The notes under the pieces are model-generated. The model was not told the origin of the DNA. It was given only the letters and a program-made list of their open reading frames with translations, and searched no databases. DNA of 64,000 nt from Gemmatimonadota bacterium (lineage in GTDB: Bacteria; Gemmatimonadota; Gemmatimonadetes; Gemmatimonadales; Gemmatimonadaceae). Location: the NCBI GenBank assembly GCA_027307165.1, contig DAHUXM010000025.1, positions 62,001 to 126,000 of the forward strand. Direction: 5' to 3'. How positions within the stretch are numbered: the first letter of the stretch is position 1; the number at the start of each line of letters is the position of its first letter. Both the position numbers and the translations under genes were made by a program. Shown in pieces: positions 1-64,000 of the stretch.

Positions 1-63
1 GAGAATCGTCACTGCGATCATGACTTCGACGAGCGTCATTCCCTTTCGTACGCCCTTGATCAT
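1..63 (-). CDS. Type IV pilin-like / pseudopilin protein, N-terminal fragment
   Basis: Only the first 21 codons lie in the window; the gene continues past the left edge. The translation begins MIKGVRKG followed by MTLVEVMIAVTIL, a class III prepilin signal: short basic leader, Gly before the cleavage site, Glu at +5 of the mature protein, then a hydrophobic helix. Such proteins are cleaved and methylated by the prepilin peptidase PilD and assemble into type IV pili or type II secretion pseudopili. The start codon overlaps the stop of the upstream FimT/GspH-like gene (ATGA), so the two are probably translationally coupled in a minor-pilin operon. Which minor pilin (PilV, PilW, GspI class) it is cannot be told from this fragment. 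Confidence 0.75.
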   Translation of the reverse strand, partial: MIKGVRKGMTLVEVMIAVTIL

Positions 64-620
64 AGTCCTGCTCCTATCCAGGTGCTCCCATTGTAGCGGT
101 ACGACTGCACGCGCCCGGTTGCCTGTCGAACGTGAATCGCGCGCATGTCAGACTTGTTGATTCGATAAGAGGACAGATACAGCTCCAGCTCACTGCTCAC
201 CGCACCGTCACGATGGTAGTAGACGGTAGGGTAGTTGTCACGACTGGCAAGGCTGCTGCCGACGACGGATGCACTGGCGCTGAGCTGCACTCCGACGGGC
301 GGGAGAATGAAACGAGTCCCATCCTCAAGTTGCGTCCAGCGAACGGTCTCTCCGGGGTCCACCTGATGATTGTCGTTTGCGTCGTAAACCACGCGTATGC
401 GTCGCCCGGTTGTGTCAAAGCTGACCATGACGTCGGTCTGACGCACGATCGCGACTCGCTGGGCCTGCTGAAGCGCGATCTCCACCGTGCGCATGCCCGT
501 ATCCGCGTCGAATTGTGCGGCCTTGAGGCGTGGCAGAGCGAGTGCGGCCAGAATGCCCACGATGGACACCACGATCAACATCTCGATTAGCGTGAATCCC
601 GCGCGAACGGTTTTCGCCAT
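60..620 (-). CDS. FimT/GspH-family minor pilin (pseudopilin)
   Basis: The 186-residue product has a prepilin leader ending in RAG with FTLIE after the cleavage site (mature residue 1 is Phe9, Glu5 is Glu13) and a hydrophobic helix to about residue 30. The rest is a soluble domain consistent with the GspH/FimT fold: an early alpha segment with QQAQRVAIVRQ, then beta-rich sequence with a VYDANDNHQVDPGE turn. Family role: minor subunit of a type IV pilus or type II secretion pseudopilus, inserted in the inner membrane before assembly. It is the first gene seen of a minus-strand pilin operon that continues off the left edge, and it overlaps the next gene by four bases. FimT-like pilins in some bacteria bind DNA during transformation; that role is only a possibility here. 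Confidence 0.8.
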   Translation of the reverse strand: MAKTVRAGFTLIEMLIVVSIVGILAALALPRLKAAQFDADTGMRTVEIALQQAQRVAIVRQTDVMVSFDTTGRRIRVVYDANDNHQVDPGETVRWTQLEDGTRFILPPVGVQLSASASVVGSSLASRDNYPTVYYHRDGAVSSELELYLSSYRINKSDMRAIHVRQATGRVQSYRYNGSTWIGAGL

Positions 621-683
621 ACTGAGAAGGTAGGGTTATCGGGTCGCGTGAGTCGTCACGCTCCCGGACGGTCTTGTCACTAA

Positions 684-1523
684 ATGCGAGTATCGGCGTC
701 CATAGTGACAACCAAAGCATTTGAAAACATCCACGTGAGCGTCATCGTCACTCTGACGAGCCATCCAGGGCGCCTTGCCCGGATCCGGTCCGCCGCGCGC
801 GACAGCCACACGGTTATCGCCTGCGACAGCTGGGAACAGATTTTTTCCACATGCCGTGACCGGATGGTTCACGCCGCGGTTCTGGACCTCGAAACGGCGG
901 CGTCGCCGAGCTTCGACTCCATCCGCCGGTTCAAACGGATGAATCCAACAGTTGTGCTCATCGGATACACGACCTGCACCCTCGAAAGGGTACATCACAT
1001 TTTTGACGCAGGGCGCTACGGTTTCGAGGCCCTCGTCATCGCCGACATCGACGACGGGCCGTCGGCATTCTCACGCGCAATCGAGAGGGCCTCGGCGCGG
1101 GGTGTCGCGGCGATGGTGAGGAACAACCTGGCGCCAGCCGTCGATCCGATGGCCACGGACGCCTTGCTGACAGCGATCACCCGAGCCCATGAGCGACTCA
1201 CGCCGGCGAGCCTGGCGCAGGAGATGGGGGTCGGCGGCCGGCGGCTCTCGCGCGCACTTGCAGCATCGGGATATCCGTCGGCGCACAAGCTCATCATGTG
1301 GGGAAGGCTCATCGTTGCGGCGGCGCTCATGGACGGAACGCGCCACAGCACTGACCGGATCGCGCTTACCTTGCGCTTTCCATCGGGCAGCGCATTCCGC
1401 AACAACTGCCGGCGCTACCTGGGAGCCAAGCCGTCGGAAATCCGTGCGCGCGGCGGTGCGACGCTGGTTTTCAGCCTGCTGCGCGATGGAATTGCGGCGA
1501 ACCTTCAGTCTTCCGACCTGTAG
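684..1523 (+). CDS. AraC-type transcriptional regulator with degenerate receiver-like N-terminus
   Basis: The C-terminal ~110 residues carry an AraC/XylS double helix-turn-helix: TPASLAQEMGVGGRRLSRAL looks like the first HTH and DRIALTLRFPSGSAFRNNCR plus GAKPSEIRAR match the second HTH and its conserved tail. The N-terminal ~130 residues show alternating hydrophobic strands (SVIVTLTS, AAVLDLE, TVVLIGYT, ALVIADID) as in a response-regulator receiver, but the usual acidic pocket and the Lys are not evident, so phosphorylation is doubtful. It is divergent from the pilin operon with a 63-bp gap and could control it; that is inference. A GTG at 735 is an alternative start. Confidence 0.7.
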   Translation: MRVSASIVTTKAFENIHVSVIVTLTSHPGRLARIRSAARDSHTVIACDSWEQIFSTCRDRMVHAAVLDLETAASPSFDSIRRFKRMNPTVVLIGYTTCTLERVHHIFDAGRYGFEALVIADIDDGPSAFSRAIERASARGVAAMVRNNLAPAVDPMATDALLTAITRAHERLTPASLAQEMGVGGRRLSRALAASGYPSAHKLIMWGRLIVAAALMDGTRHSTDRIALTLRFPSGSAFRNNCRRYLGAKPSEIRARGGATLVFSLLRDGIAANLQSSDL

Positions 1524-1619
1524 CTGCCCGACGTCCCGCAGAGGTTCATCCGGCCCCGATATGGCGGCGCCAACAGTTTTCCGTTTACAAGCGTCGGTCC
1601 ATTCATACTTTAGTTGGTG

Positions 1620-2240
1620 ATGCTATACATAGGCTTGACTGGCAACATTGCGAGCGGAAAGTCGGAGGCTGCGGCCCGATTCGCGCGTTACGGGGCGACC
1701 ATAGTGGACGCGGACGTTCTGGCTCGTGACGCGGTCGCGGTCGGTTCGCCGGCGTTCGAGCGCGTCGTCGCTCGTTGGGGCAAGGGAATTCTGGCCCCTG
1801 ATGGAACCCTCGACCGGGAGGCATTGAGGCATACCGTCTTCGCCGACCCGGCCCAGCTGGAAGAGTTGAACGCGATAGTCCACCCTGGCGTCAACAAGCT
1901 GCGCCGGAAGATGGTGGCCGAGGCGCGGAAGCGCGGCGACGCGGTGCTGATCTATGTGGTGCCGCTGCTGTTCGAGCGACGGCTCGCGGGCGAGTTCGAT
2001 CAGATAATCCTGGTCGATGCACCAAAGGAGCTCCGGCTGAAGCGGCTGGTGGAGCAGCGCGGCATTTCACCCGAAGATGCCGCCAATATGATCTCGGCCC
2101 AGATGCCCGCCGAGCTCAAGCGCGCGCGCGCGAACTTCGTAATCGAGAATGACGGTTCGCTCGAGCGGCTGGACGAGCAAGTGACGGACGTGTGGGCGCG
2201 GTTGACAGCCTCCGGCGCCCGGTCTAGCTTGGCGGTCTGA
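1620..2240 (+). CDS. coaE: Dephospho-CoA kinase
   Basis: This 206-residue protein catalyses the last step of coenzyme A synthesis, phosphorylation of dephospho-CoA at the 3'-hydroxyl using ATP, in the cytosol. It starts LYIGLTGNIASGKS, a P-loop at residues 8-15, followed by the CoaE-typical DADVLARD, the VVPLLFE segment and the LRLKRLVEQRG lid region. Length is normal for the family. The ATG at 1620 is preceded in frame by TTG and GTG codons at 1614 and 1617; I chose the ATG because family members begin directly before the glycine-rich loop. No strong Shine-Dalgarno is visible. It lies 51 bp upstream of gcvH on the same strand. Confidence 0.95.
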   Translation: MLYIGLTGNIASGKSEAAARFARYGATIVDADVLARDAVAVGSPAFERVVARWGKGILAPDGTLDREALRHTVFADPAQLEELNAIVHPGVNKLRRKMVAEARKRGDAVLIYVVPLLFERRLAGEFDQIILVDAPKELRLKRLVEQRGISPEDAANMISAQMPAELKRARANFVIENDGSLERLDEQVTDVWARLTASGARSSLAV

Positions 2241-2291
2241 GCGGCGCGCGGCGCCGTTCCCCCATTACGCTCCATATCGAGGCATTGACGC

Positions 2292-2675
2292 GTGGCCAAC
2301 GTTCCCGGCGACCTGCTTTACACGGCTGAGCATGAATACATTCGCGATCGCGGCGACGGCATCGTCGAGGTCGGCATCACCGACTACGCTCAGGGCGAGC
2401 TCGGCGACGTCGTCTATCTCGAGCTGCCGAAGGTTGGTACTTCCTTCGCGAGGCACGACGTGTTCGGGACGATCGAGGCGGTGAAGGCTGTTTCGGAGCT
2501 GTTCGCCCCGCTGGCTGGTGAGGTCACGGAAGTGAATACCAGGCTGGATGGCGAACCGGCGATCGTGAATAGCGATCCCTTCGGCGAGGGCTGGATGATC
2601 CGGTTGAAGGTCAAGGATCCGGACGAGCTGGCTACGCTGCTAAAACCTGACGCCTACAGCGCGCAGATAGGCTGA
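2292..2675 (+). CDS. gcvH: Glycine cleavage system H protein
   Basis: GcvH is the small lipoyl carrier that shuttles the aminomethyl group between GcvP, GcvT and Lpd. The 127-residue product has the typical order: YTAEHEYIR near the start, GITDYAQGELGDVVYLELP, then the lipoyl attachment site TIEAVKAVSEL with Lys65, then the conserved PLAGEVTEVN and GEGWMIRL. The start is a GTG. The gene converges on gcvP, with one 104-bp repeat element between the two stops. Lipoylation could be supplied by the LipA and LipB encoded further along the window. gcvT is not in the window. Confidence 0.96.
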   Translation: MANVPGDLLYTAEHEYIRDRGDGIVEVGITDYAQGELGDVVYLELPKVGTSFARHDVFGTIEAVKAVSELFAPLAGEVTEVNTRLDGEPAIVNSDPFGEGWMIRLKVKDPDELATLLKPDAYSAQIG

Positions 2676-2682
2676 GACGTGT

Positions 2683-2786
2683 CGTCGTTCCCGCGAAAGC
2701 GGGAACCCATCTGTTGCCGACCAGCTTTCTGCGTCGATCGCATCAAGAGATCGATAACATGGATTCCCGCTTTCGCGGGAATGACG
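2683..2786. repeat. 104-bp composite palindromic element, copy 1
   Basis: Two 20-bp palindromes of the form TTCCCGCGAAAGCGGGAA (2687-2706, 2763-2782), each flanked outward by CGTC/GACG, bound a 56-bp interior. The same 104-bp structure occurs at 24276-24379 (inverted) and 44084-44187, and the interiors align with each other (CCGACCAGCTT and GATCGATAACATGG-like blocks). It fills the gap between the convergent stops of gcvH and gcvP, where it may also act as a bidirectional terminator. Confidence 0.85.
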
Positions 2787-2793
2787 CGTCGTC

Positions 2794-5682
<2,889 letters not shown>

Positions 5683-5882
5683 CTATCGAGAGATTGGATT
5701 GTGCGGCGACGGCGGCATTGAGCGCCGAGGAGGTGCTCTGCAAGAGCGCCTTCAGCCCGTAAATTTAATCGTCTGTGGCAGGCCGTATTCGAGGGTGAAT
5801 CTTGTGCGGCTGGCGGAATGGCGCGATGATGTAGCGCTGACGATACTCATCGAGGACAACCCAGACGCGACCATATCACTCG

Positions 5883-7631
5883 ATGAATTCAACGCCACGT
5901 ACCATTCCGCCGCGCATGCCTGACGGGCGCCGGACAGCGCTGTGCTGCGCGCTGGCCCTCACTGCGGGACTCTTCGCCGGTTGCAGCGAGAAATCACGAA
6001 CCGAAAGCGGCGGCGGGACGCTGGTGGTCTCGACCGCATCCGACGCCGACAATCTCTTTCCACCGCTCGTGATGTCGAGCCAGGGTCGGCAGGTGGTGGA
6101 GCAGATATTCGAGCCGCTGGCCGACGTCGGCGATTCTCTGAACGTGTTCGGAGATGCCGGCTTCATTCCCCGGCTTGCGGACAGCTGGACCTGGTCGGCC
6201 GATTCGTTGTCGATCGCATTTCACCTGAACCCGCGTGCCCGTTGGCACGACGGGAAGCCGGTAAGAGCGAGCGACGTCCGGTTCACGCTATCGTTGGCCA
6301 AGAATCCAGCGGTAGCGGCGCCGATCGCTCCGCTGCTGTCAAACGTGGATTCGGTGAGCGTCACCGACTCACTGACTCCGGTGTTCTGGTTCAAGCGACG
6401 TTCGGCGCAGCAGTTCTATGATGCGGCCACGGTCGCGCTCATTGTACCGGAACACATCTATGGCGGAATCGCGCCGGCGGCGCTGGCGTCCTCGGACGTG
6501 CTGCGGCATCCGGTGGGGTCCGGGCGGTTCAAGTTCCGCCGCTGGGTCCCGAATGCGACGATCGAGATCGTGTCGAACCGGGAGCACTACCGTGCGCCGG
6601 CGAAGCTCGATCGCGTGATATGGACAATCGCGCCGGGAGACTTCAGCGCAGCATCGACGCGGTTTCTCGCTGGCGAGGCGGATTTCTTCCCGAGCGTCCG
6701 GCCGGACATGATGGCGCAGATCGCGAAATCGCCGAATCTGCGATTGGTCGAATATCCCGGGTTCAAGTTCGGCTACATGGTTTTCAACATGCGGGATCCG
6801 AAGAATCCCAAGGCGCCACATCCGTTATTCCACGACGTTGCGGTGCGGCGCGCGCTCACGATGGCGATCGACCGGGCGTCGCTGGTACGCAACGTATTCG
6901 ACTCGCTTGCAATCCCGAGCATCGGCCCGACCGTACGCGCAATGGGAACGAGCGACACGACAATTGCACAGATACCCTACGACCCGGGCAGTGCGATGCG
7001 CATTCTCGACTCGCTCGGGTGGCGAGCCGCACCGGATGGGATACGAGTGCGCGATGGCAGGCAGCTCGCGTTCACGATCATGGTCCCCTCATCCAGCAAG
7101 GATCGCGAGCGTCTGGCGGTACTGATGCAGGATCAATTCAAGCGCGTCGGCGTCAAGGTGAGCATTCTCTCGGTCGAGCCGAACGTGTTCGAGCAACAGC
7201 AGGCGACGCACGCGTTCGATGCTGCGATCGAGACGTGGCTGGCAGACCCCAGCCCTGGCGGCATCCGTGAGAGTTGGGGATCCGAAGCCGCGCGAACCGA
7301 GGGAAGCAAGAACTACGGCGACTATGCGAATTCCGTCTTCGACACGCAGGTTGACAACGCGCTCGGCGCGCCATCGCGGTCGGCCGCACGCCTGTTGTTC
7401 TCGCGTGCGTTCCAGACGCTGATCTCGGACGCACCGGCGATCTGGCTGTTCGAGCCGCGCAACGTGGTCGGCATTCAGAAACGCATCCATACCGCACCGC
7501 TACGGGCGGACGCGTGGTGGGCCCATCTTGCAGACTGGTACGTTCCGGCCGACGAACAGATCGCGCGCGACCATGCGGGTGACGATATTGCGCCGCGGGC
7601 GGATTCACCGTCGTCGAAGGGGAGCAGCTAG
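5883..7631 (+). CDS. Peptide ABC transporter substrate-binding lipoprotein (SBP family 5)
   Basis: The 582-residue product is a solute-binding protein of the DppA/OppA class. Its N-terminus has a lipoprotein signal ending LTAGLFAGC (lipid-modified Cys34), so it would be tethered to a membrane. The mature protein has the SBP_bac_5 features: LVVSTASDADNLFPP at the start, FEPLADVG, LADSWTWSADSLSIAFHLNPRARWHDGKPV, and VAVRRALTMAIDRASLVRNV. It heads a run of permease and ATPase genes with overlaps, so it is the binding component of that importer. Family members bind di- and oligopeptides, but nickel or glycan fragments are possible. An internal ATG at 5916 would give a more compact signal peptide. 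Confidence 0.9.
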   Translation: MNSTPRTIPPRMPDGRRTALCCALALTAGLFAGCSEKSRTESGGGTLVVSTASDADNLFPPLVMSSQGRQVVEQIFEPLADVGDSLNVFGDAGFIPRLADSWTWSADSLSIAFHLNPRARWHDGKPVRASDVRFTLSLAKNPAVAAPIAPLLSNVDSVSVTDSLTPVFWFKRRSAQQFYDAATVALIVPEHIYGGIAPAALASSDVLRHPVGSGRFKFRRWVPNATIEIVSNREHYRAPAKLDRVIWTIAPGDFSAASTRFLAGEADFFPSVRPDMMAQIAKSPNLRLVEYPGFKFGYMVFNMRDPKNPKAPHPLFHDVAVRRALTMAIDRASLVRNVFDSLAIPSIGPTVRAMGTSDTTIAQIPYDPGSAMRILDSLGWRAAPDGIRVRDGRQLAFTIMVPSSSKDRERLAVLMQDQFKRVGVKVSILSVEPNVFEQQQATHAFDAAIETWLADPSPGGIRESWGSEAARTEGSKNYGDYANSVFDTQVDNALGAPSRSAARLLFSRAFQTLISDAPAIWLFEPRNVVGIQKRIHTAPLRADAWWAHLADWYVPADEQIARDHAGDDIAPRADSPSSKGSS

Positions 7632-7632
7632 C

Positions 7633-8628
7633 TTGGAGTTAGCGGGAAGGCGTAGTGTAGTCGGCACCGTCGTATCGCGCCTCTTGCAGGCAATAATCGT
7701 CGTCGCAATCGTCACGACGATCGTCTTCGTGCTCATCCACATCGCGCCGGGCGATCCATTCACGTCGGCGATGGACAACCCCAACGTCACCGAAGCAATG
7801 CGTGCCAGGTGGCGCGCGATGTACGGGTTGGACCAGCCGCTGCTGGAGCAGTATGTCCGCTACCTGAGCAACGTGGCACGCGGAAATTTTGGCTGGTCGT
7901 TCTCGATGCACCGGCCGGTCATCGACGTCTTGAAGGATGCGTTGCCCAACACGTTGCTGCTCGCCGGAACGGCGCTGGTGCTCGGCTTCGCCGGAGGAAT
8001 CGGGCTCGCAGTGATTCAGGCAACCAGACCGGGATCCCGCACGGATCGCACACTCGGTGCGGGCTCGATGTTCTTCTACGCGATGCCGGACTTCTGGCTC
8101 GCGCTCATGATGATGCTGATCTTCGCGTACTGGCTTCCGTGGTTCCCCGTCGCCGGCGCCGTGGATCCGGTGATGCACGAGTACATGGGGCCGCTCGCGG
8201 CTCTGGCCGACAGACTCAAGCATCTGGCGCTCCCGGCAATCACACTTGCTCTGCTCTCCGGCGCGGCGGTGGCACGGTACCAGCGCGCAGAGCTGCTGCG
8301 CGTTCTCCCGGATGATTTCGTCCGCACCGCTCGCGCGAAAGGCCTGAGCGAGCGACGTGTGATGTGGGTTCACGTGCTTCGCAACGCGCTCATACCAACA
8401 ATCAGCCTGCTCGGCCTTTCGCTGCCGGTGTTGTTCACTGGCGCGGTGTTCATCGAACGCGTCTTTGCGTGGCCGGGAATGGGCTGGGTGATTCTGAACG
8501 GTGTCGCGACGCGCGACTATCCACTGGTTACGGCGGGTGTGATCGTTGCAGCGGCAACTGTAACGCTCGGGAGCCTGGGAGCCGATCTGTTGTACTCCGT
8601 CGCCGATCCGCGTATTCGTGGACGCTGA
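7633..8628 (+). CDS. dppB: Dipeptide/oligopeptide ABC transporter permease, DppB type
   Basis: An inner-membrane permease of about 331 residues. I place the start at TTG 7633, one base after the stop of the binding protein; the open frame extends further upstream but would overlap that gene by about 100 bp. Features: the N-terminal membrane helix SRLLQAIIVVAIVTTIVFVLIHIAPGDPF-type region (shown here only in part), a periplasmic loop with LDQPLLEQYVRYLSN, several hydrophobic helices, the cytoplasmic EAA loop around GLSERRVMWVHVLRNALIP that contacts the ATPases, and FIERVFAWPGMG. It overlaps the next permease gene by 11 bp. Confidence 0.93.
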   Translation: MELAGRRSVVGTVVSRLLQAIIVVAIVTTIVFVLIHIAPGDPFTSAMDNPNVTEAMRARWRAMYGLDQPLLEQYVRYLSNVARGNFGWSFSMHRPVIDVLKDALPNTLLLAGTALVLGFAGGIGLAVIQATRPGSRTDRTLGAGSMFFYAMPDFWLALMMMLIFAYWLPWFPVAGAVDPVMHEYMGPLAALADRLKHLALPAITLALLSGAAVARYQRAELLRVLPDDFVRTARAKGLSERRVMWVHVLRNALIPTISLLGLSLPVLFTGAVFIERVFAWPGMGWVILNGVATRDYPLVTAGVIVAAATVTLGSLGADLLYSVADPRIRGR

Positions 8629-9499
8629 TACGCTGAGAGATCGGCCGCACTGGACGCACCGCATGGTGCGACACGCAGGCATTGCGTCAGGCGTCATCGC
8701 GGTCATCGTAGTCGTTGCCTTGCTCGCGCCGTGGGTAGCACCCTATGATCCGATTGCGCAGCCTGACATCATCGGGCTCAAGAATCTCGCGCCATCGTTC
8801 AGCCATCCCTTCGGCACCGATTCGTTCAGCCGCGACGTTCTGAGCAGATGCATCTACGGTGCGCGCATTTCGCTTTCGGTCGCCGCTCTTGCGACGGCGA
8901 TCGCAATAACGCTTGGAACGCTCTATGGTGCGATTGCAGGCTACGTCGGCGGCGCGGTCGATGCGGTGCTCATGCGCATCGTGGACGCGGCGCTTTCGAT
9001 CCCGCGAGTCCTGCTGCTGATCGCAATCCTGGCGTTGTGGAATGGTTTGCCACTCTGGTTACTCATAGTGGTGCTCGGAGCCACGGGCTGGTTCGGGCTC
9101 AGCAGAATGGTGCGTGCTCAGGTATTATCGATGCGCGAGCTCGACTTCGTAGCCGCAGCGCGAGCGCTGGGGGCATCGGGGCCCAGGATTCTTTTCCGTC
9201 ACATCTTACCGAACGTGCTCCCCACCATTATCGTCGCTGCTACGTTGGGCGTGGGGCACGTGATCATACTCGAGGCGGGGCTTTCGTACCTGGGGCTGGG
9301 CGTTCAGCCGCCGAGCGCGAGCTGGGGTAGCATAATTCAGGATGGAGCCGATCAGATTGGCGCTGCGTGGTGGATATCGCTTTTCCCGGGACTGCTCATC
9401 GTCACGACTGCCATCGCGTGCAACGCGCTGGGCGATGCACTGCGTGCAGCATTCGATCCACGTGAGAACGCGGTGACGATGGCCGAGCTCGATTCATGA
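8618..9499 (+). CDS. dppC: Dipeptide/oligopeptide ABC transporter permease, DppC type
   Basis: The 293-residue second permease of the importer. It has an N-terminal helix, the DppC-type [20 protein letters not shown] segment, the EAA loop [20 protein letters not shown], and the signature [19 protein letters not shown] near the C-terminus. The start is a GTG inside the end of the preceding gene; an ATG at 8663 is an alternative. The stop overlaps the start of the ATPase gene as ATGA, which points to coupled translation. With the DppB-like protein it would form the heterodimeric channel in the inner membrane. Confidence 0.93.
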
Positions 9500-10524
9500 C
9501 GGATCCGCTGCTCTCGGTCAGCGATCTGCGGACTTATTTCCACGACGGCGAGGTGGTTGCCCGTGCAGTGGACGGAGTCTCGTTCGACGTGGCAGAGGGC
9601 GAGACTGTCGCGGTGGTGGGTGAATCCGGCTCGGGTAAGTCGGTCACCGCGCTTTCAATTCTCAGGCTCATTCGCCCGCCCGGCAGGATCGAGACCGCCA
9701 GCAGCATCAGGTTTCAGGGCCGCGAACTTCTGCAACTGAGCGACGGCGAGATGCGCACCATCCGTGGCAACCGGATCGCGATGATATTCCAGGAGCCGAT
9801 GTCGGCGCTCAATCCTGTGCTCACGGTAGGTGAGCAGATCGCGGAAGTAGTGCGTGTACACACCGACGCATCGCGTCACGATGCGTGGGAGCGCGCGGTG
9901 GAGATGCTCGCCCTCACTGGAATCTCGGCGCCACGCGAGCGGGCATCGGAATATCCGCACCAGCTTTCCGGTGGCATGCGTCAGCGGGTAATGATCGCGA
10001 TGGCCCTCGTGCTGAAGCCAGCACTGCTTATCGCAGACGAGCCAACGACCGCCCTCGACGTCACGATCCAGGCACAGATACTGGAGTTGCTTCAGCGACT
10101 GCAGGAACAGCTTGGAATGGCAGTGTTGCTCATCACGCACGACCTTGGTGTCGTTGCAGAAGTCGCTGACCGAGTCGTCGTTATGTATGGCGGCGAGGTG
10201 GTCGAGCGTGCGACGATGACTGAACTGTTCGAGGCGCCGCAGCATCCATATACCGAAGGACTGATGAGTGCGATGCCCAGACTCGACCGTGACGCCGAAC
10301 GACTCGTGACGATTCCGGGCGTCGTGCCGCCTTCAACTGCGTGGCCGAGTGGTTGTCGATTCCGGGATCGGTGCAGTTACGCATGGGATCGGTGCGCGAC
10401 GGAACATCCCCCGCTCTACCCGGTTGGAGACGAGCACGAATCACGCTGTCATCTTGCCGTAGAGCCGCTGCGCCGGTCCGAATCGCATACGCCGTTAACT
10501 GTTCGCGTCGGCGCCGACTCGTGA
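9496..10524 (+). CDS. dppD: Dipeptide/oligopeptide ABC transporter ATP-binding protein, DppD type
   Basis: A 342-residue ATPase that powers the importer from the cytosolic face. Walker A is GESGSGKS, the ABC signature LSGGMRQRV, Walker [13 protein letters not shown], followed by the H-loop [10 protein letters not shown]. The C-terminal Opp/Dpp extension contains a cysteine set, [15 protein letters not shown] and SRCHL, matching the CxnCxnC cluster that binds an iron-sulfur centre in characterised OppD/DppD-type proteins. It overlaps both neighbours (ATGA upstream, GTGA downstream). Confidence 0.95.
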
Positions 10525-11534
10525 CGAGCGCGCGCACGAATCCGGCATTGCTGCAGGTCACGCGCCTGCGCAAGGACTTTCCAGTACGCCAGGGATTGCA
10601 GCACAGTCTCTTCGGGCGCAACGCCGCGGCGATTCGCGCTGTGAACGACGTCTCGTTCGACATAGCGCGGGGTGAAACGCTGGGTGTCGTTGGCGAATCG
10701 GGTTGTGGAAAGACGACGATGGGTCGCGCGATCCTCCGACTGATCGAGCCGACCTCCGGCTCCGTGGTCTTCGATGGGATCGACGTTGCAACGTTGCACG
10801 GCGCCGCGTTGCGTAGCATGCGACGGAAGATGCAGGTGGTCTTCCAGGATCCGTTCTCGTCGCTCAACCCGCGGATGACGGTCGGCGCGGCGGTGAGGGA
10901 GGGGATGTTGATCCACCATCTCGCCGAAGGCCGCGCTGCCGATCATCGGGTCAAGACGCTGTTCGAGGAAGTCGGGTTGAATCCGGATTATGCCTCGCGC
11001 TATCCGCATGAGTTCTCCGGCGGACAGCGGCAGCGCATAGGCGTCGCGCGAGCGCTCTCGGTCGAGCCGGAGATGATCGTCTGCGACGAGCCGGTGTCCG
11101 CGCTCGACGTATCAGTGCAGGCGCAGGTCATCAATCTGATGCAGGATCTTCAGCGAGATCGGGGCCTGACCTATCTGTTCATAGCCCATGATCTGTCGGT
11201 GGTGCGTCACATTGCAGATCGTGTCGCGGTCATGTATCTCGGGCGGATCGTCGAGACTGCGTCGGCAGACGATCTCTATTCCAACCCGACGATGCCGTAC
11301 ACACAGGCGCTGCTCTCGGCGGTGCCACGCCCGGAACCGGGCCGTCAGACGGCGCGCATCGTGCTACAGGGTGAGCCGCCATCGCCAGCGAACCCACCAC
11401 CTGGATGCGTATTTTATTCGCGCTGCCAGCATCCGCTCAAGGATGACGACTGTACGCGAGTGGTTCCGCCGCTGGAAGAAAAGACGCCCGCGCACTTCGC
11501 TGCATGCATCAAACAGCCAAGCCAGCTGCCATAA
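10521..11534 (+). CDS. dppF: Dipeptide/oligopeptide ABC transporter ATP-binding protein, DppF type
   Basis: The second ATPase, about 337 residues. I take the start as GTG 10521, which overlaps the stop of the preceding gene as GTGA; the open frame runs further upstream inside dppD but family homology begins after this codon ([13 protein letters not shown]). Walker A GESGCGKT, signature [15 protein letters not shown], Walker [20 protein letters not shown] and H-loop IAHDLSVV are present. The tail has the Opp/Dpp cysteine cluster [11 protein letters not shown] with DDC and AAC further on. It ends 33 bp before the POT transporter. Confidence 0.95.
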
Positions 11535-11567
11535 CCAATCCAGCATCTCCTCCAGCCTCACATCGCC

Positions 11568-13151
11568 ATGGCAACACAGAAGTCAGTTTTCGACCAGCCA
11601 CAAGCCGCGACGGTCACCCACGACGAGCCACCGACCGGGTTCGAGCAATGGACGGGGAACAAGGCGTTCTTCGGGCACCCGAGCGGCCTGTCAACGCTCT
11701 TCTTCATGGAGATGTGGGAGCGGTTCTCGTATTACGGGATCCGCCCACTGCTCGTGCTGTTCATGTCCGCGGCGCTCATGTCGGGCGGCTTCGGCTTCGA
11801 CCGTACCGTCGCCTCGTCCATCGTCGGCATCTACGCGGCCTGCGTCTACCTGGCGTCATTGCCAGGCGGATGGATCGCCGACCGGTGGCTTGGATTGCAA
11901 CGTTCCGTCTTGTGGGGCGGCGTGCTCATCGCCTGCGGACACATCTCGATAGCGCTATCGACGGTCTTCGCGCACTCGGCGTTTTTCGTCGGCCTCGTAT
12001 TCATCGTGTTGGGCACCGGAATGCTCAAGCCCAACGTATCGGCAACTGTCGGCGATCTCTATCCTGAAGGCGGTGCGCGCAGAGATGCTGGCTTCTCGAT
12101 CTTCTACATGGGCATCAATACCGGCGCGCTGATCGCACCGCTGATCACCGGCTATCTCGGAGAGCGCGTTGGTTGGCACTGGGGATTCGGCGCGGCTGGC
12201 GTCGGCATGATCATCGGCGTCATCATGTTCAAGTTGCGCATGACGCCAACGCTCGGTCCGATCGGCGCCGCCTCGACAGCAAGCGTCGCGGAGCAAACCA
12301 AGGTAAAGCGCATCACCTTCCCGAGCGTCGCGGTGATCGGCGTCATCGTTCTGCTCACTATCCTCGGAGTGATTCACATCAATCCCGTGGCGCTTGCTGA
12401 ACGTATGGGATACGTGCTGCTGGCTCTCGCCGTGGTCTACTTCGCATACATGTTCTTCTTCGCTGGCCTCACCGCCGGGGAAAAGAAGCGAGTCGCCGTG
12501 ATCGTCGTCCTGTTTGTCTTTGCAACGATCTTCTGGGCAGGGTTCGAGCAGGCACCCACATCTCTCAACCTGTTTGCGCACGATTTCACCAACCGCACGG
12601 TATTTGGCTGGGAAGTACCTACGCTATGGCTGCAGTCCGCCGAGTCATTCTTCGTCATCACGCTTGCGCCCGTATTCGCATGGATCTGGGTTGCTCTCGC
12701 GCGCAGAAGGCTTGACCTGTCGAGTCCCACCAAGTTTGCGATCGGTCTCGCATTCGCCGGCGTCAGCTTTCTTGTAATGCTCGTGGCGTCCAACCGCATC
12801 GTCGCGAGCGCGGCAGTGGGCGAGGCCATGCACGTGTCGATGTGGTGGCTCGTGATCTGTTACATGTTTCAGGCGTTCGGCGAGCTGTCGCTCAGCCCCG
12901 TCGGATTGAGCTCGATGACCAAGCTCGCGCCGCGACGCTTTGTCGGTCAGATGATGGGCATCTGGTTCCTGGCCGACGCGCTCGGCAACCTCGTTGCCGG
13001 GCTGGTCGGCGGTCACGTGAATCCGAACAACCTCAGCGAGATGCCGCTGCTGTTCAGGAATACGGCCATCGCGCTCTTCATTGCTGCCGCGGTCTGTGCC
13101 GCGCTTGTCATTCCAATCCGGAAGATGATGGAAGAGAAGACGTCTGCGTAA
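11568..13151 (+). CDS. POT/PTR family proton-coupled peptide transporter
   Basis: The 527-residue protein is a major-facilitator peptide symporter of the POT/PTR2 family, which imports di- and tripeptides with protons across the inner membrane. The diagnostic helix-1 motif is present as FFMEMWERFSYYGIRPLL (ExxERFxYYG), followed by the family pattern GGWIADRWLG, a GTGMLKPNVSATVGDLY segment and FYMGINTGALIAPL. At least twelve hydrophobic helices can be traced. The gene follows the ABC importer by 33 bp and may be co-transcribed, so this locus encodes both an ATP-driven and a proton-driven route for peptides. It converges on an outer-membrane protein gene 18 bp downstream. Confidence 0.95.
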   Translation: MATQKSVFDQPQAATVTHDEPPTGFEQWTGNKAFFGHPSGLSTLFFMEMWERFSYYGIRPLLVLFMSAALMSGGFGFDRTVASSIVGIYAACVYLASLPGGWIADRWLGLQRSVLWGGVLIACGHISIALSTVFAHSAFFVGLVFIVLGTGMLKPNVSATVGDLYPEGGARRDAGFSIFYMGINTGALIAPLITGYLGERVGWHWGFGAAGVGMIIGVIMFKLRMTPTLGPIGAASTASVAEQTKVKRITFPSVAVIGVIVLLTILGVIHINPVALAERMGYVLLALAVVYFAYMFFFAGLTAGEKKRVAVIVVLFVFATIFWAGFEQAPTSLNLFAHDFTNRTVFGWEVPTLWLQSAESFFVITLAPVFAWIWVALARRRLDLSSPTKFAIGLAFAGVSFLVMLVASNRIVASAAVGEAMHVSMWWLVICYMFQAFGELSLSPVGLSSMTKLAPRRFVGQMMGIWFLADALGNLVAGLVGGHVNPNNLSEMPLLFRNTAIALFIAAAVCAALVIPIRKMMEEKTSA

Positions 13152-13169
13152 CGCGCGATTTCGGCCGGA

Positions 13170-14987
13170 TCAGGGCCAGTTGTAAACCGAGTTCGGGATC
13201 GCGCGCTCGCGACTGGTCTGAACATCGCCGGGCTCGTGCCAGAACCAGCGCGTGAAGTCGTGATTCGTGAAGCGGATCTCGAACTTTGAATCCCCACGGT
13301 CGTTCAGCGGGAAGGCGAAATCGACGCGCCACGTTCGCCGCGACCGTGGTGGCAAAGCGGCGAGAAGGCCGACGCCCACAGCGTATTTGACGTTCGTATT
13401 GACACCGAACGGGGCGTCACCAGCCCACAAACGCCCCGCGTCCACCCAGACCGCGCTGGCGAGACCGGCGAACTGACGAAAGTGTCCCAGGCGGTACCGG
13501 TCCTCCAATCTCATTACGACACGCTGCCCACCGCCGAGATCCGACGAACCGTAGCCTGGCATTCCGCCATCGCGGTCGGCAAGTGAGAGCTGAAACGGGA
13601 CCCTCTGACGCGAACCACCGCTGTACTCCACGTCGAAAATCGACGTGTGCTTGGCGGACGGATGCGCGTACCAGGCCGCCCTGCCGCTCGCGAGCACACC
13701 ATCGAACCGGTGCGTGTCGAGATTGCGACGCCGCTCGCCCATGATTTCCATACCTGCAAAAGACTGCGGGGTCCCGTGCCCGTAATAGAGGTCGGTCGAC
13801 ATGAAATAGTCTCGCTCGTCCTTGGGAGTCATCTTGAATCCCCGCCCGAACAGCGTAGCCAACTGCATCCCGGTGCGCATGTCCTGTGTCCCCTCAACCG
13901 CGTCGAAGGCTCTCACCTGCATGAAACTGGAATTGCGAAAGCCCAGCAGCAGATTGAGGCGATTGGTCCGATGCTCGCCATAACGCCCGATGAGTGCCGT
14001 GCTCGTATCGGGCACAACCTTGTTGAGCACGAGCACCGGCATGCGGCCCGTCCGCTCACGCTCCTTGGAAACAGTCGCTCCTATCAGGAAGACGTGGCGT
14101 ACGAGACCGAAGGCCAGAACTCCGCCGATGTCAGCGTACGCACGCGTGAACGGAAGCGCAGCGTTGGGGTCCTGCCCTCTGAGAAAATATCTGTAACCGG
14201 TGGAAGAACCGGCCGACGCACGCCATGACGTGCGTTGCAGATCAGTGAGGAATGGATGCGTTATGAGTGCATCCCAGGTTCCGCCGATCTCGTTTCGCGT
14301 TCCCTGAAGCGAAAGCTGATATGGCCTGCCGAACAACTGATATTCCACAACGCGCGCCTTGTAGATGTCGCGGTAGAATCGACTCTTCTCCCACGCTGCG
14401 GTCGCAGACAGCGCCGCTCCCGACAGATTCTCCTCACCGAACCGCACCGAGCGAATGACCGGCGATTTGGACGTGACGGCGCCATCGAGCACGAGCGACA
14501 CTTCGTCGAACGTGACCACGTCGATGTTTACGCCACCGGTGCCGTCAGGAGTTACCAGCAGATTCGCATCGGCAATGAACGGCTGCGCTCGCAGTATGCG
14601 CTCGGCTTCGTGCAAACGCTGATCCTCACATGCATCGCCCACGCGGATCGGCAGGAACCGGCTTATTACCGCGGCTCGCGTCGTCGCATGGAGGTTCGTG
14701 GCCAGTCTCGCGACACGGGCGGTGAGATTGGTGCCACCCGCCTCGAACGGCGGGTAGGCATGGATTTCAATCGCCGTTATGGGTTCACCGTGACAGAGCA
14801 GTTGGGCCGGTGCCACGTTCCCCGACGCCGTGCTGCCGGGTGCCGTGCCGGTAGGCACCGTGCTGGTGGGCGCCGTGCTCCTCGCCGCCGCGTCGAGGGG
14901 ATTCTCCCCTTGCCCGCCGGCCGCCGCAGAGCAGATTCCGAGAAGAGTGCCGATCGACGCCATCTTCCAAGCCCAGAGCTGTGTCAT
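13170..14987 (-). CDS. Omp85/BamA-like outer-membrane beta-barrel protein
   Basis: A 605-residue exported protein. The N-terminus is hydrophobic with a likely signal peptide (MASIGTLLGICSAAAGG from internal Met9). The segment around DACEDQRLHEAERILRAQPFIADANLLVT resembles a POTRA repeat as found in BamA/TamA-type proteins, and the C-terminal half is strand-rich with alternating residues, aromatic turns and a last part RVDFAFPLNDRGDSKFEIRF typical of barrel strands; the chain ends in FW-rich sequence then SVYNWP. I infer an Omp85-superfamily barrel with a short periplasmic part; substrate unknown. The ATG at 14987 overlaps the divergent start of the next gene by 7 bp, so the true start may be ATG 14963. 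Confidence 0.55.
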   Translation of the reverse strand: MTQLWAWKMASIGTLLGICSAAAGGQGENPLDAAARSTAPTSTVPTGTAPGSTASGNVAPAQLLCHGEPITAIEIHAYPPFEAGGTNLTARVARLATNLHATTRAAVISRFLPIRVGDACEDQRLHEAERILRAQPFIADANLLVTPDGTGGVNIDVVTFDEVSLVLDGAVTSKSPVIRSVRFGEENLSGAALSATAAWEKSRFYRDIYKARVVEYQLFGRPYQLSLQGTRNEIGGTWDALITHPFLTDLQRTSWRASAGSSTGYRYFLRGQDPNAALPFTRAYADIGGVLAFGLVRHVFLIGATVSKERERTGRMPVLVLNKVVPDTSTALIGRYGEHRTNRLNLLLGFRNSSFMQVRAFDAVEGTQDMRTGMQLATLFGRGFKMTPKDERDYFMSTDLYYGHGTPQSFAGMEIMGERRRNLDTHRFDGVLASGRAAWYAHPSAKHTSIFDVEYSGGSRQRVPFQLSLADRDGGMPGYGSSDLGGGQRVVMRLEDRYRLGHFRQFAGLASAVWVDAGRLWAGDAPFGVNTNVKYAVGVGLLAALPPRSRRTWRVDFAFPLNDRGDSKFEIRFTNHDFTRWFWHEPGDVQTSRERAIPNSVYNWP

Positions 14988-15709
14988 TCCGTCCTATTGT
15001 AGCGGTTAGCGCCGCAGTCCGCAGCGAGCGCGACGTACCGTTTGCGTACTTGAGAACTACCTACCTCACGGCCCTGGAGAACGCAGGGCTCGTACCACTC
15101 GTTGCCGCCCCACTGCACGACCCAACTGCTGCGGAAGATCTCATGGAGCACGTAGACGCCCTGGTGCTCACCGGTGGCGCCGACCTCAATCCTGCACTCT
15201 ACGACGCGCCCCGCCATCCCATGCTCGGCGCCGTGTCCGACATCAGAGATCACTGGGAGATCGCGCTGGTCAACGCGGCCAAACGACGTGGGACTCCGCT
15301 GCTCGCCATTTGCCGGGGCGCGCAGCTGCTCAATGTGGCGCTTGGCGGCTCGCTGATCCAGGACATCCCAAGCCAGCATCCGAGCGACATCAACCACGAT
15401 CCCGATCGGCCACGCTCCTCGCGCACGCATTTCGTTGAAATTCAGACCGAATCGCGACTCGCGCGCGCAATCGGGCTGACGAGCCTGGAAGTCAACTCCG
15501 TACATCATCAGTCGATCGAGCGCGTCGCAGACGAGCTTCGCGTGGTCGCATTCGCGCCAGACGGCGTGATCGAGGGCGTCGAATCCGCCGCAGATTCACC
15601 GTGGTGGTGCGTCGGAGTGCAATGGCACCCGGAAGACCTCATCGGCACCCAAGAGTCATGGGACCGCGACATCTTCAGCGCATTCGCCAGAGTGATCGGT
15701 AAGCAATGA
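14981..15709 (+). CDS. Gamma-glutamyl-gamma-aminobutyrate hydrolase-like protein (class I glutamine amidotransferase, peptidase C26)
   Basis: The 242-residue product belongs to the PuuD-like family that hydrolyses gamma-glutamyl bonds. The sequence shows RPIVAVSA at the start, VDALVLTGGADLNPALY, the nucleophile elbow LAICRGAQLLN with the catalytic Cys, SVHHQSI, and the catalytic His/Glu in VQWHPED. Length and order fit the family. The start is a GTG that overlaps the divergent outer-membrane gene; later starts would remove the first conserved strand. It heads a plus-strand run with two glycosyltransferases and a DUF3108 protein. Substrate is not determinable; gamma-glutamyl-GABA is only the reference reaction. 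Confidence 0.88.
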   Translation: MSFRPIVAVSAAVRSERDVPFAYLRTTYLTALENAGLVPLVAAPLHDPTAAEDLMEHVDALVLTGGADLNPALYDAPRHPMLGAVSDIRDHWEIALVNAAKRRGTPLLAICRGAQLLNVALGGSLIQDIPSQHPSDINHDPDRPRSSRTHFVEIQTESRLARAIGLTSLEVNSVHHQSIERVADELRVVAFAPDGVIEGVESAADSPWWCVGVQWHPEDLIGTQESWDRDIFSAFARVIGKQ

Positions 15710-15719
15710 TCGGTAAATC

Positions 15720-16772
15720 GTGACGCTCCGATCGCTGCACATCGACGCTGGCCGCAGTTGGCGTGGCGGCCAGCGACAGGTATTTCTACTTGCGACGTCG
15801 CTGCGCTCGCACGGACGCGAGCCGCTCGTGGTGGGCGTCGGCGGCTCTCCGTTGCTCGAACGCCTCCAGGCGGCAGGGATCGCTACGGCGTCCATCCCGA
15901 TGCGTTCGGATTGGGATCTACGCTCCGCCAAACGCCTGCGGTCCATCATTCGCGCGTGGCACCCGGACATCGTTCACGCGCACGATGCGCGAGCACACGC
16001 AATCTCGCTGATCGCGCTTGCGGGTGACATGACTCCACTCGTCGTCACGCGGCGCGTTACGTTCCCGCTCAAATCGGTGCGCGTCAAATACGGCCTGCGC
16101 GTCACGCGTTTCATCGCCATATCGAATGCGGTGAAGACGGCAATGGTGCGCTCGGGTGTCGATGCACATCGGATCGTCGTAGTACACTCCGGTGTCCCGA
16201 GGCCGTCCGCGCCCGCACCGCGAGACTGGCGCAAGGAGCTCGGCTGGCCTCGCGACACGGTGCTTGCCGGCGTCGTGGGCGCGATGACGGCTGAAAAGGG
16301 GATCGATTCGCTGCGGCACGTTGGCAGCTGGCTCAGCGAGAACGCGATCGGCCGGACGCGCGTCATTCTGCTCGGCGGTACGGCAAAGGGACCGATCAAA
16401 CTGGGCCCGTTGCGCGCCCAACAGGCTGGCTTCATTTCCGACATCCACAATGGGATGGCCGGCCTCGACATCCTGTGGCACCCAGCCGCCGAGGAGGGGC
16501 TTGGAACGGTCCTGATCGATTCTCTGGCCCTCAAAGTTCCGCCGGTGGCGTTCGACGTCGGTGGAATCTCTGAAATTGTGGAAAACGGGAAAAACGGACT
16601 TCTGGTCCCTTTAGGTGATTTCAGGGCCTTTGCCGCAGCGCATGAGTCACTACTGGAGGCAGGTTTGCGGAGCCGGTTGGCGGCCGAAGGGCCAGCGCGC
16701 GCGGCGCTTTTCAGCGTGGATGCAATGACCCAAGGCGTGGAACGGGTGTACCAACAGATCCTTACTGCCTAA
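15720..16772 (+). CDS. Glycosyltransferase family 4 protein
   Basis: The 350-residue GT-B fold enzyme transfers a sugar from a nucleotide donor to an unknown acceptor. The N-terminal acceptor domain shows LHIDAGRSWRGGQRQVFLLA and the HPDIVHAHDARAH segment; the C-terminal donor domain contains VGAMTAEKGIDSLRHVG and the retaining-GT motif EEGLGTVLIDSLALKVPPVA followed by DVGGISEIV. The start is GTG 15720, ten bases after the preceding stop. It abuts a GT2 gene two bases downstream, which suggests that the pair acts in one surface-glycan or glycolipid pathway. Confidence 0.9.
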   Translation: MTLRSLHIDAGRSWRGGQRQVFLLATSLRSHGREPLVVGVGGSPLLERLQAAGIATASIPMRSDWDLRSAKRLRSIIRAWHPDIVHAHDARAHAISLIALAGDMTPLVVTRRVTFPLKSVRVKYGLRVTRFIAISNAVKTAMVRSGVDAHRIVVVHSGVPRPSAPAPRDWRKELGWPRDTVLAGVVGAMTAEKGIDSLRHVGSWLSENAIGRTRVILLGGTAKGPIKLGPLRAQQAGFISDIHNGMAGLDILWHPAAEEGLGTVLIDSLALKVPPVAFDVGGISEIVENGKNGLLVPLGDFRAFAAAHESLLEAGLRSRLAAEGPARAALFSVDAMTQGVERVYQQILTA

Positions 16773-16773
16773 C

Positions 16774-17523
16774 TTGAACGACATGCTTCACATCTGCATC
16801 CCAACCTATAACGAAGGCCCGACCGTGGGAGTTCTGCTCTGGCGCATCCGCAAGGTGTTCCAGGAGTATTCCCGAGAGTACGAAGTCATCGTTTACGACG
16901 ATGGAAGCACCGACGACACGGCGGCTACGCTGGAGCCGTACTGCAAGGTCCTTCCACTCACGGTTCTGCATGGGGGGAAGAGGGAGGGCTTCGGTCACGC
17001 CCTGGGCGCGCTGTGCGCCGACGTTTCGCGTCGGACCAAGTACCCGCGACGCGACGCGATGGTCGTGATGCAGGCGGATTTTACGGACCAGCCGGAGTCG
17101 CTCCCCGAACTGCTCAAGAGGTTCGAGGGCGGCGCCGACATCGTAGCCACCGAGCGCGCACAGCAGAGCATGCCGGTAGCGGTACGCAGGCTTGCGAAAT
17201 TCGGCCCGTGGATGATGCGCCCGTTCGTAGCGGCCAGGGACGTAGCCGATCCGTTCGCGTCGTTCAAGATGTATCGCATCTCGCTGTTGCGCGATTACGC
17301 CAAGTCGTCGGGAGACATTCCACTCGTGACGAGTGATGGATGGGCGGCGAACCTGGAGCTCTTTCTCAAGCTCGCCCCTCTCGCGCGCAAGATCGAGAAA
17401 GTCGCGGTCGAGCCGCGTTACGATCTGCGGCCGCGTGAAACGCGCGTGCGCCCGTTCGCCGACGCGATGGCCTTGTATCGCGCCGGACGCGCGTCGGGTG
17501 GATGGCGGAAGGCAGCCACGTGA
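16774..17523 (+). CDS. Glycosyltransferase family 2 protein
   Basis: The 249-residue GT-A enzyme opens with HICIPTYNEGPTVGVLLWRI, then VIVYDDGSTDDTA (nucleotide-sugar binding DDGS), and MVVMQADFTDQPESLPEL, where the usual DxD is represented by QADF/TD. This layout resembles dolichyl-phosphate mannose synthase-like GT2 enzymes that charge polyprenyl phosphate, though no C-terminal membrane helices are seen. The TTG start at 16774 comes immediately after the preceding stop; ATG 16783 in frame is equally plausible. Its stop overlaps the GTG of the DUF3108 gene (GTGA). Confidence 0.88.
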   Translation: MNDMLHICIPTYNEGPTVGVLLWRIRKVFQEYSREYEVIVYDDGSTDDTAATLEPYCKVLPLTVLHGGKREGFGHALGALCADVSRRTKYPRRDAMVVMQADFTDQPESLPELLKRFEGGADIVATERAQQSMPVAVRRLAKFGPWMMRPFVAARDVADPFASFKMYRISLLRDYAKSSGDIPLVTSDGWAANLELFLKLAPLARKIEKVAVEPRYDLRPRETRVRPFADAMALYRAGRASGGWRKAAT

Positions 17524-18323
17524 CGGCGTCGGCGTTCATCAAGCTCGCAATCGCAGCCAGCCTTTCCACAACCATCTCCGCCTCGGCGCAGACACCGACG
17601 ACCGCGGGGCCGGCACCGGCGGCGGCGACCAGTGTTGCGCAGGCTGACAGTACGATGTCCGTGCCATTCGCCGTCGGCGAGACCGCCGAGTACGACGTCA
17701 AGTTCGGTGCGCTCAAGGTGGGCACTGCGAGCACCGTGGTGAAGGACATCGAGCAGGTGCGCGGCATACCTGCGTGGCACACCGTGTTCAGCCTGAAGGG
17801 CGGGACGTTCTTCTACCGCGTCGACGACGTCTTCGAGAGCTGGATAGATCGAACCACGTTCTCTTCCCTGCGTTTTTACCAGACGCAACAGGAAGGGTCG
17901 AACGACCGACAGAAGCGTTACGAGATCTATCCCGACCGCGGCACGTACATGGAGATGGACAAGAAGCCGCCGCGCGATCACGCAGGTGTGAAGGATCCGC
18001 TCGACGACGGATCGTTTCTGTTCTTCGTGCGGACGTTACCGCTCGAGGTGGGACATACCTACGAGTCCAATCGGTACTTCCGGCCCGAGCGCAACCCGAT
18101 CCGCGTTCGCGTACTGCGCAAGGAAACGATTGACGTGCCTGCGGGGAGATTCGATTGCGTCGTGCTGCAGCCCGTCATCAAGACGCAGGGGATATTCTCG
18201 GAGAATGGAAAGGCCGAGGTGTGGCTGTCGGATGATAGCAGACACGTTCTGGTACAGCTCAAGTCGAAGCTGTCGTTCGGTTCGATCAATCTTTATTTGA
18301 GATCGTACAAAGCCGGGAGCTGA
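17520..18323 (+). CDS. DUF3108 domain exported protein
   Basis: About 267 residues from a GTG that overlaps the previous stop. The N-terminus ASAFIKLAIAASLSTTISASAQ is a clear Sec signal peptide with an ASAQ cleavage site. The mature part matches the DUF3108 pattern: VGETAEYDVKFGALKVGTAS, YRVDDVFESWID, GRFDCVVLQPVI and WLSDDSRHVLVQLKSKLSFGSI. DUF3108 proteins are periplasmic or outer-membrane associated with no firm biochemical role; the fold resembles lipoprotein-carrier-like beta sheets. Co-transcription with two glycosyltransferases suggests an envelope glycan task. A perfect hairpin follows the stop. Confidence 0.85.
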   Translation: MTASAFIKLAIAASLSTTISASAQTPTTAGPAPAAATSVAQADSTMSVPFAVGETAEYDVKFGALKVGTASTVVKDIEQVRGIPAWHTVFSLKGGTFFYRVDDVFESWIDRTTFSSLRFYQTQQEGSNDRQKRYEIYPDRGTYMEMDKKPPRDHAGVKDPLDDGSFLFFVRTLPLEVGHTYESNRYFRPERNPIRVRVLRKETIDVPAGRFDCVVLQPVIKTQGIFSENGKAEVWLSDDSRHVLVQLKSKLSFGSINLYLRSYKAGS

Positions 18324-18333
18324 ACCCGACGTA

Positions 18334-18361
18334 CTTCATCCCCGCCTTCGCGGGGATGAAG
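18334..18361. terminator. Bidirectional hairpin between convergent genes
   Basis: A perfect 12-bp stem, CTTCATCCCCGC pairing with GCGGGGATGAAG around a CTTC tetraloop. It lies between the stop of the DUF3108 gene and the stop of the convergent small membrane protein, without a T tract. It looks like a diverged member of the TTCCCGC/GCGGGAA palindrome family, with paired (compensatory) base changes. Confidence 0.55.
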
Positions 18362-18374
18362 ACTTCCACGTCGT

Positions 18375-18587
18375 CTAGAACCGATCGAGCGTCTTGCGCT
18401 GGCACTGGCTCCGGATCATCGCAGCGGTGTCGGGGCTGATGATGCGAATGATCAGATAGGCGATTCCGCCCACGACGGCGACCTTGATCGCGATCCCCAG
18501 AACGAACATCGCGATACCGAACACCATGCCGAGCAGGATGCCACCAACGATGAGTGCGATACCGAGGAAGAAGATGGTACGCAGCAT
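18375..18587 (-). CDS. Small two-helix membrane protein, function unknown
   Basis: The 70-residue product begins MLRTIFFLGIALIVGGILLGMVFGIAMFVLG and continues with IAIKVAVVGGIAYLIIRII, i.e. two strongly hydrophobic, glycine-rich segments, then a short charged tail PDTAAMIRSQCQRKTLDRF. It would be an inner-membrane protein. An AGAGCTGAGA purine-rich stretch precedes the ATG. I do not recognise a family. Coding potential is supported by the coherent two-helix pattern and by its position as a lone gene between thiO (divergent) and the hairpin. Confidence 0.6.
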   Translation of the reverse strand: MLRTIFFLGIALIVGGILLGMVFGIAMFVLGIAIKVAVVGGIAYLIIRIISPDTAAMIRSQCQRKTLDRF

Positions 18588-18683
18588 TTCTCAGCTCTCC
18601 GTTTAGAATAGTACGGAGCATGCGAGCTCCGACCGAATTTCTGTTGAATTTCCTACGCCCATTTGACACTCTCCGGGCATCAA

Positions 18684-19754
18684 ATGGTTGCTGACGTAAC
18701 GGTTGTCGGTAGAGGAATAATAGCGCTGTCAGCGGCGCTGGAGCTGGCCGACCGTGGTCTGGCTGTCCGTCTGGTTGGTACCACCCATTCCGGAAATGCA
18801 TCAGCCGCCGCGGGCGGCATGCTGGCGCCATCGATCGATAGCGAAACGGGGCCGGCGCACGATTTCGCGATGGCGTCCCGGGACTACTATCCCGGCTACG
18901 CCACCGCCCTGGCCGAGCGCACAGGACGGCAGATCCCGACGAACGATACGGGAACTATCGAACTAGCGTTCGACGAGGGAGAAGCAGACGCATTAAGGCA
19001 TTCGAACGATCGTTCGGCGCGATGGATTCCCCCTGAAGAGCTTGCAGTTCTGGAGCCAGCAATCGCCCAGTGTCTTGGCGGACTCTTGCATCCTTCCGAC
19101 GGCGCCGTGGAGCCGTTGGCGCTGCTCGACGCGCTCGGGATCGCGATCGCGGCGCACGACGGGATCACCACGGTGCGCGAGGATTGCCGAGAGCTGCATG
19201 CGTCCGAGCTTGGCTGCAACGTGCTCACGGACATGGAGAGCCGCTTCGCTTCCGATTACGTGGTCCTGGCGGCGGGTGCGTGGACGCCGCTGATCGCTGG
19301 ATCGGGCGATTGCGTTGCAGCAGTCCAACCGGTTCGGGGACAGATGCTGGCCTTCGAGAGCGACGCGGTGCGACACGTGATCTGCGGCGGTGGCGGATAC
19401 CTGATTCCGCGGAGCGAAGGAATTACCGTTGCGGGCGGCACGATGGAGCACGCTGGGTTCGAGGTGGAAACGACTGCAGACGGCGTCGAATCCATCCGCG
19501 CGCGGGCCGTGGCGCTATGTCCTGCGCTCGCCGGTGTGCCGGTTCATTCGAGTTGGGCCGGCCTCAGGCCGATCACGCCGGACCTGCTGCCAATCATCGG
19601 CGCCGATCCGGCGAGGCCACGCGTGATCTACGCGTGCGGTCATTCGCGCAACGGAATATTGCTCGCGCCACTGACCGCACAGGTCGTAGCCGATCTTGTG
19701 ACGGGCGCCGCATCACGCTACGATCTGAGTCGATTTCGGCCCGGGCGGCATTAG
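18684..19754 (+). CDS. thiO: Glycine oxidase / FAD-dependent amino-acid oxidase, ThiO-like
   Basis: This ~356-residue flavoprotein of the D-amino-acid oxidase superfamily would oxidise glycine to iminoacetate for thiazole synthesis in thiamine biosynthesis. It shows the FAD-binding VTVVGRGIIALSAALELADRG, SAAAGGMLAPSIDSE, a second FAD contact near DYVVLAAGAWTPLI, PVRGQMLAF, and the C-terminal TPDLLPIIGADPARPRVIYACGHSRNGILLAP. I prefer ATG 18684 over the TTG at 18663, because the dinucleotide-binding strand starts directly after it. No other thi gene is in the window, so assignment to ThiO rather than another DAO-family oxidase is likely but not certain. Confidence 0.82.
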   Translation: MVADVTVVGRGIIALSAALELADRGLAVRLVGTTHSGNASAAAGGMLAPSIDSETGPAHDFAMASRDYYPGYATALAERTGRQIPTNDTGTIELAFDEGEADALRHSNDRSARWIPPEELAVLEPAIAQCLGGLLHPSDGAVEPLALLDALGIAIAAHDGITTVREDCRELHASELGCNVLTDMESRFASDYVVLAAGAWTPLIAGSGDCVAAVQPVRGQMLAFESDAVRHVICGGGGYLIPRSEGITVAGGTMEHAGFEVETTADGVESIRARAVALCPALAGVPVHSSWAGLRPITPDLLPIIGADPARPRVIYACGHSRNGILLAPLTAQVVADLVTGAASRYDLSRFRPGRH

Positions 19755-19771
19755 GCTAGATTTGACACTCT

Positions 19772-20686
19772 ATGGCTGCTGAACTGCTGTATCAGATCAT
19801 GGGGCGCCATAGGGCTGAACCCCTTCCTGAGCGAAAGCCTTCCTGGCTCAAGGTCAGGGCGCCCGGCGGTCCCAACTATCTGCGCCTGACGCAGATGATG
19901 CGTGAGCTGAACCTGCACACGGTGTGCGAGGAGGCCCATTGCCCCAACATCGGTGAATGCTGGGAGCATGGCACCGCAACCTTCATGATCCTCGGCGACG
20001 TGTGTACCCGCAACTGCGCCTACTGCGCCGTCGCGCACGGTCGTCCTGCCTCATACGACATCGCGGAGCCCGTGCGGGTTGGCGACGCAGTCGCCGAACT
20101 CAGGCTGCGGCATGCCGTGATCACTTCGGTGGACCGCGACGACCTGCCCGATTTTGGAGCCTACATTTTTGCTGAAACCATTCGGCAGATCAAGCAGCGG
20201 CTCCCGGATTGCTCCGTGGAGGTTCTGGTTCCGGACTTTCAGGGGAACCGGGACAGCATCGCGACGGTGCTCGAGGCCAGGCCCGACATCTACAACCACA
20301 ACACCGAGACGGTGCCGCGGCTGTACAAGAAGTGCCGGCCGGGGGGTCGTTATCCCCGCGTGATGGAGATCTTCCGCACCGCCAAGGAACTGGCGCCCGA
20401 CATTCCGACCAAATCAGGACTGATTCTCGGGATGGGCGAGACGCTGAAAGAGGTCGAGCTCGTGATGCGCGACCTGCGCGAAGTGGATGTGGACATTCTC
20501 ACGCTGGGCCAGTACCTGCGGCCGTCCGACAGTCACATTCCGCTGGATCGTTACGTGACACCGGCGGAATTCCGCGAGCTGTACGAAATCGGCATGTCGA
20601 TGGGCTTCAGACATGTCGAGTCAGGTCCCCTTGTGCGCAGCAGTTACCACGCCTGGGAACAGGTTCAGGCGGCTGGAGTCAACTGA
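19772..20686 (+). CDS. lipA: Lipoyl synthase
   Basis: LipA inserts two sulfur atoms into octanoyl groups carried on lipoyl domains, using radical SAM chemistry. Both iron-sulfur sites are visible: the auxiliary cluster motif with Cys52, Cys57 and Cys63 (VCEEAHCPNIGECW) and the radical SAM motif CTRNCAYC (Cys78, 82, 85). The C-terminal LVRSSYHAWEQ supplies the conserved RSSY serine. The 304-residue length is typical. A second ATG at 19799 (MGRHRAEPL) could be the real start, since family similarity begins at ERKPSWLKVRAPGG. It lies 17 bp after thiO and upstream of the PDH genes whose E2 it would modify. Confidence 0.97.
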   Translation: MAAELLYQIMGRHRAEPLPERKPSWLKVRAPGGPNYLRLTQMMRELNLHTVCEEAHCPNIGECWEHGTATFMILGDVCTRNCAYCAVAHGRPASYDIAEPVRVGDAVAELRLRHAVITSVDRDDLPDFGAYIFAETIRQIKQRLPDCSVEVLVPDFQGNRDSIATVLEARPDIYNHNTETVPRLYKKCRPGGRYPRVMEIFRTAKELAPDIPTKSGLILGMGETLKEVELVMRDLREVDVDILTLGQYLRPSDSHIPLDRYVTPAEFRELYEIGMSMGFRHVESGPLVRSSYHAWEQVQAAGVN

Positions 20687-20808
20687 GCTGCGATCACATC
20701 CGCCCCGCGCTTCACACGCACAATCACGCGCGGCACGACAACTGAGAAGCTCAACGATCCGATACGCCACGATCACAGCTTCCAGTACCACCTGCACGTA
20801 TAAATGTC

Positions 20809-21858
20809 ATGGCTAAGAAAAACACATCCTCTCCGGCAGCCGCGAACGCTCGCGATACCGCCGTCGCCTATCTGCACTCGATGCTGATGCAGCGCCGCTT
20901 CGAGGAAAAAAGCGCGGAAGCGTACGCGATCGGAAAGATCGGCGGCTTCTGCCACCTTTACATCGGCCAGGAAGCGGTTTCCACCGGCACGATGGCCGCA
21001 CTTAGACCAGACGACTACGTGATCACCGCGTACCGCGATCACGGACTGGCGCTGGCTCGCGGAATGACGGCGAACGAAATCATGGCGGAACTGTTCGGCC
21101 GCGCCACAGGTTGCTCTGGCGGCAAGGGCGGTTCGATGCACCTCTTCGAGAGAAAGCTGAATTTTCTGGGCGGCCACGGCATCGTGGGCGGCCACATTCC
21201 GATTGCCACGGGCGTTGCATTCGCGATCTCGTATCGTGGCGGCGACCAGGTTTGCGTCTGCTTTTTTGGTGAAGCCGCTGTCAACATCGGTGCTTTTCAC
21301 GAGGCACTGAACATGGCATCGCTGTGGAATCTGCCGGTCGTGTTCATCATCGAGAACAACCGTTACGGAATGGGAACGGCGATCAGCCGCTCCACTGCGC
21401 AGCAGGATGTGGTGAAGCGCGCGGCATCGTACGCGATGATCGGCACGTCCGTCGACGGTCAGGACGTATTCGCGGTGCGCAAGGAAATGGACGAAGCGAT
21501 CGAGCGTGCGCGCAAGGAGCAGCGCCCGACGCTGGTCGAAGTCCGCACCACGCGCTTCATGGGACACTCCATGTCGGACGCGGCGAGCGGAACCTACCGC
21601 TCCAAGGAAGAGCTGGATCAGAGCATGCAGCGCGATCCGATCGTGTTGCTCAAGACGAAGATGCTGAGCGACGGAATGATCACGGAAGACGATTACAAGA
21701 AGATGGATGACGAGGCCAAGGCGGCTGCACAGGCCGCATGGGATTTCGCCGACGCATCACCGGAGCCCTCTCCTGAGGAGCTGTTCACGCACGTGCTGAG
21801 CGACGAATCGACGGTTGGTGCCGCGAACAACGCCGAGCTCGCGGGGGCCGGACGATGA
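20809..21858 (+). CDS. pdhA: Pyruvate dehydrogenase E1 component, alpha subunit
   Basis: The 349-residue alpha chain of a heterotetrameric E1 decarboxylates pyruvate with thiamine diphosphate. Visible landmarks are RRFEEKSAEAYAIGKIGGFCHLYIGQEA, GCSGGKGGSMHLF, GGHIPIATGVAFA, and the TPP/Mg site CFFGEAAVNIGAFHEALNMA with the terminal ENNRYGMGT. The TPP motif has Glu-Ala in place of the more common Asp-Gly after the Gly. The stop overlaps the start of pdhB (ATGA). Assignment as pyruvate rather than branched-chain substrate rests on the cluster with PDH-type E2 and on sequence style. Confidence 0.94.
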   Translation: MAKKNTSSPAAANARDTAVAYLHSMLMQRRFEEKSAEAYAIGKIGGFCHLYIGQEAVSTGTMAALRPDDYVITAYRDHGLALARGMTANEIMAELFGRATGCSGGKGGSMHLFERKLNFLGGHGIVGGHIPIATGVAFAISYRGGDQVCVCFFGEAAVNIGAFHEALNMASLWNLPVVFIIENNRYGMGTAISRSTAQQDVVKRAASYAMIGTSVDGQDVFAVRKEMDEAIERARKEQRPTLVEVRTTRFMGHSMSDAASGTYRSKEELDQSMQRDPIVLLKTKMLSDGMITEDDYKKMDDEAKAAAQAAWDFADASPEPSPEELFTHVLSDESTVGAANNAELAGAGR

Positions 21859-22841
21859 CCGTCATGACATATCGCGATGCGCTCAACCATGCATTGCGCG
21901 AAGAGTTGACCCGCGACGAGTCGGTGTTCCTGATGGGCGAGGAAGTCGCCGAGTACAATGGCGCGTACAAGGTGTCGCGCGGGTTGCTGGATGAATTCGG
22001 TCCCAAGAGGATCGTGGACACACCGATCACGGAGCTCGGCTTCGCCGGTGTAGGCGTGGGCGCCGCGATGGCAGGCTTGCGTCCGATCATCGAATTCATG
22101 ACGTGGAACTTTGCGCTTCTTGCGCTGGACCAGGTCGTGAACGCGGCGGCCAAGATGCTGTACATGTCCAACGGACAGTACAAGATGCCGATGGTGTTCC
22201 GCGGACCGAATGGCGCGGCACTTCAGTTGTCGGCGCAACACTCGCAGGCCTGGGAGAGTTGGCTGGCACATATCCCGGGACTCAAGGTTGTCGCTCCCGG
22301 CACGCCTGCCGATGCGAAGGGACTGCTCAAGGCTGCGATCCGCGACGACAACCCCGTCGTGGTACTCGAAGGCGAGATGCTCTACAACACGAAGGGCGAG
22401 GTGGATGAGAATCCGGACATCGTCATTCCACTCGGCAAGGCGGAGCTCAAGCGTGAGGGCCAACATTGCTCGATCATCACGTCCGGAAAGATGGTGCTCG
22501 TTGCATTGCAGGCCGCGGATCAGCTTGCGAAGCAGGGCGTAAACGTGGATGTGGTGGACCTGCGCACGATACGCCCAATGGACGTCGAGGCAATCGCAAC
22601 GTCTGTCGCAAAGACCAACCGCGCGGTAGTCGTAGAGGAAGGCTGGGAGATTTGCGGCATCGGCGCGCAGGTTGTGGACTTCATCCAACGCGAGTGTTTC
22701 GACGATCTCGATGCGCCGGTGGTCCGCGTGCATCAGGCTGACGTACCAATGCCATACGCCAAGAATCTGGAAAAGCTCGCGAAGCCCGATGCTGCGAAGA
22801 CCGTCGCGGCGGTGAAGCGCGTCATGTACCTGGAGGACTGA
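21855..22841 (+). CDS. pdhB: Pyruvate dehydrogenase E1 component, beta subunit
   Basis: The 328-residue beta chain completes the E1 active site. It contains TYRDALNHALREELTRDESVF, the TPP-contacting MGEEVAEYNGAYKVSRGL, DTPITELGFAGVGVGAAMAG, FMTWNFALLALDQ and the C-terminal transketolase domain with VVDLRTIRPMDVEAIATSV and VVVEEGW. It is translationally coupled to pdhA by a four-base overlap and is five bases from the E2 gene, as expected for equimolar E1 chains. Confidence 0.96.
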   Translation: MTVMTYRDALNHALREELTRDESVFLMGEEVAEYNGAYKVSRGLLDEFGPKRIVDTPITELGFAGVGVGAAMAGLRPIIEFMTWNFALLALDQVVNAAAKMLYMSNGQYKMPMVFRGPNGAALQLSAQHSQAWESWLAHIPGLKVVAPGTPADAKGLLKAAIRDDNPVVVLEGEMLYNTKGEVDENPDIVIPLGKAELKREGQHCSIITSGKMVLVALQAADQLAKQGVNVDVVDLRTIRPMDVEAIATSVAKTNRAVVVEEGWEICGIGAQVVDFIQRECFDDLDAPVVRVHQADVPMPYAKNLEKLAKPDAAKTVAAVKRVMYLED

Positions 22842-22846
22842 CGATC

Positions 22847-24199
22847 ATGGCGACAAAAGTTCTGATGGAAGCGCTGTCACCCACGATGGAAGAAGGCCGC
22901 CTCGTCAAGTGGCTCAAGCACGAAGGCGACCCGATCAAGAGCGGCGACGTTCTGGCAGAAGTCGAGACTGACAAGGCGGTGATGGAGCTGGTTGCGCGTG
23001 GTGAGGGTGTGCTGCGAAAGCAACTTGCCAACGAGGGTGATTCTTCCGCCGTCGGAACGCTGCTCGGCGTTATCGCAGCGCCGGATGAAGACATCTCCGC
23101 ATTGGTCACGGGCGCCCAGCCGACACCGGTGCCATCCGACAACACGCAGCAGCCTCTGGGCAAGCCAGCCGATGCGGGGGACGTGATCGCGAAGGCCAAG
23201 GAGTTCGAGGGAGTCACATCGATTCCGACGGCCGCGCGTCAGTCCCAGGGCGAGGCTTCGACGCCTCCGCAGGAACAGGAGCGACGCGGACATCAGCGCA
23301 TCGATACCAGCGCGCACGCTGCGGAGGGTAACGGCGCCGCCACGCCATCTGGCAGACCACGCTCATCTCCACTCGCGCGTCGCCTGGCGTCGGAGCGCGG
23401 TGTCGATCTCAACGCGCTGCGCGGATCCGGCCCCGGTGGCCGTATCGTCAAGCGTGACATCGAGCAGGCCCCCGTCGCTGCCGCGATTGCCTCAGCCCCA
23501 CGCGCTGCGCGTGTTGGTGATTACCAGGACATTCCGCTCACGCAGATGCGGAAGACTATCGCCAAGCGACTCGGCGAGTCGATCGGACCCATTCCGACGT
23601 TCTATCTCACGGTGGAGTTCGATCTCACCCGCGTGGCCGAGCTGCGCGAGGCGATGATCGCACAGGGCGCCGAGTACAAGGTGTCATTCAATGACATCAT
23701 CATCAAGGCGACTGCGACGGCACTTGCACAGCACCCTGAAGTGAATGCGCACTGGACCGGCGACGCGATTCGGCAGTTCAATCGTGTACACATCGGAATG
23801 GCGGTCGCCGTTGAAGAAGGCCTCATCACTCCCGTCATCTTCGACGCAAACGAAAAGGGACTCTCGGACATTGCAGCGGAGGCACGAGAGCTGGCCGGAC
23901 GCGCGCGCGAGCGGAGACTCAAGCCTGAGGAATACACGGGCTCGACTTTTTCCGTCTCCAACCTCGGCATGTTCGGGATCGACCAGTTCACGGCGATAAT
24001 CAACCCACCCGAAGCAGGGATACTTGCGATCGGAGCGGTCGAAGAAAAGCCCGTTGTAATCGATGGCGATCTGGTGATACGCAAGCGCCTGCGGGTAACG
24101 ATGAGCTGCGACCATCGCGTGATCGACGGAGCGACGGGAGCGAAGTTCCTGCAGACGTTGCGCAGATTGATCGAGAACCCGTTGATGCTGGTGTTCTGA
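22847..24199 (+). CDS. pdhC: Dihydrolipoamide acetyltransferase, PDH E2 component
   Basis: A 450-residue E2 core protein with one lipoyl domain (residues 1-80, lipoyl Lys43 in VETDKAVMEL), a Gln/Pro/Ser-rich flexible linker, a peripheral subunit-binding domain around residues 168-205 (SSPLARRLASERGVDLNALR and GPGGRIVKRDI) and the catalytic acyltransferase domain with the active site CDHRVIDGATG (His423). It accepts the acetyl group from E1 and passes it to CoA. It follows pdhB by five bases. It is the main likely substrate of LipA and LipB encoded in the same cluster. A block of palindromic repeats separates it from lpdA. Confidence 0.96.
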   Translation: MATKVLMEALSPTMEEGRLVKWLKHEGDPIKSGDVLAEVETDKAVMELVARGEGVLRKQLANEGDSSAVGTLLGVIAAPDEDISALVTGAQPTPVPSDNTQQPLGKPADAGDVIAKAKEFEGVTSIPTAARQSQGEASTPPQEQERRGHQRIDTSAHAAEGNGAATPSGRPRSSPLARRLASERGVDLNALRGSGPGGRIVKRDIEQAPVAAAIASAPRAARVGDYQDIPLTQMRKTIAKRLGESIGPIPTFYLTVEFDLTRVAELREAMIAQGAEYKVSFNDIIIKATATALAQHPEVNAHWTGDAIRQFNRVHIGMAVAVEEGLITPVIFDANEKGLSDIAAEARELAGRARERRLKPEEYTGSTFSVSNLGMFGIDQFTAIINPPEAGILAIGAVEEKPVVIDGDLVIRKRLRVTMSCDHRVIDGATGAKFLQTLRRLIENPLMLVF

Positions 24200-24207
24200 T
24201 GAGTACC

Positions 24208-24379
24208 GGCATTCCCGCGAAAGCGGGAATCCGGTTCAGTCGTCATTCCCGCGAAAGCGGGAATCCAGGTTCAGTCGTCATTCCCGCGAAAGCGGGAATC
24301 CAGGTTATCGGTCTTTGGATGTGATGAGAGCGAGAAGCTGGTCGGCTGCGGATGGATTCCCGCTTTCGCGGGAATGACG
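24208..24379. repeat. Tandem 35-bp palindromic repeats merging into 104-bp composite element, copy 2 (inverted)
   Basis: Four copies of the palindrome ATTCCCGCGAAAGCGGGAAT lie at 24211, 24245, 24280 and 24356. The first three are in direct tandem with a 34-35 bp period (sharing CCAGGTTCAGT-like spacers); the third and fourth bound a 104-bp composite element at 24276-24379 that is the reverse complement of the ones at 2683 and 44084. The block sits between pdhC and lpdA and could form strong hairpins in the transcript. Confidence 0.85.
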
Positions 24380-24449
24380 AGGTGGGACGCTTGAATGACG
24401 ACAGGCGCAGATGTATTCGCGCCTTACATGACCTTTTCTGAGAATATCC

Positions 24450-25856
24450 ATGCCTTCTTATGATGTGATCTTCATCGGCGGCGGACCGGCCGGATATGTC
24501 GGCGCAATTCGCGCCGCACAGCTCGGGCTGTCCGTTGCGGTTGTCGAGCGCGACGGGCTCGGCGGCACCTGCGTACTTTGGGGTTGCATTCCCGCCAAGG
24601 CGCTTCTGGAATCGGCGTCGATCGCCGAAAAGGTGAAGAAGGGCGCGGAATTCGGTGTCAGTGCCGGCGAGGTGAAGCTCGACTACGGCGTTGCGATGAA
24701 GCGCTCGCGCAACGTGAGCAATCAGAATTCCAAGGGCGTCGAATTCCTGTTCAAGAAGAACAAGATCACCTGGATCAAGGGCAACGGACGCGTCGCGGCG
24801 AAGAACACCGTCACGGTAAAGGCTGCAGATGGCAAGGAAGAAAAGCACGAGGCCAAAAAGGCAATCTGCATCTGCACCGGCTCGCGAGTGAAAGGCCTGC
24901 CGCAGGCTGGACTCGAGCTAAACAAGACGACCGTCATCTCGTCCGACGAGGCGCTCGCTCTCGAGAAAGCGCCAAAGACGATGGCAATCATCGGCGCCGG
25001 TGCGGTCGGCTGTGAGTTCGCTGACGTGTTCGCGGCGTTCGGTACCCAGGTCACGATCATAGAAGTCGCGAAGCAGCTTCTGCCGATCGAGGATGACGAC
25101 GTGGGCGTCGAGCTCGCCAAGGCGTTCAAGAAGCGCGGTATCACGATGCACACGAGCGCAAAGATCGGCGACGTGAAAGTCGGCAAGGCTTCGGTCAAGT
25201 TCAGCATCGAGATCGCCGGCAAGAAGCAGGATATCGAAGTCGAGAAGGTGCTGGTCGCCGCTGGCCGCGCGCCAAACATCGAGGATATCGGTATCAAGGA
25301 GCTCCGCGTCGCGATGACCGATCGTGGCTTCATCAAGATCAACGAGCGGATGGAAACGTCGGTCAAGGGCATCTTCGCAATCGGCGACGTCGCCGGCCCA
25401 CCGATGCTTGCGCACAAGGGCGAGCGCGAAGGAATTGTATTCGCGGAGTATCTCGCGGGACAGCCGCACGTGCACAACGTGAATTACGGCAACATTCCGA
25501 ACGCGACGTACTGCCATCCGGAAGTTGCGTCGATCGGAAAGACAGAGCGGGAACTCAAGGAACAGAACGTCCCCTACAAGATCGGTAGGTTCCCTTTCTC
25601 CGCCAACGGCCGCGCACGTACGTCAGGCGAGACTGAGGGCTTCGTGAAGATCATTTCCGATCCCAAGTACGGCGAGATACTCGGCGCACACATCATCGGC
25701 GCACACGCGACCGAGATCATTCATGAGCTGGCAGTGGCTCGCGAGAACGAGTTCACAGTCGAGGAAGTGGAGCTGGCGATTCACGCGCACCCGACACTGT
25801 CGGAAGCGGTAGCCGAAGCGACTCTCGACACGCTCGGAAAAATGATCAACTTCTAG
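24450..25856 (+). CDS. lpdA: Dihydrolipoamide dehydrogenase, E3
   Basis: The 468-residue flavoenzyme reoxidises dihydrolipoyl groups of E2 (and GcvH) with NAD. FAD-binding GGGPAGYVGAIRAAQLG is at the N-terminus; the redox-active disulfide is Cys41-Cys46 in GGTCVLWGCIPAK. The NAD-binding segment MAIIGAGAVGCEFADVFAAFG, the GDVAGPPMLAHKGEREG FAD contact and the C-terminal HAHPTLSEAVAEA with the catalytic His/Glu pair are all present. The residues between the cysteines (VLW) differ from the usual LNV/LNR. It is three bases from lipB. The repeats upstream separate it from pdhC but the order suggests one functional cluster. Confidence 0.96.
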   Translation: MPSYDVIFIGGGPAGYVGAIRAAQLGLSVAVVERDGLGGTCVLWGCIPAKALLESASIAEKVKKGAEFGVSAGEVKLDYGVAMKRSRNVSNQNSKGVEFLFKKNKITWIKGNGRVAAKNTVTVKAADGKEEKHEAKKAICICTGSRVKGLPQAGLELNKTTVISSDEALALEKAPKTMAIIGAGAVGCEFADVFAAFGTQVTIIEVAKQLLPIEDDDVGVELAKAFKKRGITMHTSAKIGDVKVGKASVKFSIEIAGKKQDIEVEKVLVAAGRAPNIEDIGIKELRVAMTDRGFIKINERMETSVKGIFAIGDVAGPPMLAHKGEREGIVFAEYLAGQPHVHNVNYGNIPNATYCHPEVASIGKTERELKEQNVPYKIGRFPFSANGRARTSGETEGFVKIISDPKYGEILGAHIIGAHATEIIHELAVARENEFTVEEVELAIHAHPTLSEAVAEATLDTLGKMINF

Positions 25857-25858
25857 TC

Positions 25859-26530
25859 ATGGCTGACAGGGAGTTGCTGGTGCTGAACCTCGGCGAGCGA
25901 TCGTACGCCGAGGTTCTTGCGTTTCAGCGAGACGCCGCCGCTCGCCGGATTACGGGCGAGATCGATCAGGACCTGCTCATCCTGGTTGAGCACCCTCCCG
26001 TGGTGACGCTCGGCCGCAAGAAAGCAGACAACAAGCTGCCGGTCACCGAGGATTTTCTAACGTCGCGCGGAATCGAGCTGTTCGAAGTCGAGCGCGGCGG
26101 CGGCGTGACGTTTCATGGCCCAGGGCAACTGGTTGGCTACCCCATTTTCGATCTGCAGCGTCACAAGCTGGATCTCCACTGGTACCTGCGGCAGGTCGAG
26201 GAGGGTTTGATCCGCACGCTCGCCGCGTACGACATTCCCGGTGAGCGCAACGTCGGCTTTACGGGCGTATGGACCGGCGGAAGGAAGATCGCGTCGATCG
26301 GAGTACATGCACGCACATGGGTGACGTGGCACGGCTTCGCCCTGAACGTCACGACAGATCTGTCATACTTCAACCTGATGACGCCGTGCGGGATCGATGG
26401 CGTCGTGATGACGTCGATGAGTCGCGAGCAGCCGGAAAGGACATTGACGCTGGAGGACGTAGCGGCGGAGACCGCGCGCCAGTTTGGGAATTTGTTCGAT
26501 TTGACGCCGAGGGTTGTGCCGGCGGTTTGA
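25859..26530 (+). CDS. lipB: Octanoyltransferase (lipoate biosynthesis)
   Basis: LipB transfers octanoate from acyl carrier protein to the lipoyl lysine of E2 and GcvH, making the substrate for LipA. The 223-residue chain has the expected LLILVEHPPVVTLGRK, the glycine-rich ERGGGVTFHGPGQLVGYPI, the GRKIASIGVHARTWVTWHGFALNV region, and the catalytic Cys177 in LMTPCGIDGV. The start is ATG 25859, two bases after the lpdA stop. The gene ends at the left flank of the giant palindrome. Confidence 0.96.
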   Translation: MADRELLVLNLGERSYAEVLAFQRDAAARRITGEIDQDLLILVEHPPVVTLGRKKADNKLPVTEDFLTSRGIELFEVERGGGVTFHGPGQLVGYPIFDLQRHKLDLHWYLRQVEEGLIRTLAAYDIPGERNVGFTGVWTGGRKIASIGVHARTWVTWHGFALNVTTDLSYFNLMTPCGIDGVVMTSMSREQPERTLTLEDVAAETARQFGNLFDLTPRVVPAV

Positions 26531-26540
26531 TGGAAACGCC

Positions 26541-26559
26541 ATTCGGCCACGTGCCGAAT
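26541..26559. terminator. Possible hairpin after lipB
   Basis: A 7-bp stem, ATTCGGC with GCCGAAT around a 5-nt loop, ten bases after the lipB stop. There is no T tract, so termination activity is uncertain. The sequence may also be a diverged unit of the adjacent repeat field (compare CGCGCCGAATTGG). Confidence 0.3.
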
Positions 26560-26637
26560 CGAAACGCACCTCTGACGACGCCCAACCACGCGCCGAATTG
26601 GTGGTCCGGCGTAGGGCGCGGATATATCCGCGCCTGG

Positions 26638-26890
26638 CCCATTTACGCGTGATCGAAATCGGATGACCACCGCGTCGATATCGCCGCGCAACGTACCCGG
26701 CCCATTTACGCGCAATCGAAATTGAATGACCACCGCGTCGACACGCCGTCACGACGCGCCCCACCCATTTACGCGTGATCGAAATCGGATGACCACCGCG
26801 TCGATATCGCGGTCGCGACGCGACGCGCCCATTTGGGCGTGATCGAAATCGAATGATGGCGCGATAAATCCACCCGTCGCCAACCCGGCG
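26638..26890. repeat. Four tandem ~63-bp units, left arm of palindrome 1
   Basis: Units begin at 26638, 26701, 26764 and 26828 (periods 63, 63, 64), each starting CCCATTT and containing a GATCGAAATCGGATGACCAC-like core. They are mirrored by four inverted units on the right arm, ending near 27372, 27434, 27497 and 27560. Confidence 0.85.
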
Positions 26891-27591
26891 GGCACGCGAT
26901 CGACGGATAACGATTGGATTCAACACCGTCGCATCGCACGCATAAACGATGGCAGATGACGGTGTGGCACGGATGCATCCGTGCCTGTTACCTCTATTGC
27001 AAGCGAAACCGTATGATCGCCGGACTCACCTGCACCGCACCCATTGATGCGCAATCAAAATCACCGAAACACCGGTTCTTCGCATGCCCGCCTACGACGT
27101 CGTCATAGGGAGCAATTCAGGATTGGCCGAGAGCTGTGATTCCCCCGTAGGCTGGGATGATGACATTTCACATGGGGGCACTGATCAAGTTTCGATTGCA
27201 TTATAGGTGACAGGCACGGATGCATCCGTGCCCCACCTACGCGTGGCATCGGTTACGCCGGCGACGCGACGGTGTTGAATCAAATTGTTGTCCGTGGAAC
27301 CCGTGGCCGCGCCCTTGGCGATGGGTGGATTTGGCCGGTCATCATCATCCGATTTCGTTGCACCTGAATGGGCCGAACGTTGCGACGGCGATATCGACGC
27401 GGTGGTCATCCGATTTCGATCACGCGTAAATGGGCGGGGCGCGTCGCGACCGCGTGTCGACGCGGTGGTCATCCGATGTCGATCACGCGTAATGGGGCCA
27501 GGCGCGTCGCGACCGCGTGTCGACGCTGTGGTCATCCGATGTCGATCACGCGTAACGGGGCCAGGCGCGGAAGAATCCGCGCCCTACGCAT

Positions 27592-27750
27592 GACCACCAA
27601 TTCGGCGCGTGGGCGGGCGTCGTCGCGCACGACCACCAATTCGGCGCGTGGGCGGTCGTCGTCGCGCACGACCACCAATTCGACGCGTGGGCGGACGTCG
27701 TTGGGTGTCGTCGTGCATGCCTACCAATGCGGCACGCGGGTGGGCGTCGG
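27592..27750. repeat. 39-bp tandem units, right flank of palindrome 1
   Basis: GACCACCAATTCGGCGCGTG recurs at 27592, 27631 and 27670 with an exact 39-bp period, and a degenerate fourth copy begins at about 27719. The field ends about 70 bp before the helicase start codon. The reverse-complement unit occurs at 26586 and four times at 46930-47080. Confidence 0.85.
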
Positions 27751-27819
27751 CGGAAGTGCGATGTCGCCGGTGACCAATCCGGCGCGCGATTCCTCGGCGT
27801 CTTCGGGTATATTTCGGGT

Positions 27820-29913
27820 ATGACGGACGATGGCCGCACTGTTATTCCGCTCCATGAGCGCGTCGTGTCGCCGGCCGCCAGCGGTCGCGATTTCGCGGCG
27901 GAGCTGAACCCGGACCAGCTCGCGGCGGCGACGCACGGGGACGGCCCGCTGCTCATCGTCGCTGGCGCGGGCAGCGGCAAGACGCGCACGCTTGTGTACC
28001 GCGTGGCCCACCTCGTCGATCGCGGTGTGCGGCCCGAGCGGATTCTCCTCCTGACGTTCACCAGACGCGCCGCCCACGAGATGCTGTCGCGCGCAGAGCG
28101 GCTCATCGGGAGCGCCAGCCGGAACGTACACGGCGGGACATTCCATGCGACCGCTCATCGCCTGCTGCGACGCTTCGGACCTGCAGCCGGCCTGCCACGT
28201 GACTTCAGCATCATGGATCAGGGCGACTCGGCCGATCTGATGCAGATCTCTCGGGCGGCGCTGGGGTTCGGCGCCGGTGCGAAGCGTTTTCCGAAGAAGG
28301 AAACACTGCACCACGTGTACTCGCGCCACGTGAATACCGGCATCGCGATGGAGGACATCGTACGCGACGAATATCCGCGCTTCATCGAGTACATCCCCGA
28401 CTTCACCCGGTTGTACGCGGATTACACGCTGCGCAAGCAGGAGCGCAATCTCGTCGATTACGACGACCTCCTGCTGCTGTGGGCCATGCTGCTCGAGGCG
28501 AGCCCCGAGCTGGCAAGCGACATCGCCGGACTGTACGATCACATCCTCGTGGACGAGTATCAGGACACCAACGCGCTGCAGGCCCGGATACTGCGCGGAA
28601 TGGCGCGCATGCACTCCAACGTCACAGTGGTCGGCGACGACGCGCAGAGCATCTACTCGTTTCGCGGCGCCACGATACGCAACATCCTGGACTTCCCTGC
28701 CCAGTTTCCTGGAACGCGCGTCGTAACGCTGGATCGCAATTACAGATCGACACCGCAGATACTCGGCACCAGCAATACTCTCATCGCGCATGCGGGCGAG
28801 CGGTTCGCGAAAACGCTCTGGACCGATCGCGCGGCCGCCGAGCGGCCGTTGCTCGTGACGGCGCGCGACGAGCCGCAACAGACGCGATACGTGGTGGACA
28901 GGATCCTGGAGCTGCACGAGGAAGGCATCGCTCTTCGCAGCATCGCCGTGCTCTTTCGCGCGGGCTACATGTCCGCCGACCTCGAGATCGAGCTGGCCAA
29001 CAGGAAGATTCCATTCGAGAAATGGGGCGGGATCAAGTTCCTCGAAGCCGCACACGTGAAGGACGTGCTCGCATTTCTGCGCGTACTGGAGAACCCGCGC
29101 GACGAGGTGAGCTGGTATCGGCTGCTGTTGCTGCTTCCGGGGATCGGCGAGGCGACCGCACGCTCCGCAATGGAGGCACTCGCTGCAGCTGCGTGGGACT
29201 CGGCCGCCTTCGGCGGTTTTGTACCTCCTCCCCGTGCTCGGGCGGCACACGCCTCGCTGGTGGCGTTGCTCGGGACGTTGCGATCAGCCCCCGAGGCGGA
29301 CGACGCCCGCGTCGCGCGCGAGATCGGGCATGTACGCACGATGTACGACGCGATGGTGCGCGACCGCTACGACCGTCCGGAGCCGCGCCTTGCGGATCTG
29401 GATCAGCTGCAGACCATCGCGGCCGGCTTCCCCGATCGCACGACGTTCCTGTCGGCGCTCGCGCTGGAGCCGCCGAGCGCGACGCAGGATTTCGCAGGTG
29501 CGTCTGCTGACAGCGAGGACGATGCGCTGGTGCTGAGCACCGTCCACTCGGCGAAGGGCAAGGAGTGGGACGCGGTGTTCGTGATATCCGCAGTCGATGG
29601 GTTGTTCCCGTCCACGCGCGCACTCGGTAGCGATGAGGACACCGAGGAAGAGCGGCGGCTGATGTATGTCGCCATGACGCGGGCGAGAGATCATTTGAGT
29701 GTGGTACATCCGCTCAACTCATATGGAAGCCAACGCGGAGCGGATTACTCTCTGACGCAGCTATCGCGCTTCGTGGATCCAGAGGTTCGTGCGACGATGC
29801 AGCACGTTGCGCTGGGGTCGGATGACAGGGCGGCGGAGCCCGTATTGGTGGAGCAGCGAGGGCCCGTGGTGGATCTGCGGGCGTTGTTGAGGGGACGATT
29901 CGGCGCGGTTTAG
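27820..29913 (+). CDS. UvrD/PcrA/Rep-family ATP-dependent DNA helicase
   Basis: The 697-residue superfamily 1A helicase unwinds DNA 3'-5' with ATP in repair or replication restart. Motifs in order: Q-motif region LNPDQLAAATHGDGPLLIVA, Walker A GAGSGKT (residues 49-55), LTFTRRAAHEML (motif Ia), Walker B ILVDEYQDTNALQ, motif III VVGDDAQSIYSFRGA, motif IV LDRNYRST, motif V VLSTVHSAKGKEWDAVFV and motif VI RRLMYVAMTRARDHL. I chose ATG 27820; an upstream extension of the frame would read into the repeat field. The chain is slightly shorter than E. coli UvrD and lacks an obvious extra nuclease domain, so PcrA- or Rep-like is the best level of call. Confidence 0.92.
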   Translation: MTDDGRTVIPLHERVVSPAASGRDFAAELNPDQLAAATHGDGPLLIVAGAGSGKTRTLVYRVAHLVDRGVRPERILLLTFTRRAAHEMLSRAERLIGSASRNVHGGTFHATAHRLLRRFGPAAGLPRDFSIMDQGDSADLMQISRAALGFGAGAKRFPKKETLHHVYSRHVNTGIAMEDIVRDEYPRFIEYIPDFTRLYADYTLRKQERNLVDYDDLLLLWAMLLEASPELASDIAGLYDHILVDEYQDTNALQARILRGMARMHSNVTVVGDDAQSIYSFRGATIRNILDFPAQFPGTRVVTLDRNYRSTPQILGTSNTLIAHAGERFAKTLWTDRAAAERPLLVTARDEPQQTRYVVDRILELHEEGIALRSIAVLFRAGYMSADLEIELANRKIPFEKWGGIKFLEAAHVKDVLAFLRVLENPRDEVSWYRLLLLLPGIGEATARSAMEALAAAAWDSAAFGGFVPPPRARAAHASLVALLGTLRSAPEADDARVAREIGHVRTMYDAMVRDRYDRPEPRLADLDQLQTIAAGFPDRTTFLSALALEPPSATQDFAGASADSEDDALVLSTVHSAKGKEWDAVFVISAVDGLFPSTRALGSDEDTEEERRLMYVAMTRARDHLSVVHPLNSYGSQRGADYSLTQLSRFVDPEVRATMQHVALGSDDRAAEPVLVEQRGPVVDLRALLRGRFGAV

Positions 29914-29968
29914 TGAAGTCGCGTCGACCGCAAGCGAGCGCCGATCCGGCTGGCCGGAGCGCGAGCAA

Positions 29969-30008
29969 AAGGAGCGGATCCCGGCAAGACTGCCGGAACC
30001 CGCTCCTT
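29969..30008. terminator. Bidirectional terminator hairpin
   Basis: AAGGAGCGG and CCGGCA on the left pair with TGCCGG and CCGCTCCTT on the right around an AGAC loop, with a small internal mismatch, followed by GTTTTG on the plus strand and preceded by an A-rich AAAA (T-rich on the minus strand). It lies between the convergent stops of the helicase and the DUF4397 lipoprotein. Confidence 0.75.
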
Positions 30009-30054
30009 GTTTTGCAACGTAGCAACTTCTTGTCAGGACATGTGCGTTACGGTG

Positions 30055-30993
30055 CTACTGTCCGAGCAGCTTATCGTTCGGGTTCTTGTCGACCAGAGAC
30101 ACGACCGCACCAGAGGTGCTGCCTGCGATGACGGTCGTCGTGCCGGCGGCCGGGCAACTCGGGGCCGAGCCTGAGCTCGTCAACGTGTAGGACACAGCCG
30201 GTGGAGTAGCAATCGCGGTAAGGACCGATCCCGTCTGTTGCGAGCCGCCGATCGGATCCAGCGGTGGCACCGAGGATGATCCTGCGAATGCAGCGGCACC
30301 AACGGGCATCAGGCCATCCGCGAGCAGAGGCGTGGTGGTACCGGCGCCAGTGGCAGTCACACGGTAGGTCGATGCGGCCGGCGAAGAAGCTGCCACCGCA
30401 AAGTTGGCGTACTGGCTGACCGCTCCGAACGCCATGCCAGTAAACGCAGGCGTACCGGATACAGCGCCACCCGCAGCGGTTGCGGCAGTAACGAACACAT
30501 CGACAGACGCTGCGTTACCGACCGCATCGATGGCGCGCACAGCGAACGAACCAGTAGCAGCCGCCGGGAATGCATCGTCAGTGATTATCAGCCGCTGCTT
30601 GGGCGTGGCACCCGCCTTCATGTACCCTGCATGCACCACCGTGTAATAGTGATTTGCAGCGAACGTAAAGGTCGTATCGAGAAGTACCTGGCTGACGACC
30701 GAGGGGCCATTGCAGGCTGCCGTAGTCGTACCGGACGGGAACACGCGGATCCGGTGCTGCCCGGGTGGAACGGCACGATAAGCACCGCTGTTGCCGCGGT
30801 ACTTGATGCTCGCTTCGTTTGCGTTGGTAACGACATCAACGATACGGTAATCCATGTCGATCGTGTCGGGAACAGCATTCACCCAGCGAACCGCTGCGTG
30901 CGGCTCGGGGGTTATGACGGTCGAGACACTATCGCCGGAGCACCCCGCGAACAGCACCAACCCTGCCACGGGGAGCAGACGGTAAACTTTCAT
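30055..30993 (-). CDS. DUF4397 domain lipoprotein
   Basis: About 312 residues, starting at ATG 30993, which follows a good ribosome site (GGAGAGG). The signal MKVYRLLPVAGLVLFAGC has a clear lipobox. The mature part contains AAVRWVNAVPDTIDMDYRIVD and PPGQHRIRVFPSGTT, matching the DUF4397 pattern of a beta-sandwich domain, then further Ala/Thr/Gly-rich beta sequence ending LVDKNPNDKLLGQ. It is the last gene of the SusC/SusD locus A run, 31 bp after the preceding lipoprotein gene. Role unknown; position suggests a surface or periplasmic accessory of that receptor system. Confidence 0.75.
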   Translation of the reverse strand: MKVYRLLPVAGLVLFAGCSGDSVSTVITPEPHAAVRWVNAVPDTIDMDYRIVDVVTNANEASIKYRGNSGAYRAVPPGQHRIRVFPSGTTTAACNGPSVVSQVLLDTTFTFAANHYYTVVHAGYMKAGATPKQRLIITDDAFPAAATGSFAVRAIDAVGNAASVDVFVTAATAAGGAVSGTPAFTGMAFGAVSQYANFAVAASSPAASTYRVTATGAGTTTPLLADGLMPVGAAAFAGSSSVPPLDPIGGSQQTGSVLTAIATPPAVSYTLTSSGSAPSCPAAGTTTVIAGSTSGAVVSLVDKNPNDKLLGQ

Positions 30994-31024
30994 TGAATAT
31001 TCCTCTCCAAGGGTGAGCACGACG

Positions 31025-31552
31025 TCATTGTATTTGCGTCGGTGGGTTTTCACCGGTGTTCTTCGATCCAGGACCTGAATCGCCGAATCCGGTTGCATGC
31101 AGGACGACTATGATCGCGACGATCGCGGCAACCAACCCGATCGCCGTAACAGTTGTCTTTGATTGAGAGAAGGTCTTGGTGCTTACGCTCGTGATCGAAT
31201 TGCGCGACAGCATCACCGTCCCTCCGGGAAAGCCTGTAGAGCTTCCGTCGAGGTAGTCGATGTGAGTGACACTGACACCGAGCAAACTGTCTGTGACCGA
31301 AACCACCTTGCCATCAAACGTCGCGACATCGTCACCAAGATCGGCCGTAAGGGCAACCCGGCCGACGTTGTTTACGCGGATCTGGACGTTCTGTCCGGCA
31401 GTGAGGTCAGACGGCGCCTGCATCTGGTAGGTGTAGCAGCCAGTAGTCAGCAAGAGACCGCAGACACCGACCGACGCCATCAGCGCAACGAGGCCACGTG
31501 GCGCAAATCGCGCCACGCACCTCACTGCGTCAGGCAGTGCTCGATGGATCAT
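31025..31552 (-). CDS. SusD-associated lipoprotein, type X (unknown function)
   Basis: The product (about 175 residues from ATG 31552; a GTG at 31564 is in frame) has a hydrophobic signal ending GLLLTTGC, so it should be a lipoprotein. The mature region is VQIRVNNVGRVALTADLGDD, then GKVVSVTDSLLGVSV, and a C-terminal hydrophobic helix (AIGLVAAIVAIIVVLHATGF) with a polar tail. The same plan (lipobox, VxLxxxLG, a short GxxxSVTDS motif, C-terminal hydrophobic segment) is found in the protein at 60613-61062, which also follows a SusD gene. I know no named family for it. Confidence 0.7.
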   Translation of the reverse strand: MIHRALPDAVRCVARFAPRGLVALMASVGVCGLLLTTGCYTYQMQAPSDLTAGQNVQIRVNNVGRVALTADLGDDVATFDGKVVSVTDSLLGVSVTHIDYLDGSSTGFPGGTVMLSRNSITSVSTKTFSQSKTTVTAIGLVAAIVAIIVVLHATGFGDSGPGSKNTGENPPTQIQ

Positions 31553-31575
31553 TGAGTGTCGCACCTAGCCCTGAT

Positions 31576-33312
31576 TCAGTAGCCGTAAGTTCCGAGTGCA
31601 GCGGCGTCCTTGCCACCGGGCCCGCCCGTCGTCCACGCCTTCATGCTCCTCACGTCCGTTTCCTGGAACGGAACGGGGAAGTTGAGCGCGGTATACTGCG
31701 GCAGGTCGCCCCAGCCGCGGCTATCGAAGAACCACGCGCCGAGATATGTATACGCCGTTTCCATGCGCTTTTCCCACTTCATCGCCTCGAAGATATTTCC
31801 GCACGTGGCGTGAGCGAAGTCGGGACCCGTGGGAACGCGTGGTACGCAGGAATTCGCCGCTGCACCGACAGCGATTGGCTGCGTAGCGCTTGTGATCCCG
31901 GTGATCGGCGGAAGGTTGCCCTTTGCCACGCGGGAAATGTTGATCTTTGCCATCGCGTTTACGAAATCCCCCGTCCGGATGTAGCCTTCCGCGGCGAGGA
32001 GATCCAGTTCGGCACGCGTCATTATGGGATACGGGCCCGCGCGACCGCCATCGTTCCAGAGCTGGAAGCGATAGAAGTCATACTGAGACAGGTTCCACGC
32101 ATCGCCAGACGGGTCGCTCGACCTGCGGTTTCGGAAGTAGAGGTTGGTGCGCGGAGGCTGCTGCGCAGTTCCGGCGCCCGAGCTGACCTGCTGCGCCGCG
32201 CGCGTGTCGCCCGCTGGGAAGCGCTGATCCGCCGTACGGATGATGAAGGCGTAGCGGTTTCCGAGCGCCGTAGCGATCCAGGCGTCGTAGCAGTTCCCGC
32301 CGTTCGGGTCGCCCTGGTTTCCAGCGGTGCACCCAGCACGCACGCTGTCGGCCATGCCGATGATCATCGGACTCTGCTGCGCCCAGGTGTCGAACAGATA
32401 GTGCTGCTCGTCACCGACGCGCCACGGAGCGACGGTCGTCATCGTGATGTTCAGATCGTTCGGCAGAGCAGCGTTGGCGTCCGCGATGACTTGCGTCCAG
32501 TTGACTGCAGCCCGATCCGCGGGAGTACGCGCGACCTCGGCGCGGAAGCGCGCCTTGAAGCCGCGAACCATCTGAATGAACTGTGCAGCGGTGAATGCAT
32601 TTCCGTTCACCCACGTGCTGGGCAGCGTGAAGCCAGCACCACCGCCGGCGCCGTTTGGCGCGCTACCAAGCGCGATGGCACGATTCGCTGCTGCGATCGC
32701 CGAATCCATCTGAGTCAGAATGACAGGCATCGCAGCCATCCCGCCCACGAACTTGCTCGGCGGATTCGCGATGGTGTCCGTCTCACTCACGATCGAGAGT
32801 GAGTCGTACGCAATCGCGACGGTGGCATTGGCGAATGCCATCGTAAAGTATGCGAATGCGCGGGCGCGAAGATCCTGCTGGGCACTGCCGAGAGTGAAGC
32901 CTTTCGAGTTGAGCTGGACCAACCCGTTCGCCGCAGTGCGTGCGGCACGCTGGCTTCCCTGATAATTGTACGCATTGTTTCCAGCATACGTATCGGTGCT
33001 GTTGTTGGCGATTGGGGAACGCGGAATGCTCCCGCGCGGACCAAGGCCGTCATTTGCGAGCGACGATGCGTTCTCGAAAGCCATGGTGAGCAAAGCCGGC
33101 TCGATATGTCCGGCGATACCCGCTCCGCCCGTCGCGCCCTGCGCGGCGTTGTACGCCGAGCCGAACGAGTTGGCGATCACGCTTTCGACATCACCGGGTC
33201 GCGCCAGAACACGCGCAACGTCGGGATTGTTCAGATTAGGTGCGGTTACCTGGTCCCCGGCGCAAGCGCCGAGACCTGTTACCGCGACAGCGATATAGAA
33301 CAGCTTTCGCAT
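31576..33312 (-). CDS. SusD/RagB-family outer-membrane lipoprotein (locus A)
   Basis: The 578-residue product has a lipoprotein signal MRKLFYIAVAVTGLGAC (Cys17) and a long alpha-helical mature region typical of SusD/RagB proteins, which sit on the outer face of the outer membrane and capture ligand for the partner SusC channel. Recognisable pieces are NLNNPDVARVLARPGDVESVIANSFGSAY near the N-terminus, ARAFAYFTMAFANATVAIAYDS in the TPR-like region, and a C-terminal GNIFEAMKWEKRMETAYTYLGAWFFDSRGWGDLP. It follows the SusC gene with a 52-bp gap holding a hairpin. Substrate cannot be deduced. Confidence 0.88.
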   Translation of the reverse strand: MRKLFYIAVAVTGLGACAGDQVTAPNLNNPDVARVLARPGDVESVIANSFGSAYNAAQGATGGAGIAGHIEPALLTMAFENASSLANDGLGPRGSIPRSPIANNSTDTYAGNNAYNYQGSQRAARTAANGLVQLNSKGFTLGSAQQDLRARAFAYFTMAFANATVAIAYDSLSIVSETDTIANPPSKFVGGMAAMPVILTQMDSAIAAANRAIALGSAPNGAGGGAGFTLPSTWVNGNAFTAAQFIQMVRGFKARFRAEVARTPADRAAVNWTQVIADANAALPNDLNITMTTVAPWRVGDEQHYLFDTWAQQSPMIIGMADSVRAGCTAGNQGDPNGGNCYDAWIATALGNRYAFIIRTADQRFPAGDTRAAQQVSSGAGTAQQPPRTNLYFRNRRSSDPSGDAWNLSQYDFYRFQLWNDGGRAGPYPIMTRAELDLLAAEGYIRTGDFVNAMAKINISRVAKGNLPPITGITSATQPIAVGAAANSCVPRVPTGPDFAHATCGNIFEAMKWEKRMETAYTYLGAWFFDSRGWGDLPQYTALNFPVPFQETDVRSMKAWTTGGPGGKDAAALGTYGY

Positions 33313-33328
33313 TCTCTCCTCATGGGTA

Positions 33329-33354
33329 CCCTGGCGGACTCACGCCCGCCAGGG
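33329..33354 (-). promoter_or_regulatory. Intercistronic hairpin between susC-like and susD-like genes (locus A)
   Basis: A perfect 9-bp stem, CCCTGGCGG with CCGCCAGGG and an 8-nt loop, lies between the SusC stop and the SusD start on the minus strand. With no T tract following, it may set the stoichiometry of the two products by partial termination or mRNA protection rather than end transcription. Confidence 0.5.
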
Positions 33355-33364
33355 ATTCGCGGTT

Positions 33365-36300
33365 TTAGAAGTTCGTGGACAGTGATAGTGTGAACGTCCG
33401 CAGGTTCGGGAACTGGTATGCATCGACGGCGTTGAGCACCGCCGAACCTGGCGAGTTCGCGCTGGCGCCACCCGTGCCGGATACGGCGCCGTAACCCACT
33501 TCAGGATCGAAGCCCTTGTACTTTGTCCACGTCTTGAGGTTGCGACCGGTACCGGAGATCGACCAGTCACCGCCCAACCGGCCAAATGCACCGATGTGGA
33601 ATGCAACCGTTGCTTCGCGAAGTTTCACAAAGCTTGCGTCTTCGGTAACTGCGCTGTTGGGGCCGAGAATGTCGTAGAGTCCGCCAGTTCCCGAGCCGTT
33701 GTCAGGCAATGCCGCGCGGTAGTAGTAGCCGAGTGGCTTGACGGTCGAAACATCCTTGCCCGTCTGCTGATCATCGACCGACAGGAAGTCGAGGAAGCCC
33801 CAGCCGCGGCCCTGGTTGTAAACGCTGCGTCCCTTCGATGCATCGAACAGTACCGATGCACTGAGGCGCTTGTAGCTCGCGTTCTGACCGATGCTCCACC
33901 GATAAGTTGGCAGTGCGTGACCGAGCGGGACGATCATCGCCGCGCCAGTGGAGTCGCGCTGGACCATCGGCATGCCCCAATTGATTACCTGGCCGGTATT
34001 GAAGTGCGACTTGTCGCCGCCGGCTGACGTCGAGAAGAACGGGCTGTTGAGCGGAAGACGCGCCTGCCACAGATTCTTCGTGATGCCATCGGACGGAGTG
34101 TTGCCGGCGCCGGTCCAGACGATATATCCATCCGAATTGGCCTGGAAGTCCTTACCGGTGCCGCACGCGCCCTGTGCCGCGGATGGCAACTGGCCGCAGC
34201 TGGTGACGAATTTGCGGCCGTAGAACGTGCCGTACTCCTCGCCCTGACGGACGAAGAACAGCGAGCCGGTTCCCTGTGCCGATGCACCAGCGGTAAATGC
34301 TGGAACGTTGAGCTTGGTGATCTTCGACTTGGCACGGTCATAGCTCAACCGCGTCGAGGTGCTGAAGTCGGTGCTGTTGACCCAGGGGATGTTGACAGAC
34401 GCTTCGAAGGACCGACCCTGGAGCGTACCTGCATTCTGGTACTGCTGCGAGTAGCCGTAGTACGAAGCGACCGGAACGACCAGGATCTGATCGCGTGAAT
34501 CGGTTCGGGATGACGTTACGCTGAAGCCGATGCGGTGAAACAGCTCACCATCGAGGCCAAGTTCGGTTTCAACAACGGTTTCCGGACGCAGGTTGTGGTT
34601 ACCGAGAGTTACCGGATTGCCGACGTTTCCTGAGCTGAGCGAGTAAGTCTCGTACTGCGAAACGAAGGCTGGACGGTTACCTGCGGACCCGACCGACGCG
34701 CGCAGCTTGAACTCGTCGAGAGCGGGGATGAACCACCATGGCTCCTGAGCTACGCGCCATGCCAGCGATCCGCGGCCAAACGTCGACCAGCGATGTCCCG
34801 AGCCGAACAGCGAGCTCGCGTCGCGACGTACGAGTGCGCCGATGATGTAGCGGTCCTTCCAGTCCACGTCTTCGCTGAGGTAGTAGCCGAGGCCGCGAAT
34901 GGTGGTGAGACTCGATCCAACCGTCTGCGACGGAGTGCCGGATGGTGTGGAGCCTATGTTTGCCGCGTTGGGCAGGCCCACGACACCGAGCCAGTTGCCC
35001 GACAGCACCTGATAGTTGTAATCGGTGCGGTCGAACAGGTACCGCAGACTGGTGCGGGTATTGAAGTCAGTGAAGAACGTGCGGGTCGCGATTGCGTCGA
35101 CGCTCGCATTGTACTGCTGCTGTGCTTCAGCACGGCGCGCAAGGAATCCAGAATTGCTCGTTCCCGCTGGACCGGTCGTCGTGCGATAGCCCTTGTCCTG
35201 GAACGAGATCGCCGTTGCCGCGGTTCCGTCGTAGCTGAAGTTGAAGTTCATGGAGAACCACGTCAGCGGACGCCACTGGGCGGTGCTACCGCCGGTGAAC
35301 CGATTGGTCGCCGTGGTCTGCGCATAATTCTGCAGTTCATAGAGCGGGTTGAAGTTCTGCGACCCACCACCCTGCAGGTTCGGGCGGATATACAGGCGAC
35401 CGAACTGATCGACCGCGTCGAGATTGACAATCGGTGGCGTGCGGGTAAGGCGGAAGAACGCCGCGCCGCCATCTTCTTCCTGATAGCCGTCCTTCGTGTC
35501 ATGCGCGAAGGCGCTCGTGACGTCGAAGTTCCAGCTGTCGGTGGTGCGGCCGGCGTTCAGGCGTGCCGTAGCGCGCTGAAATCCGTTGAGATACTTGATC
35601 GCACCACGCTGCTGCGTGTAGTTGCCGCTCGCGAACATCGTGTTCGGTCCGCTCTTGCCACGGATCTCGACGTTCTGCTGAACGTACGGCTTCGGATCGA
35701 CGAACTGCCCGACCGCGTCGTAGTTCGTGCCGGGCCATCTGTCGATCTGGAATGTGTTCTTGAGCGCGGATCCAGTCACCGTCGAGCCCGGATCGACCGG
35801 GAACGTGGGTGGAGTCTGCGCGAAGACATCCGGATAGCTGTTGATGAAATTGGCGACGCTCGCATAGTCGATCGATCGCGCGCAGCTGTTGGACGCGAAC
35901 GTTCCGGTTGCAGGTGCTGCGTACGCGCCGGATACGTTGATGCAGAACCGCGTAGCGGTCGGATCCATTCGCATCGCAGTGGTCTGCGCGATCGGCAGCT
36001 TGCGCTCGATGTTGCTGGTGCCGTAATCGGTCCGGAAGGCAGTGTGAAAGCCGTCCGCTCCCGCCTTGCCTGTCTTGGTGGTGATGGAAATAACGCCGTT
36101 ACCAGCGCGCGTTCCATACAGCGACGCTGCAGCTGCACCCTTGATGACTTCGATGTTATCGATGTCGTTGGGGTTGATACCGCCAAGCCCGCCGCCGCCC
36201 GTCGCCGACATCTGGTCACCCAGAATGATTCCATCGACCACGTACAAGGGCGCGGTCCCGCGTCCCTGCGTGGCGATGGACGTTGGTGCACGGAGCAGGA

Positions 36301-36838
36301 TGGCGGGTGGAGCTCCAGGACGGCCGGAAGCCGACGTGATGTTGGCGCCAGGAACCTTGCCCTCGAGTGCGGCCAGAGGATCGGTGGCTGCAGTCTTGGT
36401 GAGATCCGCAGCATCGACGCGCGTGATGTTGAACGCGAGCTTCTTCTGCTCCGTTCCCGCGGTGACGCCCGCAACCACGACTTCACTCAGCCGGTTGATG
36501 TCCTGCCTGAGCTTGAAGTCGATGGTCTGCGAAGTCGCAGTGGTGATCTTGCTGGTCGGTGTGAAGCCGATCGCGCGAGCGCGCACCGTAATGCTGGTTG
36601 CTCCGCGAAGACGCGCTGGCGTGAGTGTGACGGTGTAGTGACCAACCGCATCGGTCGCCACCGAGACGTTCAACTCGTTGATGTACACGTTCGCGTTCGC
36701 GAGCTTCTGGCCCTGCTCAGAAGTCACGGTTCCGCTTATTACAACCTGAGCCTGGGCAGTTGCGACTCCGCCCACGGCTAACATTGCGAGGATTGCAAAC
36801 CCTTTTCGCAACATCGGCATCAAACCAGTGCGCCTCAT
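33365..36838 (-). CDS. SusC/RagA-family TonB-linked outer-membrane receptor (locus A)
   Basis: The ~1157-residue protein is a TonB-dependent transporter of the SusC class. The start ATG 36838 follows GGGAGAG at proper spacing; earlier in-frame ATGs lack this. Order of parts: signal peptide (GFAILAMLAVGGVATAQAQ), a carboxypeptidase-regulatory-like domain (VVISGTVTSEQGQKLANANV), the plug with LAALEGKVPGANITSASGRP and the SusC signature NIEVIKGAAAASLYGTRAGN, then a long 22-strand-type barrel ending in LSLSTNF with the C-terminal Phe needed for barrel assembly. It forms an operon with the SusD, lipoprotein X and DUF4397 genes downstream. Confidence 0.93.
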   Translation of the reverse strand: MRRTGLMPMLRKGFAILAMLAVGGVATAQAQVVISGTVTSEQGQKLANANVYINELNVSVATDAVGHYTVTLTPARLRGATSITVRARAIGFTPTSKITTATSQTIDFKLRQDINRLSEVVVAGVTAGTEQKKLAFNITRVDAADLTKTAATDPLAALEGKVPGANITSASGRPGAPPAILLRAPTSIATQGRGTAPLYVVDGIILGDQMSATGGGGLGGINPNDIDNIEVIKGAAAASLYGTRAGNGVISITTKTGKAGADGFHTAFRTDYGTSNIERKLPIAQTTAMRMDPTATRFCINVSGAYAAPATGTFASNSCARSIDYASVANFINSYPDVFAQTPPTFPVDPGSTVTGSALKNTFQIDRWPGTNYDAVGQFVDPKPYVQQNVEIRGKSGPNTMFASGNYTQQRGAIKYLNGFQRATARLNAGRTTDSWNFDVTSAFAHDTKDGYQEEDGGAAFFRLTRTPPIVNLDAVDQFGRLYIRPNLQGGGSQNFNPLYELQNYAQTTATNRFTGGSTAQWRPLTWFSMNFNFSYDGTAATAISFQDKGYRTTTGPAGTSNSGFLARRAEAQQQYNASVDAIATRTFFTDFNTRTSLRYLFDRTDYNYQVLSGNWLGVVGLPNAANIGSTPSGTPSQTVGSSLTTIRGLGYYLSEDVDWKDRYIIGALVRRDASSLFGSGHRWSTFGRGSLAWRVAQEPWWFIPALDEFKLRASVGSAGNRPAFVSQYETYSLSSGNVGNPVTLGNHNLRPETVVETELGLDGELFHRIGFSVTSSRTDSRDQILVVPVASYYGYSQQYQNAGTLQGRSFEASVNIPWVNSTDFSTSTRLSYDRAKSKITKLNVPAFTAGASAQGTGSLFFVRQGEEYGTFYGRKFVTSCGQLPSAAQGACGTGKDFQANSDGYIVWTGAGNTPSDGITKNLWQARLPLNSPFFSTSAGGDKSHFNTGQVINWGMPMVQRDSTGAAMIVPLGHALPTYRWSIGQNASYKRLSASVLFDASKGRSVYNQGRGWGFLDFLSVDDQQTGKDVSTVKPLGYYYRAALPDNGSGTGGLYDILGPNSAVTEDASFVKLREATVAFHIGAFGRLGGDWSISGTGRNLKTWTKYKGFDPEVGYGAVSGTGGASANSPGSAVLNAVDAYQFPNLRTFTLSLSTNF

Positions 36839-37172
36839 TCCACTCTCCCTGCAGATGGGTTCCATGCGACACTCCACAGCCGCGCAACGACAGACCAGCG
36901 AGTCAACGGAAATCCTCCGGAAACGGGTTGCGGTTACAACAACGCGACGGAACTACTGCCGGGTAAAGGAGTACCTCACCGTCTGACAGTGAGTGTCAAC
37001 GGTGCGCGCTTCACCCTGCCGGAAGGCTTATCCAGCCGTCCGGATCTTTTTGCGTGCTTATTGGTTCTTTATGCAGCCCCTACGTTACGGCATAAAAAGT
37101 GGGTGTCAATGAAAGAATTATTGACACCATATTAAGAACACGCTAATTATTTAGGGACTTTCTGCCCGATAT
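36839..37172. promoter_or_regulatory. Intergenic region upstream of SusC locus A, with two inverted repeats
   Basis: This 334-bp gap has no gene and is AT-richer at its right end. Two candidate control sites are seen. One is a near-perfect 19-bp palindrome at 36975-36993 (CTCACCGTCTGACAGTGAG), next to a minus-strand TTGACA at 36999-36994. The other is GGTGTCAAT at 37102-37110 repeated inverted as ATTGACACC at 37120-37128, so that TTGACA hexamers face both ways; the plus-strand copy is followed after 17-18 bp by TAATTAT. Promoter or operator roles are inferred only from these shapes. Confidence 0.45.
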
Positions 37173-38279
37173 CTACCGGGCGGCCGCTCTCACTGCACCG
37201 AAAGGATCCTTTCGATTGCGCTTCGCTACGACGATTATCTGGCGAATCGTCAGCCTCAAATCGTAGTGGTTTCGGGCCCATAACTGATCGAAGCTGTCCA
37301 GCCCGCTGCCGTACACCCGCCGCGCCAGTAGCGCCGCGTTGTCGAGCTTCACGCGCCGGGCGTACAGGGGAGAAATGGTGCCGAGCCGCGGGGCGATGCT
37401 GTCTACCAGGACTCGACGCGCCGCTGCATAAATCTCCTCTCGCGCGGCGAGCCGTGCGATGATGTCGTTGGGGTGCGCCCTGAATGCTGAGTCCAGAGTA
37501 TGGCTCAAACCACCCCAGAACGCGCCCAGCAGCTTGTCGTCGGCCCATCGGGCGTCCACACGGGCGGCAGATGCGGAGTCTCCGCGCGACCTGAAAAGGG
37601 CGGCGGCACCGCGCGCGCCCACAAAACTCGCGAACGACTCGTTGAAGGGCACCGACCCGGGGGCGTAATAGGTGTTGTGCGTCACCTCGTGGATCACCGT
37701 ATTGGCCAGCTCCAGCGAATCCGCGCTCAGCGTCGTGTTGAGCAACGGGTCGTTGAAAAAGCCGAGCGTGCTGAAGGCCGAAGACGGCCTGAGGTAGACG
37801 TCGAAGCCCCTGGACTCCAGATCCGCCGCAGCGCGCCGAGCGGCGGAAAAATCGAAGAAGCCCTTGTACGGCACTCGTCCCACAACCGGGAACCACCACG
37901 TATAGGGCACCAGGCGGTCGCGGTAAGCCGCCGAGAGCACCAGGACCAGGGTGTCGTGCTCGACGTGGGAATAGGTAGTGAAGCTTTCGCCGGTGTTGAG
38001 CCCCAGGGAATCGTGGGCGTATTTCCGAGCCGCCTCCACGATCGTGAGCTTGGCCTTCACGTCGGCCGGCGTGCGCGGATCGGCGATCATCGCCGGGATG
38101 GGCCGGCGCCGGCTGAGGATCCGGGCCTCCTCCCAGGCGCCACGGCCAAGATAGCAGGCGGTAGGCCCGACGACGATCAGAGCTGCTCCCACGATCACAA
38201 TTGCGACGGGGAGCAGCGCCTTGCGCAGCCTTCGCTTGAGCGAGGGCGAGCTCGTCCCCGGTGCCCCTTCTAGGCGCAT
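37173..38279 (-). CDS. Putative zinc aminopeptidase (COG4324-like, Aminopep family)
   Basis: The 368-residue product has one N-terminal membrane anchor (ALLPVAIVIVGAALIVVG), followed by CYLGRGAWEEARILSRRRPI, a pattern typical of the predicted aminopeptidases of the PF10023 type. The middle has TWWFPVVGRVPYKGFFD and the zinc site VIHEVTHNTYY, with FNESFASFVGARGA supplying the third ligand Glu. A soluble domain facing the periplasm is expected. It is divergent from dnaE with only 23 bp between the start codons, so the two promoters must overlap the coding starts. Enzyme activity is predicted from the HExxH motif, not shown. Confidence 0.8.
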   Translation of the reverse strand: MRLEGAPGTSSPSLKRRLRKALLPVAIVIVGAALIVVGPTACYLGRGAWEEARILSRRRPIPAMIADPRTPADVKAKLTIVEAARKYAHDSLGLNTGESFTTYSHVEHDTLVLVLSAAYRDRLVPYTWWFPVVGRVPYKGFFDFSAARRAAADLESRGFDVYLRPSSAFSTLGFFNDPLLNTTLSADSLELANTVIHEVTHNTYYAPGSVPFNESFASFVGARGAAALFRSRGDSASAARVDARWADDKLLGAFWGGLSHTLDSAFRAHPNDIIARLAAREEIYAAARRVLVDSIAPRLGTISPLYARRVKLDNAALLARRVYGSGLDSFDQLWARNHYDLRLTIRQIIVVAKRNRKDPFGAVRAAAR

Positions 38280-38302
38280 GGACGGGTGCCTATCCTTAAC
38301 GA

Positions 38303-41300
38303 GTGTCCTTCGTTCATCTCCACTGCCACTCGGAATATTCCCTGCTCGATGGCGCGAACCGCATCGAGGACCTTATCGCCCGTGCGCTCGAGTTCGAGCA
38401 GCCTGCGCTGGCCATAACCGACCACGGGAACATGCATGCCGCCTGGGAATTCCAGGAGCGAGCCAAGAAGGCGGGCATCAAGCCCATACTCGGCATGGAG
38501 GCGTACGTAGCACCCGGCGACCGGCGGTCGAGACAACGCATTGAAAGTACAGGTGGAGGAGCCTCCAGGTCCCGGGCGTATTACCATCTGATATTGCTGG
38601 CGCAAAACGCGACCGGGTACAAGAATCTAGTCAAGCTGTCGTCGCTGGGTTACACGGAGGGCTTCTACTCCAAGCCGCGTGTGGATCGTGAGCTTCTGAC
38701 GCGGTACAGCGAGGGGATAGTGGTCTCGTCGGCGTGCATGGCGGGCGAGGTTGCGACGCACCTTCTGGCGGACAACTGGGACGCGGCGCGCGAGACGGCT
38801 GCATGGTACGCGGAGCTGTTCAAGGACCGGTACTACCTGGAAGTGCAGGCGCACGACAGCGGCGATCAGGCTCTTCTCAACGAGCGCGTGTTCAAGCTCG
38901 CGGAAGAGATGGGACTGCCGGTGGTTGCGACCAACGACGCACACTTTCTGCGGCACGACGACCACGCGTCGCACGACGTGCTGCTGTGCATCGGACTCGG
39001 CAAGAACGTGTCCGACGCGAACCGCATGCACTACGACGACGGGCTCTACTTCAAAAGCGCGGAAGAGATGCGCGAGCGGTTTCCGGCGCGGGGCGACGTA
39101 CTCGAAAATACGCTGTGCATCGCCGAGGAATCGGGGATCGAGTTCAAGAAGAAGTACCACGTGCCGTCGTTTCCGCTTCCCAAGGGAGTCAAGAGCGAGA
39201 ACGAGCTGCTCGTCAAGCTCACTGAACAGGGTGCACACGAGCGATACGGCGACGTACTGTCCGAGGAAGTCGAAGCGCGCATGCGTTACGAACTCGACGT
39301 CATAACGAAGACGGGGTACGCCGGTTACTTCCTGATCGTGTACGACTTCATCAAGGCCGCACGCGACATGGGGATTCCGGTCGGTCCGGGGCGCGGTTCT
39401 GCGGCGGGGTCACTCGTGGCGTACGCGCTCAGGATCACGAACGTCTGCCCGATCAAGTTCGACCTGCTGTTCGAGCGCTTTCTGAACCCGGAGCGCGTGT
39501 CGATGCCTGACATCGACGTCGATTTCTGCTTCGAGCGACGCGGTGAAGTGATCGACTACGTGCGTCAGAAGTACGGACGCGATTCGGTGGGTCAGATCAT
39601 CACGTTCGGCACGCTCAAGTCACGTGCAGCTGTGAAGGACGTGGGACGCGTGCTGGGCTTCACGCCCGGCGAGACCGACGCACTCGCGAAGCTGATTCCG
39701 AATCTTCCCAACTATTCGCTGACGGTGCGCGAGGCGGTCGAGAAGATTCCGGAAGTGAAGACTCTGTACACGACGGACGAGCGATACAGCGAGCTGCTCG
39801 ACTACGCGATCGCACTCGAAGGTCTGTCCCGGCATGCCGGCGTGCACGCAGCTGGCGTCGTGATCGCGCCGGGTCCGCTGGACAACTACGTGCCGGTCTG
39901 CACGCAGTCATCGAAGGGCGCTGGGAGTCAGGGAGACGAGAGCATTGTCGTAACGCAATACGACATGAACGGGCTCGAGAAGGCGGGGATGCTCAAGATG
40001 GACTTCCTCGGCCTCACGACGCTCACGATCATCACCGACGCTGTTGCGAACGTGCGCGCGCGCGGGCGCGAGATTCCCGATCTGGACGACATTCCGCTGG
40101 ACGACAAGGAGACATATCACATGCTCCGACTCGGAAAGACGGCGGGAGTGTTCCAGTTCGAATCTCCGCTCGCGACCGAGCTCGTGCGTTCATTGAGATG
40201 CGACCGTTTCAACGATCTGGTGGCATCGAATGCGCTGATGCGTCCCGGTCCGCTGGACGCGGGAATGCACAAGGTTTACATCCGTCGCAAGCGCGGCGAG
40301 GAGCCGATCACCTACGCGCTGCCGGAGCTCGAGGAGTTCCTGAACGACACGTACGGCGTGATCACGTATCAGGAGCAGGTGATGCGTATCTCGCAGAAGC
40401 TTGCGGGAATCTCGCTGGCGGAAGCAGACGTATTGCGCAAAGCGGTGGGCAAGAAGGATGCGGAGCTCATTCGGAAGGAGCTCGGCAAGTTCATCGAGAA
40501 GGCGGTTGCGCTGGGGCATGATCGCAAGATCATCAACGAAATTGCGGCGCAGATCGAGACGTTTGGACGCTACGGATTTAACAAATGTTTGTGCGGCAGT
40601 GTCGAAGTGCTCGATATCGCATCGGGCCGACTTGTAAAGATCGAGGATCTGTACAAGAACAGGTCGGACTTCGGCGCAGTTGCAACGTGTGACGTTCGCG
40701 ATCTAAAGCTGTATCACGGTCGCGTGCTCGATGTCATGGACAATGGTGTGCGTCCTGTGTATCGGCTTCGCACGCGGTCAGGGCGTGAGATCGAAGCAAC
40801 GTCAAACCATCCGCTGCTCACGTTCGATGGGTGGCGTGAGCTCGGAGAGCTTGCCATTGGACAGCATATAGCCGTCCCACGGAAGCTCGAAATCGCGGGA
40901 TCGGATGTCTGGCCGGATCACGAAGTCGTGGCGCTTGGCCATCTTCTCGCGGAAGGAAACCTCTGTCATCCGCACGGCCTGTACTTCTACAATCAGGACC
41001 AGAGCGCAATTGCGGATTTCGTCGCGGCCGCGGAGAATTTCAGTAATGTCGCGTGCACAATAAGTCACCATAAAGAAACCGACTATGTGTACACCGGCCG
41101 CCGCAATCGGCGCGAGCCCAACGGAATATTCGAGTGGGCGCGCGGCCTTGGCTTACTGCGCAAGAACGCCAGGAACAAGGAGATTCCAGCTGACGCATTC
41201 GCACTGAAGGATGTGCAGCTCGCGCTGCTCCTCGCCCGCATGTGGGAGGGTGACGGTCACGTCAACCAGAAGGGACGGTCGGCGTTTTATGCCACTGCGT

Positions 41301-43078
41301 CCAAGCGGCTCGGACATCAAGTGGCGCACGTTCTCCTTCGTCTCGGGATCGTTTCACGTATTCGCGAGGTCAATTTTCCCTATAAGGATGGGCGCGTCGG
41401 TTACCAGGTGTTCGTTACCGGCAACGAGAATCTGCGCAAGTTCGCAGATCAGATTGCAGTGCACATGCTGCCCGGGAGCAAGCGCGATCGTGCCTTTGCG
41501 CTTGTGCTGGAGGAAGTCGACACTACATCATCAAGGGACATCGTTCCAGCTTCGGTATACACGAGCATCGCGAACGCGCGCGCGAGTTCTGGACAGATGT
41601 GGACCGAAGTCGCGTCGGCGACCGGCACATCCACGCGCAACCTCACACCCAGCTCCGCGCGTGTACACCGCGGAGGATTTACGCGGGCTACAGTCGCGCA
41701 ATTCGCCAGCTACTTCGACAGTGAAGAGCTCTACCGCGTATCGGAAAGCGACGTTTTGTGGGATCCGGTCGTATCCATCGAGCCTCTTGGCGAGATGCGG
41801 ACGTACGATCTGGAAGTCGAGGGCACGCACAACTTCGTCGCGAACGACATAATCGTTCACAACAGCCATGCAGTTGCGTACTCGATCATCTCGTACCAGA
41901 CGGCGTGGCTCAAGACGCACTTCCCCGCCGAGTTCATGGCGGCGTTGTTGTCGTCGCAGATCGGGGATACGGATAGCGTCGTCAAGTACATCAACGAAGC
42001 GAGAGAGATCGAGCTCGAGGTACTTCCGCCGGACGTGAACGAGTCGAATTACAAGTTCACGGTGATTGCGGACAAGAAGATACGCTTCGGGCTCGGCGCG
42101 ATTCGCAACGTCGGCAAGAGCGCGATCGAGTCCATTCTCGAAGCACGTAAAGCTGGGCCGTTCACTTCCCTGTTCGATCTGTGCAATCGCGTCGATCTGC
42201 GCATGTGCAACAAGCGCGTGCTGGAAGCGATGATCCACGCGGGCGCGCTCGATTCGCTCGGCGGCCACCGCTCGCAGCTCGTCGCGGCGCTCGATACCGC
42301 GATTCGCGAAGCATCTCTGGCGCAGGAAGACGTCGCGAGCGGGCAGGTGTCGATGTTCGGTGACGCAATCGGCGCTACATCCAAGCCGGCGCATCAGACG
42401 ACACTCCCGAACGTGGCTCCGTGGCCCGAGAGCGAGCGACTCGCGAACGAGAAGGCGATACTCGGCTTCTACACGTCGGGGCATCCCCTGGAGCCGTTTC
42501 GCGCGGAATGCGAGCTGTTCTCGACGCATACCGTCAGCGACCTGGGCGTGTGGACCGGTGAGTCGATGTCGTTGTGTTGCGTGATCACGACGATCAAGCG
42601 ACAGACGAGCAAGAAGACGGGCGCGGAATTCGCACGTCTCACGATCGAGGATTTTTCGGGGTCGGCGGAAGTGCTCGTCTTTCCCGAAGCGTGGAGCGTG
42701 ATTCACGACCAGGTGAAGGCAGACGTGCCGGTCGTGATGAAGGGTGGCTATTCGAGACGCGACGAGGGGGCGGACAACCCGACCTTCATCGTCGAGTCGG
42801 TGACCAAGCTTGCGGAGAAGCGGACCAACGGGCAGGTGGCGGTGGCGATCGATCTGGCGCCCGGGATGCCGCTGGATCCGACGGTGATGCGGGACGTGCA
42901 GGAAGTGGTGCACGCCCACCCCGGTACGGCTCCGCTGGAGCTGCGGTGGAGTGACGGCAACGGCGGCGCGGCCCGCTGGCGGTCGAGGTCGCTCAAGCTG
43001 TCAGCCGACGGCGTGGCCCTCAAGGAATTGAGATCGCTGCTCGGAGACGAGTGCGTTTCGGTAGTTTTAGGGACATAG
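38303..43078 (+). CDS. dnaE: DNA polymerase III alpha subunit with in-frame intein
   Basis: The 1591-codon frame encodes the replicative polymerase DnaE interrupted by a 426-residue intein; the spliced product would be 1165 residues, the usual length. The extein has the PHP domain at the N-terminus (FVHLHCHSEYSLLDGANRI), the catalytic aspartates in PDIDVDF (Asp403, Asp405), the fingers/FNK-SHAVAYS region where the intein sits, the HhH segment and a C-terminal OB fold (LCCVITTIKRQTSKKTG). Start is GTG 38303, directly before the PHP strand. accA follows by nine bases with a strong AGGAGG, a dnaE-accA order also known in other bacteria. Confidence 0.96.
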   Translation: MSFVHLHCHSEYSLLDGANRIEDLIARALEFEQPALAITDHGNMHAAWEFQERAKKAGIKPILGMEAYVAPGDRRSRQRIESTGGGASRSRAYYHLILLAQNATGYKNLVKLSSLGYTEGFYSKPRVDRELLTRYSEGIVVSSACMAGEVATHLLADNWDAARETAAWYAELFKDRYYLEVQAHDSGDQALLNERVFKLAEEMGLPVVATNDAHFLRHDDHASHDVLLCIGLGKNVSDANRMHYDDGLYFKSAEEMRERFPARGDVLENTLCIAEESGIEFKKKYHVPSFPLPKGVKSENELLVKLTEQGAHERYGDVLSEEVEARMRYELDVITKTGYAGYFLIVYDFIKAARDMGIPVGPGRGSAAGSLVAYALRITNVCPIKFDLLFERFLNPERVSMPDIDVDFCFERRGEVIDYVRQKYGRDSVGQIITFGTLKSRAAVKDVGRVLGFTPGETDALAKLIPNLPNYSLTVREAVEKIPEVKTLYTTDERYSELLDYAIALEGLSRHAGVHAAGVVIAPGPLDNYVPVCTQSSKGAGSQGDESIVVTQYDMNGLEKAGMLKMDFLGLTTLTIITDAVANVRARGREIPDLDDIPLDDKETYHMLRLGKTAGVFQFESPLATELVRSLRCDRFNDLVASNALMRPGPLDAGMHKVYIRRKRGEEPITYALPELEEFLNDTYGVITYQEQVMRISQKLAGISLAEADVLRKAVGKKDAELIRKELGKFIEKAVALGHDRKIINEIAAQIETFGRYGFNKCLCGSVEVLDIASGRLVKIEDLYKNRSDFGAVATCDVRDLKLYHGRVLDVMDNGVRPVYRLRTRSGREIEATSNHPLLTFDGWRELGELAIGQHIAVPRKLEIAGSDVWPDHEVVALGHLLAEGNLCHPHGLYFYNQDQSAIADFVAAAENFSNVACTISHHKETDYVYTGRRNRREPNGIFEWARGLGLLRKNARNKEIPADAFALKDVQLALLLARMWEGDGHVNQKGRSAFYATASKRLGHQVAHVLLRLGIVSRIREVNFPYKDGRVGYQVFVTGNENLRKFADQIAVHMLPGSKRDRAFALVLEEVDTTSSRDIVPASVYTSIANARASSGQMWTEVASATGTSTRNLTPSSARVHRGGFTRATVAQFASYFDSEELYRVSESDVLWDPVVSIEPLGEMRTYDLEVEGTHNFVANDIIVHNSHAVAYSIISYQTAWLKTHFPAEFMAALLSSQIGDTDSVVKYINEAREIELEVLPPDVNESNYKFTVIADKKIRFGLGAIRNVGKSAIESILEARKAGPFTSLFDLCNRVDLRMCNKRVLEAMIHAGALDSLGGHRSQLVAALDTAIREASLAQEDVASGQVSMFGDAIGATSKPAHQTTLPNVAPWPESERLANEKAILGFYTSGHPLEPFRAECELFSTHTVSDLGVWTGESMSLCCVITTIKRQTSKKTGAEFARLTIEDFSGSAEVLVFPEAWSVIHDQVKADVPVVMKGGYSRRDEGADNPTFIVESVTKLAEKRTNGQVAVAIDLAPGMPLDPTVMRDVQEVVHAHPGTAPLELRWSDGNGGAARWRSRSLKLSADGVALKELRSLLGDECVSVVLGT
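40586..41863 (+). mobile_element. DnaE intein with LAGLIDADG homing endonuclease
   Basis: Residues 762-1187 of the dnaE frame form a complete intein. It begins with Cys (CLCGSVEVLDI, block A), has block B GREIEATSNHPLLTFDG with the TxxH, ends HNFVANDIIVHN (block F/G, terminal Asn), and is followed by Ser as the +1 nucleophile (SHAVAYS). The central part has two LAGLIDADG-type helices, VALGHLLAEGN and LALLLARMWEGDGHV, so the homing endonuclease looks intact. Insertion splits the conserved YGFNK-SHAVAYS loop near the polymerase active site. Local sequence is somewhat less GC-rich than the flanking extein. Confidence 0.95.
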
Positions 43079-43087
43079 GAGGCCCGA

Positions 43088-44059
43088 ATGGCGACTGCAG
43101 CAACGACCATGGATTTCGAGAAACCCATCGCGGAGCTCGAGCGCAAGATCGACGAGCTGAAGCACGCGCCGGGTGATCGTGCCGTGAACGTGGACGACGA
43201 GATCATCTCACTCGAGCGGAAGCTGAGCGAGCTACGTGGTGACATATACAAGAATCTGACTCCGATTCAGCGCGTGCAGGTCGCGCGCAACGTTCGGCGT
43301 CCGTTCATGCTGGATTACGTCGCGCGCATCTTCACCGACTTCGTCGAGCTGCACGGCGATCGTGCATTCCGCGACGACGCGGCAATCGTCGGTGGATGGG
43401 CACGCCTCGATGGCGAGACGGTGATGCTGGTGGGACATCAGCGCGGGCATGACACCAAGGAAAATCTCCGGCGCAACTTCGGAATGCCGCATCCGGAGGG
43501 CTACCGAAAGGCGCTTCGCCTGATGAAGCTTGCGGAGAAGTTTCACGTTCCGGTCCTCACGTTCATCGATACGCCCGGTGCGTACCCGGGACTCGGCGCC
43601 GAAGAGCGCGGTCAGTCCGAGGCGATCGCGCGGAATCTTCTGGAGATGAGCCAACTTCAGGTCCCGATCATCGCGACTGTGATAGGCGAGGGCGGCTCGG
43701 GCGGCGCGCTCGCGCTGGGTGTTGCCGACCGCGTGCTGATGATGGAGAACGCGGTCTACTCCGTCATCACTGTCGAAGGGTGTGCCGCGATTCTCTGGAA
43801 GGACGGCAAATCTCCGGAGATGCGCGACCGTGCGGCAAACGCGCTTCGCATCACGTCACCCGACCTGCTCGAGATGCGAGTGATCGACGAGATCGTGCCG
43901 GAGCCGGAAGGTGGGGCGCACGCCAATCACGAGGCCGCTGCGCGCTCGCTGGCCGAGGTGCTCAATACCAATCTGGAAGAGCTGCGCAAGCTGCGGCCCG
44001 AGCGGTTGGTCAGGCGACGCAGGCAGAAGTATCTGAGGATGGGACAGTGGGCAGAGTAG
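43088..44059 (+). CDS. accA: Acetyl-CoA carboxylase carboxyltransferase subunit alpha
   Basis: AccA with AccD transfers carboxyl from carboxybiotin to acetyl-CoA in the first step of fatty acid synthesis. The 323-residue product has the N-terminal coiled region FEKPIAELERKIDELKHAPG and LERKLSELRGDIYKNLTPIQ, then RPFMLDYVARIFTDFVELHGDRAF, TKENLRRNFGMPHPEGYRKA, FIDTPGAYPGLGAEERGQSE and GEGGSGGALALGVADRVLMM, all family hallmarks. An AGGAGG lies seven bases before ATG 43088. It is probably co-transcribed with dnaE. Confidence 0.97.
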   Translation: MATAATTMDFEKPIAELERKIDELKHAPGDRAVNVDDEIISLERKLSELRGDIYKNLTPIQRVQVARNVRRPFMLDYVARIFTDFVELHGDRAFRDDAAIVGGWARLDGETVMLVGHQRGHDTKENLRRNFGMPHPEGYRKALRLMKLAEKFHVPVLTFIDTPGAYPGLGAEERGQSEAIARNLLEMSQLQVPIIATVIGEGGSGGALALGVADRVLMMENAVYSVITVEGCAAILWKDGKSPEMRDRAANALRITSPDLLEMRVIDEIVPEPEGGAHANHEAAARSLAEVLNTNLEELRKLRPERLVRRRRQKYLRMGQWAE

Positions 44060-44083
44060 TAGTTGAGCTTCGAGGCATAGTGT

Positions 44084-44219
44084 CGTCATTCCCGCGAAAG
44101 CGGGAATCCATCTGGTGCCGATCAACTTCCTGCAGTCATCGCGCTCAGAGATCGATAATATGGATTCCCGCTTTCGCGGGAATGACGAGGGGCATGCGGA
44201 TTCCCGCTTTCGCGGGAAT
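44084..44219. repeat. 104-bp composite palindromic element, copy 3, plus one extra palindrome
   Basis: Palindromes ATTCCCGCGAAAGCGGGAAT (44088-44107) and its partner at 44164-44183 bound the third 104-bp composite element (44084-44187), in the same orientation as the copy at 2683. A further single palindrome is at 44200-44219. The block fills the gap between accA and the ricT-like gene. Confidence 0.85.
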
Positions 44220-44233
44220 GACGACGGGTCAGT

Positions 44234-45337
44234 ATGCATCTCATTGAAGTAGCGTTTCGCGGTAATCGGAAGGAGTTCTTCGGCTGGGATGGCGAGACTC
44301 CGCCTCCGCCGCGCGCAGCGATAATCGTCGAAGCGGATCGCGGTGAGGATCTGGGTACGGTGCACGCGATTGGCGAGCTCGCGGCGCAGCGCAATTCCGG
44401 TTGCGCGCACGGGTGCGGCGAGCCGGTACGGAAGGCGCTCCGCATTGCAACCAGGCGCGACGTTCGGCAGAGCGAGTCGCTTCAGAAGGCGAATGACGAC
44501 GCACGACAGCGCGCCGCGGACAAGGTGCGCGCCGCGAATCTTCAGATGAAGATCTCGGACGCCGAGTGGCAGTGGGACAAAAAGAAGCTGACGCTGTATT
44601 TCACCGCCGAGAAGCGCGTCGATTTCCGAAATCTCGTGCGTGATCTGGCAGCGGCGTTCCGCACGCGCATCGAGCTCAAGCAGATCGGCGTGCGAGACGA
44701 GGCCAAGCGACTGGATGGCATTGGGCGCTGTGGCCGCCAGTATTGCTCGGCGGCATGGCTGCCCGAGCTTCGACCGGTGAACCTGGGCGTGGCGAAGGAC
44801 CAGCGGCTATCGCTCAATCCGTCGCAGATATCGGGCGCGTGCGGACGGCTCATGTGCTGCCTGCGTTACGAGCACGAGTTCTATGTGGAGACGCGCCGAC
44901 GCTTTCCGAAGGAAGGACGCATCGTCATGACGACGGTGGGTGAGGAGAAGGTCCTGACCGTCGATCTGTTCCGCGAGGCCGTCACGCTGCGGAACGCGGA
45001 AGGTGCATTGCGGACGATTCCGCTGGAAGCGTTCAACGGTGAAGTCGCTGGTCGTCCGGCGCCAACGCCGCCACCGTGCGAGGACGACGCCGACGAGTCG
45101 TCGGAAGAGATCTCGCCGGAGCTGATGTACACGTCAGAATTTGCGATCCCGGAGCCCCGACTGGTCATTCTTACCGAAACCGTCGAGACCGAGGCAGCTC
45201 CACCCGCGCAGACGCGGAAGCCTGAGCGTCGGCGGCGCGGCCGCCGGGGCGGAAGCGGAAGCGGCGATGGTGGGGGCGCCAACGGCTCCGGTGGCTCCAG
45301 GCCGAACGACAGAAAGGGGCCAGTGAAGGAAGACTGA
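44234..45337 (+). CDS. ricT: PSP1/RicT-family protein with predicted iron-sulfur cysteines
   Basis: The 367-residue protein matches the RicT (YaaT) family, whose B. subtilis member joins RicA and RicF in a complex that binds [4Fe-4S] clusters and supports RNase Y-dependent mRNA processing. The PSP1 domain is seen as MKISDAEWQWDKKKLTLYFT, RVDFRNLVRDLAAAFRTRIE and QIGVRDEAKRLDGIGRCGR, with cysteine pairs in GRCGRQYCSAAWL and GACGRLMCCLRYEHEF; an additional SGCAHGCG lies near residue 57. The C-terminal ~80 residues are low-complexity, acidic then Arg/Gly-rich (RRRRGRRGGSGSGDG), an extension not needed for the family fold. It sits 40 bp upstream of metG. Confidence 0.85.
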   Translation: MHLIEVAFRGNRKEFFGWDGETPPPPRAAIIVEADRGEDLGTVHAIGELAAQRNSGCAHGCGEPVRKALRIATRRDVRQSESLQKANDDARQRAADKVRAANLQMKISDAEWQWDKKKLTLYFTAEKRVDFRNLVRDLAAAFRTRIELKQIGVRDEAKRLDGIGRCGRQYCSAAWLPELRPVNLGVAKDQRLSLNPSQISGACGRLMCCLRYEHEFYVETRRRFPKEGRIVMTTVGEEKVLTVDLFREAVTLRNAEGALRTIPLEAFNGEVAGRPAPTPPPCEDDADESSEEISPELMYTSEFAIPEPRLVILTETVETEAAPPAQTRKPERRRRGRRGGSGSGDGGGANGSGGSRPNDRKGPVKED

Positions 45338-45378
45338 CCGGTCGAGCCACGGCTTTGACAGCTGTTATAAATTGCGAC

Positions 45379-46923
45379 GTGCCCAACAAGTACTACATCA
45401 CCACAGCGATCGACTACGCCAACGGCGACCCGCACCTGGGGCACGCCTTTGAGAAGATCGGCGCTGACGTCCTGGCCCGGTACCACCGTCTTCGTGGCGA
45501 GAAGGTGCTGTTCGTCACCGGGATGGACGAGCATGGTCAGAAGGTCGCGCAGTCCGCGGCCAAGGAAGGCCGTACCCCTCAGGCACAGGTCGATGAGATC
45601 GCGCGCAGATTTCAGGAAGCATGGGCAGCGCTCGGCATCTCGTACGATCGCTTCGTGCGTACCACGAGCGAACAGCACAAGATCGGCGTCCGTGCGCTGA
45701 TCGAGCGCATCTTCGAGCGTGCTCCGGACAACTTCTACACCAAGACGTACGCCGGATGGTATTGCGTCGGTTGCGAGGCGTTCAAGACCGAGGAAGAGAT
45801 CGTCGACGGCAAGTGCGTGCTGCATGCGACGCGTACGCTCGAGTGGGTCGAGGAACGCAACTGGTTCTTCCGGCTGAGCGCGTACACAGATCGACTGCGG
45901 ACGTTGATTGCGAGCGGGAACTTTCTGCAGCCGCGAAGCCGCGCGAACGAGATACTGTCGCTGATAGACCAGGGGCTGGAGGATGTGTCCGCCAGTCGCG
46001 CACGCGAGGGATGGGGGATTCCCTTCCCTCGCGACACGGGCGAGGGCGAGCCGCAGACGACGTACGTCTGGTTCGACGCGCTTCCGAACTACATCACGGC
46101 GGTGGGTTTCCCGGATACCAGCGGGGAGTTCGCGAAGTGGTGGCCGGTGGACGTGCATGTGATAGGCAAGGACATCACTCGCTTTCACGCGCTCATCTGG
46201 CCCGCGATGCTCATCGCGGCGGAGCTTCCGCTGCCAAAGCTGGTGTGGGCGCACGGCTTCGTCCTGCTTGGCGGCGACCGGTTCAGCAAGTCGGCCGGCG
46301 TCACGCTCGATCTGCAGGACGCGGTTGCGCGATTCGGCGCCGACCCGTTCCGGTACTTCCTGATGCGCGAAGTTCCGTTCGACGCCGACGGAAACTTTTC
46401 GTGGGAGCGATTCGAGGAGCGTTACAACGCCGATCTCGCAAATGCGTGGGGCAATCTCGCCAGTCGCACGATCGCGATGATCGAGAAGTATCGCGGCGCG
46501 ATCGTTCCGCCCGCGGAACCGAACGAGCTCGATGCAGTCGACGCAGCCGACATGGCCGCGTATGACGCTGCGATGCAGGACAATCTTCCCAATCGCGCGC
46601 TCGAGTACATCTGGGCAACGGTCGCCCGCGGTAACGAATACGTGGACCGGCAGGCGCCGTGGAAGCTTGCGAAGGATCCGACAAGGCAGGACGAACTCGA
46701 CGCCACACTGGCCGCGCTGGTGCGGCAATTGACGCGGCAGGCGATCGCGTTGTCGCCGTTCATGCCCGGGCGATGCGCGGAGCTCCTGTCACAGCTCGGC
46801 GCACCGGCGGATTTCCTCGCGACGCCCGGGAGATTGGGCGATGGCGGCGTTACGACGTTCGATGTGACGGGCTGGCGCGTGGCGAAAGGCGCGTCGTTGT
46901 TTCCAAAACGGGAAATCGCGTAA
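45379..46923 (+). CDS. metG: Methionyl-tRNA synthetase
   Basis: The ~514-residue class I synthetase charges tRNA-Met. Landmarks: YYITTAIDYANGDPHLGHAFE with the HIGH-like site, VLFVTGMDEHGQKVAQSA, the zinc-binding insert WYCVGCEAFKTEEEIVDGKC, IGKDITRFHALIWPAML, and the KMSKS-equivalent GGDRFSKSAGVTLD, then the anticodon-binding helical domain. There is no C-terminal tRNA-binding extension. I take GTG 45379 as the start since it precedes the first conserved strand; the frame stays open to TTG 45355. The stop is at the left edge of palindrome 2. Confidence 0.96.
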   Translation: MPNKYYITTAIDYANGDPHLGHAFEKIGADVLARYHRLRGEKVLFVTGMDEHGQKVAQSAAKEGRTPQAQVDEIARRFQEAWAALGISYDRFVRTTSEQHKIGVRALIERIFERAPDNFYTKTYAGWYCVGCEAFKTEEEIVDGKCVLHATRTLEWVEERNWFFRLSAYTDRLRTLIASGNFLQPRSRANEILSLIDQGLEDVSASRAREGWGIPFPRDTGEGEPQTTYVWFDALPNYITAVGFPDTSGEFAKWWPVDVHVIGKDITRFHALIWPAMLIAAELPLPKLVWAHGFVLLGGDRFSKSAGVTLDLQDAVARFGADPFRYFLMREVPFDADGNFSWERFEERYNADLANAWGNLASRTIAMIEKYRGAIVPPAEPNELDAVDAADMAAYDAAMQDNLPNRALEYIWATVARGNEYVDRQAPWKLAKDPTRQDELDATLAALVRQLTRQAIALSPFMPGRCAELLSQLGAPADFLATPGRLGDGGVTTFDVTGWRVAKGASLFPKREIA

Positions 46924-46929
46924 ACGCCA

Positions 46930-47612
46930 ACCACGCGCCGCCGGATTGGTACGCATTCCGACGACGCCCAACCACGCGCCGGATTGGTGGTCGTGTGCGA
47001 CGACGCTAAACCACGCGCCGAATTGGTGGTCGCACCCGACGACGCTAAACCACGCGCCGAATTGGTGGTCCTGCGTAGGGCCAGGCGCGGATTCTTCCGC
47101 GCCTGGCCCCGTTACGCGTAATCGGAATCGGATGCACCGAATATATCCGCGCCTGGCCCCGATAAATGCATTCGGAATCGGAAGTCGATGGGATGCATCC
47201 ACGCCTGCCCCCGTTACGCACAATTGAAATTGGATGTTCGCCCGATATTTCCGCGCGTCGCCCGTTACCCGCAATCGAATTCGGACGTCCGCCCGATATT
47301 ATCGAACGTCGTCGTCGCGTTGTATGCCGTCATCCCGCCGAAGGCTGGTATCGGCGGACACGGCGTAACGCAGGGCAATCTTCGTTGCAGGGATCCGATT
47401 TCGATCGCGCGTAACGGGGTCAGGCGCGGATGCATCCGATCGATATCCAATTTCGATTACGCGTAACGGGGCCAGGCGCGGATGCATCCGGCGGATATCC
47501 AATTTCGATTGCGCGTAACGGGGCCAGGCGCGGAAGAATCCGCGCCCTACGCAGGACCACCAATTCGGCGCGTGGTTTAGCGTCGTCGGAAACGCGCACC
47601 AATCCGGCGGCG
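46930..47612. repeat. Giant imperfect palindrome, locus 2 (modular 39-bp and 52-bp repeats); no gene
   Basis: The 700-bp gap between metG and the S9 peptidase is a second large inverted repeat centred near 47314. Pairs of anchors: 47050-47080 with 47545-47575, 47102-47110 with 47520-47528, 47152-47160 with 47468-47476, 47204-47212 with 47416-47424 (sums 94625-94630). The right arm has three units at an exact 52-bp period (GTAACGGGGCCAGGCGCGGA core, starting near 47411, 47463, 47515); the left arm has their inverses at 50-52 bp. Outside lie 39-40 bp units (CCACGCGCCGAATTGGTGGT), four on the left (46931, 46971, 47011, 47050) and two on the right. These are the same modules as in 26574-27750. 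Confidence 0.9.
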
Positions 47613-47623
47613 CGATGGCATCA

Positions 47624-49717
47624 TTATCGTAAATACCGTTCCAGGAACGCCGCCGTCGCTTCGTACGATTGAATCCAGTGCGAATGCAATAACCATTCGT
47701 GCGTTTCGTCGGGGTAGATGAGCGTTTCGACGTGTACACCGCGATTACGCAGGTCCTCCGTCAGCTGCACGGTCTGCCTGAAGTCCACGTTGCGGTCGTC
47801 ATCGCCCTGAATCAGCAGCACTGGCGCGCGCCAGTGCGACAGATCGCTCATGGGCGACGACGCGTACGCGAGGCGACGTGCCTTCATCTCGGCGTCCTCG
47901 TCCCACGTGTCCTCCATCCTGCTCCACTCGAGATTCCAGTCGTGCACGCCGGCGAAATCCACGCCGACCTTGTAGTCGGCCGGATCCCGCGCGAGCGACA
48001 GCGCTGTCATGTAACCGCCGTACGAGCCTCCCCAAACGCCGATCCGCGCGGGATCGACTTCGCGGCGCGCACGTAGATAGTGCGCTGCGGCGATTGCGTC
48101 GCGCGCCTCGGCGCCGCCACCCGGGCCGTAGTCGAGCGCTTCGCGGAAGTCGAGTCCGTAGCCGATCCCGCTCCGGTAGTTCACCGACAGTACGACGTAG
48201 CCCCGACTCGCGAGATACTGATTGAGTCCGTACGCGTTGTGGTAATAGCCCATCGGATTGAAGCCAAGCAGCATCTGGCGCTGCGAACCGCCGTGGTAGA
48301 AGACCACGGCCGGATGTCGCTTTCCGTCGCGTGCGGCAAACGGGAGAAAGAGCTGTCCGTGCAACAGCAGACCATCGGTGGATCGGAATGTGACCTGCTG
48401 TGGAGTCACGAGCTGCGCCGAGGGAAAATCGGCTGGGATTGCGGTTGGAGCGAGATCAGCGATGGTGCCACGTTCCAGCAACATCGCCGGCCGGGCTGGC
48501 GTCGTCGCACCGGAGTGAAGCAGCGCAACACCGCCCTGCACAGCCGCCGGCCCCCACTCGATGCCGTCGCCCGACGTCAGGGGTGTCGGCGCTCCACCGC
48601 TCGCAGGCACCGACCAGATGTGCAACAGGTCGATCCTGTTGCCTTCATTCGCCGCGTAGAGGATGCTGCGGCCATCGATTCCGGCCGTCGCCGACACTAT
48701 CTCGCGCTCGCCAGTCGTGAGCGCTGCCGGTGCCGCAGACGTGGAACTGGCCAATACCGAGTAGAGTCTGTTCCAGCCTCCGGACTCCCATGGGAACGCG
48801 ATGCGATTGTCTCCGGTCCAGACGATCTGATCGCGTGAGTCGGTGGGACGGAACATGCTCCCTGCCCCGGATGCTGCACGCCAGAGCACGCGCGCTGTGC
48901 CCGTCGCTGGATCAGCAACGAGAATTGACCACGGCTGCCCGGCACGCCTGAGCGCGTGCTGGGGCTGCCGCGTGAGTGTCGGTTGCCTTACGAATGCGAC
49001 AGAGCGACCGTCCGGCGACCAGACGGGATAGCCGTCATCGTCCACCGACGGATCCATGTACCGGAGCGTCGAATCCCGCACGTTGAATACGCCGATGAAC
49101 GAGTGATCGACACGAGTGCTCGTGAATGCGATCGCCGAACCGTCGGGCGACCATCTGACGTTTCCGTCGTGGCCGCGCCCGACGAACAGGCGTCTTTCGT
49201 GGGCGCCGCTGTCGAGCGCGACCGTGTAAATCACCCCGCCCCGCGTAAAGGCCACGATCTTCCCATCCGGCGACGGCTCCGGTGACGCTCCCTCGGCGAG
49301 CGAACGCGGTGCGCCGCCGTCGATGCGAGCGAGCATCACGAGCTGGCTCCGGCCTTTGGCGTCGAGCGCTGGATTGGGATACTCACCGCGGTCGTTCCTG
49401 CCCGATCCGCGTACGAACACCACGGCGCTCCCGTCAGCGAGCCAGCGTGGCGAGCTCATTTCCCAGCCGTCGTCGGCCGTGTATGGCGTGATCGCACGCG
49501 CTCGCCAGTCCGGTGCGCGCGCGATCCAGAGATTCTGGGGGCCCGCCTGATCGAAGACCCAGGCGACTGCATCTCCATGCGGCGACGCAACCAGATCCGT
49601 CGGGAACGGCGCGCTCAGAATCTGAGGGATGGTGAACGACGGAGTGGTTGTCTGGGCATCGAGAACGGACGCTGCGAGAGACGCGAACGCCAGGAAGACA
49701 AGTGAACGATTGCGCAT
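47624..49717 (-). CDS. S9 family peptidase (prolyl oligopeptidase / dipeptidyl-peptidase type)
   Basis: About 697 residues from ATG 49717, giving a signal peptide MRNRSLVFLAFASLAASVLDAQ, so it is exported. The N-terminal half is a TolB/WD40-like beta-propeller with repeats such as SPHGDAVAWVFD, SPDGSAIAFTSTR and SPDGRSVAFVRQP. The C-terminal alpha/beta hydrolase domain has the nucleophile GGSYGGYM, the Asp in LIQGDDDRNV and the His in DETHEWLLHSHW. Such enzymes release dipeptides or cut short peptides. The start codon is one base after the beta-lactamase stop (TGACATG), so the two genes are coupled. Confidence 0.93.
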   Translation of the reverse strand: MRNRSLVFLAFASLAASVLDAQTTTPSFTIPQILSAPFPTDLVASPHGDAVAWVFDQAGPQNLWIARAPDWRARAITPYTADDGWEMSSPRWLADGSAVVFVRGSGRNDRGEYPNPALDAKGRSQLVMLARIDGGAPRSLAEGASPEPSPDGKIVAFTRGGVIYTVALDSGAHERRLFVGRGHDGNVRWSPDGSAIAFTSTRVDHSFIGVFNVRDSTLRYMDPSVDDDGYPVWSPDGRSVAFVRQPTLTRQPQHALRRAGQPWSILVADPATGTARVLWRAASGAGSMFRPTDSRDQIVWTGDNRIAFPWESGGWNRLYSVLASSTSAAPAALTTGEREIVSATAGIDGRSILYAANEGNRIDLLHIWSVPASGGAPTPLTSGDGIEWGPAAVQGGVALLHSGATTPARPAMLLERGTIADLAPTAIPADFPSAQLVTPQQVTFRSTDGLLLHGQLFLPFAARDGKRHPAVVFYHGGSQRQMLLGFNPMGYYHNAYGLNQYLASRGYVVLSVNYRSGIGYGLDFREALDYGPGGGAEARDAIAAAHYLRARREVDPARIGVWGGSYGGYMTALSLARDPADYKVGVDFAGVHDWNLEWSRMEDTWDEDAEMKARRLAYASSPMSDLSHWRAPVLLIQGDDDRNVDFRQTVQLTEDLRNRGVHVETLIYPDETHEWLLHSHWIQSYEATAAFLERYLR

Positions 49718-49718
49718 G

Positions 49719-50687
49719 TCAGTGAGTTGCCATCGCGTGCCGGTAGACAATGCGCGACACGTCGGCTATCAGCGAATCGGCAACGGGTTCCTTCTCGATG
49801 CCTTTGGTAAGAACCACGAGGATGTAGGGTTTGCGGTTTGCAGGATATACGATTGCCGCGTCATGCGCGATCGCGGTGATATCCCCCGTCTTGTGCGCGA
49901 CGCGTGTGCCGGCCGGGAGTCCGGCGGGGATTTTCTCGTTGAATTGCTGCGCCAGGAGAATCGCGCGCATCGAGTCGGCAGACGTTGCTGAAGCGGCCTT
50001 TCCCGTCTCGATGTCTCTGAGAAGAATGGCGAGATCGCGAGCGGTCGCCATGTTGTTGAGTCCCTTCTCGAACGCTTTTTCATCCTCCACACCGCGCAGC
50101 ACCAGCATGCGTCGAGCGCCGAGCGAGCGCATCATCGCGTTGACGCTATCAGGGTTGGCGAGAGCTATGAGCGTGTTCGTCGCAAGATTGCTGGATCGCG
50201 TGATCATGTGCTGGATGAGATCCCGTATCGTCACGGAATCGCCAACCAGCTTGTACATCGCGCTGTCGCTGTCGACACCTGGATCCTGCACGTATGGTGA
50301 TCCGTCGACTATCGACGTGAAACGATTCACGACCGGGATGCGTTGGCTGAGCGAGAGACGACCTGCGTCCGATTCGCGAAAGAGTCGCATCATGACCGGC
50401 ACCTTCATCGTGCTTGCGGCATGCATGAGGCTATCGGCGTTGATGAAGAGCGTATCGCCGGTAGCAAGGTCCATGTACGCAACGCCGACGAGGGCGCCGG
50501 GAGCGCGGGCGATGCGGGCCTCGATCTGCGCTCTGAGGTCAGTCGCTGGCGAATCAGGCGGTGATACGTGGCCGCACGCGAGTGCCGCAAAGAGGAGGGA
50601 TGCAGCTGTAAGTCGGAGCGTGACGGCATCGCCGGGCACGCCGGGCAGCGCGCGACACTTTCCGTGCGCAGGTATGTAGTTCCACAT
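49719..50687 (-). CDS. bla: Class A beta-lactamase-like serine hydrolase
   Basis: The product (about 322 residues from ATG 50687; ATG 50732 is also possible) has the class A set: SxxK in AASTMKVPVMM, the SDN-loop equivalent SSN in RSSNLATN, the omega-loop ExxLN in FEKGLNN, and KTG in HKTGDI. It would hydrolyse beta-lactams in the periplasm. The N-terminus has the hydrophobic LTAASLLFAALAC, possibly a lipoprotein signal, though the residue three before Cys is atypical. Chromosomal location between a plug-like lipoprotein and an S9 peptidase, with no mobile element nearby, suggests an intrinsic gene. Resistance spectrum cannot be predicted. Confidence 0.88.
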   Translation of the reverse strand: MWNYIPAHGKCRALPGVPGDAVTLRLTAASLLFAALACGHVSPPDSPATDLRAQIEARIARAPGALVGVAYMDLATGDTLFINADSLMHAASTMKVPVMMRLFRESDAGRLSLSQRIPVVNRFTSIVDGSPYVQDPGVDSDSAMYKLVGDSVTIRDLIQHMITRSSNLATNTLIALANPDSVNAMMRSLGARRMLVLRGVEDEKAFEKGLNNMATARDLAILLRDIETGKAASATSADSMRAILLAQQFNEKIPAGLPAGTRVAHKTGDITAIAHDAAIVYPANRKPYILVVLTKGIEKEPVADSLIADVSRIVYRHAMATH

Positions 50688-50802
50688 TTTGCAACCGGGT
50701 CCTGTTTTCAGATGTTGGCGTACAAAATACACATCGCCACGACAGTCTGCGAACGACCCTGCGTGCGGTTCAATCCCATATCGGCGGCGCGAGCGCTCGG
50801 AC

Positions 50803-51231
50803 TCAATTCTTGGTGATCACCTGGATCACGCCGCCCATGTGCCCACTGCCGAATTTGTACTGGGCTTCGTATGACTGGTAGAAGCGGATCGCCATTACGT
50901 CCTGAGCGGTAATGTCACGCAGCGAATTGACGTCGCTCGAGTAATAAGTGTCGTCGACGAATACGTGAACGGGGATGGCCGGGACGTTGGGGTTCTGGGA
51001 CTCGCGGCCGCGACTGTGGAGGAAATTCGCGTGCGTCTGAGCCACTATGTCGTAAGCGTTCGCCACCCGCAGCTGGTCGATCTGGTCCTCGGTGACCATC
51101 ATCGGGTCGCCGCCGGGTGCGACAGCTGTGTTAGCGTGCGCGCATCCTGCAACAGCAATTGCGAAGACGAGGACCATGCAGGCGGCGTTGAAGCGCCGTG
51201 CTGGCCCGGCGGTCAGAGGTGTGGAAGCCAT
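50803..51231 (-). CDS. Small lipoprotein with TonB-receptor-plug-like domain
   Basis: About 142 residues from ATG 51231, which has a CGGAG six bases upstream (ATG 51267 is an alternative). The signal ends LVFAIAVAGC, a lipobox. The mature part, MVTEDQIDQLRVANAYDIVAQTH then VHVFVDDTYYSSDVNSLRDI and AIRFYQSYEAQYKFGSGHMG with terminal GVIQVITK, resembles the plug domain of TonB-dependent receptors: a dominant ID...NAYD motif, a displayed VFVDD, and the closing GxIxVxTK strand. No barrel follows. It lies downstream of the SusCD locus B terminator and upstream of the beta-lactamase gene. Function unknown. Confidence 0.7.
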   Translation of the reverse strand: MASTPLTAGPARRFNAACMVLVFAIAVAGCAHANTAVAPGGDPMMVTEDQIDQLRVANAYDIVAQTHANFLHSRGRESQNPNVPAIPVHVFVDDTYYSSDVNSLRDITAQDVMAIRFYQSYEAQYKFGSGHMGGVIQVITKN

Positions 51232-51292
51232 TGGAGACTCCGAAGTTGATGCCGGCTCGCCCGACATGATCCGGCGTTACCTGTTACAGCAC

Positions 51293-51318
51293 AAAGGGGG
51301 CCCGTCCGGGCCCCCTTT
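51293..51318 (-). terminator. Rho-independent-type terminator after SusCD locus B
   Basis: A perfect 11-bp stem, AAAGGGGGCCC with GGGCCCCCTTT around a 4-nt loop, 30 bp after the stop of the SusD gene on the minus strand. The stem ends in three T on that strand. It is the strongest terminator-like hairpin in the window. Confidence 0.8.
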
Positions 51319-51348
51319 GCTTTTACAATGTCCGAAACAGTGTCGAGA

Positions 51349-52734
51349 TTACGGCACCGGAGTGATGTTGCCATTCCGTGCATTTGTCTCGTTTCGCGTG
51401 ATTGGCAGGCTCGAGACGAGCGGATCAGCTGCGCCCTTGTTCGGCATGCCAGCCTGCGTAACGTACGCGAGGTTGAACATGTTGTACTCCCGGAGCGCTA
51501 CGATGTGCTGTGGTCCGAAGTACGTGAACGTGTAACGCAACTCGTACAGCAGCGCATTGATGGCATCCGACGCAGTCGTAAACGTCGAGTACGCTGGCAG
51601 GCCGCCTTCCACCGTGTGTACTGCGTTGATGTCGTTCGTCGCGCCGGCAAGGTCACCGGTTGCGATTTCCGCCTGCGCACGAAGCAGTATCAACTCAGCG
51701 TTGCGTACGATCGGAATTGGCGACGACTGGAGGGCGGCGTTGTTCGGATCGGTCAGCTTGAGGCGATGCGACGCGGTGAATCCTGCGACCGTCGGAGCAG
51801 ACGCCGGGATGACGTTGGCTGCGCGTATGTCGCCGGGCATGAAGGAATTCACAAAGTTATCCGTGACCAGCGAGGACGAGCCCTGCTGCGGATTCGCCGC
51901 GCTCTCAGGCGACGATGGATTGTACTGGTACCACGGCCCGGCGTTGAGGTACGCCTCCGTCATTGGAGACGGCGCGCCAGCGAGCGCGATGTTCAGCGCA
52001 GTGAGCGCCGCAGCCGCACTGGCCGCGTTCGGCGCAACCGGATCCAGCGCACGCATGACCTCGACCCGTCCTTTCAGACCACGATTGAGCAGGATGAGGT
52101 TGGCGGTCTGGCTGTAATCTCCGTGGAGCGAATAGCCGGACGGCAAGGTGAACGGCACTGTGCTCGATCCCGCCTTCAGATCCACCAGCGCCGAGTCCAG
52201 CAGCGCGGACGTGTAGGCGAGTACTGACGCCTTCGTGCGGATAGGATCCTGGACGGTCGCATCGGGCCCCTGGATTACAACGCCATTCTGGTCGCGGTAA
52301 TCGATGAGCCGGATGTACGAGAGTGCGTCGAGCGTCCGAATGAAGCCGCGCGCAGCGCCCTGATCAGCTGCACTGAGCGACGTGAACGCCTTGTCCTTCA
52401 AGAGCAGCTGCGACGCGCGAAGCAACTGGTAGTAGCCAGTCCACTGCGAGCCACCGATGAAATCGCTGGGATCGGGTGGTGTCACGTAGAACTCCGTGAC
52501 GAAGCGGCTTTCATTGGCTGTAGGAACGATGGCGTCGCGCGCCATGATCCCTCCCCAAAGAAGATAGCCGCCGTAGTTCGCGCGATCCTGCGCTATGATA
52601 CCTGTGGCCAGCGACTGCAGCGTCTGCTGCGATCCTGCCACGACGTTGTCCCGGCTCGGTGCTGCCGGATTATCCTGGCACGCACCCGCCAGCACAAGAG
52701 TGCTGGTGAGTGCCGCCGCGATGTATTTCTTCAT
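51349..52734 (-). CDS. SusD/RagB-family outer-membrane lipoprotein (locus B)
   Basis: The 461-residue product starts MKKYIAAALTSTLVLAGAC, with lipidated Cys19. The helical mature domain contains WTGYYQLLRASQLLLKDKAF and GAARGFIRTLDALSYIRLIDYRDQNGVV, as in the TPR scaffold of SusD proteins, and RNAELILLRAQAEIATGDL near the C-terminus followed by LLYELRYTFTYFGPQHIVAL. It captures ligand for the adjoining SusC-type channel. It is shorter than the locus A partner (578). The gap to the SusC gene is 19 bp, so they are one operon. Confidence 0.88.
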   Translation of the reverse strand: MKKYIAAALTSTLVLAGACQDNPAAPSRDNVVAGSQQTLQSLATGIIAQDRANYGGYLLWGGIMARDAIVPTANESRFVTEFYVTPPDPSDFIGGSQWTGYYQLLRASQLLLKDKAFTSLSAADQGAARGFIRTLDALSYIRLIDYRDQNGVVIQGPDATVQDPIRTKASVLAYTSALLDSALVDLKAGSSTVPFTLPSGYSLHGDYSQTANLILLNRGLKGRVEVMRALDPVAPNAASAAAALTALNIALAGAPSPMTEAYLNAGPWYQYNPSSPESAANPQQGSSSLVTDNFVNSFMPGDIRAANVIPASAPTVAGFTASHRLKLTDPNNAALQSSPIPIVRNAELILLRAQAEIATGDLAGATNDINAVHTVEGGLPAYSTFTTASDAINALLYELRYTFTYFGPQHIVALREYNMFNLAYVTQAGMPNKGAADPLVSSLPITRNETNARNGNITPVP

Positions 52735-52753
52735 TTAAGTGCGTTCCCCGAGA

Positions 52754-55700
52754 TTAGAATGTGGCGTTGAGCGAGAGGAAGAACTGGCGGCTCGGCGGAT
52801 ACGGCGTCACGTCCTGCGTGCGGCCGATTGGTGCGTTGCCGAAGTTCGACACCTCGGGGTCATAACCCGTGTAGTTGGTCCAGGTGATCAGATTGTGCCC
52901 GCTTGCCTCGATCCGGAGATCCTTCGCGCGGCTTCCCAACATCCGGTGCGCGAATGATTCGCCGAGGTCATACGAAAGCGTCAGCTCACGAAGCTTGGCA
53001 AAGCTGCCGTGCTCCGCATATACCGGCTGGCCGGCGAGGAACGCGTTTCCGCGCTTCTGCGCAGCGAGCGTATCTGCGAAGTTGCTGCCAGCGACGTTGA
53101 AGTCGAAGTAGTTGTTCGTGAGGTTGATCACGTAGCCGCCCTTGCGCCAATCCAGCAAGCTGGAAAGTGTGAGCCTGCCAAGCGTGAAGTCGTTCGAAAA
53201 GCCCATCTGGAAGTCGGGGTTCTGATCTCCGATGTGCAGCTCGTGACGCGCGCGGCTGACGTACTTGCCGTTCGCATCGAACGTGGAATCAAAGCCGCTG
53301 AACACCACGACCTGCGTGGCGGAGTAGCCTTGCTGGATCTTGTAGCTGCCGAAGCGCTCGCTGAAGCCGGCGCCTGTCGCAAACGCCGGGACGGGGAGGC
53401 TGGTCACCTTGTTCTTGTTACGGGAGAACGTGGTGTTCGAGGTCCACGTAAAGATGCTCGTCTGGATCGGCACCAGATTCAGTCCGACCTCAGTACCGAC
53501 GTTACGCATCGTTCCGCCGTTGATGACCTTGGTGGTGAAACCGGTCGACGGGGCAAGTCCTGCGGTCAATACCATGCCTGTCGTCTTCTTCTGATACTGC
53601 GTGACTTCGAGGCCGGCACGTCCACCGAACATGGTCGCGTCAAATCCACCTTCGACTTCGGTCGTGAGCTCCGGCTTGATCGTGTTAAGCCCGATCTGTG
53701 CGCCCTGACGCAGTCCGTTAACGCCATCTTCAAGCAATGGAGTAAGGAATGTGTATTTGAAGTTTGTAGGCACACGGTTACCCGCCTTGCCGTACGCCAG
53801 ACGCAACTTCAGGTTGTCGGTCTTGGGTGGTAGCCAGGGCAGCTTGTACGAGATCGACGCCTTGGGATACGAGTAGAACTTGTTCGCGTCGCCGTTGGTG
53901 CTGGAACGCTCTGCATTGATGGCGCCAGTCAACAGGAGCCGTTCATTGGCGGTCAGGATTTCTTCCTGAGCGTAGTACGAGAACGACTTGGTATCGTTCT
54001 GCGCCTGGTTGACGGCCGTCTGTGTGGCGGTCGCAATGTTCGTGATGCCGGGGAACAGTCCCTTGCCCTGATTGAAAACGTTGTCGACCTGCGCCCGGTC
54101 CTGGCGCAAACCAAACGATGTCGTTGCCGTGAACGGGGAAAGAATCAACTTGTGTGTGCCGTTCAGATTCAGGTTGGCACTTACGACGTTCGTGTTACCG
54201 TTGGCGACCGTACCGGGGTACGGGCTGATGACGCCCGACTGCTCCAGATACGTGAACGGTGGTGAATAGATGAGCGCCTGATCGGAGTAGCTGTCGACGC
54301 CGCCGAGAAGTGAGAAGTCGAGGGTCTGGCGCGTGGAGGCGATTGCAGACCACCCTGCCTGCGCACTACCAATCAGGCGGTAGACGTTCTCAGGGGTCTG
54401 GATTACTTGCTGATCCTGCAGGATGTTGGCACCGCTGACCGCCCACGGGTCCGACGTGTAAACGCCGTTGACCTTCCGGGAAAAGTCATAGAACGAAGGC
54501 GTGCCGGAGATGACGTCCAGCGGGTTGATCGCGTTGTTGTCGTTACCGGAGATACCGCGCTTGGTGAGCGTGTGCAGCACTTCGGTATTGGCGCGCAGAT
54601 TGATCTTGGGACCGAACTGCTGCGTCAGGTTGATCCGGAGGTTCTGCTTGTCGTAACCGTCCGTCGAGGTGATTCCAGCGTCGTGCTTCACGCCCGCAGA
54701 GGTGAAGTACGTCGTGTTGCCGTCCCCTGTACCGCCACGCAGCGAGGCCGCCGTCTCGTACGACAGGCCGTGGTTACCGTAGAGCTGATTCTGTGCATCG
54801 GTGCAGCCCGCGTACGGGTTTGCCGCGAAGTAATCCGTGGCACCCTTGAAGCCCGCTGGCGGGTTGGAGTCGACGTATTGAGTCGCCTGCGCCTGGCTGA
54901 AGCAGCGAAGAGCGAGTGTGTTGGATACGGCCGTCGTTCCGAAACGCTGTACAACGTCGAGCGTCGGAGTACCAGCGCGACCGCGCTTGGTGGTGATGAC
55001 CACTACACCGTTTGCACCGCGCGAACCGTAGATGGCACCGGCCGACGGCCCCTTGAGGACTTCGATCGATTCGATGTCTTCAGGGTTGAGGTCGGCGATA
55101 CGATTGACCTGCTGGTCCTGGTTGGAAGAAATCGCGCCGCCGGCACCCGAGATGCTGTTGAGGCCGTTTCCGAATGCGGAGTTGTCCACGGCGACGCCGT
55201 CGACGACGTACAGCGGCTGATAGTTGCCGTTCACGGTATTGGTACCGCGAAGCTGCAACTGGATACCGCCGCCGGGTGCGCCCGAGTTGGACGTGATCAC
55301 GGCGCCGGGAACCTTGCCCTGCAGCGCGCTCTCGATGTTCTGCTGCGGAACCTTGTTGATCTGTTCGGTGTTTACCACCGTCACAGCGTTTGCAGCGTTA
55401 GCGCGCGACACCGTCGTCGCCTGACCGGTGATGACCTGTGTCTCGAGCTGGAGGACGTCACGTGCGAGCGAGACGTTGACCGAGTTGTCGTTGGCGCCAA
55501 CGGGAACGATCTTGGCCGCAAAACCGATTCGGCGAATGCGCAACTGATGTGCACCGGCCGGCACGCTGATGTTGAAGTTACCGTTGTCATCGGCGATACC
55601 GCCGAGGGTGGTGCCCACTACCTGAACCGTTGCTCCGGGGATAGGCTCGGTGCCCCCCTGGACGGTTACGTGACCGGTCACGCGCCGCGTCTGCTGCGCA

Positions 55701-55765
55701 TGGCCGAGCGATGGGATCACGGCGAGTAATACCGCCGCAATCCAGAGACGTGTTACTGACTTCAT
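52754..55765 (-). CDS. SusC/RagA-family TonB-linked outer-membrane receptor (locus B)
   Basis: The ~1003-residue receptor starts at ATG 55765, preceded by GGAGG at good spacing. Parts: signal peptide MKSVTRLWIAAVLLAVIPSL, a carboxypeptidase-regulatory-like domain (TGHVTVQGGTEPIPGATVQV), the plug with ESALQGKVPGAVITSNSGAP and SIEVLKGPSAGAIYGSRGAN, and a barrel ending FFLSLNATF. It works with the downstream SusD lipoprotein and TonB energy to import a substrate that cannot be inferred. Its 5' flank of 385 bp has no gene. Confidence 0.93.
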   Translation of the reverse strand: MKSVTRLWIAAVLLAVIPSLGHAQQTRRVTGHVTVQGGTEPIPGATVQVVGTTLGGIADDNGNFNISVPAGAHQLRIRRIGFAAKIVPVGANDNSVNVSLARDVLQLETQVITGQATTVSRANAANAVTVVNTEQINKVPQQNIESALQGKVPGAVITSNSGAPGGGIQLQLRGTNTVNGNYQPLYVVDGVAVDNSAFGNGLNSISGAGGAISSNQDQQVNRIADLNPEDIESIEVLKGPSAGAIYGSRGANGVVVITTKRGRAGTPTLDVVQRFGTTAVSNTLALRCFSQAQATQYVDSNPPAGFKGATDYFAANPYAGCTDAQNQLYGNHGLSYETAASLRGGTGDGNTTYFTSAGVKHDAGITSTDGYDKQNLRINLTQQFGPKINLRANTEVLHTLTKRGISGNDNNAINPLDVISGTPSFYDFSRKVNGVYTSDPWAVSGANILQDQQVIQTPENVYRLIGSAQAGWSAIASTRQTLDFSLLGGVDSYSDQALIYSPPFTYLEQSGVISPYPGTVANGNTNVVSANLNLNGTHKLILSPFTATTSFGLRQDRAQVDNVFNQGKGLFPGITNIATATQTAVNQAQNDTKSFSYYAQEEILTANERLLLTGAINAERSSTNGDANKFYSYPKASISYKLPWLPPKTDNLKLRLAYGKAGNRVPTNFKYTFLTPLLEDGVNGLRQGAQIGLNTIKPELTTEVEGGFDATMFGGRAGLEVTQYQKKTTGMVLTAGLAPSTGFTTKVINGGTMRNVGTEVGLNLVPIQTSIFTWTSNTTFSRNKNKVTSLPVPAFATGAGFSERFGSYKIQQGYSATQVVVFSGFDSTFDANGKYVSRARHELHIGDQNPDFQMGFSNDFTLGRLTLSSLLDWRKGGYVINLTNNYFDFNVAGSNFADTLAAQKRGNAFLAGQPVYAEHGSFAKLRELTLSYDLGESFAHRMLGSRAKDLRIEASGHNLITWTNYTGYDPEVSNFGNAPIGRTQDVTPYPPSRQFFLSLNATF

Positions 55766-56150
55766 CCGAACATTCCTCCGTCCGACGAACTCGTTCGCCG
55801 GCGTGATTGACATCTGTGGATGGAAAGCTTGTGCTGCCTGCTGTCGTGTGGGGCCGAGGCTGCGACCCCATCAAGAACAAACCAAACCGCTCGTGTGCCT
55901 CCTACTCGTCTCAGGATTGGGTGGATGTCTCCGGTCGATTTGAACCGGACTAACGTACAGCCGGGTCACGGTACCGCATCCTCAGGGTGTCGCTAAGATT
56001 TCGCAAAATCGCAAGCGCCGCCCGGAGTGCCCGTGCTGCGACTACATATGTTTCGGGGCCAGGAATACGTCATTTTGCCCCCGTACAACATGGAACCGTG
56101 CACCGGGGTCGTCAACGGCAAACATGTAATAGAATCGCAATGGATTCCGG
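55766..56150. other. Gene-free leader of SusCD locus B
   Basis: This 385-bp stretch separates the SusC start from the stop of the esterase gene, both on the minus strand. It contains the ribosome site of the SusC gene (GGAGG near 55771-55778). I see no convincing promoter hexamer pair, repeat or conserved small frame in the remainder. Confidence 0.4.
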
Positions 56151-57842
56151 TCAGCGAGCGATCACGCCCGCCAGCCACACCAGACTCCGGGCTTCGTGCG
56201 CCCGCCAAAACGCGGTGGTATGGCCCCCTGTGGTTTCTGTGTAGCTGTGCGGAATGCCAAGCTCGAGGAGTTCCCCGTGAAACATGCGGTTCACCGTGAG
56301 CGTGCTCTCGTCCTCGGTCCCGACGATGAGCCAGAGCGCGGGAATCGGCCGGTGATCCGCGACGGCCCCGCGCGCCATCCACACGGGATCGAGGTCTCGC
56401 CACTCCGCGATATTGTCGCCAATCTCCTGCACCATCTCCGGCCAGGTGCTCGCCCACGCGCGCTGCAAATCATCGATGGAGACAGCCTCACGAGCCGAAC
56501 CCTTGTCCGGATAACCGCCGATCCGCATCAGCGCGAGTCCGGCCCCGGATAAACTCGCACCGGCGGCGAACACCTCGGGATATTTCAGGGAGAGATAAAC
56601 GGCGCCATAGCCGCCCATGCTCAAACCAGCCACGGCACGATGCCCTCCGTTCCCTAGAGTATGGTATGCCGAATCGACATGAGCGACGAGATCGTGCACG
56701 ATGTAATCGTCGTACCGCATGTGCCGCACGCAGTAGTCGGTCGGCAGCTCACCGCCGAGAAGAGCGGCGCGTGCGCGGAGACACGTCTCGTAGTCGGGCG
56801 ATCGCCGCCAGGTATGGTAGTATCCGTTGTCGCCGTCCGGCATGACGACGATCATCTCCGGCACACCGGCGCTGACGAGCGAATCGAGCACCGAATCGAT
56901 CGCGAGGCCGATCACCCAGCTGCGCTCGTTTCCACCCGTACCGTGCAGGTAGTACGCAACGGGATACCGTCGAGCGCTGTCGTGCGTGTAGGATGGTGGC
57001 AGATAAACGATGAATCGCTTGGAGACGCCAAGCGCCAGGGAATACAACGAGTCCTCTGTTACGGTACCTCTCGCCCTGGATACGACCCCGCTCGCGGGCA
57101 TCGAGAATTCCGCAGGGGGGATCTGCGCATTCATTCGTACCGTGTCGAGGGTGATGCTCTGACCTCCAGCCTGACCCTCAGTGCTGGAATCGATTCTGAA
57201 TGCGATCATCACGCCGTCGACGGGGCGGTAGTCGCGAAAGAACGAAACGAACACCACCGGCTTGCCATTCATCACGCGGTGGCCGCGCCATTTTGCCTGA
57301 AGGTGCGAGACCGTGTCGATGTAGTAGCTGTCGTCCAGTCCACCCGCGGTGACGACGTCGAGCCGATACGCGGGCCGCCCGTCCGCGGTGTCGATTCCGG
57401 CGAAGGTCACGCGATTACCTTTGGCTGCGTAGTCCACCAGCGGACCGTCCATGTCGCCGCCTGCCGCGACGTTCGCCGCTTCACCAGCGGGTAGCACGTG
57501 GGGCGCCGTGGCGCCTGGCGAACCGGCTGGGTTGATCATCCACGCAACCTTGCCGTCGTACGCCTGAATGATCCGGCCGCCGTCGAGCGTGATCTCGGTG
57601 CGTATCCGATCCGGTCGCGCCATGTCGACGGCCATGGGATGAGCCGGTCCGCCTGAGAACGAGATATGGCCACGCAACTCCTCGGTGCGTACGCTCTCGA
57701 GGCGCGCCCTGCCACCGCGGCTCGCGATGTTCGCGGCGATCACCGAGTCGGCCGCGTTTCCCGGTTGCTGCGCAGATGCGGCGGATGCAGCGAAGGTGAC
57801 GGTCATCAAGGCAAGCGCGCTGAACAGGCTTCGGTCGGTCAC
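56151..57842 (-). CDS. Exported two-module esterase (LolA-like N-terminus, alpha/beta-hydrolase C-terminus)
   Basis: About 563 residues from GTG 57842, giving a signal peptide LFSALALMTVTFAASAASAQ. Residues ~30-250 have an outer-membrane-lipoprotein-carrier-like beta pattern: SRGGRARLESVRTEELRGHI, PDRIRTEITLDGGRIIQAYD, YYIDTVSHLQAKWRGHRVMN, VDGVMIAFRIDSS. The C-terminal ~290 residues are an esterase D-type hydrolase with YLHGTGGNERSW, the nucleophile GLSMGGYGAVYLSLKYP and the His in TTGGHTTAFW. The combination suggests a periplasmic enzyme acting on an ester in lipid or polysaccharide material; that is inference. An ATG further upstream is open but would add 55 residues lacking a signal pattern. 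Confidence 0.75.
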   Translation of the reverse strand: MTDRSLFSALALMTVTFAASAASAQQPGNAADSVIAANIASRGGRARLESVRTEELRGHISFSGGPAHPMAVDMARPDRIRTEITLDGGRIIQAYDGKVAWMINPAGSPGATAPHVLPAGEAANVAAGGDMDGPLVDYAAKGNRVTFAGIDTADGRPAYRLDVVTAGGLDDSYYIDTVSHLQAKWRGHRVMNGKPVVFVSFFRDYRPVDGVMIAFRIDSSTEGQAGGQSITLDTVRMNAQIPPAEFSMPASGVVSRARGTVTEDSLYSLALGVSKRFIVYLPPSYTHDSARRYPVAYYLHGTGGNERSWVIGLAIDSVLDSLVSAGVPEMIVVMPDGDNGYYHTWRRSPDYETCLRARAALLGGELPTDYCVRHMRYDDYIVHDLVAHVDSAYHTLGNGGHRAVAGLSMGGYGAVYLSLKYPEVFAAGASLSGAGLALMRIGGYPDKGSAREAVSIDDLQRAWASTWPEMVQEIGDNIAEWRDLDPVWMARGAVADHRPIPALWLIVGTEDESTLTVNRMFHGELLELGIPHSYTETTGGHTTAFWRAHEARSLVWLAGVIAR

Positions 57843-58140
57843 GGATCCTCGGGCGCGATGGGTCAGTCCGAAACCACGGGACGTCGTGGGCGGGTGATTG
57901 CGGAGGTGGCGTTCCAACGCGTATTTAACGCGCGGTGACCGAACGGCGAGGCCTGGCGACACAAAACGCAGCGAATGGCCTCGCCACTGCTGTGAGCTGC
58001 GCAGCACCAGGCGCAGGATCGGATAGTATTAACAGGCACAATGCCGCCACCGAGCGGCGGTCACGATTGGGAGATCAATCCTGCACGACGCTTCCGGCGC
58101 TGACGGTCCATCGCGCGATGACATCTCCGGCGATCTGCGT
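57843..58140. other. Intergenic region between divergent esterase and histidine kinase genes
   Basis: This 298-bp gap must hold promoters for both divergent genes. A locally AT-rich GATAGTATTAACAG at about 58022-58035 could be a plus-strand -10 region for the kinase gene, but no matching -35 is clear. No gene or repeat is seen. Confidence 0.35.
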
Positions 58141-59262
58141 GTGAGCTGGCGGGTGGCGGCCCTCGTGTGGTTCGTACCGGCGCTGTTCAGTGCGACAGTT
58201 TCGTACGCGTTCACGCGAATGAACGGAAGCCCGGTCGCGTTCTGGAACGTGCTCCTCATCAACATTCCGATCTGGTATTTCTGGGCAGGCGCGACGCCGG
58301 TCATCTTCTGGCTCGGGCGAGTCGCGCGCGTTGGATGGCCGGTGTCGCCGCGTGCAATCCTGATTCATCTTCCTGCCAGTGTGATTGCCGCACTGACAGA
58401 CGTCGTTTGCGGCATGACCATCGCGTCCCTGCTCGGCATTGCACCACTCGGCCAGCATGCGTTCAAGCACTACCTCATGAACGCGATGTCGTGGCTCGTG
58501 ACCGGCGTGCTTACGTACTGGGCTGTGCTTGGCGCGGGATACGCACTCGAGTTCGATCGCAAGTTCCGGAGACAACAACTGCGCTCGTCCGAGCTCGCGG
58601 CCCAACTGGCTCGGGCGCAGCTTTCCGTCCTGCGCAATCAGCTGCATCCGCATTTTCTGTTCAACACACTCAATACCGCTGTCTCGCTCGTCCGCGTGGA
58701 CCGTGCAGACACCGCAGTTCGAGTGCTGAACGACCTCGGCGATATCCTCAGACGGCTGCTGCACCATGCGCCGGATCAGGAAATCACTCTCCGCGAAGAG
58801 CTCGCGTTTCTAAGCGCCTACGTTGCGATCGAGAAGATCAGGTTTGCCGACAGACTCACGGTGCGAATGGACGTGCCGGATGACGTCATGAATGCGCTGG
58901 TGCCCAACCTGCTGCTTCAGCCCATCGTCGAGAACGCCATCCGGTACGGCATCGGGCACGGCACGGCGAGCGGACATGTCGCCGTGTCTGCGCGGCGTGG
59001 CGCCAGCCAGCTCGTGCTGCGCGTACGCGACAACGGGCCCGGTCTTCCCGACGAATGGCATGCAAGCGGGTGTGGCGGCGTCGGTTTGACGAACACACAG
59101 GAGCGCTTGCAGCAGATGTACGGCCCGTTGCATGAGTTTGTGCTGGGGAACTCCGCGACCGGTGGTGCGGACGTGACGATCACCATTCCGCTTCAGCTCG
59201 TCGATGATGGGGCAGCAGGTGCGAGCAGCGATCAGCCGGTTGCGGCTTCCGCTCATGCGTGA
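58141..59262 (+). CDS. Membrane sensor histidine kinase, LytS/YehU type
   Basis: The 373-residue kinase has four hydrophobic segments in the first ~135 residues (ALVWFVPALFSATVSYAF, VLLINIPIWYFWAG, LIHLPASVIAALTDVV, WLVTGVLTYWAVLGAGY), without a periplasmic sensor domain. A coiled linker leads to the His_kinase domain with LHPHFLFNTLNTA (phospho-acceptor His169 or His171) and a GHKL ATPase domain with LLQPIVENAIRYGIGHG (N box) and DNGPGLP (G1 box), GVGLTNTQERLQQMYG (G2). It overlaps the LytTR regulator gene by 8 bp, so the pair is one two-component system. Confidence 0.92.
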   Translation: MSWRVAALVWFVPALFSATVSYAFTRMNGSPVAFWNVLLINIPIWYFWAGATPVIFWLGRVARVGWPVSPRAILIHLPASVIAALTDVVCGMTIASLLGIAPLGQHAFKHYLMNAMSWLVTGVLTYWAVLGAGYALEFDRKFRRQQLRSSELAAQLARAQLSVLRNQLHPHFLFNTLNTAVSLVRVDRADTAVRVLNDLGDILRRLLHHAPDQEITLREELAFLSAYVAIEKIRFADRLTVRMDVPDDVMNALVPNLLLQPIVENAIRYGIGHGTASGHVAVSARRGASQLVLRVRDNGPGLPDEWHASGCGGVGLTNTQERLQQMYGPLHEFVLGNSATGGADVTITIPLQLVDDGAAGASSDQPVAASAHA

Positions 59263-60118
59263 GATCCGCGTGCTGCTGGTGGATGACGAGCCGATAGCGA
59301 ACGACGGACTTCGCGCATTACTGCGGCGATACTCCGACGTGCAAGTGATCGGCGAGTGTCGAGATGCCGCCGATGCCGCGGCAGAGATCAGGCGGCTTTC
59401 ACCCGACGTGGTCTTTCTCGATGTTCAGATGCCGGGTATGGATGGCTTCGGCCTGGTCAGAGCGCTCGACATGGAACACGGGGCCCCGATCATCGCGTTC
59501 GTGACTGCCCACGACGAGCACGCGCTCAAGGCATTCGACGCCAACGCCGCGGCCTATCTTCTCAAACCTGTTTCCGACGACAGGCTTGACCGTGCGTTGC
59601 TCCGGATTCGCCAGCAGCTGGCGGGCACTCGCGCGATGGATCACGAAGGACAACACGCGGATTTACAGAACGCATACAATTCTGTTGCGGCAAGCCCCCC
59701 GGCGGTCGACGCGACGGGGAAGGTCGCCGTTCGCCCGCTTGGCGAATCGTATCTGTCGCGCCTCACCGTGCGCAACGGACGGCGTTCCATCGCGATTCCC
59801 GTTTGCGACATCGACTGGATAGCGGCCGACGACTATTGCGTGAACGTTGTCGTGAAGGGGCGGCGGCATCTGTTACGTGCGTCGCTGGCGTCGCTGGAGA
59901 CCAGGCTCGACCCGTCCATGTTCATCAGGGTGCACAGATCGGCACTCGTGAACGTTTCGCGGGTGAAGGAATGGCACCGTACGCCGCTGCGTCGTCTCGT
60001 CCTGGTTCTTGCGGACGACACCCGGCTGCGGGTGAGCCGGAGCAGAAAGACCAGACTGCTGGCGTTGCTGAGGGGTATTTCGCCGGTATCCGTGATGCCG
60101 GCGCCGAATTCGCAGTAG
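59255..60118 (+). CDS. LytTR-family response regulator
   Basis: I use ATG 59255 (287 residues), since it sits just before the receiver strand REIRVLLVDDEP and inside the end of the kinase gene; the frame is open back to 59204. The receiver has Asp10/Asp11, phospho-acceptor Asp56 in VVFLDVQMPGMDG, the Thr in VTAHDE and Lys in LLKPVS. After a polar linker, residues ~165-275 form a LytTR DNA-binding domain (DIDWIAADDYCVNVVVKGRR, FIRVHRSALVNVSRV). It would bind promoter repeats; targets are unknown, with the adjoining lipoprotein genes as candidates. Confidence 0.94.
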   Translation: MREIRVLLVDDEPIANDGLRALLRRYSDVQVIGECRDAADAAAEIRRLSPDVVFLDVQMPGMDGFGLVRALDMEHGAPIIAFVTAHDEHALKAFDANAAAYLLKPVSDDRLDRALLRIRQQLAGTRAMDHEGQHADLQNAYNSVAASPPAVDATGKVAVRPLGESYLSRLTVRNGRRSIAIPVCDIDWIAADDYCVNVVVKGRRHLLRASLASLETRLDPSMFIRVHRSALVNVSRVKEWHRTPLRRLVLVLADDTRLRVSRSRKTRLLALLRGISPVSVMPAPNSQ

Positions 60119-60147
60119 ATTATTCGGGTAGCCCTCATGGAGGGGTC

Positions 60148-60579
60148 ATGGACGTCGTACGTCTTGCCCTTTGTGGCGTTGTATCGGCTGTTGCGGCCGG
60201 CTGCACCACTGCGCACAGCAAACCAGTCGACGACGACATACCGGGGAACGTGCTGGCGCTGGAAGTCGAGAACCGCAACTGGTCCGACGTGGTCATCTAC
60301 GTGTTGCACGACGGATCACGAACGCGGTTTGCCCAGGTGACGGCGACCAAGTCGGCGACATTTGCCATCCCGGTCCGCCTTGTCAGCGCGGGCGGAACGA
60401 TTCAGCTTCTGGTGCACCGCATTGGCGGCCATGATGATTCGATGGCACCAATTGGAGGACCGGCTTACGCCACCGAGCGCGACGATTATCTGAGTCCTGT
60501 TGTCTCCGTCCGAACGGGTTACACCGTCGCGTTGACACTGGAAGACAACCTGCAGCGCTCGACCGTCGGCATCTGGTAG
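60148..60579 (+). CDS. Small lipoprotein downstream of LytTR regulator, function unknown
   Basis: The 143-residue product starts at ATG 60148, with GGAGGGG directly upstream. The signal MDVVRLALCGVVSAVAAGC has a lipobox with Cys19. The rest is a single beta-rich domain with VLALEVENRNWSDVVIYVLH, FAIPVRLVSAGGTIQLLVHR and SVRTGYTVALTLEDNL. I do not recognise the family. It is 29 bp after the response regulator and in the same direction, so it is likely in the same transcript. Confidence 0.7.
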   Translation: MDVVRLALCGVVSAVAAGCTTAHSKPVDDDIPGNVLALEVENRNWSDVVIYVLHDGSRTRFAQVTATKSATFAIPVRLVSAGGTIQLLVHRIGGHDDSMAPIGGPAYATERDDYLSPVVSVRTGYTVALTLEDNLQRSTVGIW

Positions 60580-60612
60580 CAACGCGTAGCGAACATCGCG
60601 GGCTGCTCGCTG

Positions 60613-61062
60613 CTACTTGGGCGGTTTGATCGGCCCGCTGCTCGACCCGCCTTGCGCGGATCCCGCGACCGTACCAGCCAGCACTGCGCCGGCAACCAGG
60701 GCACCGCCCAGGAGAACACTGCGCGCGACCGATGTCGTGCGGCGTTCGGCGGTCGCTACGCTCGTACGTGGAATCGTCACCGGCTCACCGCTCCATGTTT
60801 CGTCGGAACCGCTGAGACGCGTGAGCTCAGTGATGCGCATGACGATTGTCGAATCGGTAACGGAGTCGATGTGACCCTCCAGTTCCGATGCGCCAACACC
60901 GAGTGCCCTAGCGAGATTCACCGTTCCATCATTTGTCAGAGTGAGCCGGACATCGTCCTTCGACAACTGAGCCGAGAGTGATATCGGTGTGTAAACCTGA
61001 CAACCAACCGACAGCAGAGCGACTGCGGGGGCAACGACGCGCCGTAAACGAAAAGAATGCAT
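60613..61062 (-). CDS. SusD-associated lipoprotein, type X (unknown function), second copy
   Basis: The 149-residue product has the signal MHSFRLRRVVAPAVALLSVGC (lipobox, Cys21). The mature part shows DVRLTLTNDGTVNLARALG, then ELEGHIDSVTDSTIVMRI and a C-terminal hydrophobic stretch SVLLGGALVAGAVLAGTVAG followed by a Ser/Gly tail. This plan and the SVTDS motif match the protein at 31025-31552, also downstream of a SusD gene. A strong hairpin separates it from the SusD stop. It converges on the lipoprotein gene ending at 60579. Confidence 0.72.
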   Translation of the reverse strand: MHSFRLRRVVAPAVALLSVGCQVYTPISLSAQLSKDDVRLTLTNDGTVNLARALGVGASELEGHIDSVTDSTIVMRITELTRLSGSDETWSGEPVTIPRTSVATAERRTTSVARSVLLGGALVAGAVLAGTVAGSAQGGSSSGPIKPPK

Positions 61063-61097
61063 GAGTCGACCGGAATGGGTGAATGGTATGGGGCCGA

Positions 61098-61138
61098 ACT
61101 GATTCAGCCCGATCCAAACGGGACCGGGCTGAATCAGT
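61098..61138. terminator. Long hairpin downstream of SusD locus C
   Basis: A perfect 14-bp stem, ACTGATTCAGCCCG with CGGGCTGAATCAGT around a 13-nt loop, between the SusD stop and the type X lipoprotein start on the minus strand. No T tract follows, so partial termination or transcript-end protection is more likely than a full stop. Confidence 0.6.
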
Positions 61139-61166
61139 GCTACCCTTCAACTGGCGAAACGCGCCG

Positions 61167-62546
61167 TCAGGCGCCGGCCTTGCATGCGGCGCCCGTTCCA
61201 TCGGACGTCGCGTTGACCGGATCATTCGGCGGCCGGAGATTGTTGATACCAACACCCGGTGCGGGGACGTTCGTGTTGGTGTTTTCTTCCCCGGAATCAT
61301 AGTACATGCGGCCTGGGATCACGAGCCCTGGTGCCGGCGGCGCAATGTTGGGCGTGCAGGTCCGCTTGTAGTCGTTCCATGCTTCCTCGCCGAGCTGGAA
61401 GTCGACTATGTATTTCTCGGTGAGTATTTCGTTGAGAAGCGCCTGCCCCGCGACAACTTCGGCAGACAGCCCGTGGTTCGCGCGCTCCTCGTTGAGCTTG
61501 GCGAGCGCGGTTCCCGGGTCTCCAGTGCGATATGCAGCTTCAGCCCATATGAGGGTGTTCTCGTCATATGTAACGAACGGCTGCTGGAAATCCGGCGCAT
61601 TCCGCGTGGCGCTCAGCCAATTGACCGCACCGGTCGAGGTGTGGCTGAAATACTGTGCGTCACGCGGATCGTTTCGCGCCTTGAGGAGTGAATCGAGAAA
61701 GACGCCACCGCCGAGATCTCCACCGCGCCCTGCCGGGCCGTGAAACTGGTAGTAGAAGTTGGCCTCGGTCGGCAGGTTGCCCTGCGTGAACGCGCCAAAG
61801 TAATTCCCGGCGTCGCTCGTGATGCCCAGCTTCGCTTCGTTGAGCGCGGACTGGTACGCCGCCGTGCCGCGAACCTCGGCCGTGTGCATGAAGAAGCGCG
61901 CCTTGAGCGTGTGCGCCATCGTCGCCCATTGCGTGGCGTCGCCCCCGTACACCAGATCAGCCGCGCCTGGACCGATGTTCGTCGGGCCCGTCGCTGCGAG
62001 ATTGGATATGCCGGCGGAAAGAACCGTCTGGACCGAATCGTACACCGACATCTGATCATCCAGCTTCGGGTTCGGAGTTCCAGATAGCGCTTGCTTGTAA
62101 ACCAGGTCGCCAAAGAGGTCGGCACCCGTGCCCATCAATGCTCCTTCCACGATACGTGCGATTCCCAGATACACAGAATCGTGGGCGGCCGCAACGGCTT
62201 TCTGCAGCTTCACGATGTCAACGAGTCCGCCACCAGTATACAGTGCGGCGTTCGTACCGTTGGTGGTCGTGGCGTCTTGGCTGTATGTGGCGCCGAGCGC
62301 ACCGTACTGGTTGGCAAGCCCGGTGAACTGTTGCGCATAGACACCTGTCACGCGCGCCGGATCGCTGCCCCAGTAGGCCCACAGAGTTTCCTGATTACCA
62401 ACGAACAGCTGATCATTCGATGCGACCGTGGGGCGATTGGGATCATTGCTCAGCTCCCCGCCCGTCAGAAAGTCGCCCTGGCATGCAGTCGCGCCAAGCG
62501 CAGCGCCCAGCATCGCGATCGCGGCCAGTTTGTTTGTTATTGACAC
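61167..62546 (-). CDS. SusD/RagB-family outer-membrane lipoprotein (locus C)
   Basis: The 459-residue product starts MSITNKLAAIAMLGAALGAT followed by lipidated Cys22. The mature part has the SusD-type DPNRPTVASNDQLFVGNQETL near the N-terminus, a helical TPR region with RIVEGALMGTGADLFGDLVY and MAHTLKARFFMHTAEVRGTA, and the C-terminal LTEKYIVDFQLGEEAWNDYK. Sequence style is that of SusD-like proteins with a SusD_RagB-2-like body rather than the classic form. It follows the SusC gene by 19 bp. Confidence 0.87.
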   Translation of the reverse strand: MSITNKLAAIAMLGAALGATACQGDFLTGGELSNDPNRPTVASNDQLFVGNQETLWAYWGSDPARVTGVYAQQFTGLANQYGALGATYSQDATTTNGTNAALYTGGGLVDIVKLQKAVAAAHDSVYLGIARIVEGALMGTGADLFGDLVYKQALSGTPNPKLDDQMSVYDSVQTVLSAGISNLAATGPTNIGPGAADLVYGGDATQWATMAHTLKARFFMHTAEVRGTAAYQSALNEAKLGITSDAGNYFGAFTQGNLPTEANFYYQFHGPAGRGGDLGGGVFLDSLLKARNDPRDAQYFSHTSTGAVNWLSATRNAPDFQQPFVTYDENTLIWAEAAYRTGDPGTALAKLNEERANHGLSAEVVAGQALLNEILTEKYIVDFQLGEEAWNDYKRTCTPNIAPPAPGLVIPGRMYYDSGEENTNTNVPAPGVGINNLRPPNDPVNATSDGTGAACKAGA

Positions 62547-62565
62547 TGATATCTCCTTGGTCGCG

Positions 62566-64000
62566 TTAGCGGTTGAGGCTGATCGAGACTACGAACGACC
62601 GCGTCTGCGGATTGCTGAAATAGTCGAGACCTTGTGTGAGGAACTCTGCACCACCGAGGTTCGCCTCGGGATCAAAGCCCTTGTACTTGGTCCATGTCTT
62701 GAGATTCCTGCCGGCGAAGCGGATATCGGCACTGCTGAACCCGCTCAACGACCGTACCCAGCGCTGATCCAGAGTGTAGGTGACGCCAAGCTCACGCAGC
62801 TTGACGAAGCCTCCGTTCTCCATGAACTGTGATCCGACGGGACCGAAGCCGCCGCCGTTGCTCTGGAACCAGTGCTGCCAGTCGTTTGGCGTCGCGAATG
62901 CGACGACACCGACGCCAGGACCGGCAACGACCGGGAATACATCAGTCTGATAATTCTTGCCGAACACGCCCTGCTGGTTGCGGATGTACGTGTCGACGCC
63001 CGTTCCGAAGTTGTCGAGAATGCCGCGTGTTCCGTCCCACACCGTGCCGCCCTTGCGTACGTCGAGCAGACCGGACAGCGTGAGCTTGTTCCAGAGGTGG
63101 AGGCTGGTGTTGTACGACATCGTGTACTTCGGGTTCGGATCGGCGATGACACGATCCGTCGGGTCGACGATCGGCCTGCCGTTCGGCGCGAGGAACAGCG
63201 CACCCTTCGGCGCGGAGCCGCACAGAGCATCGATGTTCTGCGGACCACCCGTGATACCTGGAACAGCGAGCGTAAGCCCACGACCGCAGCGCGCGAAGTC
63301 ATCGCCGCGAATCACGCCTGGCGCAAAGCCGATGGTCGACGATCCGATCGCACCGGTGAAGCCTTCATTGTTGTAGTCAATGAACTGCGCACCGTTGAGA
63401 CTCGTCACGTCGCCCTTGTTGCGGCCGTACATGACACCAACGTCCCATGTCGCGTTGCGCGTCTGGATCGGGTGCAGATTGAGGGTGAGCTCCACGCCCT
63501 GATTCTTGAGCGCAGCGCCGTTGAGAATCTGGCTCGTCGCGCCGAACTGGGCGGCGTTGACAGGCGTGGAGAGAATAACGTCGCTCGACCGCTTGTCATA
63601 GTACGTCGCGGTCAGGTCGGCCCTGGACCGGAAAAAGGCGAAGTCGCCACCGAATTCCGTCTCGCGATCGCGCTCCGGGCGCAGTGCCGGGTTGCCGATC
63701 GTTCCGCTGGTCGAGAGCGCTCCCTGTCCGTTGATACCGGCCTTCAAGGCATCTCCGTAGCCGCCAAGTCCAAAGCCACCGGTCGAGAGCGCGGTAACTG
63801 CGCCATACACGGGCGGCTCCTTACCGGTTTCACCGTAGGCAAAGTGGATCTTGCCGTAGTTGAACCAGCCGGAGTTCTCCTCGGTGCCCAGGAGCTTGGT
63901 GAACGTCCATGCCGCTGATGCCTTGGGATAGTTCGCGCGGCGATTGGATGCGCCGAAGGTGGAGAAGCCGTCGTTACGCACACCGACGTTCAGCACCAGC
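62566..64000 (-). CDS. SusC/RagA-family TonB-linked receptor (locus C), C-terminal part
   Basis: The last ~476 codons of a SusC-type receptor; the N-terminal signal, plug and first barrel strands lie beyond the right edge. The visible part is barrel: YPKASAAWTFTKLLG, IHFAYGETGKEPPVYGAV, ADLTATYYDKRSSDVILSTP, ATWDVGVMYGRNKGDVTSLN and a C-terminal FVKLRELGVTYTLDQRWV and GRNLKTWTKYKGFDPEANLG, both standard for SusC ends. The chain ends SFVVSISLNR, with Arg rather than an aromatic last residue, unlike the other two receptors here. Confidence 0.9.
   Translation of the reverse strand, partial: LVLNVGVRNDGFSTFGASNRRANYPKASAAWTFTKLLGTEENSGWFNYGKIHFAYGETGKEPPVYGAVTALSTGGFGLGGYGDALKAGINGQGALSTSGTIGNPALRPERDRETEFGGDFAFFRSRADLTATYYDKRSSDVILSTPVNAAQFGATSQILNGAALKNQGVELTLNLHPIQTRNATWDVGVMYGRNKGDVTSLNGAQFIDYNNEGFTGAIGSSTIGFAPGVIRGDDFARCGRGLTLAVPGITGGPQNIDALCGSAPKGALFLAPNGRPIVDPTDRVIADPNPKYTMSYNTSLHLWNKLTLSGLLDVRKGGTVWDGTRGILDNFGTGVDTYIRNQQGVFGKNYQTDVFPVVAGPGVGVVAFATPNDWQHWFQSNGGGFGPVGSQFMENGGFVKLRELGVTYTLDQRWVRSLSGFSSADIRFAGRNLKTWTKYKGFDPEANLGGAEFLTQGLDYFSNPQTRSFVVSISLNR

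Follow-up and report, generated by a model that had tools for sequence, protein, structure and literature searches.

A nested kilobase palindrome between lipB and a helicase gene in a Gemmatimonadota genome is very probably an outsized, RAYT-associated REPIN variant

What kind of sequence fills the gap between lipB and a UvrD/PcrA-like helicase gene in this 64,000-nucleotide stretch of Gemmatimonadota DNA (hereafter the window)? The gap had been described as a single imperfect palindrome, and gapped alignment of its arms agrees: positions 26574–27009 pair with 27189–27624, with 365 of 430 aligned bases identical (85%) and an alignment score of 484, where the best of 100 dinucleotide shuffles scored 33. 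The imperfect palindrome spans 1051 nt (26574–27624), and its outer blocks (26574–26820/27378–27624, 86% identical) and inner blocks (26853–27009/27189–27345, 79% identical) both align without gaps at a coordinate sum of 54198, the value that the original prediction had given for paired anchors. Its dimensions need correction. The arms measure 436 bp rather than about 510 bp, and where almost no spacer and no loop had been claimed, a centre of 179 nt (27010–27188) lacks any arm-to-arm pairing. We also considered an assembly artefact, which is unlikely because the arms differ by 15% and a related palindrome occupies the lipB-helicase junction of the congener G003 (G000 denotes the window's own genome; G001, G002 and G003 are congeners).

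The upstream flank is lipB (25859–26530, + strand; TIGR00214, 180 bits versus a cut-off of 83.6), and the downstream flank is the helicase gene (27820–29913, + strand, start at about 27820; TIGR01073, 433 bits, below the 911-bit equivalog cut-off). Reading from lipB, the left arm begins with a head-side unit of the ACGCGCCGAATTGGTGGTC type (26574–26611, +), present in a single copy on this side and matching, in inverted orientation, the 39-bp array on the right. Next come REP1-left (26611–26634, +), a GTAG tag plus the hairpin GGCGCGGATATATCCGCGCC with loop TATA and its tag outward; a tandem array (26629–26874, +) of four units spaced 63, 63 and 64 nt apart, each a half REP plus the tail core TTACGCGTGATCGAAATCGGATGACC; and REP2-left (26962–26985, +), a degenerate GTGT tag plus GGCACGGATGCATCCGTGCC, again tag outward. 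Within the unpaired centre (27010–27188), a hairpin resembling CGTCATCCCGCCGAAGGCTGGGATGACG but diverged from it lies at approximately 27134–27162. On the right, REP2-right (27213–27236, −; hairpin 27213–27232) carries an outward GTGG tag, read as CCAC on the + strand, and is followed by the right tandem array (27345–27563, −) and by REP1-right (27564–27587, −; hairpin 27564–27583), with loop TTCT and an outward GTAG tag (CTAC at 27584–27587). Four 63-bp units had been described on each side; the left array has them, the last one diverged, and the right array has three clear 63-nt units and one diverged. The right head-side array (27587–27752, −; four copies of 39 nt) lies mostly outside the symmetric part, as only its first copy has a left-hand counterpart.

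GTAG-tagged REPs, their HH and TT dimers and REPtrons have been defined previously (Di Nocera, 2013, PMC3733652), and REPINs are inverted doublets of GTAG-REPs (Bertels and Rainey, 2011, PMC3116915). With outward-facing tags, the REP1 hairpins at 26615 (+) and 27564 (−) form an HH dimer, the REPIN layout. The REP2 hairpins at 26966 (+) and 27213 (−), which lie inside the REP1 pair, form another HH dimer, and the locus therefore contains one REPIN-like pair nested inside another. Elsewhere in the window, a degenerate REP-like hairpin, GGCGCGAATACATCTGCGCC, is found at 24404–24423 between the E2 and lpd genes and is conserved in G003 (L080:8426).

The palindrome is one of a family. The window holds a second member, a 645-bp palindrome (46965–47609) with a REP1 pair and loops TTCT/TTCT between convergent metG-like (+) and S9-peptidase-like (−) genes, and BLAST with the window element gave 124 matches in G000, in dozens of places, and 119 in G003, compared with two weak ones each in G001 and G002. 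Intergenic position was checked for the two window copies (26574–27624 and 46965–47609), and both are intergenic. The family core consists of GTAG plus GGCGCGGAnnnnTCCGCGCC, then TGGCCC and the tail, and the inner arm unit is the second half of the core hairpin, often diverged, plus the tail, at a spacing of 51–63 nt. The exact GTAG-hairpin-TGG motif occurs 39 times in G000 and 38 times in G003; 77 other genomes of the taxonomic family lack it, and a reversed-pattern control returned no match. Sites matching the hairpin pattern number 86 in G000 and 79 in G003. A different dispersed repeat of 25–73 bp, at L065:9071–9143, occurs in 26 further places in G003.

The repeat is thus a short palindrome within the 20–40-nt range with a terminal, unpaired GTAG in many dispersed copies, as in GTAG-tagged REPs, and its inverted, outward-tagged doublets are able to fold as one hairpin, as in REPINs. 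Complete inverted pairs are few (6–7 seen per genome), and partner REP1 hairpins lie about 180–930 bp apart. This distance falls outside the short spacers of about 20–110 bp and speaks against the REPIN reading, given that the spacers of described HH dimers are mostly 20–100 bp (PMC3733652). Since spacer length is presented as typical rather than limiting (PMC3116915, PMC3733652), we class the window element as a REPIN variant and not a standard REPIN. Our literature search for papers combining Gemmatimonadota or Gemmatimonas with REP found none.

Could the palindrome instead act as RNA? The original prediction had proposed a cruciform, a very long RNA hairpin or the recognition site of an unknown enzyme. 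Folding the 1051 nt as RNA and as DNA gave energies 30–45 standard deviations below shuffles, with 384–397 mirror pairs among 432–438 predicted pairs, and the proposed structure and non-randomness hold; the main point, that this is a dispersed RAYT-associated REP/REPIN repeat, was missed. A structured RNA, with a very long hairpin formed by the lipB mRNA or by the 5′ leader of the helicase gene and selection acting on its pairing, would fit the position between two co-directional genes and a fold 35–45 standard deviations more stable than shuffles on either strand, but any palindrome folds well. Across ten palindromes, would-be G-U mismatches number 54 on the + strand and 64 on the − strand, next to 104 of the transversion type; with G-U-type mismatches about equally common on both strands, the arm mismatches show no strand bias and an RNA function is not favoured. 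Furthermore, positions 25500–29000 have no Rfam match up to E 1, the element is missing from the lipB-helicase junction in G001 and G002, and the second window copy lies between convergent genes. We regard an RNA role as very unlikely. The enzyme recognition site came nearest to the truth, although the enzyme is likely of a known kind, a HUH tyrosine transposase that works on REP hairpins in single-stranded form.

Candidate genes for such an enzyme are present in both genomes. A whole-genome scan found three Y1_Tnp genes in G000 and five in G003. Four of the RAYT genes (on contig C25 of G000 and contigs C1, C5 and C6 of G003) lie between inverted REP1 hairpins whose tags point inward to the gene, so that HUH tyrosine transposase genes are flanked by the same REPs as the element. 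The three G003 REP1-RAYT proteins are 60–73% identical to the C25 protein, all four retain the HVH motif and the invariant Tyr, and the REP1-associated RAYTs score 74–78 bits against NF047646 (REP_Tyr_transpos, REP-associated tyrosine transposase), just under the 80-bit cut-off. A fifth RAYT frame sits between REP2 hairpins of the GGCACGGATGCATCCGTGCC type; at L062:9008–9238 the REP2-flanked frame is interrupted by one internal TAG, and the REP2 transposase of G000 may therefore be a pseudogene. TTCT, the loop found at the C25 REP1-RAYT locus, is more frequent in G000 than any other loop (15 of 39). Distant RAYT genes in other phyla are in some cases also surrounded by short inverted GTAGG hairpins (L091, L092, L094 and L106), which indicates that the RAYT-REP association is the usual one and that the long arms are the difference. 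The start of contig C33 of G000 (L069:1–594) lies within an arm, and the orthologous G003 arm (L084) is next to a RAYT gene; such palindromes may be points at which assemblies break.

The RAYT loci of both genomes (L075 and L088) are themselves palindromes similar to the window element in length and unit arms, a resemblance that would suit a degraded RAYT locus, or REPtron, that lost its transposase gene by deletion. We find this origin highly improbable, as tags that point inward around RAYT genes face the other way in the window palindrome, the centre with its 179 nt falls short of the length of a RAYT gene, and it is not among the matches of the whole-genome Y1_Tnp scan.

Comparison with the congeners shows that the family varies in presence between species. 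Two G000 palindromes (the L055 and L056 sites) are absent from the orthologous G003 sites, which hold unrelated sequence or REP-like remnants, and G003 has a single REP with loop TTCA at the site of the second window palindrome. G003 carries its related palindrome at the lipB-helicase junction without the left REP2 and most of the left units; a deletion running from the tail of a REP1 unit to the similar tail of a REP2 unit would leave this arrangement. Neither the L055 and L056 sites in G003 nor the lipB-helicase junction in G001 and G002 offered a clean empty site with exact ends, and since only unrelated sequence or REP-like remnants occupy the palindrome-less G003 sites, deletion is as possible there as insertion. 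The same junction carries other hairpin repeats, GGATCCCGACCTTCGGCGGGATGACTAC in G002 (L089:8642–9020) and CGTCATTCCCGCGAAnGCGGGAATCCA in G001 (L090), and the lipB-helicase gap looks like a repeat hotspot. Presence and absence between species, together with long inverted arms, could also suggest a classical MITE, a DNA-transposon satellite whose long terminal inverted repeats are moved by a DDE transposase. However, the core of the repeat is a hairpin with a GTAG tag, its associated genes belong to Y1_Tnp, and inspection by eye of the two compared sites showed no target-site duplication, which makes a MITE highly unlikely.

The two halves of these elements change together. The same loop tetranucleotide occurs on both sides in 12 of 14 inverted pairs (14% expected, p = 5e-9), and in a fuller list in 15 of 17 (5.0 expected; one of 200000 permutations reached 15). 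The window pair (TATA/TTCT) is one of the two exceptions. Between G000 and G003, with orthologous sites identified by their collinear flanks, the loops read TTCT/TTCT versus TTTA/TTTA at the C16 locus, TTCT/TTCT versus TCCT/TCCT at the RAYT locus, and TATA/TTCT (window) versus TGTA/TGTA (G003) at the lipB locus; a further orthologous pair, L065/L119, has TTCT/TTCT loops in G000 and G003 alike. At the lipB locus, site patterns favour agreement within species over arm orthology (22 sites versus 3), in an alignment that is poor beyond the first ~100 columns, and those at the C16 locus are even (7 versus 7). Furthermore, the interior is inverted relative to its collinear flanks both at the RAYT locus and at L065/L119, and exchange between inverted arms does therefore seem to occur. 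Together, the concerted pattern and the inversions suggest that arms are homogenised within a locus. A tentative extension, which we hold to be possible but doubtful, is that REPINs are rewritten in place, with the RAYT or arm-to-arm template switching replacing both loops and arms as a pair. In that event resident palindromes would track whichever loop type the local RAYT lineage has.

To our knowledge, the mode of REPIN replication is unsettled. With the REP identity, RAYT association, nesting, paired loops, inversions and presence/absence differences observed here, we consider the window palindrome to be, very probably, a giant, nested, composite, non-autonomous REPIN that was spread by a RAYT and whose arms grew by tandem duplication and were homogenised within the locus. 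Such an element would be bounded by the inverted, outward-tagged REP1 hairpins with their GTAG tags and would enclose the REP2 pair with its GTGG-type tag. It would most likely be mobilised by a chromosomal RAYT encoded between the same REP1 hairpins, a HUH tyrosine enzyme presumed to act on single-stranded REP. In E. coli, TnpA-REP cleaves single-stranded REP and recombines it in vitro (PMC8266576), and the RAYT would, by analogy, move the element as single-stranded DNA. The anatomy of the arms suggests that they lengthened through tandem duplication of the 51–63-nt unit of half REP and tail. They could have been kept similar via inversion, gene conversion or replication template switching between arms, the last being a documented route to creating and maintaining hairpins (PMC8794818). 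The cell probably tolerates the palindrome because of its central spacer and mismatches. Matches to SbcD in both genomes were all sub-threshold and carry no weight here. There is no need to assume a host function for the palindrome.

What the family offers is length. Its long, information-rich arms and the availability of two close species provide enough sites per element to see the halves differ jointly and an interior flip, which short REPINs do not. The family also shows that kilobase imperfect palindromes are tolerated in a bacterial chromosome, and the paired change of loops provides a sequence-level test of RAYT specificity.

Compared with known systems, the window element is ordinary in kind and unusual in its size, its nesting and the paired change of its halves. 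Like REPINs, it has an inverted pair of REP hairpins, a predicted single-hairpin palindromic layout, dispersed intergenic copies and a RAYT in the genome; it differs in the distance between REPs, against commonest spacings of 71 and 110 bp in P. fluorescens SBW25 (PMC3116915), in arms built of tandem half-REP units, in the second REP pair nested within it and in its low copy number. With the GTAG-REP families, REPtrons and TIRtrons (PMC3733652) it shares the GTAG tag, an 8-bp stem, a 4-nt loop and a RAYT between inverted REPs, as well as the presence of two REP types, a RAYT gene lying between the copies of each, and CGTC-type hairpins nearby. Unlike in REPtrons and TIRtrons, the RAYT-flanking arms here continue as tandem arrays that mirror each other, and the resulting palindromes measure about 0.9–1 kb. 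Finally, E. coli BIMEs, which are REP/iREP mosaics (PMC8266576), likewise consist of tandem copies of REP plus linker in intergenic DNA, whereas here each array starts with a complete REP and continues mostly as half REPs, and the arrays mirror each other.
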